Source: Neobacillus cucumis (GTDB lineage Bacteria; Bacillota; Bacilli; Bacillales_B; DSM-18226). From it: a stretch of 64,000 nt of DNA. The translations under genes were made by a program, and so were the position numbers. Below the pieces are notes generated by a model, which saw only the letters and a program-made list of their open reading frames with translations, did not search any database and was not told the origin of the DNA. Location: assembly GCF_023715505.1 (NCBI RefSeq), contig NZ_JAMBOH010000009.1:149861-213860 (forward strand), written 5' to 3'. Positions 1 to 64,000 of this stretch are shown here, one piece after another. The first letter of the stretch is position 1. Every line of letters begins with the position of its first letter.

Positions 1-1
1 T

Positions 2-262
2 AAAACGGGAACTGTGGTTTCGTTAATGGGAGGAACCTCCCTCACGGCCGGAATCCTGATATTACTTTACCTGTTTCAATTTCCTGTATTAGGTCCTTTA
101 GTCTCAAGCAAGGTAAGTGGTACAGTGGGATTAGCCATTTTCCTTTTTGGTCTGTTTTATAGCTGGATTTGGATGAATCTATGCATGGTTGGATTGAAGC
201 ATCTAAATAAGGTTATGGTGAGAAAGTTATTTATTGAAAAAGATGAATCAAGCTGCAGGTGA
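2..262 (+). CDS. C-terminal end of a small membrane protein (partial)
   Basis: The reading frame is open from the left window edge, so the start lies outside. The visible 86 residues contain two hydrophobic helices, roughly SLTAGILILLYLFQFPVLG and VGLAIFLFGLFYSWIWM, followed by a short charged tail (RKLFIEKDESSCR). I do not recognise the family. The stop codon lies inside the left arm of a Rho-independent terminator, so this is the last gene of its unit. Confidence 0.5.
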   Translation, partial: KTGTVVSLMGGTSLTAGILILLYLFQFPVLGPLVSSKVSGTVGLAIFLFGLFYSWIWMNLCMVGLKHLNKVMVRKLFIEKDESSCR

Positions 263-292
263 TGGAAAGTCAATTTCCTTCACCTTTTTTTT
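258..292 (+). terminator. Rho-independent terminator
   Basis: Arms GGTGATGGAAA and TTTCCTTCACC (one T-T mismatch) are followed by a run of eight T. It overlaps the stop codon of the upstream partial gene. Confidence 0.85.
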
Positions 293-451
293 ATTTCAAA
301 TTAGACCCAAACAAGTAATCTATTTGCTGAATGATTTTAAGGAGAAAAAGTAAAAATAAGATAGACATCATAACTTGAAGTCTGTACAAAAAGATCCGCT
401 TATTAAATTTGATGGACTGACAGCAAACTTCAACCAAGGGAGTACATAAAA

Positions 452-2035
452 ATGAATGCTATTAATACGAGTGATTCTACGACAGAAAAAAAAGAAACCG
501 TAATGAATAAAATTTTAGGAGCCATCAGCGGAAGTTTCGCGCCAATTCTTGGGGTACTTGCGGGATCCGGCTTAATTTCTGCATTAATATCCATTTTAAC
601 GACATTAGGATGGTTATCTCCAAAAAGCGGTACCTATGCGATCCTTGGTGCAGCAGGGCATGCTATTTTTTACTTCTTCCCCGTGTTTCTCGGGATTACA
701 TTAGCCTTAAAACTCGGAGCCAATGGCTATGTTGGCGGCGCAATTGGTGCTGCGCTTTTGGAACCTCATTTTACCAATTTAGTTGCCTCACATGCTCAAA
801 ATGTCCATTTCTTAGGGATTCCAGTTATATTAGCGAGTTATTCTTCAACGGTTTTTCCTATATTAATTGCGGTTTCCATTTATTCGGTATTAGATAAGTT
901 TTTGAAAAAAGTGATATATAAAGACTTGCAAATGTTTGTTAATCCACTTATTTCATTACTTGTTATCGTTCCTTTAACCGTACTTATTTTTGGTCCGTTT
1001 GGCACCTATGTTGGAGGGGGCTTAGCAGTCGTTATTAAATTATTAAGTTCAACAAGTGGAATGTTGACAGGAGCGGTCATGGGAGCCGCATGGTCATTCC
1101 TGACGATATTAGGTCTCCACTGGGCCGTCATACCAATATTCATTGCAAATCTAGCGGCTGGCGGTGATCCGCTTAGCCCGATGATCGCCGCAGCTCCTTT
1201 TGCTCAAATTGGGTTGGGCCTTGGGGTTTTCTTTAAAACCAAAGATAAAGACTTGAAAACACTCGCTGCTTCTGGGCTAGTTCCAGGTGCATTAGCGGGA
1301 ACAACTGAAATTATCACCTATGGTATCCTCGTCCGTTACAAACGAACGATGTTGATTGTGGCAATTGCTGGAGCTATTGGCGGGGCAATTAATGGTATGT
1401 TTGGGGTAAAAGGGACTGCATTTGCTCTCCCGAGTTTCTTGTCTATTCCTGTATTTACACCAATTGGACTATATTTAATTGGTACTTTATCGGCTTTAGT
1501 TATAGCAATGGTTCTTACAATTGTTTTGGGATATGAGGGTAAAAGCGACGTAGTACCTGAAAAAACAATCAAAGATGTAAATAGAGAAACCATTTCAAGC
1601 CCCTTAAGTGGAGAAATTGTACCATTGAGCAAAGTTTCAGACCCTCTTTTTTCAACTGAAACGGTAGGAAAAGGAATCGCAATTGATCCAACAAAGGGGG
1701 AAGTGGTATCACCTGTAGATGGAGTTGTGACTACATTATTTCCAACCGAGCATGCGGTTGGCATTACTTCGGAAGATGGAGCTGAAATCTTAATTATAGT
1801 TGGGGTTAACACCATCAAGCTGAAAGGGCAATTTTTCACTTCTCATGTAAAACAATGGGATACAGTGAAGAAGGGTGACTTACTGATTGAATTTGACATT
1901 GAAAACATTAAAGCCGCAGGCTACGATGTAAAAACACCTGTCGTTATTACTAATACCAATCAATATATTGATGTTGTTCCAACCAGTGAGGGAAATGTCC
2001 AGGCAAAAGATGAATTAATCAGGCTGGTTGTATAA
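452..2035 (+). CDS. PTS beta-glucoside-type EIIC-EIIA-like permease, EIIB absent and EIIA active-site His replaced
   Basis: 527 aa. Residues about 20-365 are a multi-helix EIIC domain of the glucose/beta-glucoside superfamily. Residues about 390-527 are a crr-type EIIA domain (EVVSPVDGVVTTLFPTEHAVG). Family members normally begin with an EIIB domain of about 90 aa carrying the phospho-cysteine; here EIIC starts almost at once. In EIIA the first active-site His is kept (H434, FPTEH). The phosphorylated His of the usual LIHVGLDTV motif is Ile449 (LIIVGVNTI), and the Asp is Asn. The chain cannot be phosphorylated in the usual way. It may be a facilitator or sensor, or may borrow partner domains. 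No neighbouring PTS or glucosidase gene is visible. The start has AAGGGAG 9 nt upstream, and a strong terminator follows. Confidence 0.85.
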   Translation: MNAINTSDSTTEKKETVMNKILGAISGSFAPILGVLAGSGLISALISILTTLGWLSPKSGTYAILGAAGHAIFYFFPVFLGITLALKLGANGYVGGAIGAALLEPHFTNLVASHAQNVHFLGIPVILASYSSTVFPILIAVSIYSVLDKFLKKVIYKDLQMFVNPLISLLVIVPLTVLIFGPFGTYVGGGLAVVIKLLSSTSGMLTGAVMGAAWSFLTILGLHWAVIPIFIANLAAGGDPLSPMIAAAPFAQIGLGLGVFFKTKDKDLKTLAASGLVPGALAGTTEIITYGILVRYKRTMLIVAIAGAIGGAINGMFGVKGTAFALPSFLSIPVFTPIGLYLIGTLSALVIAMVLTIVLGYEGKSDVVPEKTIKDVNRETISSPLSGEIVPLSKVSDPLFSTETVGKGIAIDPTKGEVVSPVDGVVTTLFPTEHAVGITSEDGAEILIIVGVNTIKLKGQFFTSHVKQWDTVKKGDLLIEFDIENIKAAGYDVKTPVVITNTNQYIDVVPTSEGNVQAKDELIRLVV

Positions 2036-2038
2036 GGA

Positions 2039-2072
2039 AAACGGTGAGAGGAATTTCTCTCACCGTTTCTTA
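2039..2072 (+). terminator. Rho-independent terminator
   Basis: Perfect arms AAACGGTGAGAG and CTCTCACCGTTT just after the PTS-like gene. The T tract is short. Confidence 0.75.
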
Positions 2073-2108
2073 TTGCATATGTACTTTTTTATGTTTAGTG
2101 CAAGAGGT

Positions 2109-2498
<390 letters not shown>

Positions 2499-2745
2499 TT
2501 AAATCCCTCTCTAAATAAATAGACTGATACTGCTAACCGCTAAGTAATGCTTTGTTACCATATCATTTGATTTTTTTATTATATAACAGAACTACATACA
2601 ATGTAACATATATAAAAGCTAATAGTTTTACAATCATATTAAAAATGGGTTGCAGGGGAATTAATTAGCTACATTATTTTTCACATTTTTTTTTAAAAAG
2701 TAGGGGAAAATAATAAAGATAAATCAAGAAGAATGGGTGATTCCA

Positions 2746-3036
2746 ATGTCATTTATATACAATCTCTACAGCTCAAAAGAATTTGGATTTACAAAATCTT
2801 TTCATATTAAATGCGAGATTCCGCCTCATAAATTTCGTTTAATCATGTCGGAATTTCGGCAAAATGGAGAAGAGAACACAGAAGCCTTTGTTAAGTACAT
2901 GAGTGAAAACTTTCCTGATTCATTCCAACTTTTTGAATATGACGATGTTTTACAATATGATGCTGACCAGGAAAACTCTGCTATCCTGGCAAATCTTTTA
3001 ACAAACGGGAAGGACGACTTCCATGAACCGTTATAA
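2746..3036 (+). CDS. Hypothetical protein, 96 aa
   Basis: Soluble, acidic, not recognised. ATG at 2746 is preferred because GGGTGA lies at a normal distance upstream; an in-frame GTG at 2737 is the alternative. The start follows a 240-base AT-rich region shared with the divergent ribT gene. The protein has no Cys and no clear motif. The C-terminus is acidic (LLTNGKDDFHEPL). Confidence 0.55.
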   Translation: MSFIYNLYSSKEFGFTKSFHIKCEIPPHKFRLIMSEFRQNGEENTEAFVKYMSENFPDSFQLFEYDDVLQYDADQENSAILANLLTNGKDDFHEPL

Positions 3037-3138
3037 TATGGTTTCACAGAGGAATATGTATGTAAGGGGCAGGGATTAAGTAGCTGACTAATGAGTTATC
3101 CCGCCATATAGTTGCTTCTATAAACAATTTTATCAGCA

Positions 3139-3534
3139 TATGAAATGGCTGTAAGCCAGGTTCTGTACTTCCGTACTGTAAACGGCAGCTAGCCTTGTAC
3201 AGGAAGTAGTAGTCATATAACTATCGACCAATGGTCAATTCATCCGTTTGGTTCATTTCCCGCAGGATGATGCCCCTACCTAATTTGGGTTGCTCGCTCG
3301 TGGGGTTTACCCGTTCCACCTTTTCCGTTTCCAGAAAAGCATCGTCACTGTGGCACTTTCAGGTTACTCTCAGCATATCTCGAAGACTTAGCATGATTTC
3401 ACCGCCGTCAGCCGACCTTAAATCGACCGCCCACCCTTGCAGATGGCACGAACACTACAGGCATCTCAGCACTGTGCGAGCCTGGACTTTCCTCAGCTCC
3501 TTAAAAAGGAACCGCGACTACTCACCATTTCATA
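3139..3534 (-). ncRNA. rnpB: RNase P RNA, B type
   Basis: On the minus strand this reads as a bacillar RNase P RNA, the catalytic subunit that matures tRNA 5' ends. Seen: CR-I GAGGAAAGTCC; the segment TGCTGAGATGCCTGTAGTG; the specificity-domain block GAAAGTGCCACAGTGACG; GGTAAACCCC followed by GAGCGAG; and 3' CR-V ACAGAACCTGGCTTACAG. P1 is a perfect 10-bp helix between 3525-3534 and 3139-3148. P2 pairs GTAGTC with GACTAC. The 3' part of the catalytic domain (P15 to CR-IV) differs clearly from B. subtilis. The neighbours are not gpsB/ypsC as in B. subtilis. Length is about 396 nt. Confidence 0.9.
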
Positions 3535-3852
3535 TTTAATTCGTTCAGAAGCGACACTACATACTATATCAGGATTAAAAGGTTAAATCTTTAGGAGGTT
3601 ACTTCCAAAGTTACCAATACTCAATATATTTCGACATTTTTCTGCAATATCATTATTGCAGCAACTTACAACAAGGAATAGAATCATAAAAAGTTAGTTG
3701 ATTTTATTGACTTTGCCAGCCAATACCGTTGATAGGGGAATATTTCTTATATATTAAGTTGAGAATTTGTCAAATCTTGACCTTTTTTTTAGCTTTAATC
3801 ACTTTGATTTTATTTGTAAAATATAAAAAAGTTAAAAAAGGGGATAGAACAA
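3535..3852. other. Intergenic region upstream of rnpB
   Basis: No gene seen. It must hold the rnpB promoter on the minus strand; TATAGT near 3563-3568 is a possible -10 box but no convincing -35 is visible. The rest is AT-rich sequence leading to the small gene at 3853. Confidence 0.3.
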
Positions 3853-3987
3853 ATGTACAAGTACACAATCTATGTAACTCATAAAGGTAAAGTTTATCAA
3901 ACCAATGTAATAGCTCCTAAAAACCAAACAGAAGAAGAAGTTTATCGAATTGCAAAAGAACAAGTTGAAAAACAATGGACAAATTAA
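3853..3987 (+). CDS. Small stress-response-type protein (BA3454-like), 44 aa
   Basis: The product starts MYKYTIYVTHKGKVYQTNVI and ends KEQVEKQW. This resembles the small BA3454 family of Bacillus proteins: a short beta hairpin (YTIYVTHKGKVYQTNVI) followed by a helix (EEEVYRIAKEQVEKQW). AAAAGGGGATAG lies just upstream of the ATG as ribosome binding site. Family assignment is from memory of the pattern; the function is unknown. Confidence 0.6.
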   Translation: MYKYTIYVTHKGKVYQTNVIAPKNQTEEEVYRIAKEQVEKQWTN

Positions 3988-4035
3988 ATAAAAATCCTCA
4001 GATAATAGTGAAAATTACCTCACATCACATCATTA

Positions 4036-4083
4036 AAAAACAACCCAAAATCATAGGTTAATACCTATAGTTTGGGTTGTTCA
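4036..4083 (-). terminator. Rho-independent terminator of the 4114-4404 gene
   Basis: Minus strand: ACAACCCAAA arm, long loop with an inner ATAGGTAT/ATACCTAT hairpin, TTTGGGTTGT arm, then TTTTTT. The plus-strand side lacks a clean T run. Confidence 0.7.
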
Positions 4084-4113
4084 TTTTCTTATCCATTTTA
4101 TAAAGGTTAATGG

Positions 4114-4404
4114 TTATTCAATCGGAGTAAATATTTCTCTTTCACGCTTTTCTAAGATTGGGATTATTTTTCCTTCAATGATATCTTTAAAGTGTGGTGT
4201 GTGTCGATGTGCCTCAAGGGCAGCTTCATCTACATATTGTTCATAAAGTAAGAAAAGATCCTTATTTTCTGTTGAGCGATTAGCGGTGTAGACAATACAC
4301 CCTTTCTCATGTTCATATACCAAGGGTTTCATCTCTTGGAGATAAGCTTGAACCTGGTCACCATTACCTGGTATACAATAATATTTCGCTACTAATACAA
4401 TCAT
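4114..4404 (-). CDS. Antibiotic biosynthesis monooxygenase (ABM) domain protein, YgiN-like
   Basis: 96 aa, the usual size of a one-domain ABM protein with a dimeric ferredoxin-like fold. Seen: N-terminal strand MIVLVAKYYCIPGNGDQVQAYL, the central LLYEQYVDEAALEAHRHTPHF motif typical of quinol-oxidising or heme-degrading ABM proteins, and a C-terminal helix and strand. AGGAGG sits 6 nt before the ATG. Monocistronic with its own terminator. The substrate cannot be told from sequence. A second ABM protein is encoded at 37156-37461. Confidence 0.75.
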   Translation of the reverse strand: MIVLVAKYYCIPGNGDQVQAYLQEMKPLVYEHEKGCIVYTANRSTENKDLFLLYEQYVDEAALEAHRHTPHFKDIIEGKIIPILEKREREIFTPIE

Positions 4405-4549
4405 ATTGACTCCTCCTAAAAAATTTTAAAAAAGCTCATAACCTCTTTATTCCATATTAGTAATAACTACTGGCTTAATTCAAGGTTTCTTTTTTAGATT
4501 CTTATGTAACTTGAATTTGATCGAAATTAGGAAATAAAACAGATACGAT

Positions 4550-4583
4550 TAAAAAGCCGCACCATTTGGTTGCGGCTTTTTAG
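4550..4583 (-). terminator. Rho-independent terminator
   Basis: AAAAAGCCGCA/TGCGGCTTTTT hairpin with A and T runs on both sides; placed to end the LysM-3D gene on the minus strand. Confidence 0.85.
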
Positions 4584-4600
4584 ATGATTCGATAAGTGGA

Positions 4601-5146
4601 TTAGTTCAGAATTTGTATTTTTACGTTTTTTCTTCCCCATTGCACAGCAGCTTTTTGAGAAGGTATAAAAACATCAATTTTATATCCTTTTATGGCGCCG
4701 CCAGTATCACCCGCGATCGCATATCCGTAACCGGGAACATAGACCTTTGAGCCTAATTTAATTACTTTCGGGTCAACGGAAATCACCTTTTGATTTGGGT
4801 TTTTCTTCAAATTAATGCCAGTAGCTGTAATACCAGTACAATTTTTAAAGTTTAACGTGTAAGCAGAGGCATTGACTGTGATTTCTTTTATTGCCTTCAC
4901 AGGCTTAGCTGGATTTGCAGGGTTACCAGGATTTGCTGTTTTTAATACTTGATTTATTTTAATAAGATCGGATGAAAGATGGTTCCATTGCTTTAATTGA
5001 TTGACAGTAATATGATAGGTCTTGGCAATTTTTGAAAGAGAATCGCCTTTTTTTACGGTATATGTATTAGATGCCGCAGAAGCACCGCTGCTAATTCCAA
5101 ATAACAGCATAAGAGATGTTGAAATCGTTATCAGGGATTTTTTCAC
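4601..5146 (-). CDS. Secreted LysM and 3D-domain cell wall protein, YocH-like
   Basis: 181 aa. A signal peptide (MKKSLITISTSLMLLFGIS, cut near ASA) is followed by one LysM domain (YTVKKGDSLSKIAKTYHI, about residues 29-70), a Pro/Asn/Ala linker (NPGNPANPAKP) and a C-terminal 3D domain. The 3D domain shows GDTGGAIKGYKIDVF, containing its defining aspartates. LysM binds peptidoglycan and 3D domains are double-psi beta barrels of lytic transglycosylase type. The family includes YocH, a WalRK target in B. subtilis; YocH has two LysM repeats, this has one. Role: extracellular wall turnover, inferred. Confidence 0.8.
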   Translation of the reverse strand: MKKSLITISTSLMLLFGISSGASAASNTYTVKKGDSLSKIAKTYHITVNQLKQWNHLSSDLIKINQVLKTANPGNPANPAKPVKAIKEITVNASAYTLNFKNCTGITATGINLKKNPNQKVISVDPKVIKLGSKVYVPGYGYAIAGDTGGAIKGYKIDVFIPSQKAAVQWGRKNVKIQILN

Positions 5147-5242
5147 ATTTAAAACTCCTTTGTTCTACTATAATAAAATAATACCAGAGTAGTATTGCAA
5201 TTCTGTTTCAAAAGTTTACTAATTTCGTGACAATGTGATAGA

Positions 5243-5296
5243 AGCATGGGGACGGTTCTCCTGCTTCCTAAGAAGCAAAAGAACCGTCCCCATGCT
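5243..5296. repeat. Inverted repeat of the GGGACGGTTCT family, copy 1
   Basis: Perfect 17-bp arms AGCATGGGGACGGTTCT and its complement around a short loop. Another copy is at 9952-10020 and a degenerate one at 16984-17046. It lies just upstream of the histidine kinase promoter. Confidence 0.75.
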
Positions 5297-5306
5297 TACT
5301 ACAATT

Positions 5307-5315
5307 TGTTATAAT
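5307..5315 (+). promoter_or_regulatory. Extended -10 promoter of the two-component operon
   Basis: TGTTATAAT is a perfect extended -10 (TGnTATAAT), 40 nt upstream of the kinase start. No good -35 hexamer is visible, because the inverted repeat sits there. Confidence 0.5.
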
Positions 5316-5354
5316 GAGAGTACTATATAACGTTTTCAATGTTGGAGATAAACT

Positions 5355-6944
5355 ATGAAATTACCCTACATAAAGTTGAAATTATTTACCCAGATGGTTA
5401 TCCATATATCCATTGTCATTTGTGCAACATCGATCCTTGCAGCACTTTTTTTTACTAAAATAATGGACGATCTTTCTGCACAATATCTAGGTCATGAAGC
5501 AATGTCAGTAGCTAAGATGGCTGCTCGTGACGCAAGGATTATCCGTGCTTTTACTAACGAAAAACCTGCAAAGGAAATACAACCGATTACGGAAAAAATG
5601 AGGAAACTGACCGGTGCAAGTTATATCGTGATTGGAAATAAACAAGGGATCCGTTATTCCCACCCGAATCCGAAATATATAGGTAAGTACATGGGTACAA
5701 GCAATGAGCCTGTTTTTAAGCAGCACATATCCATTGTTTATTTTGGTGAAGGGATTTCGGGCCCAGCTATTAAAGCCAAAACCCCGATTGTAGATACAAA
5801 AGGGAATATAATTGGCGTTTCCTCTGTCGGATTTTTAATGGTGGATGTAAAAAAGAGAATCCTTACCTATAAAGAAGAAATCATCGGGCTTGCTTCATTG
5901 CTTTTATTGATTGGGATTTCCGCCGCCTTTTTTATTGCAAGGAGAATAAAACGGAAAATGTTAGGTCTCGAACCCGAGGAGATTTCCTATGTTTTCAAAG
6001 AAAAGGAAGCAATCCTAGAATCTATTCGCGATGGGATTATTGCTGTGGATAAAGATTTCCGGGTGCTATCCATGAATAAACGCTCCCGCGAATTATTGAA
6101 GGAGAACCAGCCTCTGAATAATTCAATGATCCAAAACACTCGCTTAAGGGATTTGGTTCAATATGTTATGGAATCAAAGACAGGAAAAACCAATGAAAAA
6201 GTATTGATAGGGGATCAAGTGTATGTGATAGATTTTTCAATTGTTACCCAAAGGGACGATATCGCTGGGGTTGTCTTAACCATCCGGACAGAATTTGAAA
6301 TTGAACAATTATTTGATGAAGTAACTAAAATTAAGTCTTATTCCGAAAACATAAGAGCGCTCAACCATGAGTTTTTAAACAAATTAAACACGATTTATGG
6401 ATTGTTAAGCATTGGGGAATACGATCAAGCAAGAAAACTGATCTCAAGTGAAGTGGAAGAACGGCAAAGCACGATCGTCTTTCTCATGACAGCTGTTAAA
6501 GATCCTTTCCTTGTAGCTTGTTTGTTGGGCAAGATAAATCGTTCAAAAGAGTTAAAGGTAGATTTAAAAATTGATCAAGAGAGCTGCTTAGCTGAGATAC
6601 CTGATTCTATTGATACAAAGCTGCTTGTAACCATTTTAGGCAATATAATAGATAATGCGATGGAGGCTGCAAAGGAAAAACATATAGCTGGGGCAATAGT
6701 AACTGTTTCCTTCACAGACATTGGCAGGGATCTTATATTTGATATACAAGACAATGGACCGGGTATTCCGGAGGAAAAACAGAATGCCATTTTTATAGAA
6801 GGGTATACAACCAAACCTGGAAAAAATCGAGGAATTGGTCTAAGTATTGTGACGAACTCACTTGAGCAATTAAACGGACAAGTTTATATTACAAACAGCT
6901 ATTTGGGTGGTTCAAAATTCACTCTTGTGATTCCTAAAAGCTAA
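5355..6944 (+). CDS. Sensor histidine kinase, CitA/DcuS family
   Basis: 529 aa. Two membrane helices (about 12-34 and 175-195) flank an extracytoplasmic PAS-like sensor domain. This is followed by a cytoplasmic PAS domain (about 215-320), a dimerisation domain with H338 in ALNHEFLNKLNTIYGLL, and an HATPase domain (N box NIIDNAMEA near 431, DNGPGI near 466, GIGLSIV near 490). This layout is that of kinases that sense citrate, malate, fumarate or similar carboxylates outside the cell. It is co-transcribed with the response regulator 15 nt downstream. The ligand is unknown; the adjacent GntP-type permease suggests a sugar acid or hydroxy-carboxylate. Confidence 0.9.
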   Translation: MKLPYIKLKLFTQMVIHISIVICATSILAALFFTKIMDDLSAQYLGHEAMSVAKMAARDARIIRAFTNEKPAKEIQPITEKMRKLTGASYIVIGNKQGIRYSHPNPKYIGKYMGTSNEPVFKQHISIVYFGEGISGPAIKAKTPIVDTKGNIIGVSSVGFLMVDVKKRILTYKEEIIGLASLLLLIGISAAFFIARRIKRKMLGLEPEEISYVFKEKEAILESIRDGIIAVDKDFRVLSMNKRSRELLKENQPLNNSMIQNTRLRDLVQYVMESKTGKTNEKVLIGDQVYVIDFSIVTQRDDIAGVVLTIRTEFEIEQLFDEVTKIKSYSENIRALNHEFLNKLNTIYGLLSIGEYDQARKLISSEVEERQSTIVFLMTAVKDPFLVACLLGKINRSKELKVDLKIDQESCLAEIPDSIDTKLLVTILGNIIDNAMEAAKEKHIAGAIVTVSFTDIGRDLIFDIQDNGPGIPEEKQNAIFIEGYTTKPGKNRGIGLSIVTNSLEQLNGQVYITNSYLGGSKFTLVIPKS

Positions 6945-6959
6945 CGAAGGAGAATGTAT

Positions 6960-7661
6960 ATGACGGGCTATTCTATTCAAGTCATGATTGTTGAAGATGA
7001 TCCTGTAGCCGCTAAAATTTATAAGCAATTTACTGAAAAGATAGATGGGTTTGATGTTTCTGTGATTGCGAGTTCGGGAAATGAAGCAATAGCCTATCTA
7101 GAAACCTTTAAGCCCCAATTAATACTGTTAGATATTTATCTGCCAGATATGAATGGCATTGACTTATTAAGAGTGATCAGAATGAAATACCGTGGCATCG
7201 ATATTATTCCAATCACCGCAGCCAATGATGCAGAAACAGTGACAGAAGCAATTCGTGGAGGAGTTTTTAGTTATTTAATTAAACCGATTGATGTAAAAAA
7301 ATTCACTGATGAATTGACTAGGTATAAACGAACGATGAGTCAGCTTCAGATAAAGAAAACAATGGACCAAAAGGAGATAGATACCTATTTCTCATTAGCA
7401 GATCGTTCAAAGCGGGAACCAGCTGATCAAAAACAACCTCCTAAAGGGATCGATAAATTTACGTTAATGAGAGTTCGGGACAAACTCCGTTTTGAAAAAG
7501 AGAGTGTAAGCGCTGAAGAGTTAGCGATCCTCCTTGGAATCACGGATTCGACTGCACGAAAATATTTAGAATATCTTACTTCGCTTGATGAAATGGAAGT
7601 TGATATCCAGTATGGATCTGTTGGCCGGCCTGAACGCAAATACAAATGGAAAAAGAAGTGA
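6960..7661 (+). CDS. Response regulator, CitT/DctR/MalR family
   Basis: 233 aa. N-terminal receiver domain with acidic pocket VEDD and phospho-acceptor D58 in LLLDIYLPDMNG. The C-terminal helix-turn-helix (SVSAEELAILLGITDSTARKYLEYL) is typical for regulators paired with CitA/DcuS kinases. ATG 6960 is chosen over ATG 6954 because GAAGGAG is then about 8 nt away rather than adjacent. It probably activates the permease gene downstream. Confidence 0.88.
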   Translation: MTGYSIQVMIVEDDPVAAKIYKQFTEKIDGFDVSVIASSGNEAIAYLETFKPQLILLDIYLPDMNGIDLLRVIRMKYRGIDIIPITAANDAETVTEAIRGGVFSYLIKPIDVKKFTDELTRYKRTMSQLQIKKTMDQKEIDTYFSLADRSKREPADQKQPPKGIDKFTLMRVRDKLRFEKESVSAEELAILLGITDSTARKYLEYLTSLDEMEVDIQYGSVGRPERKYKWKKK

Positions 7662-7668
7662 AGATGTT

Positions 7669-7698
7669 GGGATTGGTGACAGCCAGTCTCTTTTTTTT
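7669..7698 (+). terminator. Rho-independent terminator
   Basis: GGGATTGG/CCAGTCTC stem (with G-U pairs) followed by eight T, 8 nt after the response regulator stop. Confidence 0.75.
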
Positions 7699-7828
7699 GC
7701 TATCAACCATTCGTTTTTACAAAAAATGTAAATAATTAGTTTATTATTTTAATTCTTATTATTAGGATAATATTCTAATTTTTCTATTTAAACTGTAAAT
7801 TTAGTTTTAACAGCTCTCAAACGACGGT

Positions 7829-7843
7829 TTGAAAGCGTTATCT
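7829..7843 (+). promoter_or_regulatory. cre site (CcpA binding)
   Basis: TTGAAAGCGTTATCT fits the cre consensus WTGNAANCGNWNNCW at every position. It lies 76 nt before the permease start, implying carbon catabolite control of that gene. Confidence 0.75.
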
Positions 7844-7865
7844 ATAATTGCTTTTAGGGAGAATG

Positions 7866-7877
7866 GAGAGCGCTCTC
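7866..7877. promoter_or_regulatory. 12-bp palindrome, possible second weak cre
   Basis: GAGAGCGCTCTC is a perfect palindrome. It differs from a symmetric cre core (GAAAGCGCTTTC) at one position per half. It lies between the cre site and the permease start. Confidence 0.4.
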
Positions 7878-7918
7878 TTGCTCAAAAAATTAATTCACGA
7901 TTCATAAGGGGTGTTTTT

Positions 7919-9352
7919 ATGACAAGTCATGATATTACACTACTCATTGTAGCAGTATGCAGCGTGTTGTTGTTGATCCTTCTCATAGTTTCAAAATTGC
8001 GAATGCATCCTTTGCTAGCGTTATTAGTAGTGTCCATATGTGTAGGGGCTGCTTCCGGACTAGACACAACGACCATTGTAGATTCCATTGAAGAAGGTGC
8101 CGGAAAAACACTAGGCGGGGTCGGATTGCAAGTAGCTCTTGGGGCAATGCTTGGAAAACTATTGGCTGACTCAGGTGCAAGTGACCAAATTGCTTCGGCT
8201 ATTTTGAGACGTTCCAATAAACGAACGTTACCATGGTTTATGGGTGCGGCAGCCTTTATTATCGGGATTCCCATGTTCTTTGAAATAGGACTCATCATGC
8301 TTCTGCCACTCATTTTCTCTGTAGCGTCAAAAATTGAAAAACAGGGGAATATAAAAGGATCAGCGTTCGTTCTGATTGGAGTACCAGTTATCGCTGCCCT
8401 GGCCACGATGCACGGGATGGTACCGCCACATCCCGGTCCACTAGTTGCAATTGCAGAATTTAAAGCAAATCTAGGTATTACCATGGTTTATGGAATTATC
8501 TGTGCCATCCCTTCTGCTATTCTAGCAGGACCCGTATATGGTAAATTTATTAGCCCACGAATGACTGTTCGTCCAGATCAACAACTATTGGACCAATATA
8601 CAGCAGCAGGTGTGGATAATGGAAAGAACCTTCCGGAGTCTGACGCAGCGCCTTATACGGCGGCAGCCATAGAAAAACCACGGGTCTCAACTGTTACTTC
8701 CTTTGTCGTGATTTTGCTGCCAATGTTAATGATGTTAAGCCGTGCATTAGCTGAAACAGTGTTTAAGAATTCAGCCATGATTAATAAAATAACAGAATTC
8801 GTAGGAGAGCCCGCCATTGCCCTGTTAATCGGTCTACTAGTTGGGATCATTTTATTAGGGTATGTCCGCGGAACAGATGCGAAAAAACTTCGCGACTCGC
8901 TTGGTGCCAGTCTTAAACCGATTGCGGGAATCTTATTAATTATTGCAGGCGGTGGTGCCTTTGCAAAGGTGCTGGTTAATTCCCACGTTGGGGATGCCAT
9001 CATTCATCTTTCTTCTGGGTTCAAACTTTCTGCTATTGCCATCGGTTGGCTGATTGCCGCTTTATTATCTGTAACTACAGGGTCTGCGACTGTGGGAATT
9101 GTCGGGGCAACGGGCTTGTTAGCTCCACTTGTCGGATCCGATCCAAGTATTAATAAGGAGTTACTGGTAGTGGCCATTGGCTCGGGTTCATTGTTCTTTA
9201 ACTACGCAAATCATGCAGGCTTCTGGTTAGTAAAGGAATCCTTTGGTATGTCGATGGGGGAAACCTTTAAAACGATCACCATTATTCAATCGATTATTGG
9301 ACTAGTTGGATTAGTTATGGTTCTATTATTAAATTTGCTGCCCCATTTTTAG
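7919..9352 (+). CDS. GntP-family gluconate/sugar-acid:H+ symporter
   Basis: 477 aa, about twelve hydrophobic segments. Family landmarks seen are SKLRMHPLLALLVVSI, a glycine-rich GAMLGKLLADSGA, the HGMVPPHPGPL motif, TTGSATVGIVGATG and NYANHAGFWLVKESFG. GntP carriers import gluconate, related aldonates or, in some members, other carboxylates with protons. ATG 7919 is used because AAGGGGTG precedes it; an upstream in-frame TTG at 7829 lies in the cre site and would add 30 hydrophilic residues. The permease is placed under the two-component system and CcpA, so uptake is probably induced by its substrate and repressed by glucose. Confidence 0.88.
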   Translation: MTSHDITLLIVAVCSVLLLILLIVSKLRMHPLLALLVVSICVGAASGLDTTTIVDSIEEGAGKTLGGVGLQVALGAMLGKLLADSGASDQIASAILRRSNKRTLPWFMGAAAFIIGIPMFFEIGLIMLLPLIFSVASKIEKQGNIKGSAFVLIGVPVIAALATMHGMVPPHPGPLVAIAEFKANLGITMVYGIICAIPSAILAGPVYGKFISPRMTVRPDQQLLDQYTAAGVDNGKNLPESDAAPYTAAAIEKPRVSTVTSFVVILLPMLMMLSRALAETVFKNSAMINKITEFVGEPAIALLIGLLVGIILLGYVRGTDAKKLRDSLGASLKPIAGILLIIAGGGAFAKVLVNSHVGDAIIHLSSGFKLSAIAIGWLIAALLSVTTGSATVGIVGATGLLAPLVGSDPSINKELLVVAIGSGSLFFNYANHAGFWLVKESFGMSMGETFKTITIIQSIIGLVGLVMVLLLNLLPHF

Positions 9353-9406
9353 AGTAAAGAGTAGTCTAATTAACTTCATGTCGATTATAAAAAAGAGGAG
9401 ATTCCA

Positions 9407-9568
9407 ATGTGGAATATCACGGTATATTCAAATGAAAATAGTATAATCATGTACGAGTTTAATACGGAAAAAGAAGCAAGAGAAGTCTTCAATCATATTA
9501 CGGGTTGCAAAATTCTTTCAGAAATTGTCTATTTTAATGATCCATGTTTCGCTTTAGAGCCATTCTAA
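9407..9568 (+). CDS. Hypothetical protein, 53 aa
   Basis: MWNITVYSNENSIIMYEFN starts right after AGAGGAG with 8-nt spacing, so translation is likely. The sequence alternates short strands and a helix (TEKEAREVFNHI) and ends VYFNDPCFALEPF. The family is not recognised. It lies between the permease and the leader of the formate module and may belong to either unit. Confidence 0.55.
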   Translation: MWNITVYSNENSIIMYEFNTEKEAREVFNHITGCKILSEIVYFNDPCFALEPF

Positions 9569-9873
9569 AAACCTTCTAAAAAGCTCTTGAAATAAAGGAA
9601 ATATCATTGAATTTACATTAAATAATGATGTAAACCGAAAAACTCATCCACGACGGAGCTATTGACAAAGTGGGAAATCAGATTATTTTTTTTTGAAAAA
9701 GAAAAAAGTTCGTAAATTGTTCACAAATCTGTATTTACATGATACTATTAGAGAGGTTTATAGAGTATGAAAAGTTCATTGATGCCAGTTAATAAAGATT
9801 GACTGCAGCATCCTGTTCTTGACGTAGTGTATATGGCGGGAAAGATTGCTAGTATGAGATATGCTCAGCTGTC

Positions 9874-9932
9874 AGCCCACTATAAAACGGTACATGCATT
9901 GGCATGAGAACCGATTTATGGTGGGCTTTTTT
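9874..9932 (+). terminator. Strong intrinsic terminator in the leader of the formate channel gene
   Basis: Stacked helices AGCCCAC/GTGGGCT, ATAAA/TTTAT, CGGT/ACCG and CATGC/GCATG around a four-base loop form an almost continuous hairpin of about 22 bp, followed by TTTTTT. It lies 130 nt before the FNT start with no complete gene directly upstream, which is the layout of an attenuator. It could also end transcripts from 9407-9568. Confidence 0.7.
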
Positions 9933-9951
9933 GCGTTTTTGAAGCAGGCGC

Positions 9952-10020
9952 GAAGCATGGGGAAGCACAGGGACGGTTCTCCTGCTTCTAAAGGAGCAGG
10001 AGAACCGTCCCCATGCTTCC
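9952..10020. repeat. Inverted repeat of the GGGACGGTTCT family, copy 2
   Basis: GGGACGGTTCTCCTGCT and its complement flank a short loop, with outer GAAGCATGGGG/CCCCATGCTTC arms. Same family as 5243-5296. A partial third arm (AGAACCGCCCTCATGCTTAC) follows. Confidence 0.75.
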
Positions 10021-10064
10021 AGAACCGCCCTCATGCTTACATCAACTAATGGGAGGAAAGGTTT

Positions 10065-10877
10065 ATGGCGTTTCATAGTTCCAAGCGTATTGTGGAATTG
10101 GCAGTTGAGGCTGGTGCCAGAAAGGCATCAATGAAGCCTAGACATGCAATATTATTAGGATTTTTAGGTGGTGCCTTTATTGCACTCGGATTCCTATTAG
10201 ATATTCGAGTAACGGCAAATTTACCTCAGGAATGGGGCTCCTTCAGTTCACTAATCGGAGCTGCGGTTTTCCCTATAGGACTAATATTAATCGTAATTGC
10301 TGGTGGAGAATTGGTAACAGGAAATATGATGGCACTTCCGATTGCCGTTCTAGCAAAGCGTGCTACGCTAGGACAATTAGTGAAAAATTGGCTCTTAGTA
10401 TTAGTAAGTAATTTTATGGGAGCGATCTTCGTTGCCTACTTCTTTGGTCACATAGTAGGGTTGACGGAAACAGGTCCTTTCCTAAACCAAACGGTTGCAA
10501 TCGCAGAAGAGAAAATAGACGAAACCTTTATTCAAAGCTTAATTTCCGCTGTTGGTTGCAACTGGCTCGTATGCTTAGCCGTTTGGATGGCTTATGGTTC
10601 AAATGATATTGTTGGAAAAATGGTTGCCATTTGGTTTCCGATTATGGGATTTGTAGCGATCGGCTTTCAGCAAGTTGTAGCTAACATGTTCGTAATCCCG
10701 GCAGCTATCTTCTCAGGGCACTTTACATGGGGAAATTATTTCACTAATTTCGTCCCAGTAGTATTGGGAAATGCTATTGGCGGCACGGTTTTTGTTGCCT
10801 TCATCTATTGGATGATTCATAAAGAATCTCTTCAAACACTAGCAATAGCAAAGCCAAGTATCAAAAAAGCTGGTTAA
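10065..10877 (+). CDS. Formate/nitrite transporter (FNT/FocA family)
   Basis: 270 aa, six membrane helices. Family features: GGAFIALGFLLDI in helix 1, GGELVTGNMMALPIA in helix 2, NWLLVLVSNFMGA in helix 3, VGCNWLVCLAVWMAYG in helix 4, and MFVIPAAIFSGH near helix 5. FNT proteins are pentameric channels for formate and other small monovalent anions. GGGAGGAAAGG precedes the ATG. The formate dehydrogenase gene follows, so the likely substrate is formate, taken up for oxidation or released. Confidence 0.88.
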   Translation: MAFHSSKRIVELAVEAGARKASMKPRHAILLGFLGGAFIALGFLLDIRVTANLPQEWGSFSSLIGAAVFPIGLILIVIAGGELVTGNMMALPIAVLAKRATLGQLVKNWLLVLVSNFMGAIFVAYFFGHIVGLTETGPFLNQTVAIAEEKIDETFIQSLISAVGCNWLVCLAVWMAYGSNDIVGKMVAIWFPIMGFVAIGFQQVVANMFVIPAAIFSGHFTWGNYFTNFVPVVLGNAIGGTVFVAFIYWMIHKESLQTLAIAKPSIKKAG

Positions 10878-11036
10878 CGACTAGTATTTGTACGTTAAAC
10901 ATATTAATAGTTTTATAGAAAAAGAAAAAAGAAGGACTAGTTACAGGTAAGGAAGAATACAGGATATATTGGTCATAATAGTGATCTTATTAGTAGATAA
11001 ATAGATTTCTCTGCTTTGAACGAAGGAGGACTTACA

Positions 11037-14009
11037 TTGAAAGAAAAAATCAGTGTGCTTATTAATGGAACAGCACATGAGGTAGAAAAAGGAACGCGTA
11101 TTTTAGATTATTTACTGCAACAGGAAGTGGACCATCCGCATATCTGCTATTCGGAAGTCTTAGGTCCGGTGCAGAGCTGTGATACCTGTATGTGTGAAAT
11201 AAACGGTAACATTATGCGTGCCTGTTCGACTGTTATGGAAGAGGGCATGGACATTTTGACCTCGTCCGAGCTTGCGAAGGAAGCACAGGAGGAAGCAATG
11301 GACCGTATTTTAGAAAATCATCTATTATACTGTACCGTATGTGATAATAACAATGGCAATTGTCGTGTACATAATACAGCAGAAATGATGGGCGTTGAAC
11401 ACCAAACACGCCCTCATCGTTCTAAAGGCTATGAGGTAGATATGTCACATCCGTTTTATCGGTACGATCCTGATCAATGTATCTTATGCGGACGTTGTGT
11501 GGAGACCTGTCAGGATCTTCAGGTGAATGAAACGCTAACAATTAACTGGGAAAGCGGTCAGCCTCGTGTTTTATGGGACGGAGGAAAAAGTATTAACGAA
11601 TCCTCATGCGTATCCTGTGGTCAGTGTGTGTCCGTTTGCCCGTGTAATGCCTTGATGGAAAAATCGATGCTTGGAAATGCTGGATTTATGACAAGCATCT
11701 CAGATGACTTGCTTACACCGATGATTGACATTGTCAAAGCGGTAGAGCCTGATTATCAAACGATTTTTGCCGTTTCAGAAGTAGAAGCAGCGATGCGTGA
11801 AACACGTATAAAGAAAACAAAAACCGTTTGTACGTTCTGCGGCGTAGGCTGTTCCTTTGAAGTTTGGACAAAAGATCGTGAAATTCTCAAAATCGAACCA
11901 TCTGAAAACGCTCCTGTAAATAGTGTTTCCACCTGTGTAAAAGGTAAATTTGGCTGGGACTATGTGAATTCAAATGAGCGGATTACGACACCTTTAATCC
12001 GTCAAGGTGATGTGTTTGTTGAAGCAACTTGGGACGAGGCCCTTTCTCTCGTTGCAAAGAAACTGGGTGGGATTAAAGAAACCTACGGAAGTGATTCCAT
12101 CGGTTTTATTTCATCCTCTAAGATGACGAACGAAGAAAACTACCTGATCCAAAAATTGGCCCGCCAAGTCTTTGGAACCAATAATGTGGATAACTGCTCT
12201 CGTTATTGTCAGTCACCAGCTTCATGGGGGTTACAACAAACGGGAGGCATTGGCGGTGACACCGGAACTATTAAGGATATAGCGGGTGCGGGTCTTGTCA
12301 TACTGGTAGGATGTGCCCCCGCAGAAGGACATCCAGTACTTGCGACACGTATCAAACGTGCACAAAAACTTCACGGACAAAAAATAATTACCGTTGATGT
12401 GCGCCGGCATGAAATGGGAGATCGTGCCGACTTGTTCGTCCGTCCGAAACAAGGAACGGATTACGTTTGGCTATCAGCTGTTACGAAGTATATGGTGGAC
12501 CAAGGATGGCATGATGAGCCATTTATTCAAAAACATGTCAATCAATTTCATGAGTTCCGGAAAATGATGGAGCCATATACTCTTGAAGAGGCAGAAAATA
12601 TAACAGGTATTGCTAAAGAAACATTAATTCAAATAGCGGAAATGATTCGTGATGCGGATGGAACAGCGATTTGTTGGGGGATGGGTGTAACACAAAACAT
12701 CGCGGGTTCACATACTTCTGTTGCGATTGCAAACCTGCTCCTAGCAACAGGAAACATGTTGCGGCCAAATGCTGGTGCCTACCCGTTACGGGGACATAAT
12801 AACGTACAAGGTGCAGCGGACATGGGAACGATGCCAAATATCTTCCCTGGCTATCAGTCAGTATCAGATGACCAAGTTCGTGCAAAGTTTGAAAAGGTTT
12901 ATGGTGTCGACATCCCTGCAGCTTCTGGTCTCGACAATATTCAGATGCTGGAAGCTATTGATAAAGGCGAGATGAAGGCGATGTTCATCGCTGGGGAGGA
13001 TATGGCCTGGGTTGATGCTGATTCCAATCATACACAGGAAATGCTCACTAAATTAGATTTCCTTGTCGTACAAGAAATCTTTTTATCCACAACAGCCCAA
13101 TTCGCAGATGTTATTTTGCCAGGAGCTCCTTCTCTTGAAAAGGATGGAACTTTTACAAATACCGAACGTCGCGTACAGCGTTTGTATCAAGCATTAGAGC
13201 CTCTTGGGAATAGTAAACCGGACTGGTGGATTCTTACACAGCTGGCGAAACAGATGGGCTTTGAATGGAATTATACTCATCCAAGTGAAATTTTTGCGGA
13301 AATGGCAAGCCTAACGCCTTTCTTCAGCCAGTGCAGCTACGATGTTCTTGAAGGGTGGAACAGCTTCCACTGGGGTTCTCCTGATGGAACAGACACACCG
13401 CTGCTTTACCAAGACGGTTTTCATTTCCCAGATAAAAAAGCTCGGTTCGGTCTGTTTGATTATGTGCCGCCAGTGGAGTTCCCGCAAGAATTCGATCTTT
13501 CATTAGATAACGGTCGTCTGTTGGAGCACTTCCATGAAGGAAACTTAACACAGAAATCAAAAGGACTTAACTACAAATTCCCGAAAGTTTTCGTTGAGGT
13601 ATCCCCCGAACTTGCAGAAGAGCGCGGCGTAAAGGATGGTTCACTTGTCCGTCTTGTATCTCCATATGGGGCGATTCGCCTGCCAGTTCTAGTAACAGAT
13701 CGTGTGACAGGAAAAACGGTGTATGTGCCAATGCATTCCTCCAGCCACGAGAGTGCGGTTAACCTGCTTACTGGAGGGGCAGTAGATGTGGTGACACATA
13801 CACCAGCATACAAACAAGCCAAAGTTCGGATGGAGGTTCTTGAATTTGACGGTGAAAATCCGCTTCCAAAGTACAATCCACGTAATGCGACGCGAACACC
13901 GCAAATGGGCCTTGAGATTTACCGCAAGTGGGAACGCGGAGATTACGTTCCGATTGCCAGTGTAAACGAATATGTTAAGCCGGGTTTCTATGACAGGAGG
14001 AATGCGTAA
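11037..14009 (+). CDS. Formate dehydrogenase alpha subunit with NuoG-like N-terminus, YjgC/YrhE type
   Basis: 990 aa. Order: 2Fe-2S ferredoxin domain (CYSEVLGPVQSCDTCMC), NuoG-type Cys/His cluster segment (HLLYCTVCDNNNGNC), two 4Fe-4S motifs (CILCGRCVETC, CVSCGQCVSVCPC), then the molybdopterin oxidoreductase part with its own 4Fe-4S site (CTFCGVGC...C) and the C-terminal dinucleotide-binding domain. The active-site residue is C391 (NCSRYCQSP), encoded TGT, so this is not a selenoprotein. The usual next His is Gln. TTG 11037 is chosen: AAGGAGG is 7 nt upstream. It oxidises formate to CO2 in the cytoplasm. The stop overlaps the next start (TAATG). Confidence 0.88.
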   Translation: MKEKISVLINGTAHEVEKGTRILDYLLQQEVDHPHICYSEVLGPVQSCDTCMCEINGNIMRACSTVMEEGMDILTSSELAKEAQEEAMDRILENHLLYCTVCDNNNGNCRVHNTAEMMGVEHQTRPHRSKGYEVDMSHPFYRYDPDQCILCGRCVETCQDLQVNETLTINWESGQPRVLWDGGKSINESSCVSCGQCVSVCPCNALMEKSMLGNAGFMTSISDDLLTPMIDIVKAVEPDYQTIFAVSEVEAAMRETRIKKTKTVCTFCGVGCSFEVWTKDREILKIEPSENAPVNSVSTCVKGKFGWDYVNSNERITTPLIRQGDVFVEATWDEALSLVAKKLGGIKETYGSDSIGFISSSKMTNEENYLIQKLARQVFGTNNVDNCSRYCQSPASWGLQQTGGIGGDTGTIKDIAGAGLVILVGCAPAEGHPVLATRIKRAQKLHGQKIITVDVRRHEMGDRADLFVRPKQGTDYVWLSAVTKYMVDQGWHDEPFIQKHVNQFHEFRKMMEPYTLEEAENITGIAKETLIQIAEMIRDADGTAICWGMGVTQNIAGSHTSVAIANLLLATGNMLRPNAGAYPLRGHNNVQGAADMGTMPNIFPGYQSVSDDQVRAKFEKVYGVDIPAASGLDNIQMLEAIDKGEMKAMFIAGEDMAWVDADSNHTQEMLTKLDFLVVQEIFLSTTAQFADVILPGAPSLEKDGTFTNTERRVQRLYQALEPLGNSKPDWWILTQLAKQMGFEWNYTHPSEIFAEMASLTPFFSQCSYDVLEGWNSFHWGSPDGTDTPLLYQDGFHFPDKKARFGLFDYVPPVEFPQEFDLSLDNGRLLEHFHEGNLTQKSKGLNYKFPKVFVEVSPELAEERGVKDGSLVRLVSPYGAIRLPVLVTDRVTGKTVYVPMHSSSHESAVNLLTGGAVDVVTHTPAYKQAKVRMEVLEFDGENPLPKYNPRNATRTPQMGLEIYRKWERGDYVPIASVNEYVKPGFYDRRNA

Positions 14010-14488
14010 TGGCCAGGCCAATACAGACTATTCAAAAAGCAGAACTGACACAAGAAGAAAAGAAAATACAATCCCTGGAGAATCTTCTTTCCGGGGTCGC
14101 ACAAAATAAGGATTCATTACTCGAGACGTTGAATCTATTGCAGGAATTGCATGATAGCGGAATGATGGAAGCTTTAGGAAGTCTCTTAAAAGCAAAAGAG
14201 AGCGCAGCAAAAATTGCGGTCGGACAACTGACACGAAAACCGGTAACAAACATGATCAATAATGCGATGGCTGCTGGCGGCATTTTGACTGACCTGGATC
14301 CTGATACAACCAGTAAGCTTGCCAAAAGCTTGACGGCTGGATTGAAAAAGGCCGAGCAAGGATTAAAAGCAGATACCAAGTTTGGGTTCTTTGACTTAAT
14401 GAAAGCCATGAAGGATCCTGATATCAATCGAGCGGTAGGATTTGGATTTAACCTGTTAAAGGGTATAGGAGAAGGGTTAAAAGAGTAA
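14009..14488 (+). CDS. DUF1641 protein of the formate dehydrogenase operon (YjgD/YrhD-like)
   Basis: 159 aa, helical, soluble. DUF1641 proteins are regularly encoded next to Bacillus formate dehydrogenases and are thought to be accessory or electron-transfer partner subunits; the biochemical role is not settled. Seen: an N-terminal alpha-helical part rich in Leu/Glu, then GGILTDLDPDTTSKLAKSL and a C-terminal DPDINRAVGFGFNLLKGIG, a pattern I associate with this family. The start overlaps the fdh stop by one base, which implies translational coupling and stoichiometric production. Confidence 0.75.
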   Translation: MARPIQTIQKAELTQEEKKIQSLENLLSGVAQNKDSLLETLNLLQELHDSGMMEALGSLLKAKESAAKIAVGQLTRKPVTNMINNAMAAGGILTDLDPDTTSKLAKSLTAGLKKAEQGLKADTKFGFFDLMKAMKDPDINRAVGFGFNLLKGIGEGLKE

Positions 14489-14525
14489 CAAGAATTCGAA
14501 ACTGTAAAGATGAGGAGGGCGGTTA

Positions 14526-14882
14526 ATGACAAAGAATATGGAGCATCAATTTAGTATGCTTGTTCGCGAAATTAGAAAAGAATATGTTGGAAATGGGCCG
14601 AAGGAAATCACCACGAAATTTATTGGTTCCTGGGCGATCAGCGAAATGATAGGGAATCTTACAAATGTAGAAAAGTTTATGATCCATTCAGAACAGGGCG
14701 CACAGATGGTACATGAGACGAGAACAAGATTCGTCAAGGAAATCTATAAAAAGCCAGAGGTCCTGTTAAGATTTGAAACCTTGATGGGGGCAAAGATTTT
14801 GCGGCTGTTTTCCGATATTAATATCGAAGAAGATATAGCGATGACCGTATTCGTCTTTGACCAATCTATCGAGGGAAAGTAA
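14526..14882 (+). CDS. DUF2294 / MpsC-like protein
   Basis: 118 aa. The phrase EYVGNGPKEITTKFIGSWAISEMIGNLTNVEK and the later GAQMVHETRTRF...LRFETLMGAKI...D follow the DUF2294 pattern. Some family members are named MpsC for a membrane-potential-generating bicarbonate/sodium system. A link between such a protein and formate oxidation (which makes CO2) fits the context but is inference. GAGGAGG lies 7 nt before ATG. It sits between the dehydrogenase partner gene and fdhD. Confidence 0.65.
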   Translation: MTKNMEHQFSMLVREIRKEYVGNGPKEITTKFIGSWAISEMIGNLTNVEKFMIHSEQGAQMVHETRTRFVKEIYKKPEVLLRFETLMGAKILRLFSDINIEEDIAMTVFVFDQSIEGK

Positions 14883-14898
14883 CTAGGAGTGAAAAAGT

Positions 14899-15714
14899 AT
14901 GGACCAGCCAATGAAAATGGAAAGTCAGGTATGGCGGTATGAGAACGGCGTCATACACAAAGTAACGGATACCATTGTAACGGAATATCCCATTACCATT
15001 GTGCTAAATGAGCAAGAATTCGCTACACTCGTTTGCAGCCCTGATAATATTGAAGAATTAGTTGTTGGCTTTTTGGCATCTGAAGGTATCATTAAAAGTT
15101 ATAAAGAAATTAAAGAACTTACGATTATCGAAGCAACAGGCCGTGCGATTGTGAATACGTATAAGGTAAACAAACTCAACGAGATGTTTCACTCGAAACG
15201 ATATATAACATCTTGCTGTGGAAAAAGCCGTCAGAGCTTTTATTTTTATAATGATGCTAGAACCGTTAAACCACTTGAAAACGTGAATGTGACGATTCCG
15301 ATTGACCAATGCTTTCATTTGATGCAACTCATGCAAGAGGCGTCGGTTATCTTCCAGGATACAGGCGGAGTGCACAATGCGGCTCTTTGTGACAGTAATG
15401 GCATGGTCGTAGATAGAACGGACATCGGACGACACAATGCTCTGGATAAAATTTATGGTCATTGCTTACAGCATTCTATAACTCTTTCAGACAAAGTTAT
15501 TGTTTTTAGTGGTCGGATATCCTCAGAGGTATTATTAAAAGTAGCTAAAATTGGATGTGGTATTGTTTTATCAAAATCAGCTCCGACTGAGTTGGCCCTC
15601 AGACTGGCAGACGAGCTTAATATTACGACCGTGGGTTTTTTACGCAATCATTCATTAAACATCTATACAAGACCCGATCGAATTGACTTTAAAAGTGTAC
15701 AATCACTTACGTAA
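14899..15714 (+). CDS. fdhD: FdhD sulfurtransferase for formate dehydrogenase
   Basis: 271 aa. FdhD moves sulfur from a cysteine desulfurase to the bis-MGD cofactor, which formate dehydrogenase needs for activity. Seen: TSCCGKSR with the sulfur-carrying Cys pair, the segment FQDTGGVHNAALCDSNG, DIGRHNALDKIYG, and VFSGRISSEVLLKVAKIGC. It is the last gene of the formate operon and a strong terminator directly follows its stop. Confidence 0.92.
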   Translation: MDQPMKMESQVWRYENGVIHKVTDTIVTEYPITIVLNEQEFATLVCSPDNIEELVVGFLASEGIIKSYKEIKELTIIEATGRAIVNTYKVNKLNEMFHSKRYITSCCGKSRQSFYFYNDARTVKPLENVNVTIPIDQCFHLMQLMQEASVIFQDTGGVHNAALCDSNGMVVDRTDIGRHNALDKIYGHCLQHSITLSDKVIVFSGRISSEVLLKVAKIGCGIVLSKSAPTELALRLADELNITTVGFLRNHSLNIYTRPDRIDFKSVQSLT

Positions 15715-15747
15715 AAAAGTGCCGTTTCTGAGGAGCGGCACTTTTTT
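15713..15747 (+). terminator. Rho-independent terminator of the formate operon
   Basis: AAAAAAGTGCCG and CGGCACTTTTTTT arms around TTTCTGAGGAG, immediately after fdhD. Confidence 0.92.
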
Positions 15748-15925
15748 TATGGCTGAAAAGACGGACTTAATAATCAAGATTTTAAATGGACTGATTGAGT
15801 GTATGAATTACATTGGTTTTGGGTGTGTTTGTTTCAATATGTTTAAAGAATTGTTAGTTCTAAATAAAAGTATCAAAATTCATATGCCACAAACAAATGG
15901 GTATAATAAATAATAAAAGGTTAGG

Positions 15926-15957
15926 AAATGGCTTTGGGATAACACCAAAGCCATTTT
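15926..15957 (+). terminator. Rho-independent terminator
   Basis: AAATGGCTTTGG/CCAAAGCCATTT hairpin followed by TTTTCC. It has no convincing gene directly upstream. Confidence 0.75.
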
Positions 15958-16338
15958 TCCTTGTTTCGTGATTTTCTTATTTAGTCTTTAAAATACCTTC
16001 TAACAATTATTTGCCAATTGATTTGGTATGTAGGCCAGTGATTGATTTCTCGCTCAGCAAAAAGACCTGTAACGACAAATTAATAGGCCTATAATAGGAC
16101 TTTTTAATTAAAAATCGTGAGAATTGCAGAATTTTGGTGCAATAAGCAGGATTTTTGACTTTGATAAATGAATATATAAATACATGATTTTGACAGATTA
16201 CGAGAAGAACTTACGATATAAATAAGAATGAGTAAATAGAACCTGGATGTTTTTTTATAACAAAAAGAATTGCAGATAGAACAAATATAAAGCGCCTTAT
16301 TCAATTATTCTATCAACGTACGAAAGAAGGTATACGAT
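15958..16338. other. Intergenic region
   Basis: AT-rich, no credible gene on either strand. A TATAAT inside TAGGCCTATAATAGG near 16085-16100 could be a promoter element for the gene at 16339. Confidence 0.3.
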
Positions 16339-16902
16339 ATGATTGAAAATTTCTTTGCTGATTATAAAAAGTTTATTGTGGAACCGGAAGATGAAAAGCG
16401 AGTTGCTGATGTATATGATCCAAAGAATTATGCTGCCTTTTATATTCTAACATTGTCTATTTTTGATTCCCGTTTATCGACATGGAAAGATGCAAGTAAA
16501 TTTGAAATAGACGTTGAAAAAAGTATCAAAACAGTCCTGAAGGATTTCAATCATAAACAGCGTGAAAAGTACCATCTTCAATTACTTGAATTAGATAAGT
16601 TTAAAAACTATTTTATCTTGGCCCTTTCTTCGAAAAATAAATTTAATCCAGAGGAGGATAAGGAACGTATAGCTTATATCATTGATCATATCCTAACGAA
16701 TCCTTTTTATGTAGGGCAAGGCTGGTTCAACCTTATTGGTGAAAAAGGGAAAGTAGCCCGCAAACTCTTTTGCTGCTCCTTTAAGGAATATGTATTGGGG
16801 GACCAAAACCAAACAGAAAAATATGAAAACATTAGTGAATTAATTCCGAAAAATGGAGAGATAAAGCTGATCAAAAGCGCTCTGAAAAAAGATATTCTCT
16901 AA
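16339..16902 (+). CDS. Hypothetical protein, 187 aa
   Basis: Soluble, mixed alpha/beta composition, rich in Lys, Phe and Tyr; no recognised motif. It starts at ATG with GAAAGAAGG upstream and is closed by a terminator, so it is a complete monocistronic gene. The segment DEKRVADVYDPKNYAAFYILTL and a cluster KLFCCSFKEYVLGD are the only notable stretches. Function unknown. Confidence 0.6.
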   Translation: MIENFFADYKKFIVEPEDEKRVADVYDPKNYAAFYILTLSIFDSRLSTWKDASKFEIDVEKSIKTVLKDFNHKQREKYHLQLLELDKFKNYFILALSSKNKFNPEEDKERIAYIIDHILTNPFYVGQGWFNLIGEKGKVARKLFCCSFKEYVLGDQNQTEKYENISELIPKNGEIKLIKSALKKDIL

Positions 16903-16912
16903 TCGAAAAAAT

Positions 16913-16938
16913 ACTTGGGGCAGCCCAAGTGTTTTTTT
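16913..16938 (+). terminator. Rho-independent terminator
   Basis: ACTTGGG/CCCAAGT stem and TTTTTTT just after 16339-16902. Confidence 0.85.
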
Positions 16939-16941
16939 GTA

Positions 16942-17046
16942 CTAAATTTTGAAAGGTCAAAATTTAGTAGCTTAGTAAAAAAAGTGGGAGGGTTCTCCAA
17001 GTTAATTTCTCTCAAATTAACTACTTAAGCAGGCGAACCGTCCCAG
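16942..17046. repeat. Inverted repeat plus degenerate GGGACGGTTCT-type element (copy 3)
   Basis: ACTAAATTTT...AAAATTTAGT (16942-16969) is followed by GGGAGGGTTCTCC ... GGCGAACCGTCCC (16985-17042) with an inner AGTTAATTT/AAATTAACT stem. It resembles copies at 5243 and 9952 in sequence but has diverged arms. Confidence 0.55.
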
Positions 17047-17054
17047 AATAATGA

Positions 17055-17486
17055 TTAGTTGATTTGTAATTGAGTTTTTATTTTTTCGATCATTTCGTTA
17101 TATTCGTCATCGGTTAAATACGTTTTACCAAGGTTCATTTCGAACGTAGAGCCCCAATTTTCTTTCCCTTCGTACTTGGGTACAATATGCATATGTAGGT
17201 GGTGTAACGTATCACCGTATGCGCCATAATTAATTTTATTCGGTTCGAAGATCTTATCCAATGCTTCGGCAACACGGTTCACATCATGAATAAACGCAGC
17301 AGATTCCTGTTCACTTAGATGAAACAGCTCTTTCACGTGACCCTTATAAACCACGTTACATCTGCCTCTATAGGTTTGCTCTTTAAAAAGAAAGACAGTG
17401 GATACACCTAGTTTACCAATTTCTATCATCAGGTTATCCCGTTTTTCATCTTCCATACAGTACATGCAATCTTGATTCTTTTCCAT
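17055..17486 (-). CDS. HIT-family nucleotide hydrolase/transferase
   Basis: 143 aa. The histidine triad is seen as HHLHMHIVPKY (His-phi-His-phi-His, about residues 94-104), the nucleophile site of Hint/Fhit-type enzymes that act on nucleotide phosphoramidates or dinucleoside polyphosphates. N-terminal C7 and C10 (CMYC) may bind zinc as in some bacterial HIT proteins. Length is normal for a single-domain HIT protein. Monocistronic; the substrate is unknown. Confidence 0.88.
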   Translation of the reverse strand: MEKNQDCMYCMEDEKRDNLMIEIGKLGVSTVFLFKEQTYRGRCNVVYKGHVKELFHLSEQESAAFIHDVNRVAEALDKIFEPNKINYGAYGDTLHHLHMHIVPKYEGKENWGSTFEMNLGKTYLTDDEYNEMIEKIKTQLQIN

Positions 17487-17549
17487 CTTATTTCTTCCCT
17501 TCTGGTCGAATAAATTGATGTAGTAGCCTACTTAGTATACACCTATTAT

Positions 17550-17843
17550 TCAAGTATTAGTTAATTCGTCTCCAGCGGTTAAAACAAAATCCTTGTCATA
17601 GAAATAACCATATTTATTTTGATCAAATTCAACTCGGTATGTATCAAAACCTGAATTACAGTGATTTTGTTCTATTATTGTACCAATCCTATTTTCAAAT
17701 TTTTTAAGGTAAAAGTAATCTTCCTGTTCCATAGATTCCTTGTTTATCTTAATAATTCTTACCTTTTCGCCTACCTTACTATTTATTTCACCATTGTGAA
17801 TAAAATGATCTGGGTAGACTTTTTCTTTCTTATTCGTATCCAT
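17550..17843 (-). CDS. Hypothetical protein, 97 aa, SH3-barrel-like
   Basis: Charged protein with VGEKVRIIKINKESMEQ and FENRIGTIIEQNHCNSGFDTYRVEFD, which looks like a small KOW/SH3-type beta barrel. No motif allows a function. AGGAGATG-type ribosome binding site upstream. It lies between the HIT and CarD-like genes on the same strand. Confidence 0.55.
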   Translation of the reverse strand: MDTNKKEKVYPDHFIHNGEINSKVGEKVRIIKINKESMEQEDYFYLKKFENRIGTIIEQNHCNSGFDTYRVEFDQNKYGYFYDKDFVLTAGDELTNT

Positions 17844-17897
17844 TTAAAACATCTCCTACAAGCTTCCTATAATCCAATAAAAAAGAAAACACCTTTT

Positions 17898-18422
17898 TTA
17901 ATTGAATTGAATAGGTGTTTGATCTGTTGTTTCTATCAAGCTATTAATTTTTTCAAAAATAACTTCTGGTGAGGTATTGAGGGCAATTGACAACTCTTTA
18001 AACAAAATAGCTTGAATGGTGCTTAAAATTTTGTTATCGTGTTCATAAAATTTTTTTCCAGCCATTTTATATTCATACTTTTTCCGCATAAGTGTATTGG
18101 CTACGTTAGCAATATCCATCCTATTTCCGGTTTTAATAGTATCGGTATAAACTTGACCACGCAATTGCGGTCTTTCTATCCAATTTATTCCTGCCGAATG
18201 GAATGAATCTACTATCTTTACTGCTTCTTCTTTATTCATTAACTTTAGTATAACGGTCTTGTCATTATCAACTGGGGTACTTATCGTTAAATTATGACTA
18301 TTATCAATTGGATGTAAGACGTAGTAAGCTCTAGTAATCCCAGAATAGGTCTTATCACAGATTTCATCTATCCGGCATATACCATGTCCTGAATAGACGA
18401 TTAAATCACCAATACTAAACAT
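17898..18422 (-). CDS. CarD/CdnL-type transcription factor
   Basis: 174 aa. The N-terminal Tudor-like RNA polymerase interaction domain is clear (MFSIGDLIVYSGHGICRIDEI, then YYVLHPIDNSHNLTISTPVDN). The C-terminal helical domain contains WIERPQLRGQVY and an all-helical tail. CarD proteins bind the RNA polymerase beta subunit and stabilise open complexes. Start 18422 is chosen because AAAGGAGTGAG precedes it; 12 more codons upstream are possible but would run into the operator. The promoter is bracketed by two identical palindromes (see 18454-18515). Confidence 0.85.
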   Translation of the reverse strand: MFSIGDLIVYSGHGICRIDEICDKTYSGITRAYYVLHPIDNSHNLTISTPVDNDKTVILKLMNKEEAVKIVDSFHSAGINWIERPQLRGQVYTDTIKTGNRMDIANVANTLMRKKYEYKMAGKKFYEHDNKILSTIQAILFKELSIALNTSPEVIFEKINSLIETTDQTPIQFN

Positions 18423-18453
18423 AGTGCTCACTCCTTTTAAATCTAAATCTAAC

Positions 18454-18515
18454 GTCAACCAAGTTGACTAAATTTATTTTAATTCTTTTTTTGCACCATT
18501 GTCAACTAAGTTGAC
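18454..18515 (-). promoter_or_regulatory. CarD-like gene promoter with twin 15-bp operators
   Basis: Minus strand: TTGACA (18505-18500), 18-bp spacer, TAAAAT (18481-18476). Two near-identical palindromes flank it: GTCAACCAAGTTGAC at 18454-18468 and GTCAACTAAGTTGAC at 18501-18515. The first sits just after the -10, the second covers the -35. Start-to-start distance is 47 bp. They lie in the divergent region facing a broken DUF1275 gene. Confidence 0.7.
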
Positions 18516-18576
18516 GTTTTGTTGTTCCTTCTTGGAAATACTAATCACGTCTATAAATCGAAACAAGGAGAGTAAA

Positions 18577-18814
18577 ATGAAAGATAAAATCCTTCGTTAT
18601 CGTTCAACTCCATTTATTTGGGTGTTTTGTTAGCTATCGTTGGTGGTTTTTAGATGCTTAAACGTTTATCAGCCGAGATGGAGTATTTGCTACTGTCCAA
18701 ACGGGGAATATGGTACCGCTTGCTGTAAACGCAACAAATAAGGAATGGAGAGGATCTTTGCTGTTTATTCCGTCTATTTTGGCTTTTTGCAATAAAGCAT
18801 CTGGGTTTACGTGA
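18577..18814 (+). pseudogene. Remnant of a DUF1275 (YoaK-like) membrane protein gene
   Basis: After an intact start region (ATG at 18577, AAGGAGAG upstream) the frame breaks. Pieces in different frames read GVLLAIVGGF and FISRDGVFATVQTGNMV, then LFIPSILAF. The motif ISRDGVFA-QTGN is diagnostic of DUF1275/YoaK proteins. At least two frameshifts and loss of the C-terminal half make it non-functional. It was divergent from the CarD-like gene and may have shared its operators. Confidence 0.75.
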
Positions 18815-18915
18815 TTTAATAAATAACTTGAACGAAAAACAACAATTTCTTTAGTCTTAGTAATTGAAAAACATCACTATCACCAATTGTACTAGTAACC
18901 AATTTTTTATTTAAA

Positions 18916-18944
18916 GTGACAGAAATTGGCCAATTTGTTATAAT
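18916..18944 (+). promoter_or_regulatory. Promoter with a 14-bp palindrome in the spacer
   Basis: GTGACA, 17-bp spacer, TATAAT. The spacer contains the perfect palindrome AAATTGGCCAATTT (18923-18936), a plausible repressor site. It serves the coiled-coil gene at 19018. Confidence 0.6.
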
Positions 18945-19017
18945 AGAAATAAGAAAATATGTTCGGTAAATAGGTTGATATCAATAATCTAACTTTAATA
19001 AAACTGGGGGAGTTCAA

Positions 19018-19362
19018 ATGGAAGAGAAATTTAAACTAATCCTCGATGAATTAAAAAAAATCAACACTCGTCTGGAAAATTTAGAAACAGGCCAAAAACA
19101 GTTAGAAACAGGCCAAAAACAGTTGGAAACGGGCCAAATACATTTAGTAGCTAGTCAAAAACAGTTAGAAGAAGGTCAAAATAAATTGCATTTAGATGTG
19201 ATTGAAGTAAAAAATGGACAAGAAAAACTACAAAAGAATTTAATACAAAGTATGGGTGATTACACAGAAAAAATCATTCAATACACGGATAATAGAACAT
19301 CTGCCTTAAACAAACGGCTTTTTCATGTTGAAACAGAAATTGAAAAACTAATAAGACAATAA
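19018..19362 (+). CDS. Coiled-coil protein with tandem heptad repeats, 114 aa
   Basis: Long helical protein. Residues about 20-60 hold repeats of the seven-residue unit LETGQKQ, encoded by near-identical 21-bp tandem repeats, continuing as diverged heptads (LVASQKQ, LEEGQNK). The rest is also heptad-like (VIEVKNGQEKLQKN) and ends in a basic/acidic helix. Such proteins are common in Bacillaceae but have no known function. It could form a rod-like dimer. It has its own promoter and terminator. Confidence 0.7.
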   Translation: MEEKFKLILDELKKINTRLENLETGQKQLETGQKQLETGQIHLVASQKQLEEGQNKLHLDVIEVKNGQEKLQKNLIQSMGDYTEKIIQYTDNRTSALNKRLFHVETEIEKLIRQ

Positions 19363-19411
19363 TCATTTCTGTATTTCAGCCTTTACCTTGGCCAATATAT
19401 CATTTACCACA

Positions 19412-19447
19412 AAAAATAATCCATCCTGCTTTGGTTGGATTATTTTT
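19412..19447 (+). terminator. Rho-independent terminator
   Basis: AAATAATCCA/TGGATTATTTTT hairpin, 50 nt after the coiled-coil gene. Confidence 0.7.
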
Positions 19448-19580
19448 GATAGAGCATCGTATTATATTCCTGTTTACCTGGTTGTTTAAAGTAATATAGG
19501 TATCTTTGAGGAACAACTGCTTATAGCTATTCAAAAAGGATCAAGCAAGGAATTTCGCTGATCAGAGGAACCTTCCATTT

Positions 19581-20732
19581 TTACATCATCTTTAAAAATT
19601 TTAAGATTGCAAACTGTACTAGGGCAAAAAATAGTAAAAAAGCAAAATTATAAATCGTAAATTTGGTTAAATATTGTTTACCTTCACTCGGATTGGATTG
19701 GATAAACAATTTATAAGAGATGACACTGGCTAGTGAAGCAATGATGGTCCCAAGTCCCCCGATATTTACTCCCAATAACAAAGGTTTCCAATCCGTTGTA
19801 AAATGTGACAAAAGGATGGAGGCCGGTACATTACTAATCAGCTGGCTGAAAAAGATAGAACTAAAATAGACAGAAGCTGAATTTTTTAGGCTAGTTCTTG
19901 CAAGGGCCTGTACGGCCTCAGCATGAGATATATTCCCGATAAAAATGAAAAAGCAGATAAAGGTTAAAAGCAATAAATAATCAATCTTTACTAATATCTT
20001 TTTATTTAATAAAAGCGAAATCATCAAAGTGATAATGAAGGCCATTTGATCATGTAAGATTCCAAAAATAGAAGCAATAATGATGATAAATACAATTCCC
20101 CAAACGGTAGCTTTCTTTCCATCAACAATCATAACCGGAGTAAGATCCACCTTTAGTTCAGTACTCTTAAGTTTTCGAATGAGAAAATACAGAGAACTGA
20201 TCCCAAGAATAGCCATAAAGACAATGGATGTAAAAAAGGGCACTTGTTTAATTCCAAAATAAGAATAGATAAACAAATTTTGCGGGTTTCCCATTGGAGT
20301 TAAACTGCTGCCAATATTGGCAGCAATGGTTTGAAGAATGACCGTCACCATCATGGGAATATTCGTTTTTTTGCTAATTACTAGAGTCAAAGGTACAAAC
20401 GTTAGTAGGGCTACATCGTTGGTAACGATCATGGAGCTAAAGAAGCACAACAAAATAAGGATCGCAGAAAAGGATTTACTATTTTTACTTTTATTTAAAA
20501 GACTTATAGCCAATTTATCTAATACCTTAAGCTCTTCAAAAGCCTTGATGGCCAGCATCAGATTAAATAAACAAACCAGCACATGAAAATTAATATACTC
20601 CAGTTTTGGCGGCTGAATAAAACAGCTTAGGGCTGCTAGTACAAGGGAAAAGGTAAAGACCAAGTCTTTTTTTAGTAGAGCAAATGTAATCTCAAGTTTA
20701 TTTTTTTGTTGAATCAGTACAGTTTCTTTCAC
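19581..20732 (-). CDS. SLC13/ArsB-like ion transporter superfamily permease
   Basis: 383 aa with about ten membrane helices. Features of the citrate/ArsB/SLC13 (IT) superfamily: MIVTNDVALLTFVPLTLVI in the first half, IAANIGSSLTPMGNPQNLFIY hairpin region, and the inverted counterpart QLISNVPASILLSH ... GGLGTIIASLASVISYKLF in the second. These proteins move dicarboxylates, arsenite, sulfate or sodium. The length is short for SLC13 (usually over 430), closer to ArsB/NhaD-like members. Substrate unknown. It stands alone. Confidence 0.75.
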   Translation of the reverse strand: MKETVLIQQKNKLEITFALLKKDLVFTFSLVLAALSCFIQPPKLEYINFHVLVCLFNLMLAIKAFEELKVLDKLAISLLNKSKNSKSFSAILILLCFFSSMIVTNDVALLTFVPLTLVISKKTNIPMMVTVILQTIAANIGSSLTPMGNPQNLFIYSYFGIKQVPFFTSIVFMAILGISSLYFLIRKLKSTELKVDLTPVMIVDGKKATVWGIVFIIIIASIFGILHDQMAFIITLMISLLLNKKILVKIDYLLLLTFICFFIFIGNISHAEAVQALARTSLKNSASVYFSSIFFSQLISNVPASILLSHFTTDWKPLLLGVNIGGLGTIIASLASVISYKLFIQSNPSEGKQYLTKFTIYNFAFLLFFALVQFAILKFLKMM

Positions 20733-21125
20733 AGTAATATCACCTACACGCGTATTCCTTAATCATTTATAAATTCTCAACCTTATGATTCTAACATGTA
20801 GGTTTATGGTTGAATAGGGTTAAAGTAGATTCAAATAACGAAAGACTACAGTCTGTCCAGGTGAGTAATCGATGATGGTAGAATAGGAAAAAGAGATAAA
20901 ATCAGCGTCCAGTCCTTAGTAAGTTGATTATAGAGCATAAAACGATTATATCTTGTATGAAAATAAAAGGGTGCAGCTGTCCTTTGGTGATGCAGTCCCA
21001 CAGAAATCGTGCACGAAAAAAATTTTACTAGCAATTGATAAGATATACGAAATCGAGACAGGAGTTTAAGCAATTTATTAAATGTAAGAACATTAGTTCT
21101 GTTATAATGGTAATGAGGTGATTAG
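20733..21125. other. Intergenic region with an extended -10 promoter
   Basis: No gene seen. An extended -10 (TGTTATAAT, ending 21108) lies just upstream of the small-protein operon beginning at 21126. Confidence 0.4.
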
Positions 21126-21344
21126 ATGTCTTATCATATCATGCTGACAAGGAAAATTTCAGACATCAAAGGTCATTTACAGATCCAAGTTCAAGTAATG
21201 GATGCAGCCACTCCTCAGATCATTTACTTTACACTGGATGAACTAGAAAAAGATGACTTGCCGGAAGACCTTAAGGAATACATAAGAGGAATAAAATCAG
21301 GGATTGAGGAGGGAAGATGGCATTATAGTGGGAAATATAAATGA
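21126..21344 (+). CDS. Hypothetical protein, 72 aa
   Basis: Starts after GAGGTGATT. Short strands (ISDIKGHLQIQVQVM, QIIYFTLDELEK) and a C-terminal helix plus the aromatic tail RWHYSGKYK. Not recognised. It is the first of three overlapping small genes: its stop overlaps the next start (ATGA). Confidence 0.6.
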   Translation: MSYHIMLTRKISDIKGHLQIQVQVMDAATPQIIYFTLDELEKDDLPEDLKEYIRGIKSGIEEGRWHYSGKYK

Positions 21345-21518
21345 AGGATATATCATATACAAATGATTCAAATTTCAAGGCGGTAAAATATGTAGAAAAC
21401 CCGAGTAAATGGACGATTTCCCTTCCATTAGTAAAGAAGTTTAATTGAAGAAGGTTTTAATATATGGGTTGTAGAATTTGATCTAGAAAGGGAAATATTG
21501 GGAGGGAATCATGAATAA
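21341..21518 (+). pseudogene. Small hypothetical gene with a single-base frameshift
   Basis: The frame starts MKDISYTNDSNFKAV, runs to SLPLVKK, and then stops. Reading one base over restores LIEEGFNIWVVEFDLER to a stop at 21518. The shift is one extra T near 21441. Restored, the gene is about 58 aa, overlaps the upstream gene by ATGA and the downstream start by 8 bases, so it was (or is, if this is a sequencing error) part of a coupled operon. Confidence 0.55.
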
Positions 21519-21789
21519 AAATCTAATATCTTTTTCCATTATCTTTTTAGGACTTTGTATCGTTTTAAGTTCTTGGTTTATTTCACAATCCTTAAAATCG
21601 TTCCAGAATAATGAGGACAAAGTAAAACAGGATGACCCATTCAGATATGAGTTAATCACACCAAATGAGAGCAACATCATTTTATTTGATAAGCAAAGTG
21701 GGGATTATTGGCGCAAGTACATTGAACCTAATGAGGGGCCTACTGATTGGGAAAAACAACAATCCCCTGTCTCTTCAGGAACTAACTAA
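21511..21789 (+). CDS. Hypothetical membrane-anchored protein, 92 aa
   Basis: An N-terminal hydrophobic helix (FSIIFLGLCIVLSSWFIS) acts as uncleaved anchor or signal, followed by a polar domain with YELITPNESNIILFDKQSGDYWRKYI. The repeated aromatic residues and FDKQSGDYWRKY suggest a small extracytoplasmic domain of the type seen next to many Bacillus membrane genes. GGGAGG precedes the ATG. Last of three overlapping small genes. Confidence 0.65.
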   Translation: MNKNLISFSIIFLGLCIVLSSWFISQSLKSFQNNEDKVKQDDPFRYELITPNESNIILFDKQSGDYWRKYIEPNEGPTDWEKQQSPVSSGTN

Positions 21790-21834
21790 TTAACATACAT
21801 ATATTGATTATTCATGTTAAATAGATGTCAATAG

Positions 21835-22008
21835 TTATGGAATAGAGCTTTCAGTTGGCAGCCTTTTATTGTAAATTGTACCTTCGCTCACATCACCTAA
21901 CCCCACTTCTTGGAGTTTCTTCGATGATTCATAGCCAAACACTGGTTGCTTTTCAATTTCTGATAACACACAACCGGCCAATATGTCCTTTTAATAATTG
22001 ACTTCTTA
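21835..22008 (-). pseudogene. Fragment of a PadR-family regulator gene
   Basis: Minus strand pieces read QLLKG, then (after a shift) CVLSEIEKQPVFGYESSKKLQEVG and DVSEGTIYNKRLPTES. LKG..EGC.LS...PVYGYE...KLQE.G...VSEGTIYPLL is the PadR winged-helix signature. The gene has lost its frame near the start and its C-terminal half. No intact partner gene is next to it. Confidence 0.7.
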
Positions 22009-22084
22009 AGGACATTGTATAGCTTCCTTTCTTATTAAAAGTTGCACAGCTATTTTGTAAAGCAGGGTAGTTCATGAAAAAACA

Positions 22085-22120
22085 ACTACTTTGTTATTCA
22101 TAGTAGTTATCTGTTTTTAT
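22085..22120 (+). terminator. Hairpin with T tract, possible terminator
   Basis: AACTACT/AGTAGTT arms around TTGTTATTCAT, followed by ATCTGTTTTTATCC. Confidence 0.45.
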
Positions 22121-22169
22121 CCTTTTTTATCCAATTATGTCAATTTAAACACGATTTATTCCTTATAGC

Positions 22170-22200
22170 AGAAAGAGCTGCCCCTTGGACAGCTCTTTCC
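22170..22200 (-). terminator. Possible terminator of the NlpC/P60-like gene
   Basis: AAAGAGCTG/CAGCTCTTT stem downstream of the gene on the minus strand. The T tract (TTTCTG) is weak. Confidence 0.5.
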
Positions 22201-22208
22201 TAATGTTG

Positions 22209-22694
22209 TTACTCTTTTAAAACACGCTTGGCACCAACATATCGATCGTTCCAATATTTTAACGTTAGCGATTGAATGGAAACTCCATTTGAGGTAGCAG
22301 CAATAAATTTATTGTTTCCTAAATAGATTCCCACAAATGAAATATCTCTTCCGTTTGTTTTAAAGAAGACCAAATCTCCCTCTTTTAGGTTCTTCTTTAA
22401 TACAGACTTCCCAAATTTATATTGTTCCTTTGAAGAGAGAGGAAGAGTGATTTTAGCAGCAGACTTTTTAAAAACATATTTCGTATACCCAGAAGCATCA
22501 AATCCTTTAGATGTTGTACCACCCCATTTAAAAGGTGTCCCAATATATAGTTTAGCCACTGTTGTTACTTCCTGTCCCCAAGATATTGAAGCTTCAGCCT
22601 TGTGTAAAAAAGGTGTAAACAAAAAAGCCATTACTAAAGCCAATGTTGTAAATCCTGCCATCATCCATTTTGGTAAACGCAATACTTGAATCAT
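22209..22694 (-). CDS. Secreted NlpC/P60-fold protein lacking catalytic Cys and His
   Basis: 161 aa. A membrane-spanning signal region (MIQVLRLPKWMMAGFTTLAL, with cleavage near AEA) precedes one C40-type domain: YIGTPFKWGGTTSKGFDASGYTKYVF ... LKEGDLVFF ... ISFVGIYLGNNKFIAAT ... YVGAKRVL. In active NlpC/P60 endopeptidases the motif is GFDCSG and SHVGIY. Here the nucleophile is Ala67 and the general base is Phe120. The fold-determining residues around both sites are kept, so it is a pseudo-enzyme rather than a random wreck. It may bind peptidoglycan or regulate an active hydrolase. ATG 22694 has AGGAGG upstream. Confidence 0.8.
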   Translation of the reverse strand: MIQVLRLPKWMMAGFTTLALVMAFLFTPFLHKAEASISWGQEVTTVAKLYIGTPFKWGGTTSKGFDASGYTKYVFKKSAAKITLPLSSKEQYKFGKSVLKKNLKEGDLVFFKTNGRDISFVGIYLGNNKFIAATSNGVSIQSLTLKYWNDRYVGAKRVLKE

Positions 22695-22884
22695 TCTCCA
22701 GCCTCCTAATAATTGGTATTTGTTGATCAACATCTAAATAGACTCAAGAAAGCATAGTTTAGTTTCAATATTAAAAAAAGATTTCAATCGACAAACTTCC
22801 TGCATTAAGTTTTAAACATCTGTTAAAAAGTAAATTAAGTTTTTATTAGACTTTAAGAATTTAAATAAAAATGGAAATTAAATC

Positions 22885-22935
22885 TTGACAGTTATTGGCA
22901 AATACAATATTATCATTATTGATAATGATAATATT
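22885..22935 (+). promoter_or_regulatory. Sigma-A promoter overlapped by a Fur box
   Basis: TTGACA (22885-22890), 17-bp spacer, TATTAT (22908-22913). A 30-bp palindrome, AATATTATCATTA-TTGA-TAATGATAATATT, spans 22906-22935 over the -10 and start site. It contains the GATAATGATAAT Fur motif. Repression by iron-loaded Fur is the simplest reading. Confidence 0.8.
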
Positions 22936-22967
22936 AAGGGGAAGGCTGGAATAAGGGGGAGAATAGA

Positions 22968-23735
22968 ATGGTTAGTACAGCAAAGATTATTTCGATGTTT
23001 GTGCCAATTATGTTTTCGTTTGTGTTGTTTATTGGGTTGATTTTGTATTTTCGAAAGAAAACAGGTATCGCGGTTAAGCCGTTAATTGCAGGTGCGATTG
23101 GATTTGTACTAATGACACAGGTTTTGGAAAAAGCGCTCCATCTTGCGGTCATTACGGCTTTTCCAAATTATGCGGACCACCCTTGGGCATTTGGGCTATA
23201 TGGTGGTTTGGCAGCGGGTTTATTTGAAGAACTTGGGCGCTGTCTTTTATTCACTTGGCTGTTAAAAAAGTTCCATGACTACAAAGGCGGAATTTCTTTT
23301 GGAATCGGCTGGGGCGGCATAGAGGCTGTTCTACTGATGTTAACACTGATCGTGCCAAACATCATGTTTGCTTTTATGATTAATGCAGGTACACTAGAAA
23401 AAACTTTGGCAGGACAAATGCCAGTGGACCAGGTCGCAGCTATTAAAGAAACCGTGTTAAACAATGGTGTATCCTTTTATTTATTAGCCTGTGTCGAACG
23501 GTTTTTCGCTGTATTCATGCAGATCGCCTTGAGTTTATGGGTATTGATTGCGGTAGTAAAGAAGAAATTTGTTTACGTTATTTATGTTATTCTAATTCAT
23601 GCAGCAGTTGATTTCCCGCTCGTATTCGTGCAGACCGGCCATTTTAGAAATTTATGGGTTGTGGAATTATATATAGCCATAGTGGGGATGATTTCATTTT
23701 GGTTGATTAAGAAGGGGAGAGCTTTGTTACCTTAA
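22968..23735 (+). CDS. YhfC-family intramembrane glutamic-type protease
   Basis: 255 aa, about seven membrane helices. YhfC family signatures: GLFEELGRCLLFTWLLKKFHDYKGGISFGIGWGGIEA, with the conserved EE-R motif, and a late HAAVDFP helix. The family is related to CAAX/PrsW-type intramembrane proteases; its substrates are unknown. The start follows GGGGGAG. It is monocistronic and its promoter carries a strong Fur box, so it is probably induced under iron limitation. Confidence 0.82.
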   Translation: MVSTAKIISMFVPIMFSFVLFIGLILYFRKKTGIAVKPLIAGAIGFVLMTQVLEKALHLAVITAFPNYADHPWAFGLYGGLAAGLFEELGRCLLFTWLLKKFHDYKGGISFGIGWGGIEAVLLMLTLIVPNIMFAFMINAGTLEKTLAGQMPVDQVAAIKETVLNNGVSFYLLACVERFFAVFMQIALSLWVLIAVVKKKFVYVIYVILIHAAVDFPLVFVQTGHFRNLWVVELYIAIVGMISFWLIKKGRALLP

Positions 23736-23813
23736 CTATTGAGGGAGTTTTACGCCGAATTGGGCTCTACCTGTCAGTATGGAGAAAATTAAATAAAAAC
23801 TAGTCTCTCGATT

Positions 23814-23851
23814 TACTTATGAAGGAGGGCAATACCGCATCCTTCATAAGT
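23814..23851. repeat. Perfect 12-bp inverted repeat
   Basis: ACTTATGAAGGA and TCCTTCATAAGT flank GGGCAATACCGCA. No proper T run on either side, so more likely a convergent-gene boundary element than an efficient terminator. Confidence 0.5.
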
Positions 23852-23915
23852 ATATCTTTTATAAAGTCTGATTTTGCAAAGTTTGTTCCTCTCTTTACCA
23901 CAATAACTTGAAAAC

Positions 23916-24356
23916 CTAACCGCTATAAACAGTATCACATGTTCCAGCTTTCGGTTCATAATAACAATGATTTTTAAATTGACCAGATTGTGGTTGACCG
24001 TACCATGTTGGAGGGCATGGAGCATGTGGATTAAAATACCAAAGGGCATATTTCCCTGGGTGTTGTCTCCAATAATCCAAATTCTGTTTTGCTAATCTTC
24101 TTTCAGAAGTTCTCGCTCTTTGATAAAATACATTTCCTTTTTGAACAGCTTCAAAGGAAAAATTTCCTCCTTGTACTTGAAAAATAACTTGGTTAATCGT
24201 TCGTAAACCTTTAAAGTCTAAACAATTGGCGATAAGACGATTAACAATGACATTTCCAACATATAACATTCCCTGTTTTCCTTCACCTTCGGCTTCTGCT
24301 CGCATCATCCTTGCCATTAAATCAACGTCAGAACTTCTGTAATTTACTCTTGGCAT
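23916..24356 (-). CDS. cwlJ: Spore cortex-lytic enzyme CwlJ-like cell wall hydrolase
   Basis: 146 aa. Single Hydrolase_2 (SleB C-terminal type) domain: DVDLMARMMRAEAEGEGKQGM, GNVIVNRLIANCLDFKGLRTI, FYQRARTSERRLA, YALWYFNPHAPCP, FKNHCYYEP. The Glu in RAEAEGE is the family's catalytic candidate. CwlJ sits in the coat of spores and degrades cortex during germination, notably with Ca-DPA; it usually needs GerQ, which is not encoded here. Length matches B. subtilis CwlJ (142 aa). No signal peptide, as in CwlJ and unlike SleB. Its presence marks a spore former. Confidence 0.9.
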   Translation of the reverse strand: MPRVNYRSSDVDLMARMMRAEAEGEGKQGMLYVGNVIVNRLIANCLDFKGLRTINQVIFQVQGGNFSFEAVQKGNVFYQRARTSERRLAKQNLDYWRQHPGKYALWYFNPHAPCPPTWYGQPQSGQFKNHCYYEPKAGTCDTVYSG

Positions 24357-24554
24357 TGTTTCACCTCCAAAATATAGTATGAAAAAAAGCCTACATTGAT
24401 GTAGACTTTTTTAAATAAAATCACATTTCACCTATGTCCAAGACTTTTCAGTTTTACTGTTCGAATTCTGTACAAAAAATTTATATTAGTCTTTAGGAAC
24501 TAAGTGAATTATAATGACAACTATGACATTTTCTATAACAGGGAGGAAAAACGA

Positions 24555-24875
24555 ATGAAATTTCCAAATGATGCGGATGGAGAAGCTTTACAAAGTCTAT
24601 ATAAAGATGGAGTGAATTTTAAGAAACAGCAATCTGTCGAATTTTTTGTAGCTGTACCCGATCAAACAACAGGTGAAAAATTATTGGAAGTATTAAAAGG
24701 AGAAGGATTCAATGGTTTCTTAGAGCAGGATGACGAAACGGATGAGTGGGCATGTTGTTGCTCTAAAAGAATGCTTTTAAATTACAATGAAATAATTAAC
24801 ATACAAAAGAAATTAAATAACTTAAGTAAACCACATGGTGGATATTCGGATGGCTGGGGTGTTTTTGTAGATTAA
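24555..24875 (+). CDS. RraB-like protein (ribonuclease E inhibitor family fold)
   Basis: 106 aa. MKFPNDADGEALQSLYKDGVNFKK and VEFFVAVPDQTTGEKLLEVLKGEGF follow the RraB family pattern (regulator of ribonuclease activity B). Bacillus has no RNase E, so the name describes the fold only; RNase Y or another target is conceivable but unproven. Three Cys in a row (CCCS) and GGYSDGWG near the C-terminus are notable. ATG 24555 follows GGGAGG; an upstream ATG at 24504 has no ribosome binding site. Confidence 0.75.
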   Translation: MKFPNDADGEALQSLYKDGVNFKKQQSVEFFVAVPDQTTGEKLLEVLKGEGFNGFLEQDDETDEWACCCSKRMLLNYNEIINIQKKLNNLSKPHGGYSDGWGVFVD

Positions 24876-24900
24876 TTAAAAACGTAAAGCCTTAAAACAG

Positions 24901-24987
24901 GAATTATTTTAATAACGCTAGAGGTTTCATTAAAGGGGGCAATGATGATCTTCATCACTGCCTATTTGCGTTATTAAAATTATTTCC
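24901..24987. terminator. Long bipartite inverted repeat between convergent genes
   Basis: Outer arms TTTTAATAACGC/GCGTTATTAAAA extend imperfectly for about 18 bp. An inner hairpin GGCAATGATGA/TCATCACTGCC sits in the loop. It overlaps the last codons of the glutaredoxin gene and could stop transcription from both sides. Confidence 0.55.
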
Positions 24988-25222
24988 CTAATAATCCAGA
25001 CAATTTGGTCTGATCAAATCCGAGGATAACTTCCTCACGGTCTTCGTATTTGATAATGGTTGCTGGTGTAGCAGCAGCACCTAATTCAATAAGTTCATAG
25101 AGATATTGATCGTTTTTACGTACGTCTCTTTCTTCAAACTCAATCCCATTTTCTTTAAACCATAGTTTTTCCGCATGGCATGGCGGGCACGTTTCTTGTG
25201 TATAAATAATCACTTTTCTCAT
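24980..25222 (-). CDS. Glutaredoxin-family thiol-disulfide protein
   Basis: 80 aa. Thioredoxin-fold mini-protein with CPPC redox site (TQETCPPCHAEKLWF) and the cis-proline segment ATPATIIKYED. CPPC and the size match glutaredoxin-like/NrdH-type proteins of Bacillaceae that work with bacillithiol or thioredoxin reductase. GAGGAGG upstream. Monocistronic; the physiological partner is unknown. Confidence 0.85.
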   Translation of the reverse strand: MRKVIIYTQETCPPCHAEKLWFKENGIEFEERDVRKNDQYLYELIELGAAATPATIIKYEDREEVILGFDQTKLSGLLGK

Positions 25223-25440
25223 TTCACAACCTCCTCTTCCTTAAGGTCATTGTACAACGATTTTTGTTTCCATACCATGAGTACGATTCATTTGGCCGGC
25301 ATTAACTGATTTAACGTGGGTTTCCCTCTAACTCGATAGTTTTAGCAAGGAATAATTCGAGCTAACGTAAAATATTTATATAAGAGACAAATGGAAGTTA
25401 GTACATTTCCCTGTAACTGTTCTAGAAGGGAGCAAATAGT

Positions 25441-25620
25441 TTGAATCGAAATAAAAATGTACAGTTAACCATTTTCTTGCTTTCTTGCTTATTAATCATC
25501 CTTATTGTTCATGCCATACTTCATATAAAAATTTACTTTGTTTACTCTACGAGTCTTGGTCCTATTTTCTTAATCGGATTGATTATTTTCCTAATTGCTA
25601 TTTTATATTATAAAGGCTAA
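25441..25620 (+). CDS. Small two-helix membrane protein, 59 aa
   Basis: TTG start with AAGGGAG 8 to 9 nt upstream. Two hydrophobic helices, LTIFLLSCLLIILIVHAIL and GPIFLIGLIIFLIAILYY, joined by a short loop (HIKIYFVYSTSL); basic N-terminus (LNRNKN). Not recognised. A terminator at 25767 probably closes its transcript. Confidence 0.6.
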   Translation: MNRNKNVQLTIFLLSCLLIILIVHAILHIKIYFVYSTSLGPIFLIGLIIFLIAILYYKG

Positions 25621-25766
25621 AACACACGTGAATGGAATAAAAGTTCTCTGAATGGCATCTTCATAAATATTCCCATAAAAAAACATTGGTTCCTATCCAC
25701 CAATAAGCAACAAATAGTTTGTATTATCATGTATCAAATGGTAAAATATAGCTCCATTATGAATGA

Positions 25767-25801
25767 AAGCATCTACAAAAAATTGTAGATGTTTCTTTTT
25801 G
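25767..25801 (+). terminator. Rho-independent terminator
   Basis: GCATCTACAA/TTGTAGATG stem then TTTCTTTTTG, between the small membrane gene and helD. Confidence 0.7.
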
Positions 25802-25855
25802 TTGCAGCCTTTACCATAAAAAAAACCTTCCTACTTGAGAGGTGACGAATAAAGA

Positions 25856-28165
25856 ATGAGTCAGAAAAAACAAAAATCAGTTCGAGAACATAAAGATTAT
25901 CAATCGGAAGTTGAGCGTTTAGAGTTTACAAAGGAATATATTAAAAGTGTTTTGGAAATGTCAAAAGGCAATAAAGAACAGATTGTTGAGAACTTGAAAG
26001 AGGCTTTTGCTGAACTTGATACATCAGATAGTAGTTTAAGCTACATGACCCTCCTTACCAATGCACAATATTTAGAATTGGCCGAAAGCGAATTGGAAAG
26101 GTTAGCAAGCGTAATTGGCAAACCGTACTTTTCAAGAATTAACTTTACCAGCTCGGGTGACAGCAAAGAAGAGATTCTGTATATCGGGAAAGCCTCATTG
26201 TTTGACCGTGTTAATCAGACCCCCATTATTGTCGATTGGCGTTCACCAATTGCGAATGTTTACTATGATGGCCGTCTGGGAGATGTATCCTATGACGCCT
26301 ATGGGGAAATGCAAAGTGGTTATTTATCGTTAAAGAGACAATATGAAATCGTGAATGGAATATTAAAAGAGATTAGAGATATCGATTTAACTACACACGA
26401 TGAACTACTCCAGAAATCTTTAACAGGAAAAGCAGACAATCGCTTAACTGAAATTGTCGCTACCATTCAAAATGAGCAAAACGAAGTGATCAGAGCCTCT
26501 CTTAAACACCCCATTATCGTACAAGGAGCTGCTGGAAGTGGTAAAACAACCATTGCTCTCCATCGAATTTCTTATTTTCTATACTCTTCTGGATATCGAT
26601 TTCCTCCAGAAAAATTAATGATTCTTGCACCAAATAAATTATTTATCGATTATATTTCTGCCGTTCTCCCTGATTTAGGGGTAAATAAGATAAACCAGAC
26701 TACTTATATTGAATTTATGAGAACTTGCTTAGGGAAGAAAATAAAATTGTTATCCCCTAATTCCAAATTAATGATGTTGATTAACAGTAACGAAAAATCA
26801 AAAAGGGTCCAATGGGTTTCTAGTTATAAAGGATCTTTGGAATTTAAAGGGATCATCGATCGCTATTTGAAAGAAATTGAATTAGATTTGGCACCTACCG
26901 AGGATTTTATTATTGAAAAATCCCGTTTAATGAGAGGGGATAAACTAAAAAGGTTATTCTTAAAAGAATTTAAATACTTACCGATCTATAAAAGACTGGA
27001 TAAAATAAAAAATTTATTAGCAAATGATTTAAGAATAAAAAAGTCCATCATCCTGACTAAAATTAACAGTAAATATGACGATGCTTTAGAAAAGGCTCTA
27101 TACAGCACAAGGCTGGATGCAGAAAAAAGAAGGGAAAAAGTAGTCAGCATCATGGATTCAAAAGAATTAAGAATAAAGGCAGTAGAGCAAGAGTCAAAAG
27201 TGGCTGTAAAAAATTATATGGATTCCTTTGTTGAAAAAGATATTTTTAGCTTATATAAGGGACTAATGACTTCGCCTGAACGATTACAAAAATATTCAAC
27301 GTCGCTTTCAGAGATTGAATGCAAGAAATTAACTAACTATTGTCAACAGGTTTTTGCTAAAAATGCGTTAGAACTTGAGGATTTAGCACCATTATTTTAT
27401 ATGAAAGCAAAACTGGAAGGTATCGAAGAACAGTATAAAATGAAGAGTATATTTATTGATGAAGCCCAGGACTATAGCTATTTCCAATTTGCAGCACTAA
27501 AAGAAGGTTTTGAAACAGATTTGTTTACAATCGTCGGAGATTTGGCTCAAGGGATTCATTCTTACCGGGGGTTAAATAGCTGGGAACCATTAGTTAAGGA
27601 AATTTTCCCAAATGCTAATTATCAAGCATTACAAAAGAGTTATCGAACGACGGTCGAGATTATGCATTTAGCAAATGACATTCTTTCGATTATGGATAAA
27701 GACTTACCAAAGGTTGAACCAGTCATTCGACATGGAGACAAACCACGTTATACGAATATTGATCCAGCCAATCTGCATCAAGTAAAAGAAATACTTGAAC
27801 ATGATATCCATTTATTAAAAGAGGAAGAACTTAACTCCATTGCGATTATTGGAAGAACCGACAAAGAGTGCTTACGAATTCATAAAATGCTGGAAAATAG
27901 TAATCTGCCAATTCAGCTATTAGAAGAAAAAGAGGATATGAAAAAGGGATGCATAGTGATCTTACCCTCTTACCTTTCAAAAGGGTTAGAATTTGATGCT
28001 GTACTGATTCTAAACTTGGATGAATCGTACAGTGATGAAGAATTAGACATCAAATTGTTGTATGTAGCCATGACTAGACCAATGCATCGATTGTTTTTAT
28101 ATGCGAGTGCGCCATCGGATTTATTATTAAATAGGGTTAATTCCGATAATTTTGAAAATGAATAA
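25856..28165 (+). CDS. helD: RNA polymerase recycling motor HelD
   Basis: 769 aa, the normal length for Firmicutes HelD. UvrD/Rep-like superfamily 1 ATPase: Walker A GAAGSGKTT (residues 224-232), Walker B IFIDEAQDYS, motif VGDLAQGIHSYRG, and C-terminal VAMTRPMHRLFLY. The N-terminal coiled coil (about 1-90) reaches into the RNA polymerase secondary channel and the middle insertion into the main channel; ATP hydrolysis frees stalled polymerase from nucleic acid. Start ATG follows GAGAGGTGACG. Monocistronic, closed by a hairpin terminator. Confidence 0.93.
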   Translation: MSQKKQKSVREHKDYQSEVERLEFTKEYIKSVLEMSKGNKEQIVENLKEAFAELDTSDSSLSYMTLLTNAQYLELAESELERLASVIGKPYFSRINFTSSGDSKEEILYIGKASLFDRVNQTPIIVDWRSPIANVYYDGRLGDVSYDAYGEMQSGYLSLKRQYEIVNGILKEIRDIDLTTHDELLQKSLTGKADNRLTEIVATIQNEQNEVIRASLKHPIIVQGAAGSGKTTIALHRISYFLYSSGYRFPPEKLMILAPNKLFIDYISAVLPDLGVNKINQTTYIEFMRTCLGKKIKLLSPNSKLMMLINSNEKSKRVQWVSSYKGSLEFKGIIDRYLKEIELDLAPTEDFIIEKSRLMRGDKLKRLFLKEFKYLPIYKRLDKIKNLLANDLRIKKSIILTKINSKYDDALEKALYSTRLDAEKRREKVVSIMDSKELRIKAVEQESKVAVKNYMDSFVEKDIFSLYKGLMTSPERLQKYSTSLSEIECKKLTNYCQQVFAKNALELEDLAPLFYMKAKLEGIEEQYKMKSIFIDEAQDYSYFQFAALKEGFETDLFTIVGDLAQGIHSYRGLNSWEPLVKEIFPNANYQALQKSYRTTVEIMHLANDILSIMDKDLPKVEPVIRHGDKPRYTNIDPANLHQVKEILEHDIHLLKEEELNSIAIIGRTDKECLRIHKMLENSNLPIQLLEEKEDMKKGCIVILPSYLSKGLEFDAVLILNLDESYSDEELDIKLLYVAMTRPMHRLFLYASAPSDLLLNRVNSDNFENE

Positions 28166-28216
28166 ATAAAGTGCCAGGAACCATTCAAAAATAATGGGGT
28201 GCCTGGCACTTATTTT
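28164..28216 (+). terminator. Terminator carrying the AGTGCCAGG repeat
   Basis: AATAAAGTGCCAGG/CCTGGCACTTATTT arms around a 22-base loop containing a second CCATT/AATGG stem. This GTGCC-type hairpin is a recurrent Bacillus repeat; a related one follows the dipeptidase gene (59283). Confidence 0.75.
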
Positions 28217-28348
28217 ACCAAGAATAGAAAAATGGTAAAGTAGGAGTGTATATATCGGTTAATCAAAAAGGTGTGTGAATTTCACATGTTTTTTTATAAA
28301 ATAATACACTCTTAAGTAGATTAGAAGTAAATATGGGGGATAAAGAAA

Positions 28349-29219
28349 ATGGATGAACAGGACTGGATCATCTTAAAGGTGCTATACGAAAAGAAGAATA
28401 TCACGAAAACAGCTGAAAGTTTATATATATCCCAACCATCATTAACGAAAAAAATTCAACAAATAGAGAAGGAATATCAAGTAGAAATCGTCATACGGGG
28501 TACAAAAGGAGTTCATTTTACACCTCAAGGAGAATACCTAGCTCAGTGTGCAGATGAAATGCTGAATCGTCTCCAACAGATTAAAGATAGAGTACTTAAT
28601 ATGGGTGAAGAAGTTAGTGGAACCTTACGCTTAGGGGTTTCTAATTACATAACAAGGCACAAGCTGCCACAGCTTTTAAAGCTTTTTCGTGAACAGTTCC
28701 CAAAAGTAAATTATAAAGTTACAACGGGATGGAGCAGGGATGTGTTTAATCTTGTTTATTATGGGGATGCTCATATTGGGATAGTCCGTGGGGACTATCA
28801 GTGGCCAGATTAAAATACTACTCTTTGAAGAAAATCTCTGTGTAACTTCATTAGGAAAAATTGAACTTTGTGATTTGCCTTCTCTGCCGCGAATTGAATA
28901 TGAAACAGATGCTTTACTAAAGACGATGATTGATAATTGGTGGAGTGGGGAATTTTCTCAGCCGCCTTTTATAGGTATGGAAGTGGATAAAGCCGATACA
29001 TGCAAGGAAATGGTATTGAATGGATTGGGATACGGAATACTTCCTAGTGTTCTTGTTCAAGAGCATCAAAACCTTCATCAGATCATTCTAAAAGATAAAA
29101 AAGGGAATCCTATAGTGAGAAGAACTTGGATGTTGTATCATGAAAAATCACTTGGAACCAAAGTAATTAAAGAGTTTGTAGAATTTGTGAAAAAATTGGA
29201 TTTTAAATCTACTATTTAA
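28349..29219 (+). pseudogene. LysR-family regulator gene with one frameshift
   Basis: Two frames together give a full-length LysR regulator of about 289 aa. Part 1 (28349-28813) holds the HTH (ITKTAESLYISQPSLTKKIQQIEKEY) and the first effector subdomain up to GIVRGDYQWPD. Part 2 (from about 28808) continues KILLFEENLCVTSLG ... GYGILPS ... EFVEFVKKL. One extra base near 28808-28812 separates them. Either the regulator is dead or this is a sequencing error. It precedes a likewise frameshifted AEC transporter, a common target of such regulators. Confidence 0.8.
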
Positions 29220-29405
29220 GAAAGCGTGGGCAAATGCTCAGGCTTTTTTATTGTTAAAGAAATTATAAAATTTTCTAGCCCCTCGATGGCCTACAGCCAC
29301 TCAGGGAATGTTGTCATTCCTTTTTTGAATGACTGTCAATAATTTATTTGTATTTCAACTGTTTAGATATTGTTTTTAAAATGAAATGGAGGAGGAGGAA
29401 AGGAA

Positions 29406-29735
29406 ATGGAGGACAATGCAAAGAAACTTCTTACATATTTAATAGAGCAGGAAGGGAAAGATTTCGATGCACTAATAAAGGATGAGATCGAAGGGATCGT
29501 TGGATTTAGTTTTATGACCTACATTAAAAGGGCAAGAATTCATATTCAAGCCGGGAGAATAACAGTTAGCGAACCTAAAACAGGAAAATACTTTTGCTTA
29601 CCGGTCTTCGGCATCAAACAGATCTACGACGAAACCTGTGGAGAGTATGATAAGGCATTAACAATAAAATATATCAATGACTATTGCATCTTCATACAAA
29701 TAGTTGAGCCGTCTTGGATGGAAAAAGGCAGATAA
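29406..29735 (+). CDS. Hypothetical protein, 109 aa
   Basis: GGAGGAGGAAAGGA precedes ATG (or the in-frame GTG-less start at 29406), so expression is likely. The chain reads as an N-terminal helix (AKKLLTYLIEQEGKDFDALIK), a central part with IHIQAGRITVSEPKTGKYFCL, and a C-terminal strand-rich part (YINDYCIFIQIVEPSW). No family recognised. It lies between two frameshifted genes. Confidence 0.55.
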   Translation: MEDNAKKLLTYLIEQEGKDFDALIKDEIEGIVGFSFMTYIKRARIHIQAGRITVSEPKTGKYFCLPVFGIKQIYDETCGEYDKALTIKYINDYCIFIQIVEPSWMEKGR

Positions 29736-29813
29736 AGCGTAATAAGAGTTTTAATATTTCACAATCACAAGGTAACATAGCATTTTGATTCTTAAAAAAG
29801 CGAGGATTATTTT

Positions 29814-30741
29814 ATGGGCGTTTTATTTCATATTATGTTAAATGTTATTTTACCAATATTTGTTCTTATTGGTGCTGGTATATTTCTTCATAGACAATAT
29901 AAATTAGACATGAACACCTTATCTAAATTAAATTCATATTTACTAATGCCTGCTGTGAGCTTTACCAATGTATATCAGAGTAAAATAAAAGGAGATACGC
30001 TCCTTGAGATTCTTAGTTTCCTTGTAATACAAGGTCTTTGTTTAATGATCGTCAGCACAGGATTATCTAAAATGGCGAAATTTGAGAGCAGTCTTTCATC
30101 TACCTTTAAAAACAGTGTTGTACTAAGCAATTCGGGGAACTTTGCATTACCTGTCAGTCAAATGGTATTTCAGAATAATCCTCTGGGTCTATCAATCCAA
30201 GTTGGTCGTCATGGTTTTTCAAAATCTCTTAACTTATACATATGGATTATTTAATTCTGTTTCTGTTGATAAAGCAAAATTCCAAGCGATAAAGGCATTT
30301 TTAAAAAATCCTGTCATCTACGCTTTTTTGTTTGGGGTTTTTCTCCATGCCTTTTCAATAAGAATACCAGAATACATATGGACACCTATAAAAAATACTT
30401 CAAACGCATTTGTAGCGATCGCACTTGTTACACTTGGTGCACAAAGTGCTTTTCTAAAAATAAGTCGTTTTTCTCTGCCTTTAATTCTAAGTCTAATTGG
30501 AAGGCTAATTCTTTCACCCTGTATTGCGTACATCATCATATTAGCATTGAAGCTGGACGGTACGATCGCACAGTCATTGTTTATTGCGAGCTCTTTTCCA
30601 ACTTCAAGAAATAGTTCGTTGTTTGCACTAGAATATGGAAATCATCCTGAATATGCTGCACAAGTCGTTTTATTGTCTACTGTATTCAGTATGATGACAG
30701 TAACCACAGTTATTTTTTCTGCTCATATGTTATTTTCTTAA
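29814..30741 (+). pseudogene. AEC-family transporter gene with one frameshift
   Basis: Reads as an AEC (auxin efflux carrier/malate permease) protein of about 308 aa if a single extra G near 30203-30208 is removed. First half: ILPIFVLIGAGIFLHRQYKLDMNTLSKLNSYLLMPAVSF and NSGNFALPVSQM. Second half: FLKNPVIYAFLFGVFLHAF, ALVTLGAQSAFLK, GRLILSPCIAYI, SSFPTSRNSSLFALEYGNHPEYAAQVVLLST. AEC carriers move carboxylates such as malate. Adjacent to a frameshifted LysR gene, so the pair may have been lost together. Confidence 0.8.
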
Positions 30742-30793
30742 TTTTTTTATTAAAAAGTTATGTACATTTTAAATGTTCATTATTTTAAAAAGA

Positions 30794-30823
30794 TTGACAC
30801 TTTTGATCGAATCATGATATAAG
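30794..30823 (+). promoter_or_regulatory. Sigma-A promoter of the aldolase-like gene
   Basis: TTGACA (30794-30799), 18-bp spacer, TATAAG (30818-30823). Confidence 0.55.
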
Positions 30824-30879
30824 CAATAATAATAACAAATAATATGACGAATGAACATACCACAGGGGGAGTTGCAATT

Positions 30880-31839
30880 ATGGTACATAGCAGCAAAATA
30901 TTAGACTGTACGATCCGTGATGGAGGGTTAGTCAACAATTGGGATTTCAGTGTTGAATTTGTTCAGGACCTTTATAACGGACTAAGTGAAGCCGGTGTGG
31001 AATATATGGAAATTGGCTACAAAAATTCCGCCAAGCTTCTTAACGCAACCGAGCCAAATCCATGGAGATTTCTAGATGATCATTTCCTAAAAGAAATCAT
31101 TCCGGAGAAAAAGTTCACGAAGCTATCTGCTCTAGTAGATATTGGCCGAGTGGATCCGAATGACGTCCTGCCCCGTGAACAAAGTGTATTGGATATGATC
31201 CGGGTCGCATGCTATATTCGTGAAGTAGATAAAGGTTTAGAACTAGTACAAATGTTTCATGATTTGGGTTATGAGACTTCACTTAACATTATGGCTTTAT
31301 CCAGCGTGCCAGAACATCAGCTGATCGAAGCAATGGAAATGGTGAAAGAAAGTCCTGTAGATGTTGTTTATATCGTTGACTCATTCGGAAGCTTGGATCC
31401 TGCGGGAATTGCGCATCAAGTAAAAAAATTCCAGTCATTGCTCCCTAATAAACAACTGGGAATCCATACCCATAATAATATGCAGTTAGCATTCGCCAAT
31501 ACGTTGACTGCGTACCAAAATGGAGTAACCTTCCTAGATTCATCTGTTTATGGTATGGGACGTGCGGCAGGTAACTGTAACACAGAGCTCCTCGTTAGCT
31601 ATATTCAAAAAACAAGCTATGAACTACGGCCGGTACTTGGCATAATCGAAAAGCACATGGTAGAGATGAGACAGAAGTGGGAGTGGGGCTATATCATTCC
31701 ATACATGATCTCTGGAGTGCTTAATGAACATCCACGTGTCGCAATGGCTTATCGTAATAGCGACGAACGAGACAAATTCGTGGATTTTTATGACAAGGTA
31801 ACAACACCTGAATCTACTTTAGCGACGGCTTCGAAGTAG
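30880..31839 (+). CDS. HMGL-like/DRE-TIM aldolase catalytic domain protein
   Basis: 319 aa TIM barrel. DRE-TIM signature: ILDCTIRDGGLVNNWDF (strand 1, metal-binding Asp), EIGYKNS, IVDSFGSLDP, and GIHTHNNMQLAFANTLTA with the metal-binding HxH. It resembles 4-hydroxy-2-oxovalerate aldolases of bacteria but lacks the usual neighbour (acylating aldehyde dehydrogenase). Start 30880 is chosen because AGGGGGAG precedes it. A strong terminator follows, so it is monocistronic. The reaction is therefore open: aldol cleavage of a 4-hydroxy-2-oxo acid is the best guess. Confidence 0.78.
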   Translation: MVHSSKILDCTIRDGGLVNNWDFSVEFVQDLYNGLSEAGVEYMEIGYKNSAKLLNATEPNPWRFLDDHFLKEIIPEKKFTKLSALVDIGRVDPNDVLPREQSVLDMIRVACYIREVDKGLELVQMFHDLGYETSLNIMALSSVPEHQLIEAMEMVKESPVDVVYIVDSFGSLDPAGIAHQVKKFQSLLPNKQLGIHTHNNMQLAFANTLTAYQNGVTFLDSSVYGMGRAAGNCNTELLVSYIQKTSYELRPVLGIIEKHMVEMRQKWEWGYIIPYMISGVLNEHPRVAMAYRNSDERDKFVDFYDKVTTPESTLATASK

Positions 31840-31865
31840 ATTAAATTCATTATTCATAAGTGGTT

Positions 31866-31898
31866 TTTACCGCCGCCTACGGGCGGTTATTTTTTTTG
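31866..31898 (+). terminator. Rho-independent terminator
   Basis: ACCGCC/GGCGGT stem with loop GCCTACG and T8, 27 nt after the aldolase gene. Confidence 0.85.
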
Positions 31899-31974
31899 AA
31901 ATTTTCATCTTGATGAGTATGTGTTGTTACTCTAATATAAACAAGTACAAAGATTTTAAAATAGAGGTGTATTT

Positions 31975-32400
31975 ATGAAGTTAGATGAATTTTCAATTGG
32001 ACAGGTGTTCACAACTAAGTCCTTCAAATTAACAAAAGAAAATATTATGGGCTTTGCAGGGGAATTTGACCCTCAGTATATGCATTTGGATGAGGAAAAA
32101 GCAAATCAGGGAAGGTTTAATGGAATCATTGCTTCTGGTATACATACATTAGCCATTTCATTTAAGCTTTGGGTTGAACAAGGCGTCTACGGTGATGATG
32201 TTATTGCGGGAACACGGATGAATAATATAAAGTTCATAAAGCCCGTTTATCCTGATGATGAATTACACTCCGTAGTTGAGGTTATTGAGAAGAAAGCGAG
32301 AGAAAATGAAACGGGAATCCTTACTGTTTTGATATCAACATTCAATGATAAAGAAGAAAAAGTTTTTGAAGGTGATTTGTCCGCTTTGATAAAGCGATAA
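31975..32400 (+). CDS. MaoC-family (R)-specific enoyl-CoA hydratase-like protein
   Basis: 141 aa hot-dog fold. The hydratase 2 motif is seen as FAGEFDPQYMHLDEEKA with the catalytic Asp and His, and GIIASGIHTLAIS as the substrate-tunnel helix. MaoC-like proteins hydrate trans-2-enoyl-CoA or act as thioester-binding dehydratases in fatty acid or polyester metabolism. AGAGGTG lies before the ATG. Alone in its unit; no phaC or beta-oxidation gene nearby. Confidence 0.85.
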   Translation: MKLDEFSIGQVFTTKSFKLTKENIMGFAGEFDPQYMHLDEEKANQGRFNGIIASGIHTLAISFKLWVEQGVYGDDVIAGTRMNNIKFIKPVYPDDELHSVVEVIEKKARENETGILTVLISTFNDKEEKVFEGDLSALIKR

Positions 32401-32579
32401 TGGCTGTGAGTTTATGTGAAAAAGCAATTGAAGATTTTAACGAATATTAAAATGAATTTTAAATGAATTTCAAAGAATAATAAAAAAGATAAATTTTATT
32501 AGGATTATCTCAGGCGAAACCAATCTAGTGGTTTAACTGCTAACATACTAATGATATATTATTATCCGGAGGGGAAATC

Positions 32580-32720
32580 ATGAGCAAAACAGAAGAATTA
32601 AAACAGGATTTGAAACAGGAATTACAAGTCTTAAGTAGTCGACGTGATCGGATGCAGAAGAATCTTTATGAGGTGGAAAAACGCATTAATGAGATTGTTA
32701 AAGAATTGAAAAAACAATAA
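32580..32720 (+). CDS. Small coiled-coil protein, 46 aa
   Basis: MSKTEELKQDLKQELQVLSS begins after GGAGGGG. The whole chain is one charged amphipathic helix with Leu/Ile heptads, ending NEIVKELKKQ. Unknown function; the ribosome binding site is excellent and the codon use ordinary, so it is likely real. Confidence 0.6.
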   Translation: MSKTEELKQDLKQELQVLSSRRDRMQKNLYEVEKRINEIVKELKKQ

Positions 32721-32880
32721 AAAGAGAGATTGTGAAAAATTGTACGACTATAAAGTGCTTTAACGTAATAATCATAATAAAAGAGAAGGGACTAGGAGTA
32801 TACCTCAGTCCTTTTTTTGTGACTAAGACAAGAATGTATGTTCTATAATGAAATAGATAATAATAAAGAGGTGCATAAGT

Positions 32881-33132
32881 ATGGAGTTTAACCTGGAAGT
32901 ACATTTAAATATTGATGAAACTGGTCTATTAGCTAGAGGAAGATTTTCAGCAAGGAAAAGAGAAGAAATGTCAAACGTTGCCCACCAGTACATACAAAGC
33001 ATAAAACGAGAAACTGGGTACCGTAAAACGTTAATTGAAAAGGTAATCGTTAACGGCACAGAAGACATAACAGGGGAAGTAAAAAAAATAGAAAATAGGC
33101 CGATTCCACCTATGGATGACATTTTTTGGTAA
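32881..33132 (+). CDS. Hypothetical protein, 83 aa
   Basis: GAGGTG precedes ATG. The chain reads EVHLNIDETGLLARGRF, a basic helix (ARKREEMSNVAHQYIQSIKRET), IEKVIVNGTEDITGEVKKIE, and ends PIPPMDDIFW. The pattern suggests a small beta-alpha-beta domain. Not recognised. A bidirectional terminator follows. Confidence 0.6.
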   Translation: MEFNLEVHLNIDETGLLARGRFSARKREEMSNVAHQYIQSIKRETGYRKTLIEKVIVNGTEDITGEVKKIENRPIPPMDDIFW

Positions 33133-33147
33133 GAGTTGACTACAAAT

Positions 33148-33184
33148 GAAAACCCCTTCAGATTGGATTGAAGGGGTTTTTAAA
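33148..33184. terminator. Bidirectional Rho-independent terminator
   Basis: AAAACCCCTTCA/TGAAGGGGTTTTT: A and T runs on both sides, between convergent genes 32881-33132 and the EamA transporter. Confidence 0.9.
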
Positions 33185-33189
33185 TACTA

Positions 33190-34062
33190 TTATTTTTCTT
33201 TGATAACGAATAAAACACCTGTGAGAATTAGGATTGAGCCGATCCAAAACGTTACACCTATGTTCTCTCCTAAAATAAGCCATCCAAGTAATGTTCCAAC
33301 CACGGGTTGAAAGAAGAAAAATATTCCTCCACTTGAAGCGTTAAGCATTTGTAATCCACGATTCCAAAGTAGAAATCCACCTGCAGTTGAGACAATACCC
33401 AAATACAAGATTCCTCCCCAAATGGTCGGGTGAGTCAGTTGAGAGATATTAATTTCATGTAACCGTGGCAAAACAAAAGGAGTCAACACGATTAAGGCTA
33501 CCAAGATGGAATAGGTGGTTACCACTATTTGTGAATAATCACTTGGCAAACGCTTAACAAGTACTGACATAATTGCCCATGTTAAAGCTGCCATAAGTAG
33601 TGCAATACCTCCAAGTGTACTGGACATGTTCATGTCACCAATTCCAACAATCAGAAGCACTCCAATTGTCGCTAACAAAACGGAGATTACCTTTTTCAAC
33701 GTCAACCGTTCTTTAAGGATTAACCGGGCAAAAATAACCATAAATGCTGGTGTGGAAGAAGTTATTATCGCTCCCATTTGTGCTGTAGATAGCATTGTAC
33801 CAGTTTCCTGAGCAACAATTGAAATGGCATTCCCAATGATTCCAATGGCTATGATTATTAAAAAATAACGTTTTTCGATTCGCCATTTTTGCCTTGTTAT
33901 GAACCCGATAATGAGAAGTGCGACAATAGCCACTATATATCGTAGCCACACAAGTTCTAGTGGAGGTATGACCGCTACTACAACTTTTACAACAACGTAC
34001 ATACCGCCCCAAATACTTGAGGCTAAAATTAAATATAAGGAACCTAATAAGGTGTTTTTCAT
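33190..34062 (-). CDS. EamA/DMT-family transporter under a leader-peptide attenuator
   Basis: 290 aa, ten membrane helices in two EamA repeats. Seen: LGSLYLILASSIWGGMYVVVKVVV at the start of repeat 1, GIALLMAALTWAIMSVLVKRL at the start of repeat 2, and the closing GWLILGENIGVTFWIGSILILTGV. DMT proteins of this kind export amino acids, metabolites or drugs; the substrate cannot be read from sequence. GGAGGG is 9 nt before ATG. The 165-nt leader can fold so that this ribosome binding site is paired, and codes a short peptide (see 34060-34239). Monocistronic with its own terminator. Confidence 0.85.
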   Translation of the reverse strand: MKNTLLGSLYLILASSIWGGMYVVVKVVVAVIPPLELVWLRYIVAIVALLIIGFITRQKWRIEKRYFLIIIAIGIIGNAISIVAQETGTMLSTAQMGAIITSSTPAFMVIFARLILKERLTLKKVISVLLATIGVLLIVGIGDMNMSSTLGGIALLMAALTWAIMSVLVKRLPSDYSQIVVTTYSILVALIVLTPFVLPRLHEINISQLTHPTIWGGILYLGIVSTAGGFLLWNRGLQMLNASSGGIFFFFQPVVGTLLGWLILGENIGVTFWIGSILILTGVLFVIKEK

Positions 34063-34239
34063 TTTTTTGTACCCTCCGTCTTTTGTTTAGGTCGAAAATA
34101 CCCCTAACGGAGAGATGTAGTCACCTTCACGCCATTAGGAGCAGAAGCGTGCTACAGGTATATCATTTTCAAATAATGGGGTCCAATACATTTTAATTCA
34201 CCTCTAATCCATCTAAATAATTTTCTAATTTTTATTATA
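34060..34239 (-). promoter_or_regulatory. Candidate translational attenuator: promoter, leader and switchable RNA stems
   Basis: Minus strand. Extended -10 promoter TTGCTATAAT (-10 at 34239-34234). Stem 1:2: TGTAGCACGC (34156-34147) with GCGTG (34132-34128) and CTACA (34120-34116). Stem X:3: CCTAATGG (34139-34132) with CCGTTAGG (34110-34103), eight pairs with one U-G. Stem 3:4: CTCCG and TTAGG (34112-34103) with CCTAA (34091-34087) and CGGAG (34078-34074), which includes the transporter Shine-Dalgarno. X:3 and 3:4 exclude each other. The leader stop codon lies in X. Confidence 0.7.
34135..34191 (-). CDS. Leader peptide, 18 aa, upstream of the EamA transporter
   Basis: ATG at 34191 follows GAGGTG with normal spacing. 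The product is MYWTPLFENDIPVARFCS. Codons 12-14 lie in stem 1 and the TAA lies in segment X of the attenuator. A ribosome held within the last third would open stem 1:2 and free X to pair with 3, exposing the transporter start. A ribosome that terminates normally would cover X. No known arrest motif is obvious; an inducer that stalls ribosomes, or shortage of an amino acid coded here, are both possible. Confidence 0.6.
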   Translation of the reverse strand: MYWTPLFENDIPVARFCS

Positions 34240-34468
34240 GCAACTTTATTCAGCCTGTGTGTTAAGAAATTATTATAAGTAGAATGTGAAGTGCACTTAA
34301 AGTAAGGGTGCGTTAGCAATAAAAAAACCATCTATCGATTTTTCACTATTAACATCAGTAAAGGAATTTCTAATTTTATTAACGGAACGAGCAGTTATCG
34401 ATAATTCTTGGTTGAATCTTCGATAAATTTGTATAATATTTTTGTGAGTTATTAACTGCGAGAGGTCG

Positions 34469-34836
34469 ATGAGAGAGATGAAAATTAAAAAAATCGTGAA
34501 TAGGATTTTTGTGAACAACCTAGATGAAGCTATCCATTTTTACGAAGGACTGTTTCAGACCAAAGCAACAAGATTCAACTATTGGGATAAAAAATTGGAC
34601 ATTGCCGCTTTAGGAGACTTTTTACTAGTTAGTGGGACTGATGAAGATTTAGCAAATATACGAGATTCACTATCTGTTTCTTGATAGATGATATTCACGC
34701 TTATAAGACTTGGCTGTTGGATAATGGGACCGTAATACGTCAAGATATTACGAAAGACTTTTCAGGCTACAACATGATTGTACAACAACCAGATGGTACG
34801 GTGGTTGAATATGTGGAACATAATTTTAGTTACTAA
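34469..34836 (+). pseudogene. VOC-family (glyoxalase/dioxygenase-like) gene with one frameshift
   Basis: Frame 1 (34469-34684) reads KKIVNRIFVNNLDEAIHFYEGLFQTKATRFNYWDKKLDIAALGDFLLVSG; after one missing base near 34678 another frame continues DDIHAYKTWLLDNGTVIR ... GYNMIVQQPDGTVVEYVEH. Together about 122 aa with the beta-alpha-beta-beta-beta VOC fold and the terminal Glu of VVEYVEH as possible metal ligand. Broken by a one-base loss in a T run, or a sequencing error. Confidence 0.75.
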
Positions 34837-34962
34837 GTAAAGAGCAAATAATAAACTAAGTTGGGCGAATACATAAAAATGCTTCACAGAGTATGATGAC
34901 CATGTGCAACAGACCTTGAGAGTGCCGCAAAAAGAATGATTGTGAAGAAATGTATTTTAATT

Positions 34963-35035
34963 AACGGGTGCATAACTTAAAGATCCGGCTTTAGTTTCTG
35001 CCGGATCTTTTTCTTCAGCTAATGGCAGGTAAGTA
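34963..35035 (+). repeat. Dispersed GGGTGCA...AGCTAA element, copy 1, with terminator core
   Basis: ACGGGTGCATAACTTAAAG box, AAGATCCGGC/GCCGGATCTTTTTC hairpin (34980-35013), then CAGCTAATGGCAGGTAAG box. The same two boxes around a different hairpin recur at 39290, 42895, 43482, 46225, 46705 and 56300. Confidence 0.65.
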
Positions 35036-35116
35036 GAAAAAATTTAAAAACAAACAAAAAGAGTTACTTCCAATAGCAAACCTTTTAAATCAACTCCTGG
35101 GAAAATGTTTTATTTC

Positions 35117-35737
35117 TTATAATTGAGAGATCGCCTGTTGTGTTGACCATGTAGCACTGCTGAATGCCTGATAATTTGTTACAGCTGCTTGAAAATCCTT
35201 CTCACTTATGGTGGCAGTGGCATCATAAACAACAGCTGTTTGGAATCCATTTTCGATTAAGTCTCTCATATGCGATTCTACACAAATGTTTGATAGGACG
35301 CCTGCCAGAATGACCTTTTCTTTCCTGTGCTGACGTAATTGGTAAACAAGATCATTTGTCTGTGGACTGGCAATCTTATGGGCGGTCGCAATGACTGTTT
35401 GGTTAGCTAAAATATATGGCTTAAGGGAAGGAACCCAGTCGGCTCCTACAGAAGTATAGTCATTTTGTTTTTGATATACTCGAAGATTTAATAACATTTC
35501 TTGTTCAGCTCCGGTAAATTGCCAACTATAATCATGGGGATATATATAATGGGGTGATATAAAAAGTTGATATCCTTTATTCATGGCTGTACTTATTAGA
35601 ATTTCAAGGTTACCTAGTGTGTTGTAATGTTTAATAATTTTTTTTGTTAAATGGTACCCTTTACCTCCGGGGGACAGATAGTCATTTTGTGGGTCCGTTA
35701 TTACAATTGCTGTATTAGCGGGATTAGGTTTAAACAT
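35117..35737 (-). CDS. Isochorismatase-family cysteine hydrolase
   Basis: 206 aa. NTAIVITDPQNDYLSPGGKG holds the catalytic Asp, and LAGVLSNICVESHMRDLIENGF the nucleophilic Cys with its typical cis-peptide neighbour. HKIASPQTNDL marks the expected Lys region, though the order differs slightly from nicotinamidases. Family enzymes hydrolyse isochorismate, nicotinamide, ureas or similar. M at 35737 is used because GGAGGAAA lies just upstream; 30 extra codons further upstream look non-coding. No partner gene is near. Confidence 0.82.
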   Translation of the reverse strand: MFKPNPANTAIVITDPQNDYLSPGGKGYHLTKKIIKHYNTLGNLEILISTAMNKGYQLFISPHYIYPHDYSWQFTGAEQEMLLNLRVYQKQNDYTSVGADWVPSLKPYILANQTVIATAHKIASPQTNDLVYQLRQHRKEKVILAGVLSNICVESHMRDLIENGFQTAVVYDATATISEKDFQAAVTNYQAFSSATWSTQQAISQL

Positions 35738-35989
35738 TATTTTCCTCCAATTCACATAAATAAGTATCCTGTAATTTAATTCAATTTTTGTTCTTTGATG
35801 AATATATATTGATGGGTGCTTGGACACATTCTGTTTTAATGGAGCTAGGGTATAAATGTGTTCTCCTTTTAAAGATCAATTCAGGCGTAACCTAAAGTCC
35901 GCATATATATGCATTAGAAAGGGTAATACTTGTTTAACTACCGAGTGGGAATGTTCAATTAGAGGAATCTTTATTCTTATTCCGCAAAG

Positions 35990-36125
35990 GGCAGGATCGT
36001 TGAAGAAATGGGTAGTAAATTGATATAAATCGTAATAGGTTTCGGTGGGGAATACGAACCCGGCGGAGAGCGAGGCTATCTTGAACGCTTATCAAATTAC
36101 TGTAGAAAATGCAACAGCGGAAAAA
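35990..36125 (+). repeat. Duplicated ~130-bp segment, copy A
   Basis: GTTGAAGAAATGGGT ... CGTAATAGGTTTCGGTGG ... AAATGCAACAGCGG matches 37575-37705 at roughly 85 percent by eye. In one frame both copies read VSV--TN-AE-E-ILN-YQI-V-NATA, so the source was probably the 3' part of a coding region. Copy A ends at a terminator (36138-36176). Confidence 0.65.
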
Positions 36126-36137
36126 TTGTGATAATTT

Positions 36138-36176
36138 AAAAAAGCGTACATTCATTTGGAATGTATGCTTTTTTTG
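36138..36176. terminator. Bidirectional terminator
   Basis: AAAAAGCGTACATTC/GAATGTATGCTTTTTTT hairpin between the repeat copy A and the DUF2512 gene. Confidence 0.85.
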
Positions 36177-36180
36177 ACTA

Positions 36181-36663
36181 TTATTGTTTATTTTGATTCT
36201 CCTGAGACTTGTCCTGTTGAGCGCTTCTTACATCCTGTTTAACAGGAGTTAATTCAGAAGACGCTTCTGTTTGAAATTGTGGTCTTGCAGTTTGCATGGT
36301 TTGTTGCTGATTGGAAGCCTGTTTGCCAGGTTCTCTTCCTAATAAGCGATGGAAGAAGATTTCGAAAGCTGTGATGGCTATCGAGCCAATAAGTGAAGCG
36401 GATAACACGTCATCCTCAATGGTCATATTATCGATCATTAGGTAGAGAATTACAAACGCTAAAGCAAAATCAGCAATAGTTGCCACTGTGTTATTGGTAA
36501 CCCGTAAAATAAATAAGTCACCCACTACATAACTAACAATAGCTAATACCGCTGAAATTCCTAGGATATCAGAAGCACCCAAATTGTAGCCCAACGCATC
36601 GATAATACCCAGAACAACCACAGGTGCAATAAACTTCATGACAATTCTTAAAATATGCCCCAT
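36181..36663 (-). CDS. DUF2512 (YndM-like) membrane protein
   Basis: 160 aa. Four membrane helices in the first 110 residues (MKFIAPVVVLGIIDALGY, ILGISAVLAIVSYVVGDLFIL, TIADFALAFVILYLMI, ASLIGSIAITAFEIFFHRLL), then a polar, Gln/Ser-rich cytoplasmic or external tail (SNQQQTMQTARPQ). This is the layout of DUF2512/YndM proteins of spore formers; function unknown. Strong AGGAGG ribosome binding site. Confidence 0.8.
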   Translation of the reverse strand: MGHILRIVMKFIAPVVVLGIIDALGYNLGASDILGISAVLAIVSYVVGDLFILRVTNNTVATIADFALAFVILYLMIDNMTIEDDVLSASLIGSIAITAFEIFFHRLLGREPGKQASNQQQTMQTARPQFQTEASSELTPVKQDVRSAQQDKSQENQNKQ

Positions 36664-37155
36664 TTCTTACACCTCCTATGTATATTTTTCGTTAATCGCT
36701 TTTTAGATATACATTGAGATAAAAGGAGGTTTCAGGAGGCTAAATTGGATGCTAACTGAAAGTTATAATAGGTGTGTGATTGTCTAAGTGGCGGTCATTT
36801 TTTTATTGTTGTACTAAGTACGTAAAGGGATCACGTTTGCCGCCATATTGTTTACGTAAATTCAACTAATTGCGGGGTTTTTGCGGGAGCAAGCTAGAAT
36901 GTTGGCAGTGGCACTTAGAGATGCTATTGCACACGGTACATTTCAGGAAATTGATACCGTGGCAGCAAGTTTTGGAATGTCTAGATTTATGGAAAATGAC
37001 ACTCTTCGAATGTTATTGTGGCGTGATGAAATAAGTTTATATACTGCTAAATTCAAGGGGTGTAAAAAGTTAATTAATTATTTTATCAATCGGTATAGGG
37101 GAAATTTGTTTTGATGTAGAAATAACTAACAGGTGACAGAATTAAGGAGGACAAT

Positions 37156-37461
37156 ATGAACAAATTTAGTTTGTTTGGCAAGTTTATCGTACAAGAAGGC
37201 GAACGTGACACAATGGTAAATATTTTGATGGAAGCAGCAGAATTAATGAAGAATCTGGATGAATGCGAGATATATCTAGTAAATATTTCTGAAAACGAGC
37301 CAAATTGTGTTTATGTTTATGAAGTGTGGAGTAATGAAAATGCTCATCAAGCCTCTCTAACTCTTGAAGTTACACAAACATTAATCAAAAGGGCAAAACC
37401 AATCATTACTGGAATGGAGAGAATCATGACCCTACAAACAAGGGGCGGAAAGGGCATTTAG
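37156..37461 (+). CDS. ABM-domain monooxygenase-like protein, 101 aa
   Basis: Ferredoxin-like ABM fold: LFGKFIVQEGERDTMVNILMEAAELMKNLDECEIYLVNI, then VYVYEVWSNENAHQASLTLE with the conserved aromatic E-W pattern, then VTQTLIKRAKPIITGMERI. AAGGAGG is 6 nt before the ATG. Such small proteins often act on quinones or other aromatic electrophiles. It lies in a region otherwise full of remnants but looks intact. Confidence 0.7.
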   Translation: MNKFSLFGKFIVQEGERDTMVNILMEAAELMKNLDECEIYLVNISENEPNCVYVYEVWSNENAHQASLTLEVTQTLIKRAKPIITGMERIMTLQTRGGKGI

Positions 37462-37574
37462 CAGGCGGAGAAGCAAACGATATTAAAATTATTATTAAAT
37501 CAGGACAGAGACTGAGAAAATTATGATTTAGATTGACAGTTTTTTCATTTTTTTGCTTCTTCCACGAACTGGTG

Positions 37575-37705
37575 GAATAGTTGAAGAAATGGGTGATAAA
37601 TTGATATGTATCGTAATAGGTTTCGGTGGAAATTACGAACCTAGCGGAGAGAGAGACCATCTTGAACGTATATCAAATTGCCGTAGCAAATGCAACAGCG
37701 GGGGC
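37575..37705 (+). repeat. Duplicated ~130-bp segment, copy B
   Basis: See copy A at 35990-36125. Copy B is preceded by CTTCCACGAACTGGTGGAATAGTTGAAG, a box related to the dispersed repeat, and runs directly into a YolD-like remnant. Confidence 0.65.
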
Positions 37706-38041
37706 GATAGGAGAGCGCGGTAAACAGAAAAAATGGCAGTTTGCGTTTGGGATGGCGGAATTGATTAAGGCTCACGAGATCATTGGATCAACTAGGAACG
37801 TATGAAAAAGCCAATCATTGATGTATACGTGAAGGAAGAGTTTGACCTACTTATCTGTCATGCGAAGGAGTATAACCTACCGGAAAAGATACCGATATGG
37901 TCTGACGGTTTTATACCCGAAATAACTGGTCGCATCCAATACTTAGATCCAATATCGCACCAACTAAGGATTGAACTTCAAGGAGGGGAGTTTCGAAGGA
38001 TTGATTTCGGGGATGTTATAGAATTGTCTGTTGTTGATTAA
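37706..38041 (+). pseudogene. YolD-like gene, split
   Basis: The N-terminal part GERGKQKKWQFAFGMAELIKAH is in one frame. The rest, MKKPIIDVYVKEEFDLLICHAKEYNLPEKIPIWSDGFIPEITGRIQYLDP through GDVIELSVVD, is in another from 37802. Between them a frameshift and a TAG interrupt what would be HWINQERMKKP. YolD proteins are small partners of Y-family DNA polymerases (UvrX/YqjW); no polymerase gene is here. The 79-codon second part could still be made from ATG 37802, but has no good ribosome binding site. Confidence 0.65.
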
Positions 38042-38205
38042 ATGTCGTTCGAATTTCTAAATTTATTTATCGCCTTCTTCAGTTAACTACCAAATAGTGG
38101 AGGGAGGAAATGGATAAGGCCTATATTAGGAAGAGGATATAACACATAAATTTTACAGCTTTGTAAATGATACCAAATAGAATAGTTTTGGAGGGAACAT
38201 ATTAC

Positions 38206-39234
38206 ATGCTCGAATCTATAAACGATGAAACTCCACATCACGTAAGATTAACTGCCCCCGAAATCGCAAACATTTGGTCACAGTATCAGAATGACTCAAT
38301 GGCAATATGCATGTATAAATATATGATTAATATTGTAGAGGATGTATCTATTCGTCCAATATTGGAATGTACATTGAGATTAGCTGAGGAACACATTACC
38401 ATAATAAGGGATTTTCTTATTCAAGAAAAATTTCCTATTCCTCACGGTTTCACTGATGATGATGTGGATTTATCGGCTCCTCGCTTGTATTCAGATGAAT
38501 TTTTTTTATGTTATACCTACATAATGAGTATCAATGGTTTGGCTGGATATGCGGCTGCTTTATCAACAAATATGCGCAGGGACATACGAGATTATTTTGT
38601 CAAATGCCAAAATGATACGATGGAACTTTTCAACAAATCATTAGATTTATTATTGGAGAAAGGTATAGTATCCAGACCACCATTCATTAATCCCCCAGAC
38701 AAGTATGAGTTTATTGAAAAGCATAATTTTATTGAAGGTGTGTTTGGAGGAAAAAGACCGTTAAATTGTATTGAGATAAGTAATTTATATTGGTATTTGA
38801 GAAAAATTCAGTTAAGTAAATCACTTACTATGGGATTTTCTCAAGTTGCTAAATCTCAAGAAGCAAAACTCTATTTATGGCGTGGTGTCGAAATTTATAA
38901 TAAACACATTGAAATATTTGAATCAATTATGTCCCAAGACCATCTTCCAAAACCAAAATCGGAGGAAGCGGAAGTAACGAGTTCAACAACAGCACCTTTT
39001 TCTGACCGTCTTATGATGTATCATAAATGCATCTTAGGTTCCACAACCATAGGTTCGTACGGTTCAGGTATCGGTACATGCCAACGTATAGACTTGGGGA
39101 TACATTTTGCAAGGCTTATTTCCGAAATGGCACAGTACATGGAAGATGGGTTAAATATTATGATTAAAAACAAATGGGCTGAACAGGCACCTTTGACAGA
39201 TGACAGAGAAAACCTATCAACTAGGAAAAATTAA
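38206..39234 (+). CDS. DUF3231 family protein (two four-helix repeats)
   Basis: 342 aa, nearly all helical. Two homologous halves: LTAPEIANIWSQYQNDSMAICMYKYMINIVED with LRLAEEHITIIRDFL, and LNCIEISNLYWYLRKIQLSKSLTMGFSQVAKS with LWRGVEIYNKHIEIF. This is the ferritin-like doubled arrangement of DUF3231, found in many spore formers. Role unknown. ATG 38206 (GGAGGG upstream) is preferred over ATG 38167. The HxxxE pattern of ferritins is only partly present. Confidence 0.78.
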   Translation: MLESINDETPHHVRLTAPEIANIWSQYQNDSMAICMYKYMINIVEDVSIRPILECTLRLAEEHITIIRDFLIQEKFPIPHGFTDDDVDLSAPRLYSDEFFLCYTYIMSINGLAGYAAALSTNMRRDIRDYFVKCQNDTMELFNKSLDLLLEKGIVSRPPFINPPDKYEFIEKHNFIEGVFGGKRPLNCIEISNLYWYLRKIQLSKSLTMGFSQVAKSQEAKLYLWRGVEIYNKHIEIFESIMSQDHLPKPKSEEAEVTSSTTAPFSDRLMMYHKCILGSTTIGSYGSGIGTCQRIDLGIHFARLISEMAQYMEDGLNIMIKNKWAEQAPLTDDRENLSTRKN

Positions 39235-39284
39235 TGAATGGTCCCTTTGTATAAATGTGTCTCAAACAAATATTGGTCTTCTTC

Positions 39285-39362
39285 AACTAAAGAGGGCAAG
39301 AGTTAAAGCTCCAGCTGCCATTTTGGCGGCTTTTTTTTATTGAGCTAACGGGTCATGTTAGT
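39285..39362 (+). repeat. Dispersed repeat element, copy 2
   Basis: AAAGAGGGCAAGAGTTAAAG, CAGCTGCCATTTTGGCGGCTTTTTTTT hairpin, TATTGAGCTAACGGGTCATG. Also acts as terminator of the DUF3231 gene. Confidence 0.7.
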
Positions 39363-39401
39363 TTACAAGGAATCGTGAAATAGGGGCTCCAATTGAAGCC
39401 C

Positions 39402-40853
39402 TTATTTGGCTATTGTTTTTACAATTTTTGATAAGCGTTTAAGACCATCCTCTATATGTGGAAGAGGAGCAAATGAATAGGAAATTCGAAGATATTGTTC
39501 AGCTTGATGATCGTAAACATTTCCTGGATTCAGTAATATTCCTTCTGTAAGCGCAATTTCAAATAATTTTCTCATAGAGAGTGATGGTAACAAACGCAAC
39601 CAAATATAAAATCCTCCAGTTGGTTTATCCCAAACTGCAATATCAGAAAAATACTTGTTCAAAGTATCTAAAGTAAAATCTCGTCGAGTTTTCATTTGTT
39701 TTCTTACTTCATGAAGATGTTCATTGTAAAGTCCACTGGAAAACCATTCTACTGCTGCCCATTGTGATATAGAACTAGACCCATAATCAGTTTGCATTTT
39801 AATATCTGCTAAGTGCTCAACTACTGGTTCTGGACCCACAATCCATCCAATACGAAGTCCAGGACTTAAAGATTTAGATAAACTTCCCAAATAAAGGACA
39901 AGTCCATGTTTGTCAAAAGCCTTAATTGGTTTTGGAGGATTTTCATCGAACCATAATTCTCGGTAAACATCATCTTCAATCAAAGGTAGTTGTTCTTGTT
40001 GACAAGTATCTAGCAATAATTTACGTCTTTCCACAGTCATTAAGGTACCAGTTGGATTATGAAAGGAAGGAATGGTATAGAGTAAAGCAGCTTTTTGTTG
40101 TTTTTTATATTGTTGAATATGATTGGCTTGAATTCCTTCTTTATCCAAAGGGATGCCCATTAAACGCATACCTGCTGACTGAAAGACATTTAAAGAGTGA
40201 AGATACGAGGGCTTTTCTGTTAATACGGTAGAACCCCTATGTAATAAACCCACACTTATAAGCTGTAGACCTTGTAATGCACCTGATACGATTAAAATGG
40301 AAGAAGGAGAAGCAGTAATCCCGATTGTCTTTAAATAGTTTGATATTTGTTCTCTTAAGGGCAGCAACCCCTTTGGTTCTTCATAGCCATAAGAAATTTC
40401 TCTATTCGACAATTGATGGAAAATTGTTTTCATTGATCTACTAGGAATAAGATTTGGCGATAATTCTCCAGTTCCTAAACGAATGATGTTCGGAGTAAAT
40501 TCAGCTTGATTTATTTCTTGAATCGTTGGCAAGTTTGGCTTGTGAGTTCCGAATTTTACATATGAATTCCAATCGGGAGGAGGGCTAGTAGCTAACAGGT
40601 TCCACGTATTGTTCACGACTCTTGTTCCACTGCCGCTTTTTCCCTCAATAAGTCCTTCAGCTATTAATTCGTCATATGCGGTTACAATGGTACTTCTATT
40701 TACTCCTAATATCTTTGCTAAAGTACGCTGGGGAGGGAGCTTATAGCCGATCGTCCACTCTCCATTGGATATTTTTTCTTTCATAAAATCAGTTATTTGT
40801 TTATGTAATGGTACTGGCGATGATTTATTTGGTTTCCAATCGGTTTTAAACAT
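39402..40853 (-). CDS. MocR/GabR-type regulator: winged HTH fused to aminotransferase
   Basis: 483 aa. GntR-type winged helix at residues 1-80 (PLHKQITDFMKEKI, YKLPPQRTLAKILGVNRSTIVTAYDEL). Then a class I aminotransferase-like domain with PLP-binding K327 in GSLSKSLSPGLRIGW. MocR proteins bind a ligand through PLP and control a neighbouring gene. The divergent LysE-type exporter gene is the obvious target. The intergenic space holds two direct TTGGTTGG repeats, typical of MocR operators. Confidence 0.88.
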   Translation of the reverse strand: MFKTDWKPNKSSPVPLHKQITDFMKEKISNGEWTIGYKLPPQRTLAKILGVNRSTIVTAYDELIAEGLIEGKSGSGTRVVNNTWNLLATSPPPDWNSYVKFGTHKPNLPTIQEINQAEFTPNIIRLGTGELSPNLIPSRSMKTIFHQLSNREISYGYEEPKGLLPLREQISNYLKTIGITASPSSILIVSGALQGLQLISVGLLHRGSTVLTEKPSYLHSLNVFQSAGMRLMGIPLDKEGIQANHIQQYKKQQKAALLYTIPSFHNPTGTLMTVERRKLLLDTCQQEQLPLIEDDVYRELWFDENPPKPIKAFDKHGLVLYLGSLSKSLSPGLRIGWIVGPEPVVEHLADIKMQTDYGSSSISQWAAVEWFSSGLYNEHLHEVRKQMKTRRDFTLDTLNKYFSDIAVWDKPTGGFYIWLRLLPSLSMRKLFEIALTEGILLNPGNVYDHQAEQYLRISYSFAPLPHIEDGLKRLSKIVKTIAK

Positions 40854-40886
40854 CTAAATGGTCCTCCTTTTTGTATATTATATTAC

Positions 40887-40918
40887 TTGGTTGGTTTGGA
40901 TTCCATCCAATTGGTTGG
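40887..40918. promoter_or_regulatory. MocR operator candidate: direct repeats TTGGTTGG
   Basis: TTGGTTGG at 40887-40894 and 40911-40918, 24 bp start to start, around ATCCAATTGG-like half sites. They lie between divergent regulator and exporter genes. Confidence 0.6.
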
Positions 40919-40986
40919 AGACAAAAACAAAATTTCGAAATAAAATAGGAACCGTTGAATAATTAATAGGAAAGAGGGAAATTAGG

Positions 40987-41604
40987 ATGTTAGAACCATT
41001 TTTTCATGGATTTATTCTTGCACTAGGACTGATTCTTCCTCTTGGTGTCCAAAATGTTTTTGTTTTTAATCAGGGGGCACTACAGCCGCGTTTTGTTTAT
41101 GCATTACCAGTCATCATAACAGCTTCTTTGTGTGATACCCTATTAATCCTGATATCTGTTTTGGGTGTTTCATTTCTTATTTTAGGTTCATTTTGGATAA
41201 AAATGATTTTAATTGGAGCAGGTTGTATTTTTTTGATCTATATGGGATGGAGCACATGGAATAGTAAGCCAAGTAATGAAAGAGAAGTACGCGGGAATAA
41301 AATTTCTTTAAAGAAACAAGTATTGTTTGCAGCATCTGTTTCCTTACTGAACCCACATGCCATCATGGATACTGTAGGTGTAATTGGTACAAGTTCATTA
41401 AGGTACCAGGGGGAAGATAAAGTTATCTTTGCTTTTGCTTGTATTTTAGTTTCATGGATTTGGTTTTTTGGACTTTCACTGATTGGGAGAATAAGTAGAA
41501 AGGTTGATAAATCTGGAAACTATTTGTTGATATTAACTAAAATATCGGCCCTAGTAATGTGGGGGGCAGCAGTCTATCTTTTGTTAACTTTATTGAGTAA
41601 ATAA
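40987..41604 (+). CDS. LysE/ArgO-family amino acid exporter
   Basis: 205 aa, six membrane helices. LysE signatures: FILALGLILPLGVQNVFVFNQGAL at the N-terminus, SLCDTLLILISVLGVSFLI, and SVSLLNPHAIMDTVGVIG with the conserved NPHA motif. These exporters release basic amino acids such as lysine or arginine. Divergent from a MocR regulator that likely senses an amino acid through PLP. GAAAGAGGGAAATTAGG lies upstream of ATG. Confidence 0.88.
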   Translation: MLEPFFHGFILALGLILPLGVQNVFVFNQGALQPRFVYALPVIITASLCDTLLILISVLGVSFLILGSFWIKMILIGAGCIFLIYMGWSTWNSKPSNEREVRGNKISLKKQVLFAASVSLLNPHAIMDTVGVIGTSSLRYQGEDKVIFAFACILVSWIWFFGLSLIGRISRKVDKSGNYLLILTKISALVMWGAAVYLLLTLLSK

Positions 41605-41721
41605 ATAAGATCAACTAGAAAAATCTGGCTAACCAAATAATACAAACGTGTGCTGGAATTCAAAAGCTATAGCAGAAGTATAATTATTTAATGTGTTGAA
41701 TAAAAATTCATTCTATGTTAA

Positions 41722-41832
41722 TATAATAATAGTTTAGATTCTTCGGAGTTTAGACCTCCTAAAATGGACTTAGCCTAGACCACTAAGTTCAACATTGACC
41801 TTTGATTTTATAAATCAAAGGTATTTTTTTGG
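41722..41832 (+). ncRNA. Candidate small RNA with intrinsic terminator
   Basis: TATAAT (41722-41727) starts a short unit. It contains a C-rich single-stranded stretch (GACCTCCTAAAA), a GGACTTAG/CTAAGTTC hairpin (41766-41790), and a strong ACCTTTGATTT/AAATCAAAGGT hairpin with T7 (41798-41829). No reading frame is convincing. The -35 (TTGAAT, 20 bp away) is poor. The CCUCC motif could pair with Shine-Dalgarno sequences. Confidence 0.4.
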
Positions 41833-41983
41833 ATATTGATATAAATTGGTCACTCATTCTACATAATTATTGATTTAAATTGGATCATATCTTTGTAAAT
41901 TTTGAAGCTAAACTAACTGGGCATTAATGGAAGAAGGACTTTTCCGATTTTTAACGAACTACCTATAATAACCTTTACAAGGA

Positions 41984-42808
41984 TTGGTGGTATTTATAGG
42001 TAAGCACATGAAATTTAAGATTGATGACCAAATTCAAAAAAATATAATCGAGATACTTCGGACCGAAGGTTGTGTGTTTGCAGAAGAAGAGGCACGGCTT
42101 CTTATTTCTGAGGCACGGACATTGGAAGCCCTCTTCTCTATGGTCAATCTTCGAATGAAAGGTGCCCCTCTTGAATATGTCCTCGGTTGGGCGGAATTCT
42201 GCGGTATCAGAATATCAGTAGAACCAGGAGTCTTTGTACCCCGCCGCCGTACTGAGTTTCTCGTTCAAAAGGCAATTGCCCTTTCTGCTCCTGGAGCAGT
42301 AGTAGTTGATCTTTGCTGTGGTACTGGAGCGGTGGGTGTGGCGATAGCAAAAGCTCTTGGGCGTATGGAGTTGTATGCAGTAGACATCGACCCAAACGCC
42401 GTGCGCTGTGCTATCCGCAATGTTACATCCCTGGGTGGTCACGTATATGAAGGGGACCTCTATGAGTCACTACCTGCCAAACTGCGTGGAAAAGTCGATA
42501 TCCTAGTAGCAAACGCGCCTTATGTACCGACCGAGGCAATCGAGCTGCTCCCCCGAGAATCGCGTCTACATGAACCGAAGGTGGCGCTTGACGGAGGAAA
42601 TGACGGACTTGACATTCAGCGGAAAGTGGCCGAAGAAGCATCCCTCTGGTTAGCTGCTGGAGGGTACCTGCTGGTAGAAACGAGCGAAATGCAGGCACAT
42701 CAAACCTTTGAAATCTTTACTCAACACGGGCTAATCTCTCAGTTGACCCACTATGATGAACTTGAGGCTACATTAGTAATTGGAACTAAACCCACCCGAT
42801 TAAGTTGA
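41984..42808 (+). CDS. PrmC-related protein N5-glutamine methyltransferase-like enzyme
   Basis: 274 aa. An N-terminal helical domain is followed by a Rossmann methyltransferase: VDLCCGTGAVGVAIAK (SAM motif I), YAVDIDPNAV (motif II), and VANAPYVPTEAIELLPRE, where HemK/PrmC has NPPY. NAPYVP is typical of the PrmC-related group of unknown target. The gene is clearly richer in G+C than its neighbours (about half versus a third), which points to transfer. GTG 41984 has AAGGA upstream; ATG 42008 is the alternative. Confidence 0.8.
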   Translation: MVVFIGKHMKFKIDDQIQKNIIEILRTEGCVFAEEEARLLISEARTLEALFSMVNLRMKGAPLEYVLGWAEFCGIRISVEPGVFVPRRRTEFLVQKAIALSAPGAVVVDLCCGTGAVGVAIAKALGRMELYAVDIDPNAVRCAIRNVTSLGGHVYEGDLYESLPAKLRGKVDILVANAPYVPTEAIELLPRESRLHEPKVALDGGNDGLDIQRKVAEEASLWLAAGGYLLVETSEMQAHQTFEIFTQHGLISQLTHYDELEATLVIGTKPTRLS

Positions 42809-42894
42809 ACTGTGTATGTCTAATATTTAGTGAACACGCATCTTTCATATGAAGGAAGTGGGGCATTTTAGTTTGTGTATAAATATTCTTAAAG

Positions 42895-42965
42895 GAACGG
42901 GTGTAAGAGTTGAAGAACCAGCACCATTGGCGGCTTTTTCTTTTTGTTAAATGGGGCAGGTTAGT
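42895..42965 (+). repeat. Dispersed repeat element, copy 3
   Basis: AACGGGTGTAAGAGTTGAAG, CACCATTGGCGGCTTTTTC, TGTTAAATGGGGCAGGTTAG. Located after the methyltransferase gene. Confidence 0.65.
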
Positions 42966-43038
42966 CAAGGGATTATATTTAATTTATCGAATAATATAGA
43001 ATAAGAGATACCTATCATTTATTTAGGGGAAATGTTCA

Positions 43039-43410
43039 ATGAAATTTATTGTCTATCCGATTAGTGCCTTGATTATTGGAATATCAATAATCATTGGCGC
43101 CTCAATCTTAAAGGGGACATTTTTTACAAACCAAAATAATTCTACCATCAAAAATTCTTCAACGTCGATTTCTACAGTTAATAGTACAAATATTATGACA
43201 AAAAAACAACTTGCTGAATATCTCCAAGTTAACGAAGGAACAATTGATAGCATTATGAGAGAAGATATTAAACGAAAAGTTGCAATTGGTGACTCTTATG
43301 AAACGTATATGTTTCTTCCTTATATGAAGATTGGTAACCAAGAACGTTTTTTAAAGTCAGAAATCGATAAATGGCTAAGATATCAAAATGATAATCCCCT
43401 TAATAAATAG
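43039..43410 (+). CDS. Membrane-anchored helix-turn-helix protein, 123 aa
   Basis: A single N-terminal membrane helix (YPISALIIGISIIIGASIL) is followed by a Ser/Thr/Asn linker and an excisionase-type helix-turn-helix (MTKKQLAEYLQVNEGTIDSIM) ending with FLKSEIDKWLRYQND, as in MerR/Xis-like DNA-binding proteins. Tethering an HTH to the membrane suggests a signal-responsive regulator, or loss of DNA binding. TTAGGGG before ATG. Function unknown. Confidence 0.7.
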   Translation: MKFIVYPISALIIGISIIIGASILKGTFFTNQNNSTIKNSSTSISTVNSTNIMTKKQLAEYLQVNEGTIDSIMREDIKRKVAIGDSYETYMFLPYMKIGNQERFLKSEIDKWLRYQNDNPLNK

Positions 43411-43481
43411 GTTAACAAGTAAATTAAGCAATTTGATTATATTATTAGTTACTTAGAATATTTTTCTGATGCACTAAAGGT

Positions 43482-44022
<541 letters not shown>

Positions 44023-44088
44023 TGTTAGACTAAATTACGGACACGATAAATTGGGCATAATAGTAAAATTAACCAATTTATAAAGGAC

Positions 44089-44385
44089 GTGTCGATAATG
44101 GGATCTCATTTTGATAAGGAGTTTAAAACTCAAGCTGCTCGATTGGTTGTGGAGGAAGGCAGAACGGCTACTCAGTTAGCAGACGAGTTAAATATTTCGT
44201 CTAAAACCTTGGGGAGATGGGTTAGGGTTTATAGGGATCAGAAGGAAAATGGTTTTATTGGTAGTGGAAATATACATCCAGATATGAAGACACAAAAAGA
44301 GTTAGAAAAGAAAATTGAGGATCTTGAAGAGGAGAATGCAATTCTAAAAAAGGCGATGCACATCTTCACCAAAAGCCCGAAGTGA
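44089..44385 (+). CDS. IS3 transposase OrfA
   Basis: 98 aa. Helix-turn-helix DNA-binding part (FDKEFKTQAARLVVEEG, TATQLADELNISSKTLGRWV) and a C-terminal leucine zipper (KELEKKIEDLEEENAILKKAM). The in-frame slippery heptamer A AAA AAG (44346-44352) would allow -1 frameshifting to make the OrfAB transposase. Its stop overlaps the start of orfB. Confidence 0.9.
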   Translation: MSIMGSHFDKEFKTQAARLVVEEGRTATQLADELNISSKTLGRWVRVYRDQKENGFIGSGNIHPDMKTQKELEKKIEDLEEENAILKKAMHIFTKSPK

Positions 44386-45260
44386 TTTATAGATTTATTT
44401 CGGAACACGATAAAACGTTTCGTGTGGTGAAGATGTGCAAAGTATTAGGTGTATCCAAAAGTGGTTATTATGGCTGGCGAAATCGCCCTTTGAGTAAACA
44501 GGCAAAGCGTCGACAAGAGCTCACGAAAGAAGTAAAACGTGTTCATGCAGAGTCAAATCAGATTTATGGAAGCCCTAAAATTCATAAGCAGTTGGAAAAT
44601 GAAGGAATAAAGACTTCTGAAAGAACTGTTCAACGAATTATGTCAGATGAATTAATACGTTCAAAGACTGTAAAAAAGTATAAAGCAACTACAAATTCAG
44701 ACCATGATGACCCAATATATCCAAATATAATAAATCAAGATTTTACCACTACAGCGCCAGGTGAAGTTTGGGTGGCTGACATTACTTATGTTTGGACAAA
44801 GGAAGGTTGGCTATATCTGGCGTCAGTAATGGACTTGTATTCACGAAAGATTATTGGGTTTAATATGGGGAGTCGTTTGACAAAAGAATTGGCTATTATA
44901 GCGTTAGAAAGAGCTATGATTAATCAGCCGCCTAGAGAGGGACTTATTCATCATTCTGATCGAGGAAGTCAATATGCATCAATTGATTATACCAATAAGC
45001 TTAAGGGAGCAGAAATAACAATTAGTATGAGTCGTAAGGGTAACTGTTATGATAATGAATGCTTGTATAGAATCGTTTCATAGTTCAATAAAGAAGGAAT
45101 TGATTTATCAAAAAAAATATAAAACCCGTGATGAAGCCACAATGAGCATTTTTGATTATTTGGGGGATTTTATAATTCAAAACGGATTCATTCTACTTTA
45201 GGATATGTTTCACCAAATACATTTGAAAAGCAGTATTTATCTAAGATACAAAAGGCTTAA
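44382..45260 (+). pseudogene. IS3 transposase OrfB, two frameshifts
   Basis: DDE-type integrase core. EVWVADITYVWTKEGWLYLASVMDLYSRKIIG has the first Asp and LIHHSDRGSQYAS the second. The frame stops at 45083 because of a four-base insertion near 45055. The next piece, NACIESFHSSIKKELIYQKKYKTRDEA, contains the catalytic Glu. A second shift near 45160 precedes FYNSKRIHSTLGYVSPNTFEKQYL. Inactive. Confidence 0.88.
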
Positions 45261-45275
45261 TTTTGACCATTTTCC

Positions 45276-45319
45276 TGTTAGACTAGTGAGCCTTTGGAAA
45301 AGGCTCACTAGTCTAACAG
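45276..45319. terminator. Perfect 19-bp hairpin after orfB
   Basis: TGTTAGACTAGTGAGCCTTT and its complement around GGAA, inside the 3' end of the IS. TGTTAGACTA also occurs at the left end of the element. Confidence 0.6.
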
Positions 45320-45397
45320 GTCAGCAAGCGAAGCGCGATAGGGGTTTTAAATAAAAAAGTCTCAATTTATTTTGTCCGTTTTCTTGACGTAGTACCA

Positions 45398-45883
45398 AAA
45401 TAGACGGAGAAGAACTTGATTTTGAACCGGAAATTGAGGTCATAAACGATTTTTCAAACTTATGGATTACCAAATTGTTCAATTAAAAGGGCATTTTAGT
45501 ATAAATAGATATCCTTCAATTGGACTATTGAGAATTGCCTTTCAATCTTATTGACCATTTTATCATCCTCACAGAAAACCAACTTTTAACACCATTGTAT
45601 GGTAATAATTACCTGACATTTCTCTAACTGGTCTTCATATCTTTTAATGAAAGTGGATCAAATAATAAGGAGGATGTACCCAGGAACGTTTTTAATTCAC
45701 TCTTCCGAATAACTAATAAAGCTAAAACAGCATCACAGATTCAATTAATTAAACGGATAAGAATTGGAGGAACAAATTATCAAAGGATAGGAAAAGCAAT
45801 TTAAGAGATGATTGAGTATTTTATTATAAAAAAAATCACTAGGATTTTTATTTAATGATCCTTTTATCCATAAGGAGGATTTA
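45398..45883. other. Gene-free stretch with short coding scraps
   Basis: A short open piece at 45401-45484 (DGEELDFEPEIEVINDFSNLW) may be the end of a gene cut off by the IS. The rest shows no supported gene. Confidence 0.3.
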
Positions 45884-46186
45884 ATGAAAAGAGAATATTT
45901 TTGTTGTGGTTGTGGACTTTTTCATTGGCTTGATGTGGACACAGTAGATCCTGATACGGAGAAAATAGAACCTGTTTCGATACAAGGTTGCCCAAATCCA
46001 AACTGTAAACGTCAAACTCCTTTTCAAACAGATTTTCAAGTATTTGCGATAGATACTATTGATTGGATTAACTACAGTGAGAGTCATCAAGATTTCATAG
46101 AAAAAATTAAATGGAGTTCTCCAAAATATGCCCCCGAATTTGCTATTAAAATATACGAAAAACAAGGTATTAGAATTGAAACCTAA
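45884..46186 (+). CDS. Zinc-ribbon-like hypothetical protein, 100 aa
   Basis: Cys pairs CCGCGLFHWLD and GCPNPNCKRQTPF could form a four-Cys zinc ribbon (residues about 7-10 and 37-42). The C-terminal half is helical (SHQDFIEKIKWSSPKYAPEFAIKIYEKQG). AAGGAGG is 7 nt before ATG. Not recognised as a named family. Confidence 0.65.
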   Translation: MKREYFCCGCGLFHWLDVDTVDPDTEKIEPVSIQGCPNPNCKRQTPFQTDFQVFAIDTIDWINYSESHQDFIEKIKWSSPKYAPEFAIKIYEKQGIRIET

Positions 46187-46224
46187 TACAAAGTTTCAAT
46201 ATTATTGGAATTAGAGATAATGGG

Positions 46225-46315
46225 ATTCTTCCACGAACGGGTGCAATAGTTGGAGATGAAGATCGCTGTTATGCGGTCTTTTTTTTGTTGAGCTAACGCG
46301 GCAGTCTTGTTCAAG
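46225..46315 (+). repeat. Dispersed repeat element, copy 5
   Basis: TTCCACGAACGGGTGCAATAGTTG, GATCGCTGTTATGCGGTCTTTTTTTT hairpin, TTGAGCTAACGCGGCAGTC, placed as terminator after 45884-46186. Confidence 0.7.
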
Positions 46316-46412
46316 AAGGTATTAGTACTAATGAAAAGAATATATTGTAATAAATACTGATTTCTGGTCGTTTGTCTTATTAAAGGATTAGATACGAAAA
46401 GGAGCTAAAAAG

Positions 46413-46691
46413 GTGTATATAGTAATTGGATTTCTGGTTTTAGTAGTAGTGTTAATTGTAGTTATTCAACTAACTTCAAATAGGAAATGGAAACTAATAT
46501 GTACTGTATTTGGATATGAAAATTATTTTACGGTAATTGCGAAATTAAAAAGTGAAGGAATAAAATACAAAACTAAAACCCCTTTAAATTCAGTTGTCAA
46601 ATATCATTTTAAAGATTCTACGCAATATGATGTGTGGGTAGAAAAAGAAAATGAACAAATTGCCCATAAAGCATTGCACAAAAATAATTGA
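46413..46691 (+). CDS. Small membrane protein, 92 aa
   Basis: GTG start after AAAAGGAGC. One N-terminal helix (YIVIGFLVLVVVLIVVIQL) and a cytoplasmic or external domain (YENYFTVIAKLKSEGIKYKTKTP ... STQYDVWVEKENEQIAHKAL). The fold KLKSEGIKYKTK...YDVWV.KENEQ.AH.AL looks like the DUF2007-type signal-transducing small domain, but I am not certain. Followed by a repeat-type terminator. Confidence 0.6.
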   Translation: MYIVIGFLVLVVVLIVVIQLTSNRKWKLICTVFGYENYFTVIAKLKSEGIKYKTKTPLNSVVKYHFKDSTQYDVWVEKENEQIAHKALHKNN

Positions 46692-46704
46692 TTTATTGTT
46701 TGAA

Positions 46705-46775
46705 CAAATAGGATGTAAGAGTTGAAAATGCTGTCATTTTGGCGGCTTTTTTAATTGCACTATATGGGATAGTTA
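46705..46775 (+). repeat. Dispersed repeat element, copy 6
   Basis: GGATGTAAGAGTTGAAAATGCTGTCATTTTGG-type box and hairpin, CGGCTTTTTT, then a diverged 3' box (TTGCACTATATGGGATAG). Confidence 0.6.
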
Positions 46776-47242
46776 AATAAGAAATTGATAGATTAATTGT
46801 AACATGTTAATCTAAATTAAATTTGAAAAAATCCTTGGATTGGGGATATTTAAAAGAGGAAGAATTAGCCACAAGAATTACTCTGAAAAGGGGATAAAAA
46901 AATATGTAAAGAATTCATTACTAAAAAACTGGAAATAATAATTAGGAATTATTATTCAACCCTCATATGCGAACTTCGAAGGCAAAGGATGAATGATTAC
47001 ATTGGATAATTCCAGAATTGATAGATTTGATAAAATTGTTAAAATGGGAAAACATAAAACTGAAGAATTAACAGACTTTTGGATGGATGTAAAAAAGCAG
47101 TGGGTTTCACAATTGAATCCCCACCACTTTTAGCATTTTTACCGATTTTGATAAGGTAAATTTAACAAAGATGCGTATTAGACTATTCCTCTTTTGCATA
47201 AACGGATGTAATTAATAAGAAACCATTTATAAAAAATCTTTA
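46776..47242. other. Gene-free stretch
   Basis: A 46-codon open stretch at 46993-47133 (MITLDNSRIDRFDKIVKMGK...) has no ribosome binding site and no recognised family. It is probably the end of a decayed gene. Nothing else supported. Confidence 0.3.
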
Positions 47243-47478
47243 TTATTTTTTCTTGGAACAAGGAGGTTTAGGAGGTTTAGGAGGTTTACGAGGTTTAGGA
47301 GGTTTAGGTTGACAAGGTTCACAGCTTACACCACATTCACAGCATTCACAGCATTCACAGCTTTCACGGCATTCACGGTCTTCACAAGGATCACAAGATT
47401 TAAAGGTTTACAAAATTCGTAAGATTTAAAGGACTGACAAGGTTCATAATGTCCATAAGATTGATTAAAGTAACCCAT
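47243..47478 (-). pseudogene. Cys-rich, Lys-Pro-repeat small protein gene with one frameshift
   Basis: From ATG 47478 the frame reads MGYFNQSYGHYEPCQSFKSY. One lost T near 47405 then shifts it; the following frame gives FKSCDPCEDRECRESCECCECCEC, then PKPPKPRKPPKPPKPPCSKKK to the stop. The length is 236 bp, one base short of a whole number of codons. Cys-rich C-(E/R)-C runs plus KPP repeats suggest a cross-linked spore coat or exosporium-type protein. Function inferred from composition only. Confidence 0.6.
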
Positions 47479-47836
47479 TCTAAACTACTCACTCCTTTCT
47501 AAAAGATAAAATAGTTTATGAAACTTTGATTAAATCTGAAACGGACAAGTATGTAACTTATATTAAAATAAATATTAAATACATACTTTGCTCTAATTCT
47601 GTTGTTAATAAAGCAAAAGAACACAATGCCATAATGAACAATAACATATCTTACACTTCTATTTTTCTGATATTAAATTATAAGTAAAGAAACACAAAAA
47701 TGATTTATGTTAAACTTCTTGCAAATTCTTTTGAAATATGTTATTCTTTAGAAGAATTATTTTTGTTCGGTGTAAAGGATAGTATAAGATTAACTTTTCG
47801 TCTTGATGATCACTGAGTGCAAGGATAGTAACACAT
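47479..47836. other. Intergenic region upstream of csp
   Basis: AT-rich, no gene seen. It contains the presumed long 5' leader of the cold-shock gene. Confidence 0.3.
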
Positions 47837-47853
47837 TGTGTGCAAAGCACACA
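47837..47853 (+). promoter_or_regulatory. Hairpin next to the csp ribosome binding site
   Basis: TGTGTGC-AAA-GCACACA, a perfect 7-bp stem ending 2 nt before AGGAGG of the cold-shock gene. May modulate translation. Confidence 0.45.
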
Positions 47854-47868
47854 GCAGGAGGAAACAAA

Positions 47869-48069
47869 ATGGAACAAGGTAAAGTAAAATGGTTTAACGC
47901 AGAAAAAGGTTTCGGATTTATCGAGCGTGAAGGTGGAGAAGACGTTTTCGTTCATTTCTCAGCTATCCAAGGCGAAGGTTTTAAATCTTTAGACGAAGGT
48001 CAAACAGTTACTTTTGACGTTGAGCAAGGTCAACGTGGAGCTCAAGCAGCTAACGTGCGTAAAGCTTAA
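47869..48069 (+). CDS. Cold-shock protein (CspA/CspB family)
   Basis: 66 aa OB-fold RNA chaperone. RNP-1 is KGFGFIE and RNP-2 is VFVHF; start [17 protein letters not shown]. It melts mRNA structure at low temperature and in growth. GCAGGAGG precedes the ATG. The codon use is strongly biased (few rare codons), as in highly expressed genes. Monocistronic with a terminator. Confidence 0.95.
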
Positions 48070-48086
48070 TAATAGGAACAAACTAA

Positions 48087-48117
48087 AGCAGGCTCTTTTA
48101 TAGAGTCTGTTTTTTTA
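48087..48117 (+). terminator. Rho-independent terminator of csp
   Basis: GCAGGCTC/GAGTCTGT stem and T7. Confidence 0.8.
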
Positions 48118-48436
48118 TTTCTTCTTTTTTAAAGGCTCTTTTCGTAAACTATGTTGCTTTAACACCTAAATTGGGGTATTTACTAAGTTTCTAGGTAATT
48201 TTCGCACATGTTCTTCAGAAAAGATGTCACGAAGCCTGGACTTATACGAAAAACAATAATTTATGCTAAAATAGCCTTTTTAAAAACAAGGAGCCCCACT
48301 CACGAATGAGTAGGGCACATGTAAACAAGTAAATCAAATGGTAAACAAATTGTATCACATAATCACCCATTCTCCTAATTACCTATGAATTATATTCAGG
48401 GCAAAAAGGAAACTAAGATTTGCGATTCCTAAGATT
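48118..48436. other. Intergenic region with hairpin
   Basis: No gene seen. GCCCCACTCA-CGAA-TGAGTAGGGC (48294-48317) is a hairpin downstream of the minus-strand gene and may end its transcript. Confidence 0.35.
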
Positions 48437-49678
48437 TTATTTATTTGCTTCGTTTAGGACACTAAGTGAATTATTAAGCGCAGATTTGCACCTGCTGGCA
48501 TCGGGGTTCGATGATCGAACTGCTGATAAAACAATGTCAATTGTTCCATCGATTTTTGTCCAAGTTGTGTCATCGATTTTCCTGAGTTTCGCTTCAGATG
48601 TATCCCATTGATGTTCCAAATCATCTGCGCCTTTTTTCGCAGAAGTGAAGTTATGGGAATTTTCATTGACTTGCAAGTTATTTTCAATTTTAATAAAATC
48701 TGTTAATTGTCCACTTAATGTCGCTTGTGAAGAATTGGTTTGCGATGCGATTGTTTGACTCCGCCAAATATAACCGGCTACACCGGCAACTAAGAAAATA
48801 CAAAGTACCAGAATAGTTTGTGTCAAAATATACTGCTTATTTCCATTTGCTTGGTTTGTCTTTGTTCTTTCACTTTTGGACTTTCGATCAATTTTTGAAA
48901 CAGCAAGGAAAACAATAATCGCTAAAATAGCGACAAGGAAAATGACGCTCGTAATAGTTGTCCCCAAACCCAATCCGCCATTCACTTTTGATTGAGATAA
49001 GTAATCCCCTAATGATGCTCCGAGTGGACGAGTCAAAATATAAGCAATCCAAAACGCTAATACTCCATCCAATTTCACTTTCCATGCCAAGAATATACAA
49101 GCAATAATAATAATCACGGTTATTCCTGTTTTAAGATAGCCAAAACCAAGTTGTTCGGAGTATAAATCACCGACTGCGGTTCCAAGTGCAAAGGTGAATA
49201 GAATAGTGAGCCAATAGAAAACTTCTCTTTTGATAGTAAAAATCGAGTGTATCGAAAGTGTTTTTTCACTCAGATACCAAAATAGAAAAGTTAATCCTAA
49301 CAGAACAGAGAAAACTGCTGTGCTAAGTTCCAATGGAACTCCTATGCCATCTGTCAAGTTATCGGTTACCAATGTACCAAATACGCTAATGAGAACAACG
49401 GTCACCCAATAAATGCCTGGAACATATTTAGAAGCTTTGAATTGGAAAAACAATACAATCAAAAATGCAACTCCCATAATGACGGTCGTTTTAGTTAACC
49501 CAAATCCAAGATTGAAATTCAGGAAATCTGCAAACGTTTCCCCAACAGTTGTACATAAAACCTTGATGATCCAGAAGAATATAGTAACTTCTGGTACCTT
49601 GCTAAACAATTGCAGTTTTGAAGGTTGTACCATTCCAGTTTGTTCAGAAACTGTTACGTTTTTTTTCAAAGAATTCAT
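48437..49678 (-). CDS. COG4705/DUF347-type membrane protein with C-terminal extracytoplasmic domain
   Basis: 413 aa. Residues about 25-260 hold four repeats of the DUF347 kind: KVPEVTIFFWIIKVLCTTVGETFADFL, then TLVTDNLTDGIGVPLE, TAVGDLYSEQLGFG and PLGASLGDYLSQ with the recurring G(E/D)xxxD motif. A tenth helix (ILVLCIFLVAGVAGYIW) leads to a helical tail of about 110 residues (NSSQATLSGQLTDFIKIENNL...). The extra tail is unusual; most COG4705 proteins end after the membrane part. AGGAG touches the ATG, so TTG 49669 could be the true start. Function unknown. Confidence 0.78.
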   Translation of the reverse strand: MNSLKKNVTVSEQTGMVQPSKLQLFSKVPEVTIFFWIIKVLCTTVGETFADFLNFNLGFGLTKTTVIMGVAFLIVLFFQFKASKYVPGIYWVTVVLISVFGTLVTDNLTDGIGVPLELSTAVFSVLLGLTFLFWYLSEKTLSIHSIFTIKREVFYWLTILFTFALGTAVGDLYSEQLGFGYLKTGITVIIIIACIFLAWKVKLDGVLAFWIAYILTRPLGASLGDYLSQSKVNGGLGLGTTITSVIFLVAILAIIVFLAVSKIDRKSKSERTKTNQANGNKQYILTQTILVLCIFLVAGVAGYIWRSQTIASQTNSSQATLSGQLTDFIKIENNLQVNENSHNFTSAKKGADDLEHQWDTSEAKLRKIDDTTWTKIDGTIDIVLSAVRSSNPDASRCKSALNNSLSVLNEANK

Positions 49679-50120
49679 CTCCTATTTTTAGTACTATTGT
49701 TCCTATGCAATTCCATCCCTTATTCCTTTGAGATGACGCTCGGTTCTACTATAGTAGAAAACGGAGAGTTGTTTATTAAAACCCAATTAAAATTAACTTA
49801 AGTGTTTATTAAATATAGGCAGTATTTCTTATTGTACATTTGAATCATGATTGTTGGAAATTCCGTTTTACAAAATAGAGGAATATTTGAAGCTGAAGGT
49901 AGTCTTGCGGCAATCAGATTCAAGAGCGTTCTTTGAAACGGTGATGCTATGTTCGGCAAACCAAGTGGGTTTTGGGCATTTGAATAGCATAATTAAATAG
50001 CGAAAAGAAGAGTAAAAGAAGGGGGGAGCCCGGAGGCAGCCTAGAAAGAAAAGATTACTTCTACCTGTTTTGAACGATGTCATTTGTGGAAAACATACCA
50101 AAAGGAGAGGAGATGATTTC
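49679..50120. other. Intergenic region with palindromic operator-like site
   Basis: TTCTACTATAGTAGAA (49744-49759) is a perfect 16-bp palindrome upstream of the COG4705 gene and contains TATAGT as possible -10. The rest (49800-50060) has only weak coding scraps on the plus strand. Confidence 0.4.
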
Positions 50121-50480
50121 ATGGAAGATTCAAAACACAGTTATTATATTAACATTCAATCTCACGAGATTTTTAGTGAACCATATGGAGCAGAATGGGA
50201 TTTTAAAATTGAAGCAACGGCAAGTCAAGCTGCTGTTTTGGAACGGTTGTTTGATAAAACCGATGAAACGGATTGGGAAAGTTATGTCCGAGCCCACATT
50301 CCCTATCTTGAATATCATCATCAACCCCAAAACAAAGAATATGATCTACGAATGATATTGATCTATAGTTTACTATATTATTTGGGTGATGAAAAATCCC
50401 GTCACCATATTCGCGATATGGGGATATTAAATGAAGATTTAGTAAACGAACAAGCCATACTCGGGTACCGAGAATTTTGA
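50121..50480 (+). CDS. Hypothetical protein, 119 aa
   Basis: ATG 50121 is used because AAGGAGAGGAG lies upstream at proper distance. Soluble and acidic: SYYINIQSHEIFSEPYGAEWDFKIEATASQAAVLERLFDKTDETDWESYVRAHIPYLEYHHQPQNKEYD. A Bacillaceae-type small protein of unknown role. A terminator at 50597-50632 may end it. Confidence 0.7.
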   Translation: MEDSKHSYYINIQSHEIFSEPYGAEWDFKIEATASQAAVLERLFDKTDETDWESYVRAHIPYLEYHHQPQNKEYDLRMILIYSLLYYLGDEKSRHHIRDMGILNEDLVNEQAILGYREF

Positions 50481-50596
50481 CCAAAAAAATAGAGGTTTAT
50501 TACGTATTTGTAATAGGTAAGCGTCCATTACCGAAAGATGAGGAAACATTGAATAAATGTTGGGCAGGAATCATATAGGCAGTAGAGATAAAATCA

Positions 50597-50632
50597 GCAA
50601 AAAGAGCGTCCATTCAATGCTCTTTTTGTATT
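50597..50632 (+). terminator. Rho-independent terminator
   Basis: CAAAAAGAGCG/GCTCTTTTTG hairpin downstream of 50121-50480. Confidence 0.65.
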
Positions 50633-50639
50633 TTCATTA

Positions 50640-50680
50640 ACAAAACAAGATGATCTCAAAAGAGGTCATCTTGTTTTGTT
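50640..50680 (-). terminator. Rho-independent terminator of the Mn catalase gene
   Basis: CAAAACAAGATGA/TCATCTTGTTTTG, 13-bp arms, just after the catalase stop on the minus strand. Confidence 0.85.
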
Positions 50681-50685
50681 TGTTT

Positions 50686-51528
50686 TTATTTATTAAGTGA
50701 TTTAGTGAGATCTAAGTCATGATGTAATTTTTTAGACGGAATACTTGGATTAGGTACTTGTCCTTTTGCGATTGGCTCTTCAATATATACAAAATCTCCA
50801 GAACCATCTGGTGCACTTCCTGTAGCCCAAAGACCTTCAGAAGATTCAAGGCCTTCCGATAGATTCCAAAATTCATAGGCCTGAGGTTGGGCTTCCTTTT
50901 CAGCTTCAGCGGGGAAAGAAGCAGGGACTACAACACCGTTTTTCTCTTCAAGCTCTGCAATTGCGGCCATCCATTGATATTGATGGTATCGGTCACGAGC
51001 AAGCATTTTTCGAAATGTCGCACGTACACCTTCATCTGTCGTCATATGGTATAGACGAGCTACTTGAAGTCTACCCTGGCTCTCTGCATGTAAATTAGAA
51101 CGCATATCTGCTAATAAATTTCCGCTCGCTACAATGTACGCGCCGTTCCAAGGTACTCCATTTGCATTAGTAGGCAACCCGCCAAGACCGCTAACGAGTA
51201 AATGCTGAGGATTGACCCCGCCCATTATCGCAGCCATTGCAGGGTCTTTTGCCGCTTCAGCCTGATCTTCCGGAGAAGCACCATCAAGCAATTGACTGAT
51301 TAGTGAGCATAGCATCTCCACATGTCCTATTTCCTCTGTACCTATATCCATTAACATGTCTTTATACTTTTCTTCACCACGACAATTAAAACCTTGAAAT
51401 AAGTACTGCATCATAACAGTCATTTCTCCAAATTGACCACCAAGTACTTCTTGAACTTGCCGGGCGAGCATAGGATCTGGTCGGTCTACTTTTACCTCGA
51501 ACTGTAATTGCTTTTGGTGACGAAACAT
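50686..51528 (-). CDS. Manganese (non-heme) catalase
   Basis: 280 aa ferritin-like di-manganese enzyme that dismutates hydrogen peroxide. Seen: LGGQFGEMTVMMQYLFQGFNC with the first Glu ligand, MDIGTEEIGHVEMLCSLI (Glu-x2-His), and NLHAESQGRLQVARLYHMTTDEGVRATFRKMLARDRYHQ (second Glu and His ligands). The length fits the YdbD-type catalases of Bacillus. AGGAGG before ATG. A sigma-B-like promoter lies 40 nt upstream (51566-51591). Confidence 0.92.
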   Translation of the reverse strand: MFRHQKQLQFEVKVDRPDPMLARQVQEVLGGQFGEMTVMMQYLFQGFNCRGEEKYKDMLMDIGTEEIGHVEMLCSLISQLLDGASPEDQAEAAKDPAMAAIMGGVNPQHLLVSGLGGLPTNANGVPWNGAYIVASGNLLADMRSNLHAESQGRLQVARLYHMTTDEGVRATFRKMLARDRYHQYQWMAAIAELEEKNGVVVPASFPAEAEKEAQPQAYEFWNLSEGLESSEGLWATGSAPDGSGDFVYIEEPIAKGQVPNPSIPSKKLHHDLDLTKSLNK

Positions 51529-51565
51529 AAAATTCCTCCTTTGTTAACTGAATTTCTATACTTAA

Positions 51566-51591
51566 TTACCCATAGACACTTTACATTAATC
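51566..51591 (-). promoter_or_regulatory. Sigma-B-like promoter of the Mn catalase gene
   Basis: Minus strand GATTAA, 14-bp spacer, GGGTAA (51571-51566). Close to the consensus GTTTAA-N13-15-GGGTAT. Confidence 0.5.
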
Positions 51592-51690
51592 ATTTTTTTT
51601 AAAGGAAACCGTTTAGCAGAGGAGTGGAATAGTCTGCGATTACATTTGACGAGAAAAAAGGGCAGCGTTTTTATTGATTAAGTGCTTGAA

Positions 51691-51724
51691 AAAACAGAGA
51701 CTTTATCGAGTCTCTGTTTTCTTA
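51691..51724 (-). terminator. Rho-independent terminator
   Basis: AACAGAGACT/AGTCTCTGTTTT hairpin downstream of the YteA-like gene. Confidence 0.8.
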
Positions 51725-51735
51725 TCATCTTGTTA

Positions 51736-52470
51736 TCAATCTATATAACTATCTTTCCTTTTATATGGAATATCGCCAATTTTAGATTCAATTCCTTTCC
51801 TATCTAGCAGTTCTTCGTACTCTTCCAACTTTCTGGAAGGCAGTACGGTCTTTTGCTCACCAGTGATGTCTGTAGCAGAATAAGTTTCGTAATCCTCCGG
51901 AAGGGAATCTTCGTTTCTTCCTCGGTTATACAGCTCATTATAGCTAGTATAATCGCCAACGAGGTCGGCAGGAGTTTCCGAGGTTCCAAACCTGGCGACC
52001 TCCCTAAAACTATCTTGCGTATCGACAACGCCATGTTCCGGTTCATGCCTGAAGGAATTAACCTCGGATCGCTCTAAGATGTGTTCCTCAACTGGACTAT
52101 ATTCTCCTACAGATGTTACTGGAGAGTGATTTACACAATGTAAGGTGGAAGGAAGAACTTCCAGCCGCTCGAAAGGTATTTCGTCCCCGCAAACCTGGCA
52201 CTTTCCATAGGTTCCCTTATCAATGGCCTCTAGTGCAGTATTTATTTTTTTTAGCTCTTTATCCTGGTGGCCCTCTAATGCAAAGTCTCGTTCACGCTCA
52301 AATAATTCTGTACCCAGGTCAGCGGGATGATTGTCATAAGCTGATAATTCACCGACTGTTTCCCGTATATTCGAATCCAGATTACTGTTAACATTTATCT
52401 GGGTTTTAATTGCCTGTTTTTCCTCCTCGAGACTCTTTTTTAAGCTTTTAAGCTGGTTTGTTGATAGCAT
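51736..52470 (-). CDS. YteA-family sporulation protein, DksA/TraR zinc finger
   Basis: 244 aa. Coiled coil at residues 5-90 (LKSLKKSLEEEKQAIKTQI ... ELSAYDNHPADLGTELFERERDFAL), the DksA-like DxxxE tip region, then a CxxC...C zinc finger (CQVCGDEIPFERLEVLPSTLHC). The C-terminal 120 residues are acidic and specific to the YteA group. ATG 52470 preferred; a GTG three codons upstream lies within the ribosome binding region. A sigma-B-type promoter precedes it. Name by family; the role in sporulation is only inferred. Confidence 0.82.
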   Translation of the reverse strand: MLSTNQLKSLKKSLEEEKQAIKTQINVNSNLDSNIRETVGELSAYDNHPADLGTELFERERDFALEGHQDKELKKINTALEAIDKGTYGKCQVCGDEIPFERLEVLPSTLHCVNHSPVTSVGEYSPVEEHILERSEVNSFRHEPEHGVVDTQDSFREVARFGTSETPADLVGDYTSYNELYNRGRNEDSLPEDYETYSATDITGEQKTVLPSRKLEEYEELLDRKGIESKIGDIPYKRKDSYID

Positions 52471-52516
52471 TATGGTCACATCCTATTTTAAATTTACTAT
52501 TAATCTCGTAGTGTAA

Positions 52517-52541
52517 ATACCCTTTTTGTTTTTATAAAAAC
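52517..52541 (-). promoter_or_regulatory. Sigma-B-like promoter of the YteA-like gene
   Basis: Minus strand GTTTTT (52541-52536), 13-bp spacer, GGGTAT (52522-52517). The same block with GAGATTAATAG just downstream recurs before the ZIP gene (55441-55466). Confidence 0.6.
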
Positions 52542-52685
52542 CCGATGCAATGATGATGGTTCCAGTATGGATTGCTAAAGGAAGGGAGGTTGTAAAACGA
52601 ATTGGAGGAGGAACGGGTGGGATTTTTGATTTTATTGTTCCAATGTGTGTAACACTCCATATTGAGGGTCTGATTTAAGGGCAAT

Positions 52686-52711
52686 GTTTCATTCCCCTTT
52701 AGGGAGGGTAG
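52686..52711 (+). promoter_or_regulatory. Sigma-B-like promoter of the YflT-like gene
   Basis: GTTTCA, 14-bp spacer, GGGTAG. Located 39 nt before the start codon. Confidence 0.55.
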
Positions 52712-52749
52712 TTTTAATTAAGACTACTTAACCCAAAGGAGGAATTTCA

Positions 52750-53316
52750 ATGTACGAACATGAAAAGCATTTGGTAGGAGTTTACGAGACTGAACATGAG
52801 GTTATTCAGGCGGTTGAAGATTTAAAAAAGCAGGGCTATGCTTCCGAGGATATTTCAGTAATTGGGAAAAATAAAGATGACGTAAACGAAATTAATGATG
52901 TCACTGGAACGACGACTGAAAAAAGTGCTATGGCTGGAGCGGCAACAGGCGGTGCACTTGGTGGGGTATTAGGACTGCTTGCAGGCGTAGGTGCCCTGGC
53001 AATACCAGGCATTGGACCTCTTGTAGCGGCTGGACCGATAGCCGCTACCCTGACTGGGGCTGCTGCCGGCGCTGGCGTAGGTGGGTTGGCAGGAGTTTTA
53101 ATTGGATTAGGAATTCCTAAAGAAGAGGCTGACCGTTATGAAGACCTTGTTAAAGAAGGTAAATTCCTTGTAGTTGTGGAACGACGAGAAAATCGTGTAG
53201 GAGAGGGACAAACAGTCGATACAAGTGGGACCATAGTATCAAATGATCCATACACTACTCCGGTCACTTCCTTGAATCAAACTAATACTAACTTACGTAA
53301 CAACAGAGATGTATAA
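52750..53316 (+). CDS. General stress protein, YflT/GSP17M-like
   Basis: 188 aa. The N-terminal domain LVGVYETEHEVIQAVEDLKKQGYASEDISVIGKNKDD is the heat-induced stress protein YflT domain. The middle is a long Gly/Ala membrane-inserting hairpin (GAATGGALGGVLGLLAGVGALAIPGIGPLVAAGPIAATL, residues 58-120), followed by PKEEADRYEDLVKEGKFLVVVE. Such proteins are classical sigma-B targets. AAAGGAGG before ATG and a sigma-B-like promoter support this. A terminator follows. Fragments of a second copy remain at 54448-54498. Confidence 0.85.
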   Translation: MYEHEKHLVGVYETEHEVIQAVEDLKKQGYASEDISVIGKNKDDVNEINDVTGTTTEKSAMAGAATGGALGGVLGLLAGVGALAIPGIGPLVAAGPIAATLTGAAAGAGVGGLAGVLIGLGIPKEEADRYEDLVKEGKFLVVVERRENRVGEGQTVDTSGTIVSNDPYTTPVTSLNQTNTNLRNNRDV

Positions 53317-53330
53317 TAATTAAAAGTGAA

Positions 53331-53366
53331 AAGGGTACCTTTTCCTATTAGGGAAAGGTACCCTTT
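53331..53366 (+). terminator. Rho-independent terminator
   Basis: AAAGGGTACCTTTTCC/GGAAAGGTACCCTTT hairpin after the YflT-like gene. Confidence 0.9.
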
Positions 53367-53398
53367 ATTAATAGAATGTCCTTATTATTTAATTTAAT

Positions 53399-53572
53399 CT
53401 AGAAGAAATGATGAAAAATAGACATAATCAACCTCCCTAAAAGTTGAAAAAAACCTACAAATAACCTCCATAACAGACCCAATATTCCATCAATAATAAA
53501 TTCGATGATTTCCTCAACTATATAATGACGTATTTTTTTCTTGTGTTTTTCCTTTTCTTTAAATCGTTTCAT
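53399..53572 (-). CDS. Small basic/hydrophobic protein, 57 aa
   Basis: A basic N-terminus (MKRFKEKEKHKKKIRHYIVE) is followed by a membrane-active hydrophobic helix (IIEFIIDGILGLLWRLFVGFF) and FQLLGRLIMSIFHHFF. AGAGGTT precedes the ATG. The layout fits a small membrane-associated Bacillus stress or spore protein, but the family is not identified. Confidence 0.6.
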   Translation of the reverse strand: MKRFKEKEKHKKKIRHYIVEEIIEFIIDGILGLLWRLFVGFFQLLGRLIMSIFHHFF

Positions 53573-53727
53573 CTGTGGGAACCTCTATAGAACGCTCGGT
53601 ATTTTCAAAATAAATCCCTTTTCTCTTTTTATAGTGTTAACGCTAATTAAAAGATATACGTAGAAAATATTAACTAATTCTCAGGTTTGGATTAAGAACC
53701 TTCCAGAAACACTAAATTATATTATAT

Positions 53728-53755
53728 TTAACATAACACCTTTAGGTGTTATAAT
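53728..53755 (+). promoter_or_regulatory. Promoter with ArsR-type operator in the spacer
   Basis: TTAACA, 16-bp spacer, TATAAT. The spacer carries the perfect palindrome ATAACACC-TTTA-GGTGTTAT (53733-53752). A further half site AAGGTGTCAT follows at 53771. Likely autoregulation by the ArsR protein encoded at 54011. Confidence 0.7.
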
Positions 53756-53808
53756 TGTTAATGAAACTAAAAGGTGTCATAATATGATTTTTGTAGGAGG
53801 AAAAAGGA

Positions 53809-54048
53809 ATGGACAAACAAGGTCAAGAAATGTTTTTAAATTTTATTTTACAAAGAGTTCAAGAGGGCAAAGAGGACGAAGCAAGAGAAATACTTGCAGA
53901 AAACTTTAAGAAACAAGAAGAAGGCACCTTCACAAAAGACGATATTGAACAGTTTATCCCTAAGATGATTAGCATATTAAAACCAGACAAAATAGAGGAA
54001 ATACAAGCAGTTGCAAAGCAATTTGCAGGAAGTTACGGCAATAAATAA
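53809..54048 (+). CDS. Hypothetical helical protein, 79 aa
   Basis: GTAGGAGG precedes ATG. All-helical and charged: MFLNFILQRVQEGKEDEAREILAENFKKQEEGTF, then DDIEQFIPKMISILKPDKIEEIQAVAKQF. No recognised family. First gene of a two-gene unit with the ArsR regulator, which overlaps its 3' end; this suggests a shared role. Confidence 0.7.
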   Translation: MDKQGQEMFLNFILQRVQEGKEDEAREILAENFKKQEEGTFTKDDIEQFIPKMISILKPDKIEEIQAVAKQFAGSYGNK

Positions 54049-54370
54049 GGTTAACCAATCTAAGCACGATGCTTTCCAAGCAATATCACACCCTACCCGT
54101 CGAAGTATGTTAAAATTACTAGCTGAGAAGGAAATATCTATAGCTGAAATTACAGAATACTTTCCGATTAGCCGTACGGCTGTGAATAAGCATCTTCATA
54201 TTCTTTCTGACTCTGGTCTTGTCAGAAGCCGAAAAGTAGGACGTGAAACTCATTATATGCTTCAACCCGAGTCATTAGTTCAAGTACAAAATTGGCTTAG
54301 CTTTTTTGAATATTTTTGGGAGGAAAAACTCTCTGCTCTTAAAGAATTTTTAGAGGAAGATGGCCATTAG
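54011..54370 (+). CDS. ArsR-family (SdpR-like) transcriptional repressor
   Basis: 119 aa. Winged HTH: HDAFQAISHPTRRSMLKLLAEKEISIAEITEYFPISRTAVNKHLHILSDSGLVRSRKVGRETHYML, then an aromatic helix FFEYFWEEKLSALKEFL. No metal-binding Cys cluster is present, as in SdpR/PagR-type members that sense other signals. It overlaps the upstream gene by 38 bp; a TTG start at 54011 (GAGGAAATA upstream) is assumed. A palindromic operator in the promoter of the unit points to autoregulation. Confidence 0.82.
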   Translation: MQSNLQEVTAINKVNQSKHDAFQAISHPTRRSMLKLLAEKEISIAEITEYFPISRTAVNKHLHILSDSGLVRSRKVGRETHYMLQPESLVQVQNWLSFFEYFWEEKLSALKEFLEEDGH

Positions 54371-54372
54371 TT

Positions 54373-54418
54373 CTAAGAGAACCGACATAGTGTTAGTTAA
54401 GACACTACGGTTCTCTTA
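54373..54418 (+). terminator. Rho-independent terminator
   Basis: AAGAGAACCG/CGGTTCTCTT stem with an inner TAGTGT/ACACTA hairpin, then ATTTTTTTG. Confidence 0.85.
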
Positions 54419-54447
54419 TTTTTTTGTACTTTTGGTGTTACTTAGGC

Positions 54448-54498
54448 CTTGTTGATGAATGTAAATTACTTGTTGTTATGGAACGCCGTGCAAATTAA
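54448..54498 (+). pseudogene. 3' scrap of a second YflT-like gene
   Basis: LVDECKLLVVMERRAN ends at a stop and matches LVKEGKFLVVVERREN of the protein at 52750-53316. Only the last 16 codons remain. Confidence 0.6.
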
Positions 54499-54549
54499 AA
54501 TTAACTATTGCTTGAATAATGGCGAACAACAATTCTTTACAATCATTGA

Positions 54550-55278
54550 TTAAGCCGAAAAATGATCCATGATGAGTGATACCAATAGACCCAAGGCAGC
54601 AATCAATCCAGTTACAGACCCGCTTTCTTCGTATGCTTCGGGCATCATGGTTGAAGTGATCATCGCAATGATTCCTCCCCCTGCAAAAGCGGCTATTCCC
54701 GCCATAAGATAGTCCGGAGCGTTGGATAAGAAGAAGAAACCTCCCCAGGCACTAAAAGTAGAAATGATCAAAACAGATAACCACAACAGAAATATTTTCC
54801 TGTTCTGGTAACCGCTGTTTTTTAAACCAACGGTACTTGAGAGTCCTTCAGGAATGTTACTAAGGAAAATCGCCGCAACTAACAACCAACTGACAGACTG
54901 CTTTTCCAACAGACTTGCTCCAACCATGATGGATTCGGGAATCGCATCCATTACTGTTCCGATAAAAATAGCAAGTCCTGCCCCTTTCGTTGTTTGACTT
55001 GATCTTTTTCTTTGGTTCGCGCCTTTTTTAGAAACGAAATAATTTAAAATTGTAAATATAAGGGCACCCAAAGTAAATCCTATGGCAGTCGCTTTTAAGC
55101 CTCCATCGTGGAGGGAATCCTCGAGCAATTCGTAGGAAGCCGCTCCGATCAATATCCCTGTACCAAATGCCATAATGTCACCTATGATTCTTTGCTTTAC
55201 GGGTAAAAATATAGCTGCAAGGGCACCTAGGAAAACTGCTGAACCGGAAATCGCTCCCCACATGGCAGCATCCCACAT
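54550..55278 (-). CDS. ZIP-family divalent metal transporter
   Basis: 242 aa, eight membrane helices. ZIP signatures: GTVMDAIPESIMVGASL (helix 4) and FLSNIPEGLSSTVGLKNSG (helix 5), both carrying metal-binding polar residues. The family takes up Zn, Fe or Mn. ATG 55278 is used (GGAGGAATTACT upstream). A sigma-B-like promoter lies 160 nt upstream, so stress-dependent expression is likely; metal supply for the Mn catalase nearby would make sense but is inference. Confidence 0.87.
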   Translation of the reverse strand: MWDAAMWGAISGSAVFLGALAAIFLPVKQRIIGDIMAFGTGILIGAASYELLEDSLHDGGLKATAIGFTLGALIFTILNYFVSKKGANQRKRSSQTTKGAGLAIFIGTVMDAIPESIMVGASLLEKQSVSWLLVAAIFLSNIPEGLSSTVGLKNSGYQNRKIFLLWLSVLIISTFSAWGGFFFLSNAPDYLMAGIAAFAGGGIIAMITSTMMPEAYEESGSVTGLIAALGLLVSLIMDHFSA

Positions 55279-55440
55279 AGTAATTCCTCCTTCCAAAAAG
55301 TTACCATACTATTGAAAATGAATGACTATGTCTTAAGCATAAATAGGGTATCATTCAGACGAGGATTACCCGAACCTCCAATCAGATGACTGTTTATCCT
55401 CCTCAAGTCCCTTTTATGATGACTATTAATCTCTTAAGAG

Positions 55441-55466
55441 ATACCCTTTTTGTGTATGATAAAAAC
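55441..55466 (-). promoter_or_regulatory. Sigma-B-like promoter of the ZIP gene
   Basis: Minus strand GTTTTT (55466-55461), 14-bp spacer, GGGTAT (55446-55441), followed by GAGATTAATAG as in the YteA-like promoter. Confidence 0.55.
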
Positions 55467-55469
55467 CTA

Positions 55470-55809
55470 ACACTGTAATGTAGAACGGGGTATGTATCGT
55501 TAAGGAAGTGTTGGTGGGGATGTTTTTAATTGAACCCATTTCCGTTTTCCCAACAATCCGATTGATGAGTGGTATATCGATTTACGGTTACTTTGAAAAA
55601 AAGTTTTAACTTTAGATGATTACGATATCCAAAACGGGGTATTTTAGTAGAAAGCAAAATGACATAGAATGAAGCGCTATTCAGATATTTATTGATGTGA
55701 TGAGAAATCCTTACCAGAACAGTGTCCTCATTGTCGCTTTGCGAAAATCAATTTTGAGAACCTTGGCCTAAGAATCTATTACATTATTACATTCTCGAAT
55801 GGGATTAAA
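55470..55809. other. Gene-free stretch
   Basis: A short open piece with a CPHC motif (PEQCPHCRFAKINF, about 55712-55755) looks like a decayed zinc-ribbon gene end. No other feature supported. Confidence 0.25.
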
Positions 55810-55838
55810 AAACGGGCAGGAAGCCTTCCTGTTTTTTA
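55810..55838 (+). terminator. Rho-independent terminator
   Basis: AAAACGGGCAGGAA/TTCCTGTTTTTT hairpin. Confidence 0.7.
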
Positions 55839-55859
55839 GCAAATAAGGAGGAGACAGCT

Positions 55860-55967
55860 ATGTTCAATTTTATGATTGGATTCATCCGAGGAATCACATT
55901 CATGCTTCCGTTTTGGTTTATGATTTTTTTAGGTGTATGGGGCAAAAGAGGAAGGCAAGCAGAATAA
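55860..55967 (+). CDS. Small membrane protein, 35 aa
   Basis: One hydrophobic helix (GITFMLPFWFMIFLGVWG) with a basic tail (KRGRQAE). AAGGAGGAG with ideal spacing makes translation likely. Unknown function. Confidence 0.55.
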   Translation: MFNFMIGFIRGITFMLPFWFMIFLGVWGKRGRQAE

Positions 55968-56128
55968 TGAAGGCTTTCGCTAAATTTTCATCCCATTACC
56001 TGCAAATTTATATGATTCATATAATGGTAGTTGGGTATACAAAGCATAGTTATGTTAGCAACTGTTAATAAGGTTCATCAATCAATAGGAGTGGAAAGGA
56101 AAAGTTGATAGGAAAGAGGGGAGTTTAG

Positions 56129-56299
56129 GTGGAGTTTTTAGATTTAGGTACTTGGTTGGAATATTTCTTGTTGATTATTAGCGGATGTTTAGTTTTGTTG
56201 CTTTTATTGTTGTTTTATTCCAATAGGTATACACGGGAGAAAATAAATCAAATAGAGCAAAATGATGAAAGCGTGGAGTCATACACGGATTTTCGCTAA
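56129..56299 (+). CDS. Small membrane protein, 56 aa
   Basis: GTG start after GAGGGGAG. One membrane helix (YFLLIISGCLVLLLLLLFY) followed by a charged tail (SNRYTREKINQIEQNDESVES). Not recognised. Closed by a repeat-type terminator. Confidence 0.55.
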   Translation: MEFLDLGTWLEYFLLIISGCLVLLLLLLFYSNRYTREKINQIEQNDESVESYTDFR

Positions 56300-56370
56300 C
56301 AGTGCAAGAGTTGAATATCAGCTGCCTTTTGGCGGTTTTTTTGCTTAGCTGAAGGGGGCAGTTTTGCTTT
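56300..56370 (+). repeat. Dispersed repeat element, copy 7
   Basis: AGTGCAAGAGTTGAATATC, CAGCTGCCTTTTGGCGGTTTTTTT hairpin, TTAGCTGAAGGGGGCAGTTTTG. Directly downstream of the 56-aa gene. Confidence 0.7.
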
Positions 56371-56445
56371 CTAGCTAAAAAGCAATAACAATAAATGTTT
56401 CATCATTTTCAGATATAAAGTACATCTTCTACAGGAGGTAAATTT

Positions 56446-57621
56446 ATGACATCTAAACAATGTATTGCGATGCTTTTAGCTGGGGGTAGAGGTAGCCGGT
56501 TAAAAGAGTTAACTCAAAATATTGCTAAACCAGCCGTCCCGTTTGGTGGAAAATATAGAATCATTGATTTTACACTAAGCAATTGCCGTAATTCCGGGAT
56601 CGATACAGTCGGTGTGTTAACACAGTATCAACCACATACCCTTCAAAATTATATTGGCGATGGAAAGCACTGGGACTTAAATAGGAAAAATGGAGGCGTT
56701 ACCATTCTTCCTCCGTATCAATGCGATCAGGGGGAAAGATGGTATGAAGGGACGGCCCACGCGGTTTATCAAAACCTCGGATATATCGAAAGTTACAATC
56801 CGGAATATGTACTAATTATTTCAGGTGACCACATTTACAAAATGGATTACAGTAAAATGCTCGAGCAGCATATTCGAACAAAAGCGGATGCCACGATTTC
56901 TGTTATCCATGTACCATGGAAGGAAGCAAATCGGTTTGGCATTATGAATATAGATTCTGAGTCCAATAGAATAGTGGAATTTGAAGAAAAACCGAAACAA
57001 CCAAAATCAAATTTAGCTTCTATGGGAATCTACATTTTTAATTGGAAATTGTTAAAAAAATATTTAGAAAAGCAAGAAAAAAAACCATTTTCATCTAAGG
57101 ATTTTGGAAAGGACATCATCCCTGCGATGATTGAAAATAACCAGCAATTGTATGCCTATCAGTTCAAAGGATATTGGAAGGATGTTGGTACGATTCAAAG
57201 TCTTTGGGAAGCAAATATGGATTTGCTCTCCTATCAAACCAATCCTCTTTTACAGAATGAAGAGTGGGAGATCTATACCTATGAAACATCTCAGACACCG
57301 TTGTATTTGGATGGGAAAGGCAGCATACACCAATCACTAGTGAGTGACGGATGTAAAGTGTTTGGGACCGTTCAGAATTCAGTTCTTTTTCACGGAGTTA
57401 CAGTAGGGAAAGGTGCCGTTATTAAGGACTCGGTTATTTTACCAAATACGGTAATAGGTCAAAACGCAATCATTAATCGGGCCGTCGTTGGTAGTGGTAC
57501 GGTGATTGAATCGAATGTTCAAATCGGAGAAGCTACCCCATTTAGCGAGATTACTTTAATAGGGGATAACCATATAATAATAGGGGATAAATCTAAAACA
57601 ATCAAAAACCATGCTGTGTAA
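56446..57621 (+). CDS. glgC: Glucose-1-phosphate adenylyltransferase (ADP-glucose pyrophosphorylase)
   Basis: 391 aa. Makes ADP-glucose from ATP and glucose-1-phosphate for glycogen synthesis. Seen: nucleotide loop [51 protein letters not shown] (catalytic Asp), GYWKDVGTI, and a left-handed beta-helix C-terminus ([16 protein letters not shown]). In Bacillus it is normally followed by glgD, glgA and glgP, with glgB before it. Here it is alone: upstream is a repeat element, downstream a decayed stretch and a peptidase. AGGAGG upstream. It may be a second copy. Confidence 0.93.
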
Positions 57622-57627
57622 AAAATA

Positions 57628-57801
57628 GGAGGTTAGTAAAATTTTTTGAGAACTTTGAAAGATTTGTGGAAATTGCCAAATCCTTAGAACTCCGAGGGAA
57701 TAGTGTGAAAATTGATACAAAGGAACGAATACAGAATATCTTACCAAGATTACGGTTATATCTCGGAAACGGTCGAAATCTTCTAACCACCTTTTGGTCG
57801 T
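57628..57801 (+). pseudogene. Unidentified open stretch with ribosome binding site but no start codon
   Basis: AGGAGG (57628-57633) is followed by an open frame (FFENFERFVEIAKSLELRG... to RNLLTTFWS, stop near 57802) that lacks ATG/GTG/TTG at the right distance; only ATT is present. It may be a decayed small gene. No family recognised. Confidence 0.3.
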
Positions 57802-57916
57802 GAAGGCACATTCATGATGTAGTATAAATCTTTTCCTTTTTTCAGAGCTGTTTGTAGGTTTTCTCGATATTTTTGTATAAAATAGGAATAGAAAATCTAA
57901 CAGAAAAGGTGAGAAC

Positions 57917-59284
57917 ATGAAACAGTTAACAGAGTTTTTATCCAATCATCATGATCAAAATGTCGAAGAATTAAAAGAATTGCTCCGTATTCCTAGCATT
58001 AGTTCCTTATCCGAGCATAAAGAGGACATCCAAAAAGCAGCTTCCTGGATTGCCAATAAATTAGAAAGCATTGGAATGGAACATGTGGAAATCGTCCAGA
58101 CAAAAGGTCATCCGATTATCTATGCGGACTGGCTTCATCAGGAAAATGCCCCAACAGTCTTAGTATACGGGCATTATGACGTACAGCCTGTCGACCCTGT
58201 TCATTTATGGGAAACTCCTCCGTTTGAACCAACGATCCGTGATGAAAAGATCTTTGCCAGAGGGGCAACCGACGACAAAGGGCAGACGTTCTTACATATT
58301 AAAGCAGTAGAAACACTATTGAAATTAGAAGGTAAATTACCAGTAAACGTTAAATTTTGCATCGAAGGAGAAGAAGAAATCGGAAGTCCTCATCTTCCGG
58401 CATTTTTATCCGCTAATAAAGAAAAATTAGCTTGTGATGTGGTTGTTATATCTGATTCTGATATGTGGGACAGAGGCGTCCCAGCTATCACTTATTCTTT
58501 AAGAGGTCTATGTGCACTGGAATTTTCCCTTAAAACCGCTAATTCTGATTTGCACTCGGGCATGTTTGGCGGAGGAGTCCAGAACGCCAACCATCTCTTG
58601 GTTCAGCTTCTTTCTACCCTTCATGATGCAAACGGAAAAGTTAATGTGGACCATTTTTATGATGATGTCGAGCTACTGACGGAATTTGAAAAGCAACAGA
58701 TCAAAGCATTAGGTTTCGATGAAGAAAAGCTAAAAAAATCATTAGGGTTGACGGAATTAACGGGCGGGGAAAACAATTTTCCTTACCCTGAGAGAATCAG
58801 TTCCCGGCCAACATTAGAAATCAATGGCCTGTGGGGAGGGTTTCAGGGGGAAGGAACCAAAACGGTGATTCCGAACGAGGCACATGCCAAAATCACATGC
58901 CGTTTAGTCCATAATCAAAACCCTGAAAAGATTCAGCAATTAATCAAAAAGCATTTGGAAGAACATGCTCCAAAAGGATGCACGGTAAAAGTAACTTTAC
59001 AAGATACGGGCAATCCATTTTTAACGCCAATCGACAGTCCGATGATCCAAAAAGCCGCCGAAGCCTATGAAAACGTCTATGGAAAAGCACCAGTTTATAA
59101 AAGAGAAGGCGGTTCGATTCCGATTGTATCTGACTTTAACCAATCCCTAAATGCGCCTGTTGTCTTAATGGGATTCGGTTTGCCAGATGAAAATCTTCAT
59201 GCACCAAATGAACACTTTAATTTGGAAAACTTTGATAAAGGCATCCTAACCATTTGTTCCTTTTTTGAACATCTAATTAGGTAA
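57917..59284 (+). CDS. M20-family dipeptidase (zinc peptidase)
   Basis: 455 aa. Two-domain M20 metallopeptidase. Metal and catalytic motifs: VYGHYDVQPVDP (His, Asp), ARGATDDKGQTF (bridging Asp), IEGEEEIGS (catalytic Glu and ligand), ISDSDM, and C-terminal HAPNEHF. The lid domain has NSDLHSGMFGG. It resembles cytosolic beta-Ala-His/CNDP-type dipeptidases that hydrolyse dipeptides. AAAAGGTGAG before ATG. Terminated by a GTGCC-type hairpin. Confidence 0.9.
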   Translation: MKQLTEFLSNHHDQNVEELKELLRIPSISSLSEHKEDIQKAASWIANKLESIGMEHVEIVQTKGHPIIYADWLHQENAPTVLVYGHYDVQPVDPVHLWETPPFEPTIRDEKIFARGATDDKGQTFLHIKAVETLLKLEGKLPVNVKFCIEGEEEIGSPHLPAFLSANKEKLACDVVVISDSDMWDRGVPAITYSLRGLCALEFSLKTANSDLHSGMFGGGVQNANHLLVQLLSTLHDANGKVNVDHFYDDVELLTEFEKQQIKALGFDEEKLKKSLGLTELTGGENNFPYPERISSRPTLEINGLWGGFQGEGTKTVIPNEAHAKITCRLVHNQNPEKIQQLIKKHLEEHAPKGCTVKVTLQDTGNPFLTPIDSPMIQKAAEAYENVYGKAPVYKREGGSIPIVSDFNQSLNAPVVLMGFGLPDENLHAPNEHFNLENFDKGILTICSFFEHLIR

Positions 59285-59328
59285 AATGGTGCCTGTCACC
59301 ACCTGCTGGTGGTGACAGGCACTTTTAT
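59283..59328 (+). terminator. Terminator with GTGCCTGTCACC repeat
   Basis: AAAATGGTGCCTGTCACCA/TGGTGACAGGCACTTTT arms around CCTGC; related to the hairpin after helD (28164). Confidence 0.8.
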
Positions 59329-59390
59329 TAGGTTGTAGTGTTTGAATTTGAAGTTGTGTGTGTAGTATCGTATACACGAGGAGTGATCAT

Positions 59391-60143
59391 ATGAACGAAA
59401 CCATTAAATTATTAAAAAATCATCGCTCAGTTAGGGATTTCGACATTGAAAGAGATGTAAGCGAAGCCCAAATCCAAACGATTATGGAGGCAGCTTTGGC
59501 TGGTCCGAATTGGATCAATGGCCAGCAAGTGAGCGTGATCGAAGTGAGGGAGTCTGAAAGGAAAGCCGCATTGGCGATAGCGGCAGGCAATCAAAAGTGG
59601 ATTGAGGAGGCTCCTGTTTTTCTTGTGTTTTGCATCGATTTTTATCGGGCGAAGCTGGCCGCAGAAAAAAATGGGACTGATTTTAAAATCGTCGAGGACT
59701 TAGAAGCGATTATCATCGGTTCAACAGATGTTGGAATCGCACTGGGAAGCGCGGTGATAGCTGCTGAATCGATGGGTCTTGGGATCGTTCCAATCGGAGG
59801 ATTAAGGAGAAATCCTCAAACCTTTGTTGATCTTTTGAAGCTGCCAGACTATGTTTTTCCTATTTCAGGTCTGGTCGTCGGACATCCACGAACGGTTCCA
59901 GGACAAAAACCAAGGCTGCCACTTAAGGCAACCCACCAGAAAGAACAGTATAATGCTAAAATTCAAATGGAGATCATTGACCAATATGATCAAACAATAT
60001 CTTCCTACATGTCTGAACGGACGAACGGTAAGGATACCAGTGACTGGTCGAGTAAAGTTGCTCAATTTTATGATAACGGATTTGAACAATACGCAAAAAA
60101 CTCCAGCCCAACGGTTAAAAATCAAAGATTTCAATACAAGTAG
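59391..60143 (+). CDS. NADPH-dependent flavin nitroreductase (NfsA/FRP-like)
   Basis: 250 aa. FMN-binding nitroreductase fold: KNHRSVRDFDIERDVSEAQIQTIMEAALAGPNWINGQQVSVI (FMN phosphate site R-S-V-R), EAPVFLVFCIDFYRA, ESMGLGIVPIGGLRRNPQ (NADPH side), FPISGLVVGHPRTVP, KPRLPL. These are oxygen-insensitive reductases of nitro compounds, quinones or flavins. ATG 59391 has GAGGAGTG upstream; extension to 59358 has no such site. Confidence 0.88.
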   Translation: MNETIKLLKNHRSVRDFDIERDVSEAQIQTIMEAALAGPNWINGQQVSVIEVRESERKAALAIAAGNQKWIEEAPVFLVFCIDFYRAKLAAEKNGTDFKIVEDLEAIIIGSTDVGIALGSAVIAAESMGLGIVPIGGLRRNPQTFVDLLKLPDYVFPISGLVVGHPRTVPGQKPRLPLKATHQKEQYNAKIQMEIIDQYDQTISSYMSERTNGKDTSDWSSKVAQFYDNGFEQYAKNSSPTVKNQRFQYK

Positions 60144-60344
60144 AAAAAGTGAGACTTACCCTATAAAGTTGAGTCATGATTATGTTTGTTTAAACAACGG
60201 ATAGCTTTATTTATATTGAAAACCAACAATTTAACTCTGTTCGTCCATCCTACAAATGATTTTTATGATGTTGTTGTCCACACCTTATTAAAATACCAAT
60301 CATATTTTATTAAAAAGAGCATGAAGGGAAGAAGAGTGTGATTG

Positions 60345-60743
60345 GTGGAAGATGAAAATAGATCAAAAAAGGAACCAAATGGAGAATTGGATCGGTTTTC
60401 GAGTTTCATGTTTGGAGCCAATAGGCGTAAAGAAGGAAAAAATAAGAACGAAAGTATTTCACCAGAAATTCCGGAACCAAAAGAGGCACCTCATTCCAAT
60501 CGCAAGACCCATCAGTTTAATGACTGGTTTCTTGGCTCTAGGAGAGAAGAGGCGGAGTACAGTGCCCCAACTCCACAAAATCAACTAGAACAACAAATAG
60601 GTAATCTTCTTAACAAAGTGGATGTGGTATTGCTTATGGAAACGATTGATATGCTGGTCGAAACAACTAAACAATATAAACCATTGCTGAAAGAAATCTC
60701 TCCAATGTTTAAACAATTGAAAAAGAAATTCAAATCCAAATAG
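60345..60743 (+). CDS. Hypothetical protein, 132 aa
   Basis: GTG start after GGGAAGAAGAGTG (TTG 60342 also possible). A disordered, charged N-terminal 85 residues (RSKKEPNGELDRFSSFMFG, EIPEPKEAPHSNRKTHQFNDWFLGSRREEAEY) with two similar FMFG/WFLGSRR modules is followed by a helical end (LLNKVDVVLLMETIDMLVETTKQYKPLLKEI). The disordered, repeated layout resembles VrrA/YqfQ-like Bacillus proteins, but that is a guess. Confidence 0.6.
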   Translation: MEDENRSKKEPNGELDRFSSFMFGANRRKEGKNKNESISPEIPEPKEAPHSNRKTHQFNDWFLGSRREEAEYSAPTPQNQLEQQIGNLLNKVDVVLLMETIDMLVETTKQYKPLLKEISPMFKQLKKKFKSK

Positions 60744-60797
60744 ACTATCGACTAGCTGCATTTTTAAATGAAAAATATTAAAATTCCTACAATAAAA

Positions 60798-60837
60798 AAA
60801 TGACAGGTTTGGATCATACCTGCCATTTTTTTATAGT
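60798..60837 (+). terminator. Rho-independent terminator
   Basis: AAATGACAGGT/ACCTGCCATTT hairpin followed by TTTT. Confidence 0.75.
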
Positions 60838-60875
60838 TACGCTCTGTTAAATAATATTGTTGATATTCATACAAA

Positions 60876-60906
60876 AAAGCAGCCAGAAAATGTCTGGCTG
60901 TTTTCA
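60876..60906. terminator. Bidirectional terminator
   Basis: AAAAAGCAGCCAGA/TCTGGCTGTTTT hairpin, on the side of the AraC gene end. Confidence 0.75.
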
Positions 60907-60990
60907 TAATTTAATTCTACTTCAATTTGATGAAAATATATCAAATTAAAGCAGCATCTTCCTTTTTTAGTTATTCATTCACTTGTTCAT

Positions 60991-61890
60991 TTAAATGTAG
61001 TTCTCTTTCAATCGGTTTATATCCGCTCTTGGTGAAAAACCAAACATGCGGGAATATTCCCGACTAAATTGAGATTGACTTTCGTAACCTACTTTGAAGG
61101 CGACATCAGCTACATCTGATGATTCAGCTAATAACAAACGCCTAGCTTCCTGCAATCTCAATTGTTTTTGAAACTTAATCGGGCTCATAGCAGTTACCTC
61201 TTTAAAATGCCGATAAAACGAAGCGACACTCATATTCGCTAATTCCGCTAGATCCTCTATTCGAAAGGACTTTTCATAGTTATTAATGATATGTTCAATT
61301 ACGTTTCTAATTCGGCTGGCATTGCTATTCTCTAACGCCATTTGCTCCAGTACTTCTCCGTGCAGACCTTGTAAAACCCAATAAAGTATTTCTTTCTTAA
61401 ATAATGGGGCAAGTATCGGAATATGTTTCGGATTGTCCAGCAAAAAAGATAATCTGATTACTGCATCCAACAAAGATGGCTCAACTTCGCTAATAAACAT
61501 CGCTCGTTTCGCATTTTTTCTCTTTCCTGGTTGAATATCCCTGTCACTTAAAACCTCTAAAATTTCACTCGGTGTAAATTCAAGTTTGAGTGCCAAATAG
61601 GGAGAATCAGGTGAGGCTTTTATAACTTGCCCTGTCACTGGTAAATCAACGGATGCAACAATGTAATTACCAGAACCATACCTAAAAGATTCCTCTCCCA
61701 ACAATACCTCTTTCTCTCCTTGGACGATAATGCAAAAGGAGGGCTCGTTAACTCTAGAGATGGGTTCGGTGATAATGGATTCACGAATGAGAAATAATGA
61801 TGGGATAGAGGTAGGATGGACACCATCTTGGCCTGTAAAACGCTCTATAAGTTTGCCTAGTTCATGCTGCTTGTCAATTTTCACAGACAT
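60991..61890 (-). CDS. AraC-family transcriptional regulator
   Basis: 299 aa. N-terminal AraC_N cupin domain (PSFCIIVQGEKEVLLGEESFRYGSGNYIVASVDLPVTG). C-terminal double HTH: IEDLAELANMSVASFYRHFKEVTAMSPIKFQKQLRLQEARRLL, then DVADVAFKVGYESQSQFSREYSRMFGFSPRADI. It is divergent from an aldo/keto reductase gene that it most likely controls, a common pair in bacteria that sense aldehydes or other electrophiles. GGAG before ATG. Confidence 0.9.
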   Translation of the reverse strand: MSVKIDKQHELGKLIERFTGQDGVHPTSIPSLFLIRESIITEPISRVNEPSFCIIVQGEKEVLLGEESFRYGSGNYIVASVDLPVTGQVIKASPDSPYLALKLEFTPSEILEVLSDRDIQPGKRKNAKRAMFISEVEPSLLDAVIRLSFLLDNPKHIPILAPLFKKEILYWVLQGLHGEVLEQMALENSNASRIRNVIEHIINNYEKSFRIEDLAELANMSVASFYRHFKEVTAMSPIKFQKQLRLQEARRLLLAESSDVADVAFKVGYESQSQFSREYSRMFGFSPRADINRLKENYI

Positions 61891-62092
61891 GTTTCAATCT
61901 CCTTTTTTTCCTTCATATTAGATGGTTTCATTTTACTAGATATTTTCTGAGTGAGAAAGTGCTTTGATAGGATTAGGCAAAAACTTGATAGGATTGGGTT
62001 TAGGGTTTGTTTAATATTTGTGACATAATTACAAGTGCAATAAGCAAACTTAAATTGAAAAGTGCTAATAAGTTAAAGCGAGGATTAAATAA

Positions 62093-63073
62093 ATGGAATA
62101 TGTAAAATTAGGTAATACAGGATTGGATGTATCAAGATTTTGTCTTGGTTGTATGAGTTTTGGTGAAGCAGAAAAATGGATTCATCATTGGGTACTTAAT
62201 GAAGAGCAAAGTCGCTCTATTATCAAAAAAGCACTTGATCTTGGCATCAATTTTTTTGATACAGCGAACGTGTATTCAATGGGAACCAGCGAGGAATTCC
62301 TAGGACGTGCACTAAAGGATTTTGCCAATCGTGATGAAGTTGTAATTGCAACAAAACTACATGGTCGAATGCATGAAGGACCTAATGGTGCGGGACTTTC
62401 CCGAAAAGCCATTATGAGTGAAATTGATAAGAGTCTTAAAAGACTAGGAACCGATTATGTAGATCTTTATATTATTCATCGCTGGGATTATAATACTCCG
62501 ATTGAAGAAACGATGGAAGCACTACACGATATAGTGAAATCTGGAAAAGCACGGTATATTGGTGCTTCTGCAATGTACGCATGGCAATTCCAAAAGGCAT
62601 TACATGTAGCCGAGAAAAATGGTTGGACTCGTTTTGTCTCAATGCAGAATCATTATAATCTCATTTACCGTGAAGAAGAACGGGAAATGTTGCCTCTTTG
62701 TAAAGAAGAAAAAATCGGAGTGACTCCATACAGTCCTCTGGCATCAGGAAGATTGACTCGTGATTGGTCAGAAACAACACAACGTTCCGAGACGGACCAA
62801 ATACAAAAATCTAAATATGATTCGACCGCTGATGCAGACCGATTAGTTGTAGAACGGGTTGCATCACTTGCAGAAAAATATGGTGTTCCACGCATCCATA
62901 TCGCACTAGCATGGTTGCTCCAGAAAGAACCAGTAACATCTCCTATTATCGGTGCCACAAAAATCTCTCATCTCGAAGGTGCGGTAGGTGCTCTATCGGT
63001 TAAGCTAACACATGATGAAATGGTGTTTCTTGAAGAGCCCTATGTACCACATCAAATCGTTGGTCATAATTAA
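62093..63073 (+). CDS. Aldo/keto reductase
   Basis: 326 aa TIM-barrel NADPH oxidoreductase. MEYVKLGNTGLDVSRFCLGCMSFG, the catalytic Asp and Tyr in INFFDTANVYSMGTSEEFLG, Lys in VVIATKLHG, His in LYIIHRWDY, the coenzyme region SPLASGRLTRDW, and the C-terminal PIIGATKISHLEGAVGAL. It reduces aldehydes or ketones; substrate unknown. Divergent AraC-type regulator 200 bp away. Terminator at 63095-63130. Confidence 0.92.
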   Translation: MEYVKLGNTGLDVSRFCLGCMSFGEAEKWIHHWVLNEEQSRSIIKKALDLGINFFDTANVYSMGTSEEFLGRALKDFANRDEVVIATKLHGRMHEGPNGAGLSRKAIMSEIDKSLKRLGTDYVDLYIIHRWDYNTPIEETMEALHDIVKSGKARYIGASAMYAWQFQKALHVAEKNGWTRFVSMQNHYNLIYREEEREMLPLCKEEKIGVTPYSPLASGRLTRDWSETTQRSETDQIQKSKYDSTADADRLVVERVASLAEKYGVPRIHIALAWLLQKEPVTSPIIGATKISHLEGAVGALSVKLTHDEMVFLEEPYVPHQIVGHN

Positions 63074-63094
63074 ATGTTTCGATGAGAATCAAGG

Positions 63095-63130
63095 AAACCC
63101 AATTTTCCATAGTAGGAGGATTGGGTTTTT
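63095..63130 (+). terminator. Rho-independent terminator
   Basis: AAACCCAATTTTCC/GGAGGATTGGGTTTTT hairpin after the aldo/keto reductase gene. Confidence 0.8.
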
Positions 63131-63288
63131 CTCACCTTATGCTATAACAAACTTAGATCTTCTAAGACTATCATAGGATTCTTCAACTGGAAATAGGTAA
63201 GCAAAAATAAGCATATCCTTTAGATTGCTTTTTGTAGCTTCAATTTCAATGGTTTCTAAAAATAGGAACCACGCCAAATTTAAATTTA

Positions 63289-63550
63289 GGAAGAGGCTGG
63301 AATAAGTAAAGCTACCTTATATAATCACTTAGATCTTAAAGAACGAATTAATTTCTTGCGAAATCAACAAGAAAAAGGGTATATAGATTCGGGAATCAAA
63401 CGAGATGAAAACAATCAAAATGCGGTAATCGCTTCGCTCAAAAGAAAAATTGAAAAATTGGAGTTAAAGAATGCACAGTTGGAAAAAGAAAACAAAAGTC
63501 TGCGTAAGAAAGAAACCGAAAAACTTAGTGAATATTTTAAGGAGTTATAA
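63289..63550 (+). pseudogene. C-terminal remnant of a Tn554 TnpC-like (DUF6262) protein
   Basis: Open frame without start reads EEAGISKATLYNHLDLKERINFLRNQQEKG then a long coiled coil (IASLKRKIEKLELKNAQLEKENKSL). GISKATLY-----L--RI-FLR is the core of TnpC proteins of Tn554-like transposons. The 5' half and partner recombinases TnpA/TnpB are absent; MRNQQ at 63356 would start inside the domain. Confidence 0.6.
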
Positions 63551-63684
63551 TCTTCTTCCACTACCATGAAAATTTACTTCTGTACCTTCGATAAAAAGGC
63601 AATACTAAAGAAGACGCAGCTCATTCATTTTTTAAAAAGGGGAGAGCGTCTAATTCATTGATCTATGGAATTCAGTTGAATAGA

Positions 63685-63999
63685 TTAGGATGCTTCAGGT
63701 TCTTGTAGAGTAACCCTGTATCCTAAACCTTCAAGTCTTCGAAGTGAATGCCGAACAATGGATTGCTGTCTCTGTTTATCAAAGTAGTCTTCGCCTAAGT
63801 CTACATACATTTCTTTCCGTGTTAAGAGATAATAAGAGATACGTAACATGGCATGTGCGACCACTATTCCGGCTCGTTTTTTGCCTTTTCGTGATGCTGT
63901 TCGTCGATACAGTGCTCCGAGATAGTTCTTCGAACCTTTTACTGAATGAGCTGCTTCAGTTAATGCTGATCTCAAATACTTATTTCCTTTTTTGGTTTT
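63685..63999 (-). CDS. IS110-family transposase, C-terminal part (runs off the window)
   Basis: Minus-strand frame is open to the right edge. KGNKYLRSALTEAAHSVKGSKNYLGALYRRTASRKGKKRAGIVVAHAMLRISYYLLTRKEMY is the transposase_20 domain that ends IS110/IS1111-type transposases, with the conserved Ser-Ala(-Leu) motif (LRSAL). About 104 codons are visible. Whether the whole element is intact cannot be seen. Confidence 0.85.
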   Translation of the reverse strand, partial: KTKKGNKYLRSALTEAAHSVKGSKNYLGALYRRTASRKGKKRAGIVVAHAMLRISYYLLTRKEMYVDLGEDYFDKQRQQSIVRHSLRRLEGLGYRVTLQEPEAS

Positions 64000-64000
64000 A

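Follow-up and report, generated by a model that had tools for sequence, protein, structure and literature searches.

A candidate ermC-like translational attenuator with a conserved leader peptide upstream of an EamA-family transporter gene in Neobacillus cucumis and its relatives

Introduction

In the ErmCL/ermC system, as reported, a leader peptide is encoded ahead of the gene, a stem-loop hides the ribosome binding site, and an alternative stem forms when the ribosome stalls in the leader (PMC4191407, PMC5118997). An exporter can also stand under leader-peptide control, as with the 53-codon ORF BmrB, which is reported to govern the ABC transporter bmrCD of Bacillus subtilis by transcription attenuation (PMC4191407). 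For MsrDL, the leader peptide of msrD, a stall at termination with erythromycin and control of transcription termination are reported (PMC10314930). TnaC and SpeFL are described as having a ligand site made jointly by the nascent peptide and the ribosome, again with a stall at termination (PMC8429421).

The locus described here lies on the minus strand of a 64,000-nucleotide stretch of Neobacillus cucumis DNA (contig NZ_JAMBOH010000009.1), referred to below as the window, and consists of a short leader ORF followed by a gene for an EamA/DMT-family transporter. It resembles ermC in having a leader peptide and, as predicted here, a stem that hides the ribosome binding site and an alternative stem upon stalling, and it differs in an unlike peptide, in an EamA exporter in place of an rRNA methyltransferase, and in the other switch layouts that occur around the same core. 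Since the regulated gene encodes an EamA transporter and not an erm methyltransferase, we speak of an ermC-like working and not of an erm system. With BmrB/bmrCD the locus would share an exporter under a leader peptide in a Bacillaceae species; BmrB, however, is described as acting by transcription attenuation, whereas the window leader holds no terminator-like site. The nascent peptide would be very short and placed at the tunnel entrance, as reported for MsrDL (PMC10314930), but MsrDL is described as stalling at termination and controlling transcription termination, in contrast to the elongation stall predicted here. A ligand site built from nascent peptide and ribosome together would be common to the locus and to TnaC and SpeFL; these differ in being described with a termination stall and with Trp and ornithine as ligands. 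Set apart from BmrB, MsrDL, TnaC and SpeFL, the arrangement is rated as known logic with a new sensor peptide and a new target family.

Rfam gave no match to the leader, either across the whole window at gathering scores or in 33900-34400 at E-values up to 10. The core peptide strings had no match in the literature covered, which was mostly open-access papers without preprints, and among the matches listed from that literature no leader-regulated EamA gene fitted. SecM arrests with Pro-tRNA in the A site, is much longer, and is relieved by pulling force; Pro as the incoming residue at the predicted stall is thus a likeness, and the much greater length of SecM a difference.

The leader-eamA locus

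The transporter gene, eamA, encodes 290 amino acids and runs from an ATG at 34062 to 33190 (minus strand, as are all features below unless stated; Pfam PF00892, E 3.4e-49). Six NCBIfam families matched its product, every one under its cut-off. Upstream, separated by a gap of 72 nt, stands a predicted leader ORF of 18 codons (MYWTPLFENDIPVARFCS, stop included; 34135-34191), with its ATG at 34191 and its TAA ending at 34135. The initial annotation had claimed a frame with its own GAGGTG ribosome binding site, and this Shine-Dalgarno sequence is indeed present at 34204-34199. Its claim of an extended -10 promoter is borne out as well, by TGCTATAAT at 34242-34234 and by the enrichment of the motif across relatives: the exact form TGNTATAAT occurs in 17 of 107 related upstream regions, compared with 19 of 2140 mononucleotide shuffles. 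In a generic sigma-70 scan, 33000-35200 had 3 promoter-like sites, below the mean of 7.9 in shuffled sequence. Because the promoter motif sits upstream, a transcription start inside the leader is less likely.

The leader-eamA transcript has a likely intrinsic terminator at 33149-33180, a 12-pair stem with a T-rich tail; terminator-like sites in 33000-35200 numbered 2, against 1.6 expected. The same scan found none in the window leader, which accordingly lacks the intrinsic terminator that marks transcription attenuators of the BmrB, VmlR and MsrDL type.

Conservation of the leader peptide

One scan of genome contigs supplied the best 80 EamA loci, 66-92% identical and from genera that include Neobacillus, Bacillus, Peribacillus, Lysinibacillus, Paenibacillus and Sporolactobacillus; with the window added, the set comprises 81. 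The codon pattern F-E-x-D-x-P is found upstream in 80 of the 81, and the sole miss, L028, has a leader recognisable by eye with Tyr at position 7, so the leader exceeds chance in the loci compared. As the search pattern itself fixes F, E, D and P, a fair count has to include L028, and it gives Phe7 in 80/81 and Glu8, Asp10 and Pro12 in 81/81. The core common to the leaders is P-L-F-E-x-D-V-P. Among 80 leaders, position 9 is Asn in 71, His in 4, Gln in 3, and Leu and Lys in 1 each, while position 11 is Ile solely in the window and otherwise Val. Residues beyond Pro12 vary widely, as would be expected if they serve RNA pairing.

Leaders of homologous genes, whose comparison the initial annotation had proposed, conserve this core as a peptide. 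Among the one-step variants of the commonest codons at positions 5-12 (34156-34179, the proposed arrest core P-L-F-E-N-D-[V/I]-P), 14 of 15 synonymous changes are seen, as against 3 of the 57 nonsynonymous (80 leaders; Fisher p 3e-11, phylogeny ignored). Counting L028 in gives 4 of 57 nonsynonymous (p 1.4e-10, phylogeny likewise ignored), and row differences across these codons amount to 123 synonymous vs 14 nonsynonymous. Pro12 is encoded by CCA, CCT, CCG or CCC, and Val11 by GTA, GTG or GTT, with GTA in 73 of 80 leaders of the best-80 set plus window.

Distribution of the leaders

The back-translated PLFExDVP pattern was found in 9 of 10 genomes holding the gene and in 45 of 261 genomes in the order of genome G001. 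With Val, Ile or Met allowed at position 11, it was found in 5 of 398 genomes phylum-wide, in 12 of 198 in the order of G005, and in 11 of 199 in the order of G002. Reversed as a control, the pattern turned up in 2 genomes, each of them from the G002 order. Sixty-one matches were classified (L081-L142 without L133, with L081-L089 repeating loci of the best-80 set), of which 58 are short leaders, all before an EamA gene, and 3 (L122, L138, L139) lie within longer frames. No class was given to 16 of 46 matches in the order of G001, to 6 of 36 from the FENDQP search described below, or to L133, L185 and L194. On viral contigs the pattern matched four times, in each case within a frame of between 74 and 1254 codons. 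The gene is present in 11 plasmid records, four of which were examined: the Priestia, B. badius and Niallia plasmids carry the leader, and the Selenomonas homologue, 48% identical, is without one.

Seven of the 58 leaders (L098, L108, L112-L116) precede a distant EamA group that is 22-25% identical, and in L112 the EamA gene starts 299 nt past the leader stop. In L098 and L108 a putP-type sodium/proline symporter gene, assigned by family test in the former and by similarity in the latter, ends 47 nt before the leader on the same strand.

A second class of leader carries FENDQP in place of FENDVP. Of 101 genomes searched at the protein level, 23 had a match, and 11 of the 23 EamA genes have a leader by pattern, six of them repeating earlier loci (L143-L146, L148, L149); by eye, L150 has a variant leader, ATECDVP, and L147 a decayed one. 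Among 15 EamA homologues at 40-51% identity, five have FENDQP and 10 have no recognisable leader. The FENDQP pattern matched in 33 of 219 genomes and its reversed control in 11, so that many of these matches are chance. Twenty-eight FENDQP loci were classified, of which 14 are in short frames and 16 are not leaders; 12 of the 14 in short frames precede EamA genes 44-50% identical, three of them repeating earlier loci. Three of the leaders read MLFENDQPAAC[S/F], with the start read by eye, and the shortest have 12 codons (e.g., MLFENDQPAACS).

In a FastTree tree of 144 EamA sequences, midpoint-rooted, the V leaders fill one clade (111 of 113 tips) and the Q leaders occur in its sister (14 of 22). 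The exceptions in the V clade are L037, whose frame exceeds the length limit used, and the decayed L147. The distant EamA group sits on a long branch, with a leader in 6 of 7 by the tree test, which missed L112. Given the V and Q clades and this long-branch group, it seems that the leader has passed between transporters of only distant relationship.

Two loci show the element altered. L126 has a natural deletion that takes out the attenuator and brings the stop codon of the leader onto the start codon of eamA (MMWSPLFENDVPAGTK), an overlap that may couple leader and eamA. In L147, the decayed leader reads LFENDVH, then stop, with altered arms, before a 69% identical EamA gene.

RNA helices between leader and eamA

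Mutually exclusive helices can be drawn between the leader and eamA, one of which would bury the eamA Shine-Dalgarno sequence. The OFF helix 3:4 was described in the initial annotation as CTCCG paired with CGGAG of that sequence, and we find this pairing between 34112-34108, in arm 3 (34103-34112), and 34078-34074, in arm 4 (34072-34078), which is the Shine-Dalgarno CGGAGGG. Arm 3 is shared with the proposed ON helix, X:3, which also lies where it had been placed: X (CCTAATGG, 34139-34132) pairs with the arm 3 segment CCGTTAGG (34110-34103), and the leader stop codon falls within X, as had been noted. The annotated stem 1:2 likewise exists, but in place of the stated overlap with leader codons 12-14 it is best drawn with arm 1 (GTAGCACGCTTC, 34144-34155) on codons 13-16, just downstream of codon 12, and arm 2 (GAAGGTGACTAC) at 34117-34128.

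Pairing was examined by partner swaps over 107 distinct leaders, from which L028 (missed by the pattern), L126 (lacking the attenuator), the distant EamA group, the repeats L081-L089 and identical cores had been dropped; these statistics and those that follow take no account of phylogeny. Arm 3 was located by its likeness to CTCCGTTA, and in 5 of the 107 (L038, L062, L118, L120, L121) it matches at fewer than 7 of 8 positions and is perhaps misplaced. For 1:2, the duplex with its own partner has -13.8 vs -10.6 kcal/mol when swapped, and the own partner beats the swapped mean in 94 of 107. The corresponding values are -14.1 vs -12.9 kcal/mol for X:3 (own better in 90 of 107) and -12.0 vs -11.6 kcal/mol for 3:4 (60 of 107). 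In eight hand-picked divergent leaders, X:3 gives -17.9 for own and -9.8 for cross pairings, with the own partner best in 5 of 8 rows, and 3:4 gives -13.2 and -10.5, with the own partner best in 2 of 8 and one more tied.

Alignment A3 (41 rows; L201 and L203 without the leader 5′ part, L001 and others without the arm 4 end, gapped cells set aside) contains 11 cells with two-sided changes, all in 1:2, vs 5.0 in shuffles, a value reached by 1 of 500. The covariation score of 1:2 plus 3:4 was reached by 0 of 500 shuffles, and the number of pairs with two-sided changes showed no excess (4 vs 3.4; 228 of 500). On the same alignment X:3 is 96% paired and hardly variable, with a covariation score that is not significant (reached by 67 of 500 shuffles), and X is invariant in alignment A2, where the rows of the L0xx loci lack the Shine-Dalgarno and which gives no counts. 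More differs between types: where most FENDVP leaders have AACGGAG/CUCCGUU/UUAACGG, L169 has AAGACGG/CCGUCUU/AAGACGG. Taken together, covariation appears strong for 1:2, moderate for X:3, mainly between types, and weak for 3:4. The compensatory pairs that the initial annotation had proposed to look for are therefore found in 1:2 and X:3, the stems keeping their pairing, with a weak signal for 3:4.

These comparisons show a short leader peptide with the core F-E-N-D-[V/Q]-P and a set of alternative helices ahead of eamA, the two being conserved jointly. Taken by itself, 34050-34230 has a folding energy that does not stand out (z -1.16), 24 of 200 shuffles folding equally well. Given the full alignment A1, RNAalifold returned helix 3:4 alone, with seven pairs and almost no covariation, plausibly because arms 1 and 2 shift between types; the partner-swap and type-wise tests replaced this fold. 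L113, L115 and L116, in the distant group, are built more simply, the final codons of the leader pairing with the Shine-Dalgarno itself.

A fourth helix was tried and rejected, in which GUACC of codons 11-12 would pair with GGUAC after the eamA Shine-Dalgarno. The own partner was better in 59 of 107 (p 0.057), and 14 leaders without GTACC had 4.29 vs 4.18 pairs, which leaves pairing unsupported as a reason for GTA at Val11. A check for U-runs among relatives found TTTTT after the leader codons in 9 of 107. In L182, a U-run follows the X:3 hairpin, 3′ of arm 3, and has a terminator-like look, with a sign opposite to that of the proposed switch.

Modelled effect of ribosome position

We modelled a ribosome on each leader codon, with the RNA removed up to its leading edge, and read out the unpaired share of the eamA Shine-Dalgarno. 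Over the 107 leaders, mean accessibility is 0.06 without a ribosome and 0.29, 0.42 and 0.25 at codons 10, 11 and 12, returning to a predicted OFF state (0.05 or less) at codons 15-18. In the model the Shine-Dalgarno is thus most open when codon 11 occupies the P site and Pro12 the A site, which is where the conserved core ends, and the end of conservation at Pro12 and the RNA geometry therefore indicate the same stall place. Where exactly the peak falls varies with the footprint chosen, leading edges of +14 to +19 giving codons 10-12. Shuffled leaders are flat at 0.19-0.26, and switching is seen in 31 of 50 sampled real vs 6 of 200 shuffled leaders.

The sharpness of this peak varies with leader type. 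Leaders of the 17-codon type peak sharply, with codon 11 best in 40 of 46, while the window's type is broad (mean 0.34, 0.32 and 0.23 at codons 11, 12 and 13), with codon 11 best in 28 of 61 and codon 12 in 16 of 61, and with its peak at codon 13 when scored by the share of leaders above 0.5. The window leader itself rises from 0.01 to 0.33 at codon 11. Modelled opening is partial, exceeding 0.5 at codon 11 in 28% of the 107 leaders.

The FENDQP class played no part in forming the stall-site idea. In its 14 distinct leaders, accessibility is 0.17 without a ribosome and peaks at 0.47 when Gln occupies the P site and Pro the A site; the peak falls on this codon exactly in 6 of 14 and within one codon in 11 of 14, and 8 of 14 switch vs 9 of 112 shuffled. 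Among the direct-hairpin leaders, L113 and L115 are open with the ribosome at codon 10 or any later one and do not reclose, and L116 reaches 0.1 at most. The ermC-type logic put forward in the initial annotation finds support in this model, through its shuffle controls and the second leader class.

Proposed mechanism and alternative explanations

We consider it likely that the locus works by ermC-like translational attenuation through a new family of arrest peptides, FEND[V/Q]P, with a stall before Pro turning the exporter on. Without ligand, leader ribosomes would run through, helices 1:2 and 3:4 would form, and the eamA Shine-Dalgarno would be buried. With ligand, the nascent peptide would arrest the ribosome when codon 11 (Val or Gln) occupies the P site and Pro the A site. 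Here, the stalled ribosome would cover arm 1 and break 1:2, freeing X to capture arm 3, so that the Shine-Dalgarno in arm 4 would be released and eamA translated. The exporter would then remove the ligand or something linked to it.

As to what is sensed, a chain of seven residues cannot reach far down the exit tunnel. Seven is the number polymerised at the predicted stall in the 12-codon leaders, which would place sensing near the peptidyl-transferase centre or in the upper tunnel and favours a ribosome-binding small molecule over sensing of export or force; our leading guess for the inducer is a compound acting near the peptidyl-transferase centre. On balance we lean towards the fuller proposal that FEND[V/Q]P is a new ligand-dependent arrest family, for which seven polymerised residues suffice in the upper tunnel, which senses a ribosome-binding compound or metabolite, and which is portable to two distantly related EamA groups and several switch layouts, the stop before the same Pro freeing the exporter's ribosome binding site in each. 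If right, this would be an arrest peptide unlike those in the literature compared, and would put EamA exporters under nascent-peptide control. It would also offer a direct route to substrate, as whatever stalls the ribosome at FEND[V/Q]-Pro is probably linked to the exporter's cargo, and the 12-codon form would give a compact system for studying how a ligand, together with a few residues, silences the peptidyl-transferase centre.

The same switch could instead respond to a free amino acid or metabolite sensed by the peptide, as with TnaC or SpeFL, with eamA exporting the excess. The retention of an eight-residue core across genera would fit a specific ligand site, and among the curated families that the two EamA groups match, all below cut-off, are two of amino-acid exporters, YddG and RhtA, together with TIGR00950 and the drug/metabolite exporter YedA. 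We nevertheless regard this reading as unlikely, since a termination stall is reported for TnaC and SpeFL (PMC8429421), as opposed to the elongation stall predicted here, and since the shortest leaders are predicted to stall with only seven residues polymerised. Some opening at codons 10-13 follows from geometry alone, which would suit a general monitor of translation stress, where any slowdown of elongation raises eamA and no peptide-specific arrest occurs; such a monitor, however, leaves both the purifying selection on the peptide and its reuse by two distantly related EamA families unaccounted for, and is improbable.

Scarcity of an amino acid was the other inducer that the initial annotation had offered beside a ribosome-targeting compound, and this part of the suggestion is less likely, because the core is conserved as a peptide, synonymous changes are free, and no codon run exists. 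A starvation-type attenuator, stalling for want of a charged tRNA (e.g., for Pro, Val or Asp), would draw on the invariant Pro codon in the A site of the modelled stall, and the use of GTA for Val11 in 73 of 80 leaders is a caveat in its favour. Against it, the leader has no run of one amino acid's codons, the feature of starvation or trp-type attenuators; Glu8 and Asp10 never vary and Phe7 hardly does, although these residues have by then entered the tunnel; and Pro12 is served by four codons and Val11 by three, with Gln replacing Val in the FENDQP class. We hold it to be very improbable. A reading in which conservation belongs to a riboswitch or some other RNA motif, with an incidental reading frame, is hardly plausible: the arms are conserved too, but codons 5-12 lie outside the proposed helices with mostly synonymous differences (123 vs 14), Rfam offers no match, and from the FENDVP to the FENDQP class the arms change in sequence but the peptide core is kept.

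Genomic neighbourhood

Within 240 nt 3′ of eamA, csaA is present in 6 of 80 loci (L026, L034, L035, L041, L048, L080), and on the Priestia plasmid pBM500 (L201) it lies upstream of the leader. The small protein it encodes has a tRNA-binding domain (in L048 matched to Pfam PF01588), and a link to translation through this neighbourhood is possible. As a clue to substrate the neighbours offered little, csaA being the commonest non-EamA family, in 6 of 88 neighbourhoods. Searches of plasmid, viral and PDB sequences and with PADLOC gave no function for eamA, and its homologues (the best 120 of 1982) carry nothing beyond generic transporter names.

Elsewhere in the window, a short glyoxalase-like fragment, named by eye, lies at 34469-34684 on the plus strand, divergent from the leader; it is apparently a broken gene, to which Pfam gives no match. 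LysR-like and AEC-transporter-like genes, named by eye from their translations, occupy 28349-29219 and 29814-30741 on the plus strand, each over two overlapping frames, and are either pseudogenes or the product of sequencing errors. An RNase P RNA of bacterial class B is located at 3147-3529 on the minus strand.
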